Shown one piece after another: positions 1-33,367 of a DNA stretch of 33,367 nt. This DNA is from Podochytrium sp. JEL0797 (taxonomy: Eukaryota > Chytridiomycota > Chytridiomycetes > Chytridiales > Chytriomycetaceae): assembly GCA_027596195.1 (NCBI GenBank), contig JADGJG010000183.1, positions 1 through 33,367 on the forward strand, given 5' to 3'. The translations under genes and the position numbers were made by a program. Each line of letters begins with the position of its first letter. The stretch's first letter is position 1. Below the pieces are notes generated by a model, which made no database searches, had not been told where the DNA came from, and was given only the letters and a program-made list of their open reading frames with translations.

Positions 1-42
1 CCCCCGCCCCCACGCCACCCCCCCCCCCCCCCCCCCCCCCCC
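1..42. repeat. Poly-C homopolymer-rich tract at the window edge
   Basis: The first 42 bases are almost only C, interrupted by single G, A or T bases near the left end. The tract then runs into C-rich sequence up to about 110. No telomere-type repeat is visible. The run abuts the window edge, so it may mark an assembly end in low-complexity DNA. Bases 43-213 hold nothing I can call apart from the 3' flank of the CHID1-like gene. Confidence 0.8.
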
Positions 43-213
43 TTCCGCATCCCCCTCCCATTCCTCAACACCCCCTTCACTCCACGCATCAAAACGACCA
101 AGTCGCAGGTCACCGCATTTTGCGACCCAATTTTGTATTTGTTAATGGGGTGCAGAACTCGGAGAAAACATGAAAAGATGGGGAGATCTTCGTCAGCTGC
201 AGCCACAGGCTTC

Positions 214-1720
214 TTAAAACTCGGAATAAAAAGAATCCAACCCTTGCCCAACCTCCCACAAACTCACTCCACACCCCAACTCCTTCACCACCCCAACCCG
301 CACCCTCACACTCTCCAAACTCGGATACCAAACCACCCTCTCCCCCCCTTCTTCCTCCCCGGCCACCCCCAACACCGTGGCCCCCGCGGCACCGGCCCTC
401 CCCCGCTTCACCGTCCCAAACCAACCTCGGTTCATGTTCCTCCAACAGCTCAAGATACTGCCCCTTCACGATCGTCTGCCCCTGCCCCTTTCCATACATA
501 TTCCCATACATATTCAACCCCACCAGAATCTTATCGCGTCCCCCCTCCGCATCAGGACATAAAGAGACAACACTCTGTCGAACCCACTCAATAGGCGCAT
601 TCGGCCCCGGTTTCTGCGGGTTTGAAAAGTCGTAGGTCATGAGCGAGAAACCGGTGACGAGATCTTTGTATGCGTCAAAGTGGGGTTGAGAGAAGAGGGG
701 TTGGGAGCCGGGATGCGTTGGAGCAATGACCTGGGGAGAGAAATCAAAATGATAAGAAACACAGAGCATGCACAGAAAGAGAAGAATTCACGTGCGATGG
801 AACCATCGATCAAACTGACAACGCGTGCGCGTGCGCGTCGCTTCGATTCCTCACTCGCTTCAACACTCACCAAAATAAAATCCAACTTGGCCTCTCTCGC
901 CGCCTCCGAAAGACGCTCAATAAACAACGGAGTATACGCACTATACATAAACTCCAAAACGAACCCATCAAACTTTCGCTTCCTAAACGATTCCTACGTC
1001 AATCAAAAAAAAAACGACAGAAAAGAGACTCAACTTGCACTCCTCCACAATCAACTCCGCCAACCCCTCATAAACTTTCTCCTTCCCCTGAATTGCCTCC
1101 AAATCCTCCCTCGCAAGCCCCTCAATCGCAAAACGCGGCACCATCTTTGGAATAAACAGATCGCGTCCTTCAACCCTCACAGGCTCCGTAACTTCCTTAA
1201 TCCACTCCACATCAACATCATGATCCCCCGTGAGCACATACGAACCAGCACGCGTGCGATCCGGGTTGAGTTGGTACCAAACGGGAGCCAAGTGCGTAAA
1301 CTTTCCACGAAACATCTTGACAATGTCGTACCCGTGGTTATTCCATGGCGTAATATAGGCAAGCACGTTTGCATTGTTCATGTTTGATACGTGCGCGGTT
1401 TGTTTGTCAAACTCAGCGTGCGAGGCCAGGATTGATTTTGCGGATTGGAAGGAGACTGCTGGGATTGGCTGGTTTTGGTTTTGGAGCAGACTGGAGGGGT
1501 CTTGGAAGGATTCGTCGTCTTCTTCGTCAAAGCCAAACGAGTCAAAGTCAAAGTCGTCTTCGCCAATGTCGGCCGATGAAGCCCTAATTCCCCAAGAAAG
1601 AAACGCCACTTGGCCAAGGACGAAACTCGGCTGCATCGAGACAAGGCCTGAGGACCTCTTGGGTGAAGCAGAGCAAATCGCAAAGCAGGTTGCAAGAAGC
1701 CAAGCGCAAAGTCGAGCCAT
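214..1720 (-). CDS. CHID1-like GH18 (chitinase-like) secreted protein
   Basis: Resembles chitinase domain-containing protein 1, a GH18-fold, lectin-like secreted or lysosomal protein. Model on the minus strand: exon 1 1720-1035, intron 1034-983 (GTTGAG..TTTAG), exon 2 982-871, intron 870-731 (GTGAGT..CCCCAG), exon 3 730-214. The start at 1720 gives a signal peptide (MARLCAWLLATCFA) and an acidic D/E/S linker. Family landmarks in order: AYITPWNNHGYD, FTHLAPVWYQL, DGFVLEFM, GFSLMTYDFS, PGPNAPIEWVRQ, KILVGLNMYG, VVWYPSLESV and GVSLWEVGQGLDSFY. The GH18 acid motif DGxDxDxE reads DGFVLEFM, so the catalytic Glu is absent, as in animal CHID1. Exon 3 does not stay in one frame: between about 340 and 415 the reading moves from LVWDGEAGE to the frame of VVWYPSLES. 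Either a G-rich intron of about 61 nt or a one-base frameshift explains this. Family identity is strong; the integrity of the 3' part is uncertain. Confidence 0.85.
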
Positions 1721-1820
1721 CCGCGGATTTTTTGTGGAATTTTTTTGTTTCTCCACGCGTGCGCCATTCATCGCAACAGACTGCATTCTCTCTCTTCTTT
1801 GCAATTACCCACTAAAAAAA

Positions 1821-3774
1821 TCAATTCCACCCCTCCTCAACAACAACCTCCTCATCATCATCCGTCACTGCCTTCTTGTACTCCCTCACAATCTCCACCC
1901 GTCGCGACGTAGACCTCGACCGCGGCGTATACCCCCTGCTTTGCTGCTGCGGCTGCTGCTGCCCCTCCCCCTCCCGTCCCTGCACCTGCCCCCGATCTCT
2001 CGAATACGCCCTCTGCCTCGCACTCCCCATTGCCGTAACAGGCACCGTCGCAACCGAAGGCGCAACCCCTCCACCCCCCGTCTCCGCCGCTGCCGCCTCC
2101 AGCGCCGCCTTCGCAGCCTTATACTCTGCATACGTGCGGAACTGTGTAATACTCAAAGACCCACTCGCCCTCGGGATGGGTGCGAGACTTTCTTTGGCGA
2201 TTGGTGTTGGTATAGTGGATGTGGGTGTTGTTGTGGGGGGTGGGGCTGATGACATGGAGGGGGGAGTAGTGGTACTTGCAGATGTCGTGTGAGTTCTCAT
2301 GGAAGGTCTACGCGTCGATTGTGGAGGAGACGAAGGCTGGTTTCTCTCTGGTGCGTTCCTCTCTAGCGCGTTCCTCTCCGAAAAGTTTCTCTCCGAAGAC
2401 GGGACCCTCCCCAGAGATGGTGCAGCGAATGAAGGAGGAGTCGTGGAAGCAAATGAAGGAACCGCGGAGGATGCGAATCCGCGAGACGACGGCGAAGGAT
2501 CACGAGCAGAAAGAGTTGCCACGTTTGCTGTAATGGAGTCGACACTGGTTGCGGTTGGAGATGGAATGGTATGGGTTCTGCGTGGAGGAGGAATAAACTG
2601 CTGTTGCTGCGGTTGCTGTTGTTGGTGTTGATGCTGCTGCTGCTGTTGCTGCTGCTGCGGCTGCGGCTGCTGCGGTTGATATTGCTGCTGCGATACATAT
2701 TGCTGTTGAGCCGGTGCCGTCGGTGCTTCGAAAACAGGCTGCGAATATACCGGTCCCTGCGCAACAACCACCCGCTCCGCCGCCACAACCGGAGCACCCG
2801 CCACCACCCCCCTCTCCTCGCCACTCCCCTTCCTCTCAACCTGCACCCGTTCCCCAATCTCTCTCCTCCCCCCAAAACTCAATCCACTCGACACATTCGA
2901 AGAATAACTCATCAATTTGCTCGGCATAGCCCTCGCCTCCCTCAACTGTTCCTCCGAAAACACACGCTCATTTTTATCCGTCAATTTCGGTCCAAGAACA
3001 GGGCCTTGGAACCCGGCTTTGGCGGCGTGTCGGGAGAGTGAGAAAATGCAGTTTGTGACCTTGCAGAAACCAATCAGCTTCGAAACACTCACAACACAAA
3101 ACACAAACACAAACCTGGTTCATATTCTTGGCCTCAAACAAATCCACCGTCATGAACCTTTCATGCGCAGGAACTCCCAACAACTCCACCCTCGCCAAAA
3201 ACTCGCCAATCTAAAATCAACCCAATTAACAAAAAACCCCTCCCCCCTCCCCCACCGCACACCCAAAAAACTCACATTCTCCATCTGCTTAAACGGCATC
3301 TTACTCATCCCAACCTTGATCTGATTCTGTGGCAAGATCCGATTCATCATGTGACACAAGACGACTCCATCCTTCAAGCTCTCATGGAACGATTCGTGTG
3401 CGAGTCGCATGCCGGATACCGTTTCAATGTACTGACGGGCTTCTTGTTCGCGTTGGGGAGAGTGTTTGGCAGCTGCTTTTTCGGCGAGCTGGTTTGCAAA
3501 CGGGGTTTCGGGTGAGTGGATTGGAATGCAGGGGGGGATCAATCAGGAGAGCGAGAGACAGCGAGAGAGAGTGAGAGAGAAGGATCAGGGACAGGGTTCC
3601 AACGTCATGATGGTGACAAGATTGCACCAAGTGATCACTCCGTCATAACCCATTCGCTTCCCCTTCCAACCACGCCAGGACTGCAAAGCAACCTCTCGTT
3701 CAGCCCAAACGAATGCTTCATACCTCTTTATCAAGGCCGTACAGCTGTGGCTCATCATCTTCGTCCGCGATCAT
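1821..3774 (-). CDS. Transgelin/calponin-family actin-binding protein with long Gln-rich tail
   Basis: Actin-bundling CH-domain protein of the transgelin (yeast Scp1) type. Closed model, all introns phase 0: exons 3774-3724, 3488-3276, 3210-3115 and 3059-1821, giving 532 residues. The N-terminus carries the family signature YGLDKE joined across intron 1 to LAEKAAAKHSP. The single CH domain follows (about residues 17-130), with ARQYIETVSGM, FHESLKDGVVLCHMMNRI, KQMENIGEFL and MTVDLFEAKNMNQV. A degenerate calponin-like repeat (SSGLSFGGRREIG) sits at about residue 175. Transgelins usually stop soon after this, near 200 residues. Here some 330 more residues follow: a Gln/Pro-rich stretch encoded by a CAG-type tract, a Ser/Thr/Pro-rich region, RSRSTSRR, and an acidic end. 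The tail has no domain I recognise. The CHID1-like gene lies 100 bp downstream on the same strand; the EFHC gene is divergent upstream. Confidence 0.88.
2595..2705. repeat. CTG/TTG (CAG/CAA) trinucleotide tract inside the transgelin gene
   Basis: An imperfect triplet array of CTG, TTG and CGG units on the plus strand. Read on the minus strand it encodes a run of Gln broken by Pro and His in the transgelin tail. It stays in frame with the gene and is likely length-variable between strains. Confidence 0.75.
3538..3590. repeat. GA-rich simple repeat in transgelin intron 1
   Basis: A GAGA/GACA-type low-complexity stretch (CT-rich on the gene strand) within the first intron of the transgelin gene (3723-3489). 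At about 235 nt that intron is the longest in the window. The tract may act as an extended polypyrimidine region or simply be simple-sequence expansion. Confidence 0.6.
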
Positions 3775-4128
3775 GATGTCAGTGGGCAATTTCTTTGAAA
3801 CAAGATTTTTCGGGAAGAAGCGAGAAAAAGTGAAACGCGAAAAGTGAACAAGTAGTTTTTTAATGTTTGGGGAAGTACTATCCATCCATTAGTTCTCTTG
3901 GAACCACCTGTTGAAAAATCAAAGACAGAGATTTACACCTTAACAATAGACATTTTTTACTCTCTTGCGAACGAGGTTGGTTCCCCTCCTGCCCTGCCAT
4001 CTATCCCACGTACACGTTTTGAGATTCACCTCCTGCTTCCTTATACCCCACGCAACCAGTTATACTAATATTCTGCACCAATAGTAAATAATCCGCGCAC
4101 GCGTTTCAGAGGCACTTACAAAAAAGAG
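3775..4128. promoter_or_regulatory. Divergent intergenic region between transgelin and EFHC genes
   Basis: 354 bp between the two start codons, which point away from each other, so it must hold both promoters. I see AT-rich patches (3845-3870 and 4060-4095) but no clear TATAAA box, and no ORF of note. The actin-binding and axonemal genes could be co-regulated from here; that is inference from the geometry only. Confidence 0.5.
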
Positions 4129-6424
4129 ATGGCCACCCACGACGCTATCCCGTTCCTCCCCGGAAACACGTTCACCGACGTCACAGTTGAGTCCTCCACC
4201 AAACTATATCTTCCACTTTCCCAAACTCAACAACTGAACCCGAAAAAATAATTGCTTCCCACCCACCCACCCCCCCAGAAAACCGACTTCCGCAAACCCC
4301 ATTCCCTCGACTACCGCAACGGCTACGCGATCCAACCCTCCCCCCTCCTCGGAATCGGCCTAACACCTCTCTCCACGCACGAAGAAATCGACCCACAAGA
4401 TCTCCTCGCCCAAATCCAATCGGACCCCGCAATAACCTACGGCGACAAACAATTCCATCAATCCACCCTCCCCACCCCACGCTTCATCCCCGCCCACGTA
4501 GCCTTCGACAAAGTCGTTCTCCGTTTCGACGGATACTTCAAACAAACAGTCCACGAAAGCACGGAACAATACCACCTCCGCAAGATCAAAATCTACTACT
4601 TTGTAGAAGACGACTCGATTGCAGTGGTGGAACCGCCTGTAGAAAACTCTGGGATCCCGCAAGGGGTTTTGATCAAGAGACAGAGGTTGCCGAAATCGTC
4701 GACCGAGTTTTATGGCGTGAGAGATTTTAATGTGGGGATTAATATCACGTTTTATGGGAAGACGTTTCGGATTGTGAGTTGTGACAAGTTCACAATGGTG
4801 AGTTAATATATTTTTTTCCCCTTCCGTGCCCCTTCATCTGATTTACGCGTGTCTTCCCATCTCACCTCCCCCAGAAATACCTCCAAGAAACCGAAGGAAC
4901 CCACCTCAACCCCCCCGAACAAATCCCCACGGACGCCTACCTCACGCACCGCAACCGCCCGCTCCGCAACCCGTCCCTGGCCCCCACCCAAGCCAAAGAC
5001 AAACTGCGCCGCTTCCTCGAAAACGACCGCAAAGTCCTCCGCTTCTTCTGCATCTGGGACGACAGAGACAGCATGTTTGGCGAGATGCGCGAGTTTGTAA
5101 TGCACTACTACTTGGTAGATGATTGCGTGGAGGTGAGGGAGGTCAAGAAGCCGAATAATGGGAGAGATCCGTTTCCGATTTTGTTGAGGAAACAGAGGTT
5201 GCCGAAATCATTTTCCGAGTTGAGTGGTGAGTTCCCCTTCTATCACTTTTTTCGGTGGTTTTCCGTTCAATTGGAAAAGTAACGTGATCTTTTCCTATTG
5301 CAGACGTCAACGACACTTCCAAATACACCTGGAAAGACTTCAAAATCGGCGGCGTAATCAGCGTCCTCGGCCGAAACTTCCTAATGTAACCCCTCTCCTA
5401 CGCCCACCTCCACTAACCCCACCCCTCAGCCGCGACTGCGACGACTACACCAAGCGATACTACCTCGACAACCTCGACACCCCCCTCTCCTCTATGAGCG
5501 CAATCCCGATCGAAGGGTTTATTGAGACACGTAGCGCTGCAAACGCGGAGCCTGAGATTCCTCCGTACAACGGATACGGCAGCGTCGAAGACTCTCTCGG
5601 ATCGTGCAAATACCTCGTCTTGAAACCCCCAAAGAAAGACTTCATCAAAATGCTCGAAAACGAACACAAAGTGTTACGCTTCGTAGCCCGCATGGTACCC
5701 CCACCCACCCCAAACCTCCAACCCACCGCCATCCCGAGACTAACCAAAAAAAACTCGCCAGGAATCAAAACACAGAGAAGACCACAACCGCCGCTTCGTA
5801 ATCACCTACCGCCTCGCCGACGACAACATGACAATCTACGAACCGCCTCAACGCAACGCCGGAGTCCTCGGTGGGAAATTCATGGAACGCACTCGCGTCC
5901 TCAAACCCGGTTCTTCCCTTTCCTCCCCGGAAGGACCATCCTACTACAACGTGCCAGACCTCTACGTAGGCGCGCATATTACGATTTTCAAACACCGGTT
6001 CGTGTTGCTCGACGCGGATGAGTTTGTGTTCAATTACATGGAACATATTCTTGAGACAACGAGTGCGAAGGGTCCGGCTTTTGATATGTCGAATCAGAGG
6101 GAAGTGTTGCAAAAGTTGAGGGTGGCCGTGCAAGCTGCTGGACCAGGAGGAAAAGGCGCAGTGGACAAAAAGATTGCCGGGTTTGTTTTGAACGGGTTGG
6201 TGGACAGAAAGCATGTCGTGGAGGCTTGTAAGGACGTGTTTGGTGCAAACTTGATTGAACATGTAAGGATTGTGATTTTTTTGTCATCTCTCGAAATTCG
6301 TGGAATACTGATTTTGATTTCCCCCGAATGATAATAGGAAATCATCACGATTCTCCGCATGTTTGAGCCTGAGATGCGAAAAGTAGACTACAACAAGTTG
6401 ATCCAAGGATTGGCCAACTGTTGA
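4129..6424 (+). CDS. EFHC1/EFHC2-like DM10-domain ciliary protein
   Basis: Axonemal doublet-microtubule protein of the EFHC (Rib72) family, a microtubule inner protein in cilia. Closed seven-exon model: 4129-4185, 4279-4797, 4875-5226, 5304-5385, 5430-5694, 5762-6262 and 6338-6424, giving 620 residues, within the family's usual size. It opens with the family-like MATHDAIPFLPGNTF. Three DM10 domains follow. The first (about 90-200) contains KIYYFVEDDSIAVVEPPVENSG and ends FYGKTFRIVSCDKFT. The second (about 240-360) contains VLRFFCIWDDRDSMFGEMRE and a VREVKKPNNGRDPFP segment. The third (about 430-530) contains FVITYRLADDNMTIYEPPQRNAG. The C-terminal 100 residues correspond to the EF-hand region, but I see no canonical 12-residue calcium loop. 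Introns are 44-93 nt; intron 1 uses a GTTGAG donor. Its presence is the main evidence that the organism is flagellated. Confidence 0.93.
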
Positions 6425-6491
6425 GCGGCGGCGACGAAATACAAAAAATTTAATCTAATTTCTTCTTCTCCTTCTTTCTCAATTATTATTC

Positions 6492-6497
6492 AATAAA
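6492..6497 (+). terminator. AATAAA polyadenylation signal of the EFHC gene
   Basis: A canonical AATAAA lies 68 bp after the EFHC stop codon in a T-rich 3' flank. The rest of the 175 bp up to 6600 holds no gene. Confidence 0.55.
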
Positions 6498-6599
6498 GAC
6501 GCGCGGAATTAATTTTTTTTTCTTCTTTCCGATCAACTCGGGAACGGAACGCAATTTTTTTTGACAGCTCAGCCAAAACAAAACAAATTCAACCGCGCA

Positions 6600-8635
6600 A
6601 TGATTCATTCAATCATCCCCCGCCTTGTGCTCGCAACCGCTTGTTTGGCTCAACTTCAAACCGGAAACCTCTCTTGGATCTGGAACATCACAGAGATCCA
6701 AAGCATGGATGGAACCAACAACAACCTTCAAAATCCAACCCAAGGATCCGCCGGCGCACCCTACCTACAACCCAGACCATGGGAATACGGCCCGAATCAA
6801 TGTGAGATACAAACCAATTCTTTCAAATTCGACCCATCTCAAAACGCGTATAATAGCACCATTCAGACAAACCCGCCCCAACGCCCGCAACATCTCGAAC
6901 CTCCCCTTTGCCCAAAAACCATTCAACCAAAACACGGATTGCATCTCAGATTTCGTTCCCGATTGGGGAGTCATGCTTCATTTGGACATCACCGTCGCGC
7001 CCGGAAACTCTTGCGAGTTTACTGCAGTATGCATGGTTGTCAGCAACCCTCACAATCGAATATCACAGCGGACCCATTCCCCATCAACCGTCTCATCCAG
7101 GCAGGCCAGAGCGAATTTTGAAGATGGTCGGCCAGGATGCGTCAGAACAATTTCATGGTGGGCACGGCAGCGTGTCTCGGAAAGCAACAACCGTTTCTAG
7201 TACTGCATCGTCAATAAGGCGGAGGACACGCGGATCGATAGGTAGTAAATAAGAGACTGTATCATCAATTGCGATTGCTAGTCCAACCACAGATGGTCGG
7301 AAAGCCCCATAATTATTTGCGAATTCAAGCTAATCTTTCTCTCTGTACATTAGCGAAATTCCTTTTGGCGGGACTCGCTGTTGGAAAGCTGCGTGAAGAA
7401 AACGAAGGCGCCGCTGCTACCATATCCGGCAAAAGTGCAAAATCATACTGGTCCGAATCGATGCCAATGGGAAATCGAACAGAATCGTTTGGAGAAAAGC
7501 AGGTCCAGCCAATGTTGACAGAAAGATTCATCACGTTCGAACTAGACAAAAAAATTGCAATAACCGATCCCCATGACAAGTCTCCTGACTACAAATTTCG
7601 GTTTTTGTTTAAGAATCCAGAATCCGAGTTGCTGGTCAAATCAGGTGATTTGATTTTGTTTTGCACTTGAAACTCTTGGCGGGTTTAATTAATCACACGA
7701 AACTCAGGCCACAGCTTCATGCTTCAGTTTGCCGCCGAGGATGGTCAAATAGTCACCCTTTCTTGTTGGGGGTTCCAAAGTCACAGCAAAGGAGCCATTG
7801 AATTCAAGATCGAAATCCAGATTGGCGATGAATTCACACAATATCTCATGAGTTGCCAGTCGATTCGAATTCGCGGACCCATGCCTGATACAGGTGTGAC
7901 GAATCCATATACCGAAAATCGCTGTTGGAAGGTTTTGGGGCTGATCACAGAGGGTGCAGGGCTATCAGCTGCACTACTGGTTATTGATTACCATTTGAGG
8001 AACTGTAAACGTGACGCGATCATCAATCGCCCCTACTTTCACATTCATTTGCAGGCTTGTTTTACAAATGAGAACGACATTTTCGCTCAAAAAGAATTGG
8101 CTGATTTGGAGTCTAGTTCAAACGGTGAACTTGTCGTGACAACTCTTCTTGCTGTCAGTTTGACACGCAACTGCAATGGTCTGATTGGGGAGATCACCAG
8201 CGAGGTTTTGTTGGCAACTATGCCCAAGCCGAAGACAAACAGCCTAGCATAGCAAGTATGTAAATCGATAGATTGTATCTTCTTTTTAACTTTCAATAGG
8301 CCCAAGCGCCTTGTTGCATAACGGATTTCAAACGAACTCGGCGATTGACACAATTTTACGCGAGGATGGCCTTGTCAATCGCAGAGGTTCAAGCGGCAGC
8401 ACAGATGACAGATCCGTCCACTCTAAGTTGCCTATCTTAGCTGTCGAAAAATCGTTGGAATCAATGGAAGATTCAATGGCCATGATTGTCTGCGGGTCCG
8501 TCGAAAATTGAAACTAATTTCTCAAAATTTCTAATTTTGTATTATCGAATCTACAGGCCCACTAATACTCTCATTTTGGTGGGAGATATGCTTCAAGAGC
8601 TAGGATATCAGAAAGTATTTACTTTGAGCGCTTAA
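6600..8635 (+). pseudogene. Decayed, internally deleted copy of the peroxidase-b561-reductase gene
   Basis: Both ends match the intact gene downstream; the middle is missing. The 5' part (6600-6801, intron 6802-6856, exon from 6857) has a signal-peptide-like start, SMDGTNNNL, YGPNQ, RPNARNIS and DWGVMLHLDITV. It then stops matching at about 7026, so most of the peroxidase, all of DOMON and all of b561 are absent. A cytochrome b5 remnant (HPGRPERILKMVGQDASEQF) follows at about 7093-7240 in another frame that no obvious splice reaches. A reductase region (about 7284-8252, intron 7645-7707) keeps IRIRGP and LLVIDYHLRNC. However, the FAD motif seen as RSYTP in the intact copy reads LSCWGF, and the nucleotide motif GGTGITPML reads EGAGLSAAL. 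An in-frame TAG at 8250 precedes the next plausible donor. The last exons still encode MAMIVCG and GDMLQELGY, ending at 8635. An expressed truncated protein cannot be excluded. Confidence 0.7.
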
Positions 8636-8640
8636 ATTCG

Positions 8641-11600
8641 AAATTATACATTTTCCTTCTTTTGATCGCCACTTTATCGATCCCGAAACTGGTTGCGGGT
8701 CAGGTTGGGATAAACGAAACGCAGTCCTTTGACAGGACGCAGAACAATTTGCATTATCCCGCGCAAGGCGCGACCGGAGACGTATTTCTCAGGTTATTGG
8801 TCCCTCCTACATATGGCCCGAATCAATGTATGCGTCGGGGTATTTGAAGCCCAAATGCGTTGCTCACGTTCAATATTTAGCTCCCAACGGACAAAAGCGC
8901 CCAAATGCGAGACTTGTTTCAATTCGGCTCTTTGGCCAACCCAATCTCCTGGACAAACTCGCAACATCTGATCTCTTGCCTGCTTGGGGAGTTACCATAC
9001 ATTTGGATATCACTGTGGCGTTGAAGAATTCATGTTTGCATTTCAGTTTCGTGCTTTGCTTTCTAACCTATTTTTTTACTTAGCCGATTTATTGTATCAG
9101 TGTTTGACCCTGATTTTGATCCGTTCGAAACAAACTCTTCCCAAATTCCCATGAGTCGAGCAAATTACATTGGCGTCAATTCCGCAACCAACGAAAGGCT
9201 GATTCCGAATGCTTTCACTTGCTACATTGACGGAAGTGGCTTATACGGAAATTCTTTAGCCGCATTGAATTCTATGAGACTGTATAAAGGAGGATTGCTA
9301 AAGAGTTTCAATTCTCCCACTGGAGAATATCCACCGCGCGTGGTTGGGGGGCCATACGATGGATTCTTCGAATATTCTATTCCAAGTGTCAACATTGCAG
9401 CAGTAAGACGCGTTTTTTATTGGCTCTTCCAATTAGTATTGAGGGTTCTTTGTAGCAAACTCTGATACCGTACCTCCTGTTTTTCCGAGAGCACAATCGC
9501 CGCGCGAGATTACTGAGTGTCAGACATCCTGCTTGGAATGATGAAAAGTTATTTCAGAGATCGAGACGCTGGGTTATCGCGATAATACAAAGGAATACCA
9601 TCGATTTTGTGAGTCGTTTTGTTGTCGTTTCAAAATTAAGATCAAGAAAAATAGTACGTTCCAACCGTCACCGGGGGTCCATTGCCACCATATTCTGGGT
9701 ATAAACCAAACGTGAATCCTCAAATCGATCTGTTTTTTTCCCAAGTCGCATTTATCTATGGCCACAGTGGTCTGAACGAGGAAATTCTGCGAATCAACGA
9801 TGCGGGAGAACCAATTCCCGCAGGACATCTCCTACTTCGAGACGGATCATTCAAAAACTTGTGTGATGAAGTGATTGCACAAGGTATTGATCCCATATTG
9901 CGCGGGTTTCTCGTTCAACGGGAAAACCAAATCGACACGAAAATTGTCGACGATGTGCGAAACAGCCTTCCTCTGAACCCAGGATTTAATTTCGACTTGG
10001 TGGCCATCGGGATTCAAAGAGGACGTGACTTGGGAATGGCGGACTACAATACTTTTCGAAAAGCATATAATATGACGCCGGCTGTTCGTTGGAGCGATAT
10101 AACCAACGATACCGATGTCCAGGCAATTCTGAATGATTTGTATCCAGACATAAATGACCTGGACGCGAGTGTTGGTAATGGATATTAGTGGAATCTATAT
10201 GAATCTCACAGCTATTTATGCAGGCACGTTTGCGGAAGACCCATCTTCAGCCAATTTAATGGTTGGGCCCCTCACTGCCGCGTCAATTCGGGAGCAGTTT
10301 CAGAGACTCAGAGATGGCGATCGATTCTGGTGGCAAAATCCAGGCGTGCTAACCGCAGAGGATCTAGCGGATTTTAGCTCATTCAGCCTGGGCCAAATGG
10401 TTATCGCAAACACCCAAATCAAATTTTATCCCGACAACGCTTTTGTTGCAGTGAATTCAAGCCTCCAGTTCTTTTTGAATGGTCCATCGAGTCACATTTA
10501 TCAAAATACATCCCTCGATTTCGTTGAAGTTCTTGGAAACTTGAGATTGGCATGGAATATCACGGAAGCTGACTCAATGATTCATTTCACATTCGAATCG
10601 AATGGTACCGGTTGGTTTGGCTTTGGATTTGGATCAAATATGTTGGGTGCCGATATTTATTTATGCAATGACTTCAACAATACCAATATTTTCGGGGTTC
10701 AAGATTCGTGGAGGTGTGTGTCTTTATGAATCTTTTACTCACACAATATTGATGATTATTTTAGTTCAAACACACAGCCTGTTCCGAGCGACGTCAGCCA
10801 AGGCGGAATCGACAACGTCATTAACCCTCGCGACATAACATCATTTCAAAATTATTCAAAGCGTGTCGTTACATTCTCGCGGAAGTTATCCACTGGAGAT
10901 ACATTCGACGTTGATATCGTCGCTCGGCAGATGGACATGATTTTCGCGTTCTCTGAAACCACTGTACTGACGTGGCACGGATCCCTCAACCGCGTGCATA
11001 CAACCATCAATTTTTATGCTTCAACATCCAGCATCACTCCCATCCCAGGATACTCATCTCTCGGCTCCCTCCTGATTCTACACAGCATCTCAATGTACAT
11101 TGCTTTCACGATTCTGTTTCCCCTGGGAATCTACGTTGCCCGTTACTACCGTAATCTAGGCCGTTGGCTATCAATCCACACCTCGCTCCTCACATCTATT
11201 ACTTCAAACGTGATTGTCGCCGCTCTAACAGCCATCATTGGAACTTTTGGAAACCCAAACTCTCTGCACTACAAAATCGGAATGGCCGTGATTATCCTTG
11301 TGAGCATATCCTCGATCGCCGGTTATTGCGCAACCAAGTTGCACTTGTTCAACCATAGCTGGAGCTACCTCGCATCAGTTTGCCGTCAGGTTCACAAATA
11401 TTCCGGATTTCTCGCCTACGTTGTGGGACTTGTCGATTGTTATTTTGGAGTAGGAGAAATTAGCCCCGACAGTCCATACACCATCTATCTTCAAATCATA
11501 TTCCTCGTGTCCGCAATTCTGCCCCCCGTCTGTCTCTTTGCATACGGAGAAAGTCAGAAAAAGATGCATTTCCTTTCAAAAGATATGATGGGGTTGAACA

Positions 11601-13234
11601 ATTTGCCATCCTTCCGCTGGGAGGACGTGAATCACCGAGTTTCTCTCGGAGCAAAGTGGATTGTGATTGACGAAGTTATATGTAAGGGATAGAAAGAAAG
11701 CGGACCACCTGTAGTATTTAACCGAACAAACGACAACACAGACGACGTTCAAAAATACATGGACTGCCACCCCGGCGGCTCACACGCACTCCAACAAATG
11801 ATTGGAATCGATGCCGCCTTCGCCTTTAACAATACCATCCCACCCACGAAACCCATGTCATACCTCACGAACGGATCGTCGTCCCACACGGGAACCTTGA
11901 AATCCGATACCCTCAACTGGAGAGACGAAAAGCTAAATCAACTGATGCACAGTCACTCGAGATATGCGCGAAACCTACTCTCCACATTCGCGATGGGAAC
12001 TCTCAAAGACCATGAACAGAAACACCCGAACCAAAACGAAGGCTCGAAACCCACTGACATTTGCGTCCACAAGTTTGCCCACTACATCATAAGCAGTAAA
12101 ATCCTCATCACGAACCCCAACGCTCGTCACCCCGTATACCTTTTCCGAATTGCTTTTGAAGACGACCAAGCAACCATCCAATCAAAACCTGGCGATTCGT
12201 ACCTCTTTCAATTTGTTGATGATGACGGCCGCATGATTAGCCGATCATACACTCCCATCAAGATGGAATCGAAAGGATTCCTTGAATTCATGATAAAAAT
12301 GTATAATGGGGAGATGACACACTACCTGAATTACGCCAAGTCCGTGAGAATACGTGGCCCCATCCCGCGAATTGATTTAATTAATCCATACTCTGACACG
12401 GGATGTTGGAAAACATTGGGTTTAATCGCAGGAGGGACTGGTAATGCCACTTTTTTGAAACACTTGATTGTCTCAAAGTCCACCTGCTAAAAAAACAAGT
12501 AGGTATAACCCCTATGCTCCTCCTTATAGACTACCACCTCAAAAACTGCCATCGTGATCCAATCACAAACCAACCCAACTTTAGCATCCACCTCCTGTTC
12601 GCGAACCTCGACGAAACGAGCATCTTTGCTGAAAAGGAGATTGCTGAGCTAGAAGCGCAAGGAAACGGCGCCATCACGGTCACCTACATCATCAGCAGCA
12701 TCAACAATGAAAGCACAAAATTCGATGGCCTGTTGGGCAGAATCAGTCCGGAGGTGATTGTCGCCACTATGCCGAAACCACAAGTCATCAAAAAGGGCCC
12801 TGCCAGTCATGCCGGGTCGTCTCCATATGGAACTCTACCTCATTCAGTGTCCAACAGTTTACTGCGGGCTCGAGGAAAACCTGCAAATTTCGGCGACAGA
12901 GATGGTAAAACCCGAACCTCCCTTTCAGATAAAGCCATTTTTGATACATCCACCAGACTATTCCATTCAATCAAAAAAAGGGAAACCCCAGACTCCTGCA
13001 ACCATCCTCAAACCCGTCTTAGAACTGGACTCCAAACCGATTCTAACTCCACCCGCGCGAGACTCAGAGTCTTCATCGATTCGTTCCAGCGGTGTAATGG
13101 GGGGTGGCGATATGGATCGCGAAAATGAAGAGGCGGCGAATATGGCCATCATAGTTTGCGGGCCGATCCTCATGAACGTGACTGTGGGAGATATGTTGCG
13201 GAATCTTGGATACACCAATATTTTAACCGCTTGA
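8641..13234 (+). CDS. Haem peroxidase-DOMON-cytochrome b561-cytochrome b5-cytochrome b5 reductase fusion
   Basis: Predicted transmembrane electron carrier linking cytosolic NAD(P)H to an extracellular peroxidase-like domain. Exons: 8641-8827, 8881-9045, 9101-9402, 9456-9608, 9655-10174, 10212-10713, 10765-11681, 11742-12440, 12503-12904 and 12957-13234. Every phase closes, giving about 1,370 residues. Order, with residues counted from about 8662: signal-like hydrophobic start; DUOX-like peroxidase (20-510) with YIDGSGLYG, FFREHNRRAR, IYGHSGLNEE and QRGRDLGMADYN; DOMON (540-690) with GWFGFGFGSNMLGADIYL; b561 (700-875) with multiple membrane helices and His in LILHSISM, LSIHTSL, NSLHYKIG and QVHKYSG; b5 remnant with HPGG (about 915); reductase (1015-1367) with RSYTPIK, IRGPIPR, AGGTGITPML and VCGP, split by a roughly 100-residue low-complexity insert. 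No in-frame ATG precedes the hydrophobic start, so the 5' end is unresolved. The stop lies 31 bp from the convergent gene at 13266. Confidence 0.9.
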
Positions 13235-13265
13235 TTTGCCAAATTAAATCTCCTTTTCTTTTCCC

Positions 13266-14289
13266 TCATTTCCAAATCAATTCCATAATCGAAAACCGTT
13301 TCCCAACCCTCTTCACCCCGTCGACTTGCACCACATTCTCCAACTCACACCCACATCTCACACCCACCAATTCAGATTCCACTGCCACCTCCCCATTTCC
13401 ATCCTCCAAATGCTGCAACGCAACCAACTTGTCATGCGACAACGTAATCACCTCCACTTTCTCTTTCAACGCACACTTGTCCAGCTCGAGCCCCGAAACA
13501 CGATCCGTCAGGTCCGCGACACGAGCAGCAGAAGATTCGAGGCTCGATTCAAGCTGATAGGTGGGTATTTGAGAAAGAAAAATCAGCTGAGACGCGTCGA
13601 AGGAGGTCGGGACGAGGGGCAGACAACGGCCTCTTACGTTCAAAATCGTCCTCTCAGCCGTTTTCTCAACCCGCTCTCGTTCACTTTTGGACTCGATTTG
13701 AATTAGCTGCATGGCAGTTTGAAGCTCTAAAAAACGCGACGCAAACGATCAGTCACAAGGTTTCCGATCCCCTCCCTCTCCCCTGGCAAACCTCTCAAAT
13801 GCGCTTCCACATTCCGACAATATCCAGACCCCTCTACGGCACCGAAACAACATTTTGCTCCACTCGCATCCATATAAGCGCAAGCGCGAATGCTAAGTAG
13901 GATTGCGAGACGTTAAAAATAAAAGACACCCAAAATTCGCGACTCACGTCTCAGGCACACTGTCCCTCTCGGGAGACTGTTTCGTCATTCCACTGCACGC
14001 TTCGTATTCTCTATTGATAAGCTATGTTAGCAAAGAAGTTCCCAGTCCCAGGAGAACTCACATCACAGTCTGCGTTGCAGCAGCCCCGTCAACCATCAAA
14101 CCAGTCTTGCCACGAAACACTCGCGAGGTAGAGGCCGAATCAACCTCCAGGAGTGTCAGGGAACGACTGGTGGGGGTCGCAAATTGGAGGCAAGATGGTC
14201 ATGTCTCTGGACAAAAGCTGGCACCAATCAGAAACCACTCACATGTGAGTCGTGGCGGAACGATCCAATGAAACAGCAACAGCAGGCAT
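13266..14289 (-). CDS. Unrecognised 230-residue protein, Cys-containing N-terminus and coiled-coil C-terminus
   Basis: I do not recognise the family. Closed six-exon model on the minus strand: 14289-14243, 14166-14062, 14010-13948, 13892-13792, 13726-13638 and 13553-13266, with introns of 51-84 nt and consistent phases. The first 105 residues hold six Cys, in EYEACSG, TIRACAYM, AKCCFGAV and SGYCRN. They could form a small metal- or disulfide-bound fold, but no known finger pattern fits. From about residue 105 to 200 the sequence is heptad-like and charged (LQTAMQLIQIESKSERERVEK, VADLTDRVSGLELDK, ALKEKVEVI), so it is probably a coiled coil. There is no signal peptide or membrane segment. It lies tail-to-tail with the fusion gene and 123 bp downstream of another coiled-coil gene on the same strand. 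The exon-by-exon phase agreement supports a real gene; function is unknown. Confidence 0.65.
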
Positions 14290-14412
14290 CTTTCAAAATT
14301 CGAGTTTGATATTTTCGATGCTTGGCGCGTTTTCGATCGCTTGTGGGTTGGGCGGATTCCTTTCGAGTGCTTGGCTGCAAAGTCACACACTTTATAAAGC
14401 TATAATAACAAT

Positions 14413-16028
14413 CTATGCCACCACTCCCAACGGCGACCCCACCACCGGCCCACTCACCGGCCTCTCCTTCCCCGCCGGCGGCGTGCTCGCCCTCCTCCCC
14501 AACCCTGCAACCACTCCACCGAAACTCACACTCCGAACAATCTCCACCGCAGCCACAGGCAGCCTTGCCAACAAAGAAACGCGATTTTTGAGCCGATTCT
14601 GCTGTGCGGTGGGACTCTTGGGTTCATTTTCATTGTCGTCGTGAACGTAGGGATTCGTTTGCTTGGTCAAGAGCGCTGATTCGAGGGCTGGATTCGACAA
14701 GAGCTTGGATATAATCTTTTCGATATAGAGAGTCAGCGCTTTGATTTCAGCTTTGAGCTCTGCAGAAGAAAAGCAAGATTAAAAAGCGTCTTTCAGACAC
14801 AGCACACACCACCCCCGGCCAAAAAAAGGAATACTCAACTCTTCTCGTTCAGTGTATCTACGACATCTTCTCCACCCTCCGCACCTTCACCCCCAAACCC
14901 CCTCCCATCACTCACACCAACACTCTCTCCCAACCGCCTCATCAACCCCGTCTCTTTCAAAAACGCACCCTCCACCGTTTTCCTCTCCAACAACATATAA
15001 TAACTCTCCACTTCCTCCCCCAACCCCGCATTCTCCACTTCCAACTCGACCAGGCGTTCCTGCAACGAACGCACGCGTTTCTCAGCTTCCCTTAACCCTT
15101 CGACCGCCGATTTGGCAGTATACTCGAGCTGCGACACGTGGCGCTCGAGGCCCGAGATGCGGGACTCCTTTTCCGATAACTGCGTGCTGAATCTCCTGAT
15201 TTCAATTTCGTTATCGTGGAGGGTCGCGGGTCGCTGAAGAGTGGAGGGAGACGGAAGGAATGGGTTGAACGGGTTTCCGGAAATGGCATCTTCTTCATAT
15301 GTGTGAGAGGCTTCCATGGATTCGGATTCGATTCGCAAACCTATACTTTCGTAAAATAGTGGTGAATCAAATCTCGAATTCAGAATTCAACGCCCTCTCA
15401 CCCCGCGTATCTCTCGGTTGAGTTTCGGCAGTATCCAACAGCTTGACGTCTTTCGTCTGCCAATTTTCTCGAATGGTTTCGTATATGCCCGTCTGGAATT
15501 ACATTACCAAACGCGCCAAGGAATTAAAGTCTCACCTCCTCGTCCAACCTGTCCCTCAATTCCCTCTTCTCCATCTCCAACCTCCTCACGTCTCTAGCCA
15601 TTGAATCCACCTTCTTCTCGACCTCAATTTCTGCGATTCAAGTTGAGCCGCAGTGTGCAACGTGGCATCGAGGTGGACCGAGGTAGTGTTGAGCTCCTAT
15701 AGAGTTATCGCTAGTGATGAGAAGCGATTCGAAGCGAAGGAAACTCACCGAGGTCAAATTAATCAAAACGTTCAGCACTTCCACTTGATCCTTCCGCACG
15801 GCATCCAAATCTGCCACAGCCTGATCTCAACCCACACCAATCAGAACACATCTCCTCACACAGTAGTGCTGTTACCTTCTCACTCTGCATCTTCATCTCC
15901 CCCGCAACACTCTTCAAATGACCGATAATCGCTCCAATCGCATCAACCGTTTCACCCTGCTCCACAGTCAGATCGGGAGTCACTAAACTATCCAGCTTAT
16001 CACTCAAAGAGGCAAACAGAAACTCCAT
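14413..16028 (-). CDS. Coiled-coil protein, about 420 residues (fungal family, function unknown)
   Basis: Minus-strand gene. Exons: 16028-15876 (starts MEFLFASLSDKLDSLV), 15820-15749, a third region 15696-15536, 15492-15402, 15340-14840 and 14759-14413. All junctions close except inside 15696-15536, where 161 nt must lose 2 mod 3. A 56-nt intron from the GTCCAC donor at about 15678 restores the frame, but other choices exist. The product is mostly coiled coil: LERHVSQLEYTAKSAVEG, LREAEKRVRSLQERLVELEV, then ESYYMLLERKTVEGAF, a linker, and KKLKAEIKALTLYIEKI. The combination of an ESYxMLLxxKTxxGxF segment with a LTLYIEKI segment recalls a poorly characterised group of fungal coiled-coil proteins; this is from memory and weak. 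The tail is Arg/Pro/Gly-rich with no membrane segment. The MBOAT gene ends 82 bp upstream on the same strand. Confidence 0.65.
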
Positions 16029-16110
16029 CGGTGATTCGCAAGAAGCCAGCGGAGAATTGGGTCGGAGGTGGTGGGTCACTTTTGGAAATTGGCACGAACA
16101 AAAAGACAAA

Positions 16111-17548
16111 TCAAAACAAGAATCGTTCGAAAAGAGAATCCAAAAACCGCGATGTCGGACACAGCCACAACACTCCACTCTCAATATAGGGCTGTAGAAA
16201 CTGCGGACTTGTAAACACGAGCAGTCCCATTGTTTCTGTGTTTTCGACATCAATTTCCAATTCAATACACGCGAATACCTCAACACACTCACCGATCCAT
16301 TCAAACACACTCCCCATTCTCCTCTTCCATCTCTCCATCACCCTAAACACCGCCGTTTCAAGCACACACAACCCCCCATGCACAACAAAGAACGCAAAAT
16401 TCCATCCGCGCCATTCCACTCCTCCTTGGGGCATGAGCAAAAACACCGTGTATTCATGGAACGCAGCACTGAATAGAAACGATGCAATCGTGGCAATCAA
16501 CTTGTCCCGCGTGCTGCTCTTGTGACCACGATTCTTGCTCGTCAGATATCGCAAGACGGGTGTATATGCCAAGTTGTGGAAGGTTTGTTTGACAGAATAG
16601 TTCCATCGACGCGACCACTTGAACAGAACATCAATATCGCATATAGGTACTTCTCGAGACTAGATTTAAGACCTACAAAATTGCGCAACGAAGTCGACCG
16701 AATGGGTGCATCAAAAATCTCAACATATGGCGCCCGCAGAAGAACCGCCGCAGGGAGAGTCGCCATCGTGTAAGCTGTGAAGGAAATCGGCGATCACCTC
16801 AAAATCCAACGAATACGCGACTCGAGAAACACAAACCGATATCCACGACGCAATAAAACGCAACTCCATATACCCAATGATCCACCACCTCCCTCCACGC
16901 CCACATATCAACCACCCACGCACCCCTCTGCGAACCCGCAACACCACGCCTCAGAATCCACGTTTTGGCAAACGACAAGATCCCAAACCGCACCACCACA
17001 CCCAACCCCTTCTCTGCATAGAACTTAAGCGATCTCTCATGCGCAGGAGTGACTTTAGGCGACCACAAGGAAGGATCAGAATGTTTCCGTTTGCGAGCCC
17101 GCTTTCGACCTCTAAACTCCCTCGTTATCCGATTCTCACTCGTGACCAAGAACTCAACGTATTCGACAAGATTCCAAGAACAATTCAAATGCCTAAATCA
17201 ATTCGCATCAGATCCGCGCCTTCCACGACCAAACAGATTCACCTCGGCAGAACAGACCCTTCCCATGCTCGCAACAGCAAGAAGAACGAAGCTCCCTTCA
17301 CACATCGATCCACAACATCATTTGTGCAAGAAACAAAGGCTGGAACAAGGGCAAACAGAGCGGTGCTGGCAACAAATAGACTCCGCTTCGATGTTTTGCG
17401 ATTCCGGAGGATTCGATAATGGAGGAGGGGGCATGCGAGGAGGAGAGTTGTCTGTACGAGTTGGATCAGGTGGGTGCGTTGATCGGAGGCGGGGAGCTGA
17501 GAGGCAGACCAGGGAGACGGTCGGTAAAACTCGCACAAGACCAAGCAT
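16111..17548 (-). CDS. MBOAT-family acyltransferase, wax-synthase type
   Basis: Membrane-bound O-acyltransferase of the wax synthase (MBOAT_2) group, expected to transfer a fatty acyl chain to an alcohol or sterol in the ER. Closed six-exon model: 17548-17531, 17496-17243, 17192-16837, 16774-16677, 16617-16293 and 16235-16111, giving 391 residues, typical for the group. The diagnostic segment is IFDAPIRSTSLRNF joined across an intron to WSRRWNYSVKQTFHNLAYTP. It is followed by FSAAFHEYTVF, which contains the catalytic His, and by C-terminal membrane helices. N-terminal helices include QTTLLLACPLLHY and SLFVASTALFALVPAFV. Intron 1 is only 34 nt; the exon 3 donor (GTTTGT at 16836) has an alternative nearby. 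The substrate cannot be read from the sequence. The gene is divergent from the secreted repeat-protein gene at 17766. Confidence 0.85.
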
Positions 17549-17765
17549 CGCGATAAAATGGAAAATCACAAACGCGTATTTCAAGGTTACCGGCTATACT
17601 TTTAAGGAGAGAAAATTGAAAATGGAATGCCCCTGAAAAAGGAAAAGCAGAATCCCCGACCAAAAAGGAAAATCTCTTTCACGTTCTTCGAAAATCAAAA
17701 CAAACACACCCACACCGCCCACCTCCCCACAACAATCCCACCCAAAACAAAAACTCACACCCAAA
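17549..17765. promoter_or_regulatory. Divergent promoter region, MBOAT / secreted repeat protein
   Basis: 217 bp between two start codons facing away from each other. A TATACTTTTA-like stretch lies at about 17596. The 60 bp before the 17766 ATG are A/C-rich, ending CCAAAATG, the same start context as other strongly expressed-looking genes here (19365 and 31232). No ORF of interest. Confidence 0.4.
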
Positions 17766-18290
17766 ATGCTCTTCGTCAACACCATCTTCCCACTCACCCT
17801 CCTCCTCATCTCCACCCACCTCGCCTCTCCAACCCCCCAATCCGCCAACGACGCCGCATACCAACTCCTCCAAGCCGCCCAACTCGCCGACCCCACGAAC
17901 CCCACCTACCAAAACCAAATCAACGCCCTCGCCAACACCCCACCCACCCAACGCGACACAAACCCCACCCTCACCGCCCTCACCAACCAACTCTCCTCCC
18001 TCCAACTCCAAATCCAAGCCACCACCGATCCCACCGTCCAAACCGCGCTCCAGAACCAACTCATGAACGTCCAAGCGCAGATTCATGAAGCTGTCAACAG
18101 TGGACAAGCCTCAGCCGGGGCGATGGGTGGACTGACTCCAGATCAGTTGAGAAACGCCGCGTTGAGCGCACAGGCGCAAGCTTTGCAGGTGCAGATGGCC
18201 GCGGCGACGGATCCGAATCAAAGGGCGGTGATTGGGGAACAGATTGCGGCGGTGGTGGCGCAGTTTGGGAGAGGGAGAGGAGTTGTGTGA
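17766..18290 (+). CDS. Secreted Gln/Ala-rich helical-repeat protein, member 1
   Basis: Single-exon 174-residue protein of no family I recognise. Residues 1-20 are a clear signal peptide (MLFVNTIFPLTLLLISTHLA), followed by SPTPQ. The mature part is built from degenerate helical units with the pattern Q(x)LxxLQxQIxAxTDPxxQxALQNQ: one at about residues 70-105 (QLSSLQLQIQATTDP, ALQNQLMNVQAQI) and one at about 130-168 (QAQALQVQMAAATDPNQ, IGEQIAAVVAQF). It has no Cys, no Trp and no catalytic-looking motif. The same units appear in the protein at 21281, so the two are paralogues. Possible roles are a cell-surface or wall-associated structural protein or a secreted effector; this is inference. The strong signal peptide and CCAAAATG start context support a genuine expressed gene. 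Confidence 0.8.
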   Translation: MLFVNTIFPLTLLLISTHLASPTPQSANDAAYQLLQAAQLADPTNPTYQNQINALANTPPTQRDTNPTLTALTNQLSSLQLQIQATTDPTVQTALQNQLMNVQAQIHEAVNSGQASAGAMGGLTPDQLRNAALSAQAQALQVQMAAATDPNQRAVIGEQIAAVVAQFGRGRGVV

Positions 18291-18599
18291 AATTCACACG
18301 ACGTACACATCACGTGTGAGTTCCCGCAGGCTGGGTCTTATCCTTTATCTATCTGTGATTTTGTTATAAATATATTTAATTTATAAGTGAAATCCATCTT
18401 TGGCACCAAACATTTGCCACCATTCGCGTCCCTTGCGCCTTCATCTCATGAATCGTTTACTCTGATCCCCCAAACCTCACGCGTCGCAAGTGATCCACAT
18501 TTCAATTTATTCCCTCTAAATTCGCAAACAATCAAAAACACTCTCCCGCAACACCCAAAACTCCACAAACAAAAAAAATCGATCAGAATCCCCTCCAAA

Positions 18600-18677
18600 A
18601 TGAATATCTTAGTCGTTTTCGTTCCTCTCGCGGTTCTCGCTTCCACAGCCTCAGCGCATCCACACCCACAAGGATGA
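18600..18677 (+). pseudogene. Vestigial signal-peptide ORF, likely relic of the repeat-protein family
   Basis: A 25-codon ORF with an A-rich leader and CCAAAATG start context. It encodes a near-perfect signal peptide (NILVVFVPLAVLASTASA), then HPHPQG and a stop. The hydrophobic core resembles the starts of the two repeat proteins (FPLTLLL and FPLAILL), and HPHPQ resembles their SPTPQ/PSPMT junction. No downstream exon with helical repeats is visible before the permease. It may be the surviving start of a third member, or a genuine micropeptide. Confidence 0.35.
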
Positions 18678-19364
18678 CCACCAAAACAACCCGCCGTCCC
18701 CTCCTTCTACAAAAATAACCTCATTAGCAAAAATCGCGATCAAAACACGCGTGAAGGAGGATAACCAAACCGACTCGCTCTCGGCATGTGGGGAAAAGCG
18801 TTGATTTCAGTTCATTTCGAATGTCTAAGTGTGACCGCAATATCCACGTGAAGAAGTGGATTGGGCATCCGAAGGGGGGATATTTTTTGGTGATTTCTCT
18901 TCTCTGCCCGGGGAATGTGGTTTTTGTTCTTTGTCCCAATTTTCATTCATCTGCATACGAATTTTTCGCAACCAGGCACGCGCAGGCAGATATGAAGTTC
19001 CAGGTTTCTTTTTCCCTTTCATTAAACGTGTTGAGTTTTTAATCGCAGATGGGTTCTGCTTCACGAGAATAATAGAAGAAGCTTCTTTGAAACCCTCTGA
19101 AAGCAACGATTGGTCAGAAAGTAATGCAAGACGAAAGTATCGCGGCCAAATTTCAGCATTCCTTTCCTTCACCCCATGTGTTCGCTTGGTCGGAGCGCAT
19201 GCCCCCCAAAAAAATGTGTTCAGATTGATCCCATGCCACACGGCCAATCAGTTTGGCGCGTGCACTTGAGTTTCACGTTCAACTCTGATTGCAAAAAGAG
19301 TATAAATTAAACGGGGTATCGACACCTCTCCCCCAGTTCAATCACTCGAAAAACATCATCCAAA
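18678..19364 (+). promoter_or_regulatory. Upstream region of the phosphate permease, with CACGTG and TATA box
   Basis: About 690 bp without a gene I can support; long ORFs on both strands resemble nothing known. It holds a CACGTG palindrome at 18845-18850, the core site of Pho4/NUC-1-type bHLH regulators of phosphate genes in yeasts and Neurospora, 515 bp before the start. A TATAAAT box lies at 19301-19307, 58 bp before the permease ATG. A second CACGTG is at 18311. Phosphate control is inference: a six-base palindrome occurs often by chance. Confidence 0.4.
19301..19307 (+). promoter_or_regulatory. TATA box of the phosphate permease
   Basis: TATAAAT embedded in AGAGTATAAATTAA, 58 bp upstream of the ATG. 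The same box at similar distance precedes the genes at 21281 and 31232, so these are probably TATA-type, regulated or strongly expressed promoters. Confidence 0.6.
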
Positions 19365-21055
19365 ATGGCGCCCATTCCAATGGAAATCAACTCCTTCACG
19401 TGGATCTTCGTGGTCACACTCATGTTCGCATTTCTTGATGCCTATGCAATCGGTAAGATATTTGATTCAGTCCATTGGACTTGCTAGGTCTAATGTATTA
19501 TTTCGAACCAGGTGCCAACGACGTCGCCAACTCGTTCGCCACTTCAGTCGGGTCTCGTTCCCTCAAACTTTGGCAAGCATGCTGCATTGCCGTATTCACT
19601 GAGTTCATCGGAGCTGTGGCTTTAGGTGCCTCCACTGCGGGAACTATCAAGGATGGAATCATCACCCTGTCTTTGTTTGACACGCGTCAAGATCTCCTCA
19701 TGAGCGCGTTCATGTGTGCTCTCATTGGTTCCTCCTGCTGGGTCATGTTTGCCACAAAACAAGGATGGCCCGTCTCGACCACACACTCCATCGTCGGTGC
19801 CCTCATCGGTGTCGGAATCTCTGCTTTCGGAACTGGTGCCGTCAACTGGGGTTGGGACAACAAGGGTGTCGCTCAAATTGTTTCCTCGTGGATTCTTTCT
19901 CCTATCCTCGCGGGTTGTATTGCGGTGACTGTGTACGGTCTTACCCGCAAGTTTGTGTTCCAAGCCAAGAACCCCCTCCGTGCCGGAATCTACGCCATCC
20001 CCTTCTACTTCACCATCACCACCTTCATCGTCTCCTTCTTTGTCGTCTCCAAGAACGGTAAATCCACTCTCAAGATCACTGCCGCCGACTTTGGTTCCCC
20101 GTTGGTGGTCAAGGGCGACCTCGCTCTGTGCATGGCCATTGTTGGTGGAATTACCGGCTTCGTACTCCTGTTCTGCCTTGTCTGCGTCGTTCCGTTCTTT
20201 ATCCGCAAGCTCGAGAAGGAGGAGGACCTCAAGTCGCATCAAATCTTCTACATCTTTGCGGTTCCCACTCAGGCCAAGAGCTTGACTCTCGACTACGACT
20301 TGACAAAGCAGTTTACTCCCCACCTTTTGACTGACGAAAAGGAAGTCCCTGTCGTTGCGGAGCCCGAGCTTGAGTACAAGAGCGCCATTGACTACGTCAA
20401 GAACCCGATCATTGGAACGTACCGCCTTGCCATGAAGGGTCTGTTCATGGATGTTGCCTCTGTCCAGTCTGATCACGCCCACGAGGCCCACGCTCACGCC
20501 ACCCTTTACGACAACAAGGTTGAATACCTCTTCTCTTACCTTCAAGTCATGACTGCCGCTTTCGCCTCCTTCAGTCACGGTTCCAACGACGTTGCCAACG
20601 CAATTGGACCCTTGGCTGCCGTGTTCGAGCTCTGGAGCAAGGGTTCCGTTTCCAAGAACGCGGACGTTCAAATTTGGATGTTGGCGATGGGTGGTATTGC
20701 CATCGACATGGGACTCGCGTTCTACGGCTGGAGAGTCATGATCAACCTCGGAAACAACCTCACCTACCACTCCCCATCGCGCGGATTCTCGATGGAACTC
20801 GGTGCCGCCATAGCTGTTGTGACTGCGTCGTTCCTCGCCCTCCCCGTGTCCACCACCCAGTGCATTGTCGGTGCCACTGTTGGCGTCGGTCTCATGAACG
20901 GAACTGCAAAAGCAATCAACTGGAAAATGGTCTCATGGACTCTGTTCTCGTGGTTTTTGACTCTTCCTGTCGCTGGAATTAGCTCGGGTCTGTTGTTTGC
21001 GATTTTCACGCGTGGACCCAGTTTCGCGACCATTCCAAGCGCACCAGCAGCTTAA
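19365..21055 (+). CDS. PiT-family inorganic phosphate transporter (Pho-4/Pho89/SLC20 type)
   Basis: Cation-coupled phosphate permease of the plasma membrane. Exons 19365-19452 and 19512-21055, intron 59 nt, phase 1, giving 543 residues, normal for the family. The two inverted PiT signature repeats are complete: GANDVANSFATSVGSRSL near the N-terminus, completed across the intron, and GSNDVANAIGPLAAVF near residue 370. Each is followed by its partner helix motif, GWPVSTTHSIVGALIGVG and ALPVSTTQCIVGATVGVG. About ten to twelve membrane helices are visible, with one large hydrophilic loop between the halves (about 245-355) that includes a His-rich HAHEAHAHA stretch. Start context CCAAAATG. A TATA box and a CACGTG site lie upstream. 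Na+ rather than H+ coupling is likely from the family but not visible. Confidence 0.96.
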
Positions 21056-21162
21056 TTATTTTCCACCCTTTTCTTGCTGAAGTAAATGTATGCAGTTGTA
21101 TTTGAAATTCCGTTGATTATTTTTGTGTGTTTGCGAAATGCGTGACTGAGTCAAAACAAGCC

Positions 21163-21193
21163 CACGCCACCGAGCAAGTCACACGCCACCGAG
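21163..21193. repeat. Direct repeat CACGCCACCGAG (two copies) in the promoter of the 21281 gene
   Basis: The 12-mer occurs at 21163-21174 and 21182-21193, 19 bp apart. Both are bracketed by near-identical GTCAAAACAA stretches, about 35-65 bp upstream of the TATA box. This could be a paired activator site. Confidence 0.45.
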
Positions 21194-21227
21194 AGAAGTC
21201 AAAACAATCCCACCCCACCCAAAAAAC

Positions 21228-21234
21228 TATAAAT
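21228..21234 (+). promoter_or_regulatory. TATA box of secreted repeat protein 2
   Basis: TATAAAT, 47 bp before the ATG at 21281, within AACTATAAATTCAC. Same spacing class as the permease and the 31232 gene. Confidence 0.55.
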
Positions 21235-21280
21235 TCACACCAAATCGCCACCCCACCTCCCTGTACAGAAATCAAAAACA

Positions 21281-22096
21281 ATGCAACTCCTCGCCGCTCT
21301 CTTCCCACTCGCCATCCTCCTCTCTCCCATCCTCGCCCTCCCATCACCCATGACGCCATCCGAAGCCGCCATCCAACAAATCCAACAAGCCCAAGCTGCT
21401 TCGCCCGACACGACAGGCGCCACCCAAGCCTCCCTTCAAGCCCAGATCAACGCCCTCGCCGCAATGCCCAACGCCTTCACCGGAAGCCCGTACTGGGGCG
21501 CTTCGTACCACCCATACATGGGCACCTCCTACAACGGATATCCCATGGGCACCTCCTACACTGGATGGACTCCCGCCCAGAACGCGTTGACGGCCCAGAT
21601 CCAAGCGATCCAGCAACAAATGGTCGGGATGACGGACCCAGCCGCAGTCGCCGCTCTCCAGAACCAGATCATGGCGCTGCAGACTCAGATCGGGGCGTCA
21701 GGAACCGCTCCAGGAATGATGCCAGTCGGTACGATGCCCGGTGGGATGGTGGCCTACAACGGATGGACGCCCACCCAGAACGCGTTGACGTCGCAGATGC
21801 AAGCCCTCCAGCAGCAGATGGTGGGGATGACGGACCCGGCCCAGATTGCCGCGATGCAGAACCAGATCATGGCGCTGCAGACGCAGATTGGAATGTCGGG
21901 CATGGCTCCTGGGATGATGATGCCGGCGGGCGTGATGCCGGGTGGGATGGCGATGCCGGTGGCGCAGCAGCAGAACGCGGCGTTGATGGCGCAGATTCAG
22001 GCAATGCAGCAGCAGATGGCGATGATGGGTTCCAACCCGGCGGCTCAGCAGGCCATGATGGAGCAGATTGCTGCCGTTCAGCATCAGATGGTGTGA
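21281..22096 (+). CDS. Secreted Gln/Met/Ala-rich tandem-repeat protein, member 2
   Basis: Single-exon 271-residue protein, unrecognised family. Signal peptide at residues 1-20 (MQLLAALFPLAILLSPILAL), then a linker with two GTSYxGYPMGTSY-type Tyr-rich motifs (about 66-94). Two near-exact 66-residue units start at residue 95 (21563) and residue 161 (21761). Each reads GWTPxQNALTxQxQALQQQM, VGMTDPA, QNQIMALQTQIG and then APGMMPxGxMPGGM. A third, shorter unit from 21965 (QNAALMAQIQAMQQQM) ends the protein. The helical half matches the units of the protein at 17766, including the TDP turn. The MPGGM linkers are found only here. There are no Cys. A surface, adhesive or matrix role is plausible from composition but not shown. 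Confidence 0.8.
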   Translation: MQLLAALFPLAILLSPILALPSPMTPSEAAIQQIQQAQAASPDTTGATQASLQAQINALAAMPNAFTGSPYWGASYHPYMGTSYNGYPMGTSYTGWTPAQNALTAQIQAIQQQMVGMTDPAAVAALQNQIMALQTQIGASGTAPGMMPVGTMPGGMVAYNGWTPTQNALTSQMQALQQQMVGMTDPAQIAAMQNQIMALQTQIGMSGMAPGMMMPAGVMPGGMAMPVAQQQNAALMAQIQAMQQQMAMMGSNPAAQQAMMEQIAAVQHQMV

Positions 22097-22401
22097 CGGA
22101 TTGTTGAGCGCGTTTTCCTCCTTTCTCTTCTCATCTCTTGTTTATTCTTCTTCTCTTTCTGCGCGTTATTTGCAATGATTGGTGAATATATTATTTCGAC
22201 GCACAAGATGTGGGTGTGCAGCGTAACGAAGTGATTCGGAGACCTCTTTACCCCTAAAACGGACGCCCTCCCCTCACTTTCTTCTTCGTTTCGTAGTCGC
22301 CCGGCACGCGCACAGGGTGCTTTCTTATTGCTGAGACAGTTAAAAAACGAAAGAAAGAGAGATGGAAGTGACAATTTCTCATTTTGGACGAATTTCAAAA
22401 A

Positions 22402-25400
22402 ATGGACTCTTCCATGAGTCTCAGCGGAGCTCCGCGTTCGTTTCAGAGTCTATATGACGTGTCGAGCCCTTCTGCTATTCCGTTTAATGCACCCAACAGC
22501 CAGTCGACCCTCCTGGCAGAAGGATCGCGTTTTGTCGCGATCCCCTCAAAACGCAACAACCTCAGTGTCGACTCGACAAACAACTTTTCTAGCTCTGCAA
22601 ACCTTCTGGTCAATATTGGAGAAGCCATTAAACGCGCCGCGTCGCCTCTCAGAAATACAACTCAGAACGTGACCCTTTCCGTTCCGGATTTGAACCTAAT
22701 TCGCGGAAACGGAGTCCGAGCGCGATCAATGAGTCCAGGACGACGCGGATCCAATCTCCAGCCGCCACAAGAGAATCCGTCCTCGTATTTGGATTTCGAA
22801 AAGCTGTTGCTTCCTATTCTCGTGGGAGGCAATTCCGCGGCAAAAGAAACACAACTCTCGCAACATGGTCACAGATGCCTCTCTACAAGCGACATTCCAA
22901 TTGTTTCAGTCAACTTGTCATCTGTTGATGGAAATCGAGCCCCACCAGTGAGGCGATCGCCATATTCCGTTGAAGAGCAACGACGAGCCGCCATAAATCT
23001 TCCTAGCAGCAGTCAGTGGAGCCAATTAAATTCCCTGCGTATCCATGCGGGATCTCCAGAGAGATCTGAGGAAGGGATTGATCGGATTCTTCAGTTGAGA
23101 ATATATTCGCATATTCTTCGCCATTGCATGACAATGACTGATTTTCAATCGACAGATACTACGCGCAACTCGCCAGCCTTAACGACAAGTTTGATTTTAA
23201 CTCCATCAAGGTAGAAATTCATCAACATGGAGAGTTTTCTAATTGGGTCTCGACAGAATATGAACTTCACTTGGTATGAATCCTTCTCCTCGGATCGCCC
23301 TATTTCGCACTCGTGTATCCAATTCGAAATGGCGTGCGTTCTGTTCAACCTTGCCGCCTTGTACAGTCAACTTGCCTGCTCTCAGCGTCTCTGGACTAAG
23401 GACGGCAAAAAGCAGGCAGCCAGCTACTTCAAAGTAAGAAACGATTGTCGAATATTTGCAAATATCTAAACATGGACGCGTTTTGATGATTTTCAAGAAA
23501 TCAGCCGGAGTGTTCATGCACGTTCGCGACACGCACTGTCAACGCGCTCAGATTCGTTTGGAACGCACTTCCGACTTGACGGACCAGTTCTTGACAGCCT
23601 CGGCTCAAATTATGCTCGCTCAGTCGATGGAGTGTTACTATGAGAGAGCAAATGATGGTATTGATAACTTGAAAATGAAAGTTCGCAATTCTGACCTGTT
23701 TGACAACGCAGACAAAGTTAGCAGCCCAATCATGTCGAAGCTTGCTGCCCAAACCGCCGACTACTACGAAATTTCCTTGCGTCACGCCAAGGAAGGAATT
23801 CACACATTGACTCGCCAAAGATACCCCCGCGTATGATTTTTTTCTCGCTCTTCGTTTTGAATCTCATTCTAACTCAAATGCGAAAAATACAGACGTGGAT
23901 CCAGCAACTCACCGCGAAATCCTTTATTTACGCCGCTGTCGCCCATTACCACGCCCCATTGGCTTTGAACCAAGACCACGCAATGGGTGAACGCATTTCC
24001 CGCCTCACGATCGCCAAGAACCTTGCGACCCGTGCCTCCAAAAGCAGCAAAGACATTGGAGGCTCCGTGAACGATATCGTCAAAGGACATTTGGATCTCA
24101 TCACAACCTCCCTCCTTCTCGCTGATTCAGCCAACTTTGACCGACACAACCATCCTCAAGTCGACAGCTGTCTCGTGAGTATTCTGCAGAGACCCAATGA
24201 GGCCCTTGTGGTTCCGATTACATTCACGGAATCGTCTGGAGACTTGACGCGCTTCAGTGACATTTTTGCCGGCTTTAGAAGACTTGAAGAGGAGCTCGAT
24301 GTGAGTGCCCTGGGAGCCTTTGCAGTGGAAGTGGTGGAAAGGTCATCAAGAGCCTTGGAAAAGTTCAAAAAGGATATTGAAGCGTGAGCCTAACTTGCAT
24401 TCGAAGAGCCGTAACTTCCCTCTAATCCCTCAATGTAGCGAAATCAAATCCCACACGTCATTCGAAACGGAATCCCTGAAAGAAATCCTTGCAACGAACA
24501 AAACCCGCGCCGAAGCCATTTCCGAACACATCCAAATCATTGCCGTGGACGAAACGCACGAACCATTCAAAGACTTCAAAACAAAACTCGAACTGATTCA
24601 CATCAGCTTGAACCAACACGTGCACGAGACGCAAAAGATTCTTGAATCTACGCCCGCTTCGAGTCTCGCGGATGCAGGCACGAAGCAGTTGCACGGGAGT
24701 CTTTGCAAGGCTTTGCGCCAAACGGTTGAATTAGGCAAACAGCGTACAGCGGTGCTTCGCAATCTTCGCTCTCAATATGAAAGCCCTGCGCTCGCCGATT
24801 TTCATCCACTCGAGTGGACTAACGAACGGTTGAAAGCAGTGATTCCGGCTTTGGACCCGAGTCGCGAACATCTCTCGATTGAAGATGTCGTTAGCGAGAA
24901 GAGACGCGAGAGCTCCGTAGCAGAGTTGAAAGTGGCTCTGGAGAAGCTGGCCAAGTTGAAATCTGATAGCGTGTGCAAATTGGAAGAGATTCGAAACTTT
25001 GTGGAGAGCATGGAATCGATTCGTTGAGTGCTTGTTCGTCAACGCTTGACGTTTCTAATGATTTTAATGATTTTACCCTCAGGCGACCATAAAGCGATCC
25101 ACACACAAAAGCTTCGCCTCAAAATCATTGAAGAATCTGTGGAGAGCATCAAGCACGAAAAGGAGGCTGTCCTGCGGAAGATTTCCGAGGTGTCTGGAAC
25201 CGTAAGGCAAATCCCACCAAAGAGACAAGTTGAGGAAGAGTCGCGGAAAACCATCATGAGCTTTGAAGAGTCAATCAAGGCATACAAAAAATTCAGGAGT
25301 GAAATCACGTTGGAAATTTCGGTTTGTTTGTTAACAATTTTACGTCAAGTGCATGATCGCTCATAGAAAAAAATCTCCAGGAATCCATCAAACTCAACGA

Positions 25401-27162
25401 CGAAGCCGAAAAAATCCACAACAAGGCCAAAGACCTCAAAACGAGCTCAGGAGACGCCTCCACAAAATCAAACACGGAAATCCAACTCCTCCTCGACACA
25501 CAATCAATACGCCTCGAACTCGTGAAACCAGTGGTCCCCAAACCTCTTCCCTCGACGCCCCTACCCGAGTCAGAACTTCTCAAAAACATCAACGCATACC
25601 TCGCCGCCTCGAAAGCCGCTTCTGAACCAGCAAAAGTCGTCCAACAAACTTCCAGTCAAGAAATGCTCCTCAACATTCTCCAATTCCAAATGGACCGCAA
25701 TCGCGCAACCACCGCTCTCAATCCAACTACAATCGACCCAGTCAACACAGAAATCAACCAACTCCTCCAACGCATCTTGAACCCACTCGCATCAGCCCCA
25801 GCACCTACCCCCGTCGCCACTCCTGCCACTCCCGCGGCAGAAAAGCCTAAAGAAGACACAGCCGAAGTAAAAACCGCCAAAGAGGTCCAAAAGTTCGAAG
25901 ACATGCTCCACAGCCTCGCCATCACCACCCAACAAGAAATCATCCGCCTCAACAAGATCCGTTCGGAACGCGAAGTGGCGGTCCGAGATGCCGCCGAAGC
26001 CGAGGGAAAGCGCCGCGAGGAGGTGGAACGGCTGTCTCGGAAAGCGGCCAAAGTGTTGGGGGACGTGAGCATGGTTGGGATGGGTGGGCTCAACAAACCA
26101 CCGGATTCCGCTTACACTTCGGCTTGCTATGATTTCGCAAACTTCAATTCGAATGCAAACAAATACGGAATCGACCCGAGAAGACCAGGTGGGAATGGGG
26201 GAGGATTTATCGAGGAACTGAAGCTGAACGGAGGATCTGGCGGCGGTGGCGGAGGACCGTCCGGAGTGCACCAAAAACCACCCTTTGTGCGTGAAACACC
26301 GCAAAGAATCCTTACATACAAGCACGGCGACGTTCAATACGATGAGTTTTACGAGGCCCAAAACGAGATTCCCTTCGCTGGAACCACACCCATGAAAAAA
26401 TCCTGTTCCCCAAGCGAAGAGGTCGTGGACAACGAGAGCGGGTATCTTGATATGGAGATCTCTATCGAAAGACAACGAGCTCAAGCAGTGTACCAGCGAT
26501 ATCAAAAGGAGGCTGATACTGCGAAACGCGAGTACTTACAAAAGGAACAACTAGCGAATGCTGCCAGAGAAGCCGAGGAGGGTTTAAATAATGCAAGAAA
26601 TCAGTTGCATGAAGCGATGCATCCTAGATCTCCTCCGAATAATGGCAACGGAGGCGGTGGACTGACAGGAATAGTCCACAACTTCTTCCATATGCAAAGC
26701 GCGGCACCAACGAATACGGACTCGTCCGCAACGGATCCAAGACGGTTTGCGCGTAAGCCGAATGCACCGAGCTCGAAAATGTTCCCAGGAGGTCAACCGA
26801 ACACAAGAGTCAACAACGTCCATGTTCCAGACACGCCTTTGGACAGTTTCTTTGAGGCAAAATCCGCCCCAGAGCAAGCGAATCCATCTCTATTTGCGCA
26901 ATGGGCCAACATCGCATCCATGAGTAAGGGAACCGAATCTGGCAGCGACTCGTCAACCTCCTCCAGAACTCCACCGACGCGTAAACCTGTAATTTTGACG
27001 AAGCCCGGAATGGAAGACAAGTCAGTGCAGGACATGATGGAAAGCGCGACTTCTCCGGGAGTTGGAACCAGTGGAAAGAGTCAAAAGAAGCCCATCAAAA
27101 AGTACGACAGTGGAATCGGGAGCGAGACTTCGAAGCAGAGCCGGAAACTCGGTTTGTTTTGA
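22402..27162 (+). CDS. BRO1-domain ESCRT adaptor (ALIX/Bro1/PalA-like), extended
   Basis: Adaptor that binds ESCRT-III and ubiquitinated cargo in endosomal sorting, or in pH signalling if it is the PalA/Rim20 type. Closed eight-exon model: 22402-23093, 23156-23210, 23257-23433, 23498-23830, 23893-24383, 24439-25022, 25083-25321 and 25381-27162, giving 1,450 residues. ALIX and Bro1 are about 850 residues. Residues 1-130 are a Ser-rich extension. The BRO1 domain (about 130-540) is marked by YYAQLASLNDKF, FTWYESF, EMACVLFNLAALYSQLA, AQSMECYYERA and AKSFIYAAVAHYHA. A helical V-like domain (about 560-870) follows, with KTRAEAISEHIQI and KLRLKIIEESVESIKHEKEAV. The final 580 residues are unusual: a QFQMDRNR segment, charged coiled coil (SREVAVRDAAEAEGKRREEVE-like), Gly/Pro-rich linkers, a second coiled coil (ERQRAQAVYQRYQKEAD) and a Ser/Thr/Lys tail. 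Two introns use GTTGAG donors. Confidence 0.9.
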
Positions 27163-27297
27163 CATCTAACTACTGCTTTTGCAACTGAATTCTAACCTAC
27201 TTCCTTTCCAAAAGGGGACATCTCTCGTGTGGTCAAGAAAGAGAGCGAGGAAGCCGTGTCGCACTTTTTCAACGGATCAAGAAACTAGATATATAGA

Positions 27298-27303
27298 AAT
27301 AAA
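27298..27303 (+). terminator. AATAAA polyadenylation signal after the BRO1 gene
   Basis: AATAAA 136 bp after the BRO1 stop, in the 247 bp that separate it from the convergent phosphatase gene. The remainder of that interval is A-rich with no gene. Confidence 0.4.
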
Positions 27304-27409
27304 ATCTCTTTTTTTCATCTTACTAGTACTAGGGAGGGCTTTAAAAGAAGAAAAGAAGAAAAATAAGACAAAATCAATATTAAGGAGTGGTTGTCGGGTC
27401 GCCCCAATA

Positions 27410-28708
27410 TCACCAAGGAGGAACCGAGTAGGTGATCTCCGAAACTCCGTTCAAGACCAAATACGGGCGATACGCGTCCTTGTACAGGTTTTCCAAGTTG
27501 GTGACTCCACTCATGACCAAAACAGGGTCAATCTGTGCACTCGTTCCAGCGAGAATGTCCTACAAACGCAAAAGGAATGAGAAAAAACCAAGCAACAGGA
27601 CAAAAACGCCAACATACCGTATCCATCCGATCCCCCACAATACAAATCTCCTCCTTCGGCAACCCCAAATACGCCTGCGCATACCCCATCATCAAACTAC
27701 TCGGCTTTCCACACGTGAAAGCCTTCTTCCCCGACGCCACCTCCAAAATGGTCAAAAAGCATCCCGGCCCCATGATCCGCACTCCATTCTCCCCCACCGC
27801 GTCCGTGTCCGAGTTGGTTCCAATCAACTTGGCCTTGCCTTTCGTGATGAGGGAGAGGGCCTTTTGCATGGCTTCGAAGCTGTGCGAGGGTCCCTCGGAG
27901 CCGATGACGACGTAGTCGGGGGAAACGTCGTCCATGGTGAATCCGTGCTCGTAGAGGGTATCTGCGTGTCAGAATCAATACCGAAGTATCACGTCAAGTG
28001 GGATTCCCAAAATGAAAAACAACAAACTCACACTTGAGACCCGCAGTTCCCAAAACAAACGCCTTTCCACCCTTGGGTTTCTGACTTTGCATAAACTTGG
28101 CCGTCGCAAGCGCTACCAAACAGAAAAGAAATTCAATTTGAGGAATCAGCACTTGTTTCGAATGCCGCGTTCCGAAGTAAATTTCTCACCAGACGTGTAA
28201 AAGTGGGATGGCAAGATATCGGGAATCCCCAAACGGGCCAGTTTGTCGGACAATTCTTGCGGGGTCGGGGAGGCCGAGTTGGTCTGTTCGTTTTCGGAAC
28301 CCAAACAAAAAAACCCGTTCAGAATAGAATACTTTGGAAAAGAAACAACCACCACACACCAAGAACAGAAACTGCTTCTCTTCTCTCTGAAGCCAAGCGA
28401 CGAATTCCTGCACTCCAGGGAGGAGCTGTTCGCCTGGGCAAATGAAATTCAATCAATACGTGAACAACCACTCCACCCCTCGTGCAACATGCTTACCATG
28501 GAACAAGACTCCATCCATATCCACAATGAAACCTTTCTGTATCAAGTAACACAGGTATCAGAGTCAGATCAGAAAATAAGGGGCCGAAACCAAGCTCCTT
28601 CTCTCCTCGCAGTCTCACCTTGTTCCTAATCAACTCCAACCGCTCTCTAAACTCTTCATTCGGAAGCTCACTGAGCTCAGCCATCTCGGAGGTCGTGAAG
28701 CGTCCCAT
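27410..28708 (-). CDS. HAD-superfamily phosphatase, PGP/p-nitrophenylphosphatase type, copy A
   Basis: Class IIA HAD hydrolase, the group of phosphoglycolate phosphatase and yeast Pho13, which removes phosphate from small metabolites. Closed seven-exon model: 28708-28619, 28536-28497, 28433-28360, 28283-28190, 28112-28032, 27961-27618 and 27559-27410, giving 290 residues. Catalytic motifs are complete: nucleophile motif FIVDMDGVLFHG, motif II in FLTNSASPTPQE, the Lys of GKPSSLMMGYAQ, and motif IV GDRMDTDILAG joined across the last intron. The cap domain lies between, with YEHGFTMDDVSPDYVVIGSEG. There is no targeting signal, so it is likely cytosolic. It is a tandem paralogue of copy B, 350 bp away. 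It differs by an extra intron (28189-28113) and the absence of one that B has in the cap/core region. Confidence 0.93.
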
Positions 28709-29058
28709 TCGGCAGGTTGATCGGGCTTTTCCGCAGAGATTTTTTTTGATGGCTTTTCGCGCTTGGCGTCAAAGCAGTGCATGCGGTGATTGCAAAAAAA
28801 CGTGTCTTTTTCGTTTCTCCGCAACGCGTGTGATAAGCGATAAGGGGGAAAGCAGTTTTACGTTCTTCGTGCTCTGGAGAAACTGAATCCAACGATTCCG
28901 CCAAGAAGTGCACCTTGAACTGACAACACTCAACAGCAACACGAATTGCGAAAAAAAAACGCGCAGTGTTTATTGTTGCACTTGGAGAAAAGTTCATAAA
29001 AAGCACAGGGACTTGGTGGAAAAGAGAAAAAGGGAGCAACGCGGATCGGCAAACATTT

Positions 29059-30426
29059 TTAGATTTCTCTGGTGAGCTCTCCGACTCCGTTCAAAATCAG
29101 GTACGGGCGGTACGCGTCTTGGTAGAGGTTGCCCAAGTTGGTGACTCCACTCATGACGAGGACAGGGTCGATTTGGGCGCTGGTTCCAGCGAGAATATCC
29201 TTTGAAACCCGATCAAAACAAAGAAAAGTATCAGTCGACTTGATTCAAAGACACAAAGCGAAAATGGACATACCGTGTCCATACGGTCTCCAATGATGCA
29301 AGTCTCTTCCTTGGCGAGTCCCAAGTAGCTTTGCGCGTAAGCCATCATGAGCGACGAAGGCTTTCCGCACGTAAAGGCCTTCTTTCCAGATGCAACCTCC
29401 AACGCAGCAATAAAGGCTCCAGTTCCGAGGACGCATTCTCCTCCTTCCATGACTCCGTTGGTATCTGCCAAAAGTCAAGTCAGCGTCTCATTCAAGTGAA
29501 AACAAAACAAAACAAAAAGGTTCGTTTTCGGATCCACCACACAATCAACATGGAAGCAGTTCGCTTACCGGGGTTGGTTCCAATCAGCTTGGCGTTGTCC
29601 TTGGTGATCAAACTAAGGGCCTTTTGGAGTCCCTCAAAGTTGTGCGTCGAACCTTCAGTTCCGATCACCACGTAGTCTGGCTTGTTGTCAGACATGGTGA
29701 ATCCGTGCTCGTACAACGCGTCTGTTAGCGTAATAACTCAGTCTTTCGAATCCGCCAAAGTCCCCTTATTTTCGACACAATCGCAAAAACACACTCACAC
29801 GTCAACCCGGCTCCTCCCAACACAAAACACTTTCCGCCATTGGGCTTCTGGCTCTTCAAGAACTTGGCCGTCGAAATGGCCGAGGTGTAAAAGTTCTCGG
29901 GGGCAATGTCGAGTCCGAGACGCATGAGCTTCTCTGAGAGCTCCTTCGGGGTCGGGGTCGAATTGTTGGTCTGTTTGAAGCAAATCGTTGAGATTCCGGA
30001 AAGGATGGAAACCAAAACAGATAAGGGAATCGAAGCACGGCTTTCAACCGCAAAGACTCAACAAAACACGAACCAGGAACAGGAACTGCTTCTGCTCAGA
30101 GATCAACCACTCCACAAAGTCCTTTGCGCCGGGAAGCAGCTGGCTTCCTGAATTTATCCGGAAAACGGGTCAGCATCAAAACAAAGCCAAACCAATCAAA
30201 AACACGGGGATATCCAACGAACCGTGGTAGATCACTCCATCCATATCGATAATGAATCCTTTCTGTTGGATCATCAGTATCAAAACAAAACATCGTCACC
30301 TTGAGCCCCGTAAATTCAACCCGGCCATACCTTGTTCTTGATGAGCTCGAGACGGGCCTTGAACTGATCCTCGGGGAGTTCAGTCATCTTGGCCAGTTCG
30401 GTGGCAGAGAATGCGTTGGTGAGCAT
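29059..30426 (-). CDS. HAD-superfamily phosphatase, PGP/p-nitrophenylphosphatase type, copy B
   Basis: Paralogue of copy A with the same predicted reaction. Closed seven-exon model: 30426-30331, 30262-30223, 30147-30074, 29970-29799, 29721-29569, 29464-29274 and 29199-29059, giving 288 residues. Motifs: FIIDMDGVIYHG, FLTNNSTPTPKE, CGKPSSLMMAYAQ and GDRMDTDILAG, all intact. Compared with A, the fourth exon spans what is two exons in A, and an additional intron (29568-29465) splits the segment after IGTNPG. The 5' part of this gene, through exon 3, lies inside the tandemly duplicated unit 30044-31704, so a truncated extra copy exists at 31735-32088. The 350 bp between the two phosphatase genes (28709-29058) hold no ORF of interest. 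Confidence 0.93.
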
Positions 30427-30525
30427 ATGAGTGGTGGAGGGATTTGGGAGTAGTTTTTTGCCACTTTGCTTCGCAATCTCCAATCGGGGAGAAAAGTTTT
30501 TTTAAAGGGAAATTAATTCAATATC

Positions 30526-30591
30526 ACACAGGCCTGTGTAATGGAATGGAGCACACAGGCCTGTAAGATTTATGTATGACACAGGCCTGTG
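30526..30591. promoter_or_regulatory. Triple ACAGGCCTGT palindrome array
   Basis: Three perfect palindromes sharing the core ACAGGCCTGT: a 14-mer at 30526-30539, a 10-mer at 30555-30564 and a 12-mer at 30580-30591. Centre-to-centre spacing is 27 and 26 bp. They lie 100 bp upstream of phosphatase copy B and about 640 bp upstream of the divergent secreted gene. The regular spacing suggests binding of a dimeric transcription factor; the factor is unknown. No gene is visible between here and 31150. Confidence 0.6.
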
Positions 30592-31189
30592 CGGTCCAAT
30601 TATTTTGTTATTCAATTTAACCAACGCAGACTGTCAGCTCAAATTAAACAGTGCTCACCTTGGCCGCTGTCTCGTGAGATTGAATAAGGAGAGCTAACCT
30701 CTGGTGATTTGAATGTTCCAGGTTTACGAAAGATGTGACGCGCTGTCGTAAGTAGAAGAAAGGCGCGAGCTATTAAATTCAGGAGCCGTGCGGTCCATTT
30801 TCTTACACAGAGTCTGGGTGGCAGGGTCGGATCTTGGAGTCCACCGCAGTCAGAATTACGGAAGCACCTGCACGCCATCACCCCAGAAAATGCGATCCGA
30901 ATAACTTCGAGTTATTCGCATTGGGCGAGATTTGAATCACTTTTTGACAACATGCGAAATAAGAGGACAAGGCCAATTGCGTAAATCAACGGCATGAAAA
31001 CTATTTCCAGTTACTTGGTGTAATAATTGCGAATATTAGTGGGGAATCTTCGTAATTTAGTTCTTAACTTCCTGGTTTCATTCCGCATTTACGTAAATTT
31101 TACATAAATCTACTGATTGACCCAAAATTTGGTTTCAAGAAAAGTAATATTGCAAATAAAAGATGCCTGAAACAATGCGTCCCGAAAAG

Positions 31190-31196
31190 TATAAAA
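31190..31196 (+). promoter_or_regulatory. TATA box of the secreted GDPHF gene, unit 1
   Basis: TATAAAA, 42 bp before the ATG at 31232. An in-frame ATG at 31163 lies upstream of the box, which argues that 31232, followed immediately by a signal peptide, is the true start. Confidence 0.6.
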
Positions 31197-31231
31197 CGCG
31201 ACCAACAAAACTCCTCAATTCCAAACACAAA

Positions 31232-31891
31232 ATGAACTTTACTGCATTGTCTCTCCTTGTGGGCCTTCTGTCACAAATTGCATCCTCCCAAACTTGCGGA
31301 GGCAACTCCAACCCAGCATCCCTCTTCGTGTTCAACCCCGCGAATTTAAGCTACGACTCCTCAGTCGGTGGTGCCACCTTCACGATAGCATTGTCTTGCA
31401 AACCTGAAGGCGACATCCGTGCCGCGTTCAAGATGGCCGGGTTGCAGATGAACAACCCCATCGTCGCATTCACTGCCGATAACTGGTCCACCCCTCAGTC
31501 GGTTACAATCACGGCCGCCCCTGGTGCACTCGTTTCCGCCGGCAACTCGATCGAGGTGGACATTGATGCTCCATGTGATGCTAGTTTGCATGAGCAAAGC
31601 GCCTCGTATCCGTTTACGCACAAGGATGAAGGAACTTGTGGGGTTGACGCTTTCGCGGGCAACGGAGAGAACAAGTGCACGGTTTGGGGTGACCCTCACT
31701 TTGTTCAACCGCAAAGACTCAACAAAACACGAACCAGGAACAGGAACTGCTTCTGCTCAGAGATCAACCACTCCACAAAGTCCTTGGCGCCAGGCAGCAG
31801 CTGGCTTCCTGAATTTATCCGGAAAACGGGTCAGCATCAAAACAAAGCCAAACCAATCAAAAACACGGGGATATCCAACGAACCGTGGTAG
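31232..31891 (+). pseudogene. Truncated secreted VWD-like gene fused to antisense phosphatase sequence
   Basis: The first 157 codons encode a signal peptide (MNFTALSLLVGLLSQIASS) and a Cys-containing secreted domain, with GGATFTIALSCKPEGD and DIDAPCDASLHEQ. They end CTVWGDPHF, the hallmark opening of a von Willebrand factor D domain. At 31704 the duplication junction replaces the rest of the gene with sequence copied from phosphatase copy B read backwards. This adds about 62 unrelated residues before a stop at 31891. The open chimera is therefore a broken copy: the VWD-like part is missing. Which upstream domain this is I cannot say. The VWD call rests on one short motif. The intact gene, if any, would continue beyond the window end from unit 2. 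Confidence 0.7.
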
Positions 31892-32088
31892 ATCACTCCA
31901 TCCATATCGATAATGAATCCTTTCTGTTGGATAATCAGTATCAAATCAAAACTTTTGTCACCTTGAGCCCCGTAAATTCAACCCGGCCATACCTTGTTCT
32001 TGATGAGCTCGAGACGGGCCTTGAACTGATCCTCGGGGAGTTCAGTCGTCTTGGCCAGTTCGGTGGCAGAGAATGCGTTGGTGAGCAT
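31735..32088 (-). pseudogene. 3'-truncated extra copy of phosphatase copy B (exons 1-3)
   Basis: Start codon at 32086-32088 and exons equivalent to the first three of copy B: MLTNAFSATELAK, then the nucleophile motif exon, then the exon ending QFLFL. The unit boundary at 31705 cuts the following intron, and the sequence beyond is the secreted gene in antisense. Core motifs II-IV are absent, so no active enzyme can be made. One coding change is visible (Met to Thr in the KMTELPE segment). Confidence 0.8.
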
Positions 32089-32187
32089 ATGAGTGGCGGA
32101 GGGATTTGGGAGTAGTTTTTTGCCACTTTGCTTCGCAATCTCCAATCGGGGAGAAAAGTTTTTTTAAAGGGAAATTAATTCAATATC

Positions 32188-32253
32188 ACACAGGCCTGTG
32201 TAATGGAATGGAGCACACAGGCCTGTAAGATTTATGTATGACACAGGCCTGTG
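32188..32253. promoter_or_regulatory. Triple ACAGGCCTGT palindrome array, second copy
   Basis: Same three palindromes as at 30526, here at 32188-32201, 32217-32226 and 32242-32253, with identical spacing. Retained without change between the two units. Confidence 0.6.
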
Positions 32254-32853
32254 CGGTCCAATTATTTTGTTATTCAATTTAACCAACGCAGACTGTCAGC
32301 TCAAATTAAACAGTGCTCACCTTGGCCGCTGTCTCGTGAGATTGAATAAGGAGAGTTAACCTCTGGTGATTTGAATGTTCCAGATTTACGAAAGATGTGA
32401 CGCGCTGTCGTAAGTAGAAGCAAATGGTGCGAGCTATTAAATTCAGCAGCCGTGCGGTCCATTTTCTTACACAGAGTCTGGGTGGCAGGGTCGGATCTTG
32501 GAGTCCACCGCAGTCAGAATTACGGAAGCACCCGCACGCTATAACCCCAGAAAATACGATCCGAATAAATTCGAGTTATTCGCATTGGGCGAGATTTGAA
32601 TCACTTTTTGACAACATGCGAAATAAGAGGACAAGGCCAATTGCGTAAATCAACGGCATGAAAACTATTTCCAGTTACTTGGTGTAATAATTGCGAATAT
32701 TAGTGGGGAATCTTCGTAATTTAGTTCTTAACTTCCTGGTTTCATTCCGCATTTACGTAAATTTTACATAAATATACTGATCTACTTAAAATTTGGTTTC
32801 AAGAAACGTAATATTGCAAATAAAAGATGCCTGAAACAATGCGTCCCGAAAAG

Positions 32854-32860
32854 TATAAAA
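32854..32860 (+). promoter_or_regulatory. TATA box of the secreted GDPHF gene, unit 2
   Basis: TATAAAA, 42 bp before the ATG at 32896, as in unit 1. Confidence 0.55.
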
Positions 32861-32895
32861 CGCGACCAACAAAACTCCTCAATTCCAAACACAAA

Positions 32896-33367
32896 ATGAA
32901 CTTTACTGCATTGTCTCTCCTTGTGGGCCTTCTGTCACAAATTGCATCCTCCCAAACTTGCGGAGGCAACTCCAACCCAGCATCCCTCTTCGTGTTCAAC
33001 CCCGCGAATTTAAGCTACGACTCCTCAGTCGGTGGTGCCACCTTCACGATAGCATTGTCTTGCAAACCTGAAGGCGACATCCGTGCCGCGTTCAAGATGG
33101 CCGGGTTGCAGATGAACAACCCCATCGTCGCATTCACTGCCGATAACTGGTCCACCCCTCAGTCGGTTACAATCACGGCCGCCCGTGGTGCACTCGTTTC
33201 CGCCGGCAACTCGATCGAGGTGGACATTGATGCTCCATGTGATGCTAGTTTGCATGAGCAAAGCGCCTCGTATCCGTTTACGCACAAGGATGAAGGAACT
33301 TGTGGGGTTGACGCTTTCGCGGGCAACGGAGAGAACAAGTGCACGGTTTGGGGTGACCCTCACTTTG
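32896..33367 (+). CDS. Secreted protein with VWD-like GDPHF start, partial (cut by window end)
   Basis: Same 157 codons as the unit 1 copy: signal peptide, Ser/Gly/Asn-rich domain with Cys in QTCGGNS, LSCKPEG, DAPCDAS, GTCGVD and NKCTVWGDPHF. One residue differs near residue 97 (APG versus ARG). The frame is open to the last base. This may be the authentic gene whose VWD-like part lies outside the window, or yet another truncated unit. GDPHF is the conserved beginning of VWD domains in extracellular proteins; without the rest the assignment is tentative. Confidence 0.65.
   Translation, partial: MNFTALSLLVGLLSQIASSQTCGGNSNPASLFVFNPANLSYDSSVGGATFTIALSCKPEGDIRAAFKMAGLQMNNPIVAFTADNWSTPQSVTITAARGALVSAGNSIEVDIDAPCDASLHEQSASYPFTHKDEGTCGVDAFAGNGENKCTVWGDPHF

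Follow-up and report, generated by a model that had tools for sequence, protein, structure and literature searches.

A peroxidase-fold head on a DOMON, cytochrome b561, cytochrome b5 and b5-reductase chain: a candidate family of NOX-free electron exporters in zoosporic fungi

Does one gene of the chytrid Podochytrium sp. JEL0797 (Chytridiales) encode, in a single chain, the modules needed to carry electrons out of the cell to a peroxidase-like domain, and is its product a counterpart of the dual oxidases? Electron export at the cell surface is usually framed in terms of NOX/DUOX enzymes, ferric reductases and ascorbate-driven b561 proteins; the animal dual oxidases (DUOX1/2) are enzymes which produce hydrogen peroxide there. 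A preliminary description of the window, that is of the whole stretch of DNA analysed (33,367 nucleotides of one contig), had joined ten exons into a frame of about 1,370 codons and read the product as a dual-oxidase analogue. Our spliced model has ten exons, separated by nine GT-AG introns, that read as one open frame of 1,370 codons and a stop:

8639..8827, + strand: exon 1, signal-like hydrophobic start and onset of the peroxidase domain; resembles the P0001 N-terminus; initiator not found
8881..9045 (3' end uncertain, 9033-9045), + strand: exon 2, peroxidase; the distal motif is altered (WGVTIHLD at 8985-9008)
9101..9402 (5' end uncertain, 9084 or 9101), + strand: exon 3
9456..9608, + strand: exon 4, REHNR region
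9655..10174, + strand: exon 5, proximal haem His at 9763-9765, in FIYGHS 9751-9768
10224..10713, + strand: exon 6, completes the peroxidase domain and opens DOMON, whose haem Met lies in NMLGAD 10637-10654
10765..11681, + strand: exon 7, remainder of DOMON with its haem His in TWHGS 10970-10984, b561 with four His, onset of b5
11742..12440, + strand: exon 8, cytochrome b5 (His 11768, 11954), FAD domain (RSYTP 12242-12256), onset of the NAD motif; acceptor 11741 taken from homology
12503..12904, + strand: exon 9, NAD-binding domain (GGTG/ITP split by the intron) and onset of a low-complexity insert
12957..13234, + strand: exon 10, remainder of the insert, C-terminal VCGP at 13154-13165, stop TGA

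Pfam searches with the spliced product gave these domains:

8722..10441 (introns included), + strand: An_peroxidase, E 1e-95
10535..10951 (one internal intron), + strand: DOMON, E 6e-16
11078..11452, + strand: cytochrome b561 core, Cytochrom_B561 E 4e-4, 21.0 bits (cut-off 23)
11618..11857 (one internal intron), + strand: cytochrome b5, Cyt-b5 E 1.6e-7
12128..12759 (one internal intron), + strand: FAD_binding_6 and NAD_binding_1, E 6e-8 and 6e-9

The order An_peroxidase, DOMON, Cytochrom_B561, Cyt-b5, FAD_binding_6, NAD_binding_1 is the one proposed earlier. The full-length relative P0001 is 65% identical across 98% of the model, which excludes chance; this alignment and the Pfam matches rule out frame stitching for the core. 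The intron first chosen, 11682-11714, was dropped, as homology favours 11682-11741, which yields VIYDVQ as in P0121 and P0001. The GenBank model of the gene uses a different acceptor within the low-complexity insert of exon 10.

The proposed frame held for everything downstream of the start of the peroxidase core and is doubtful at the 5' end, at the initiator and at the exon 2/3 junction. From the stop at 8563-8565 up to exon 1 there is no ATG in frame with the signal-like segment. A script returned 30 solutions on paper for an upstream first exon, all with poor donors (GTCCAC, GTTGCC, GTCTGC, GTCCGT, GTCGAA). Ahead of FDPDFDP, all five relatives inspected carry, with small changes, a segment like SDPFPIPVP; in the Podochytrium copy none of the three exon 2/3 junction solutions tried restored it. 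Damage or misassembly at its 5' end is therefore possible. Five bases upstream of the fusion gene ends another feature:

6600..8635, + strand: broken type-A tandem paralogue, in pieces 6636-6803, 6856-7017, 7082-7159, 7350-8234 and 8561-8626

In it, a signal and a peroxidase N-terminus run straight into fragments of b5 and reductase; 6600..8635 lacks the peroxidase core, DOMON and b561. The long piece shows 58% identity to P0008, 52% to P0004 and 37% to P0001. The Podochytrium copy could therefore be a decaying gene of a real family, from which the full protein is no longer made. The missing ATG, the unrecovered segment and the abutting broken paralogue all fit this, while 1,370 codons stay open across ten exons and the b561, b5, DOMON, FAD and NAD motifs are intact. 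We regard decay of this copy as possible rather than probable.

The single chain is not peculiar to Podochytrium. The preliminary description knew of no other protein with this domain order; in 23 of the 120 matches listed, peroxidase, DOMON, b5 and FAD domains stand together in a single chain. All are predictions that include four or more of the domains, one of them marked partial, and they come from 19 named species or strains, namely 18 fungi and one green alga. Judged by these predicted proteins, many fungi with zoospores share the arrangement, and so does one green alga. Pfam coordinates gave the same order in P0001, P0014 and P0025, and likewise in the alga P0035, there with two DOMON stretches. 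The Cytochrom_B561 score passes the cut-off in P0001 and P0025 and stays under it in P0014 and P0035, as it does by 2 bits in the Podochytrium protein. Another green-algal protein, Tetradesmus P0071, has An_peroxidase, DOMON and b561 in the same order and no Pfam match to b5 or reductase. A profile search with the C-terminal part, run on the 7,996 scored candidates sharing most words, matched seven proteins; among these seven there was no clear DOMON-b561-b5-reductase chain lacking the peroxidase, other than split or partial models. We found no description of the peroxidase-DOMON-b561-b5-reductase fusion, and no published family with this order, in the titles and abstract starts listed from CC-licensed PMC papers.

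Gene models in GenBank do not always show one chain: those of the Podochytrium gene and of two other species split it, and this was counted against a single exporter chain. A secreted peroxidase and a neighbouring DOMON-b561-b5 reductase might thus have been joined artificially. P0121, the GenBank protein of the Podochytrium gene, begins in the middle of DOMON, and there are split pairs in Rhizoclosmatium (P0127 and P0122) and Chytriomyces MP71 (P0126 and P0124), with a contig of equal size within each pair. However, P0121, P0122 and P0124 start within the DOMON domain, unlike true separate genes. Moreover, the single chain was predicted in the 23 listed proteins mentioned above, the closest of which matches the Podochytrium model at the identity and coverage given for P0001. 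We consider such joining very improbable.

We counted the cytochrome ligands in 34 rows, comprising the Podochytrium protein, P0001-P0032 and P0034; the count did not take in Rhizophagus P0041 or a further five rows of algal or metagenome origin. Among rows with letters at the position, the DOMON ligands were present in 32/32 (Met) and 30/30 (His), and the four b561 His, named earlier as candidate haem ligands, proved near-invariant (31/31, 31/31, 32/32 and 28/29). The earlier view of the b5 domain as a remnant was not upheld: both haem His are present in Podochytrium (HPGG at 11768, HSRYA at 11954) and in 33/33 and 33/33 rows. The reductase motifs RSYTP, GGTGITP and VCGP were found in exons 8-10 as described. 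The protein thus has the hallmarks of b5 and b5 reductase (two b5 His, RxYT, GGxGxxP, CGP) and those of CYBDOM proteins (DOMON with a Met/His pair, then b561 with four His), and the solved structures matched by its C-terminal part are cytochromes b5 and NADH-cytochrome b5 reductases. The FAD and NAD letters of P0032 and P0034, which look misaligned or truncated, were counted unchanged. The clearer FAD/NAD changes of type A are Thr to Trp at the FAD site and loss of the NAD Pro. The first NAD Gly is Glu or Asp in type A and mostly Ala in a clade that keeps its peroxidase site (below); since that clade lacks the Gly too, this change alone does not prove a dead site.

With a probability of about 0.55, we read the Podochytrium protein as a member of a conserved family, apparently not yet described, that exports electrons across the membrane without a NOX core and bears a peroxidase-fold head. 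Cytosolic NADH (or NADPH) would reduce the FAD of the b5-reductase-type domain, and the tethered cytochrome b5 would take the electrons from there. They would then cross the membrane over two b561 haems to an outward-facing DOMON haem, and finally reach an acceptor at or near the head, which could be oxygen, peroxide or a metal. The conserved ligands support the part of this path from FAD through b5 and the two b561 haems to DOMON, where haem is presumably bound. Given the built-in reductase, NAD(P)H is a likelier cytosolic donor than ascorbate. Glycosylation sequons are denser ahead of the b561 part than behind it in 11 of 15 rows, barely so in two of them, which is weakly consistent with the predicted topology. 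A whole-chain model (P0029) was of modest quality (pLDDT 77.5, pTM 0.50). In Rhizophagus P0041 Pfam matched neither b5 nor b561 and no HPGG was found; the lack of these matches was counted against the exporter reading, as were the unsettled 5' end and the record of the Arabidopsis protein HYP1 as a metal reducer (PMC10784544).

The earlier description had let this path end at an extracellular peroxidase-like site, and it is here that the proposal needs changing. In the alignment, Podochytrium has V, L and S at the distal Gln, His and Arg positions and G at that of the proximal-side Asn. The proximal haem His is kept, at what we take to be the MPO-336 position. The head thus differs, as judged from aligned residues, from a normal peroxidase. 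The same holds for a group of 29 rows, in which (counting rows with letters) distal His is found in 0/25, Arg in 0/27, Gln in 0/24 and Asn in 2/29, and the proximal His in 28/28. Four of the 29 were placed by letters and similarity, because they had been dropped from the 71-row tree described below; P0020 (<250 residues) was left out of the peroxidase table. A separate fungal clade of eight rows has Arg, Asn and proximal His in 8/8 and distal His in four of the five rows with letters. Distal Gln and His are both kept in Sorochytrium P0021 and P0025, Cladochytrium P0030 and Borealophlyctis P0028. Bacterial rows have both in 19/20 (P0058 is not aligned there), and Arg and Asn in 20/20.

Two other functions have to be weighed against these counts. 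One is an NADH-fed extracellular peroxidase which removes H2O2, the DOMON haem reducing peroxidase intermediates in the manner of a tethered cytochrome c peroxidase. The eight-row clade, and above all the four proteins with distal Gln and His as well, would suit it; in Podochytrium's clade distal His, Arg and Gln are gone, so H2O2 removal is not the present function there, barring another mechanism. For the family we hold this to be improbable. The other is a surface metalloreductase, in which b5-reductase instead of ascorbate feeds a ferric/cupric reductase of CYBDOM type and the head is a scaffold or a chelate-binding lid. HYP1, according to the part of the source seen, reduces ferric and cupric substrates, an oxygen test not being among those reported there (PMC10784544), and Podochytrium's clade kept the cytochrome ligands while it lost the peroxidase site. 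Yet a mere lid is hard to reconcile with the data, because the site-lost group keeps the fold and the proximal His, and the separate clade keeps the site itself. We think it somewhat doubtful, and less so than H2O2 removal. Under the exporter reading, a site-lost head would more likely be a docking, shielding or electron-accepting module than a working peroxidase, much as appears to hold for the peroxidase-homology domain of DUOX. In the site-keeping clade the head may take electrons directly, reducing or using H2O2.

How close is this head to DUOX? An N-terminal peroxidase-fold ectodomain is present by Pfam and, in the relative P0012, by sequence and fold: the AlphaFold model of P0012, which covers peroxidase, DOMON and the start of b561 (pLDDT 86.1), resembles peroxidases and DUOX1. 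The chytrid-family and DUOX peroxidase domains group at 97/98 and 100/98 in trees of 50 and 41 chosen rows and lie side by side in two of three trees. Two other placements of DUOX were not rejected by AU tests (p = 0.26 and p = 0.29), so a sister relation is neither proved nor disproved. An initial reading of the 71-row tree, by which the domain stands plainly far from DUOX, was set aside; trees without the longest rows place both on one side. The 71-row tree excluded P0007, P0016, P0019, P0027, P0074, P0064, P0045, P0224, P0070 and P0153, and only the first 520 residues of P0033 were used. The "DUOX-like" label given earlier fits the fold and, weakly, the tree, and does not fit the distal catalytic residues. 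The two peroxidase halves may share an ancestor.

The membrane half is another matter. In the Podochytrium chain Pfam found no NOX core (ferric-reductase transmembrane domain, FAD_binding_8, NAD_binding_6); NAD_binding_6 scored 16.9 bits against a cut-off of 22.2, and 23.5, barely over, in P0001. No EF-hand family appeared at E 1 in this protein or at 0.01 in seven relatives. A convergent replacement of the NOX half of DUOX had been suggested. The b561/b5-reductase half makes convergence plausible, and we rejected replacement: two ferric-reductase-domain genes at C151 of the same genome have the His spacing 13/12 of DUOX P0095, although they are NOX-type by this spacing only (19-27% identity to DUOX). 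An exon-by-exon DUOX query of the genome found only these two genes and the peroxidase loci.

A bolder possibility, which we put forward tentatively, is that a second kind of dual oxidase, independent of NOX, exists in fungi and green algae. A peroxidase lineage shared with the DUOX head would have been joined to DOMON-b561-b5-b5-reductase, and the distal site then lost in one large chytrid clade, as in DUOX, and kept in another fungal clade; type-A paralogues, with haem ligands and an altered FAD/NAD site, may partner type B. If this is true, the family preserves the states before and after the change from peroxidase to peroxidase-homology domain, because one clade lost the distal site and the other kept it. 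The two clades would be natural material for asking why DUOX retained an often non-functional peroxidase fold. With reductase, b5, b561, DOMON haem and peroxidase head all in one chain, such a protein would give zoosporic fungi a different route of electron export, by which reactive oxygen could be made or removed, or metals reduced, at the cell surface.

In comparison with known systems, the chytrid chain, as predicted, resembles DUOX in having an An_peroxidase-fold ectodomain at the N-terminus of a trans-membrane, NAD(P)H-driven haem chain, and in lacking the distal His, which is missing in 7/7 DUOX rows. It differs in its b561, b5 and b5-reductase-type modules, with DOMON between, and in its haem site: the proximal His is kept in 4/7 DUOX rows and in every row with letters of Podochytrium's group, the distal Arg in 5/7 and in none. 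Human DUOX1 has no haem-ligand His in its peroxidase domain, and no density for haem is seen there (PMC7794343). The CYBDOM proteins of Arabidopsis (HYP1, CRR) share the DOMON Met/His pair and the four b561 His; in HYP1, which carries electrons from ascorbate across the membrane, these residues are modelled as binding haem (PMC10784544). The chytrid chain adds the peroxidase head, a built-in b5 and an NAD(P)H reductase. With cytochrome b5 and NADH-cytochrome b5 reductase it has in common HPGG and the second His, RxYT, GGxGxxP and CG motifs, and differs by b561 and two predicted extracellular domains ahead and a long insert before the last motif. The closest solved peroxidases of P0012, in both sequence and fold, are the bacterial peroxidase-cyclooxygenase superfamily and Dictyostelium PoxA (8s6c, 6erc); the bacterial rows have no b561, b5 or reductase family in precomputed Pfam lists, and a mostly intact distal site. 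Tetradesmus P0071 shares the first three modules; of the two, only the chytrid chain has Pfam matches to b5 and reductase.

We found all six expected domains by Pfam in the spliced product of the window, in the order that the preliminary description had given (peroxidase, DOMON, b561, b5, reductase); the cytochrome b561 match was two bits below the Pfam cut-off. The proposed ten-exon frame of about 1,370 codons also held, as the model, with the intron 7 acceptor placed at 11741 on homology, gave 1,370 codons and a stop in one frame. GT-AG ends keeping the frame were possible for all introns (9/9), with competing solutions for intron 2. In the protein search, the GenBank model P0121 (HDU98_003734, Podochytrium sp. 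JEL0797, 626 residues) was identical to the query (100%) across 65% of the query's length. This model starts in mid-DOMON and leaves out part of the reductase.

8641-13234, gene under study, ten-exon model
6600-8635, broken tandem type-A paralogue, directly upstream, ending a few bases before the signal-like segment
19466-21052, PHO4-family phosphate transporter (E 2.7e-118)

The broken paralogue retains the N-terminus and the b5-reductase part and is without peroxidase core, DOMON and b561, all three being absent between about 7017 and 7082. We looked for an in-frame ATG upstream of the signal-like segment of the window copy and found none. The SDPFPIPVP-like segment, carried with small changes by all relatives inspected (5/5), was not recovered in the window copy by the three intron solutions tried. 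Because of the missing ATG, the unrecovered segment and the abutting paralogue, we regard the 5' end of the window copy as doubtful, with damage or misassembly possible there, while the family itself is firm.

The architecture search proposed in the preliminary description recovered four of these domains together in zoosporic fungi and one green alga. In precomputed Pfam matches (120 listed of 191 found), An_peroxidase, DOMON, Cyt-b5 and FAD_binding_6 occurred together in at least 23 proteins. Those among the matches listed represent 19 named species or strains, of which 18 are fungi and one is the green alga Cymbomonas. Fungal carriers include Chytridiomycota (e.g. Cladochytrium) and the Blastocladiomycota Sorochytrium and Paraphysoderma. 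Domain order was taken from Pfam coordinates for P0001 (full-length relative from Obelidium mucronatum), P0004 (type A, Pfam giving no b561 and no NAD match), P0014 (Cladochytrium), P0025 and P0035, and from the alignment for other rows. The algal protein P0035 (Cymbomonas tetramitiformis) has the same order as the fungal chain, with two DOMON stretches, and therefore the fusion must date far back or have been transferred. Rhizophagus P0041 matched peroxidase, DOMON, FAD and NAD profiles and had no Pfam match to b5 or b561, although its four b561 His align. The chain is divided between two gene models in Rhizoclosmatium (P0127, P0122) and likewise in Chytriomyces MP71 (P0126, P0124). Since the contigs are of equal size within each pair and the C-terminal pieces start inside DOMON, the sequences point to annotation error.

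We then counted ligands in 34 rows (window, P0001-P0032, P0034), using only rows with letters at each site. The cytochrome ligands were nearly invariant (DOMON Met 32/32 and His 30/30; b561 His 31/31, 31/31, 32/32 and 28/29; b5 His 33/33 and 33/33). In the 21 rows that are of the window gene's kind (type B) or related to it, FAD Thr was kept in 19/20, the first NAD Gly in 18/19 and NAD Pro in 15/19. The motifs were weaker in the eight rows of the second fungal clade, which keeps the peroxidase site (6/8, 0/7 and 5/7, respectively); the first NAD Gly thus varies there as well as in type A. In the type-A rows P0004, P0006, P0008, P0009 and P0020, FAD Thr was changed to Trp, the first NAD Gly to Glu/Asp and NAD Pro to Ala/Gly (5/5 each). 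Their haem ligands stay where letters are present, and these changes suggest a reductase-poor partner or the use of another donor. Among solved structures, the C-terminal part is related to cytochromes b5 and NADH-cytochrome b5 reductases.

In the best-supported reading, electrons would pass from NAD(P)H through FAD, b5 and b561 to DOMON, and from there to an acceptor outside the cell, next to the peroxidase fold. We give slightly better than even odds (about 0.55) to the electron exporter; within this reading, oxygen or peroxide chemistry at the end of the chain is the favoured, unproved branch. Such chemistry is suggested by the presence of the peroxidase head in the chain. Metal reduction is suggested by the known activity of CYBDOM proteins; the rival readings overlap, and their probabilities need not sum to one.

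The head of P0012, a relative with an AlphaFold model, was nearest by sequence and fold to cyanobacterial peroxidase 8s6c and Dictyostelium PoxA 6erc, with DUOX1 next. In the window's group (29 rows), among rows with letters, distal His (0/25), Gln (0/24) and Arg (0/27) were lost, Asn was found in 2/29 and proximal His in 28/28. The residue before the lost distal His was His in 24/25 of these rows and Asp in 19/19 aligned bacterial rows. The site-keeping clade had Arg, Asn and proximal His in 8/8 each, distal Gln in 5/5 and distal His in 4/5. Both groups were separate clades in the 71-row tree (25 rows, 100/100; 8 rows, 98/87), and Cladochytrium has one member in each (P0014, P0030).

Two further animal-type peroxidase loci were found in the genome, on contigs C112 and C258. 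The first (about 91,300-92,550) is a long open frame of its own, in which a hydrophobic segment accompanies a peroxidase that retains GQFVSHD and GDQRATE; the second (2926-4455) has about 22-26% identity to the family members compared.

The preliminary description had inferred a convergent replacement of the NOX half of DUOX. Replacement of NOX is unsupported in Podochytrium, since contig C151 carries two tandem ferric-reductase-domain matches with NOX-like His spacing (13 and 12, like DUOX P0095; only 19-27% identity to DUOX) and, in the available part of a published survey, NOXA and NOXB occur across fungal phyla, with NOXB only in Rhizoclosmatium (PMC9421330).

The fungal family came out as a single clade in the 71-row tree (99/77), three algae standing next to it (100/96); DUOX formed a clade apart (100/97). 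With the longest rows omitted, family and DUOX fell on one side of a branch in the 50-row tree (97/98) and in the 41-row tree (100/98), the latter representing the family only by site-keeping members and algae. AU tests rejected neither DUOX with bacteria (p = 0.26) nor DUOX with peroxidasin/MPO (p = 0.29). Judging from these alignments, in which other eukaryotic peroxidases are thinly sampled, the two heads may be sisters, whereas the membrane halves are of different families. Distal His is missing in both DUOX (7/7) and the window's group, but DUOX kept Arg in 5/7 and proximal His in 4/7, against 0/27 and 28/28. The accessible text on the human DUOX1 structure reports no haem in the peroxidase domain (PMC7794343). 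Compared with the longer chain of the family, only peroxidase, DOMON and b561 were matched by Pfam in Tetradesmus P0071. For the b561–DOMON middle of the chain, HYP1 is the nearest tested precedent: in the part of its report available, ascorbate electrons are thought to pass two b561 haems to the DOMON haem, and ferric and cupric substrates are reduced (PMC10784544).
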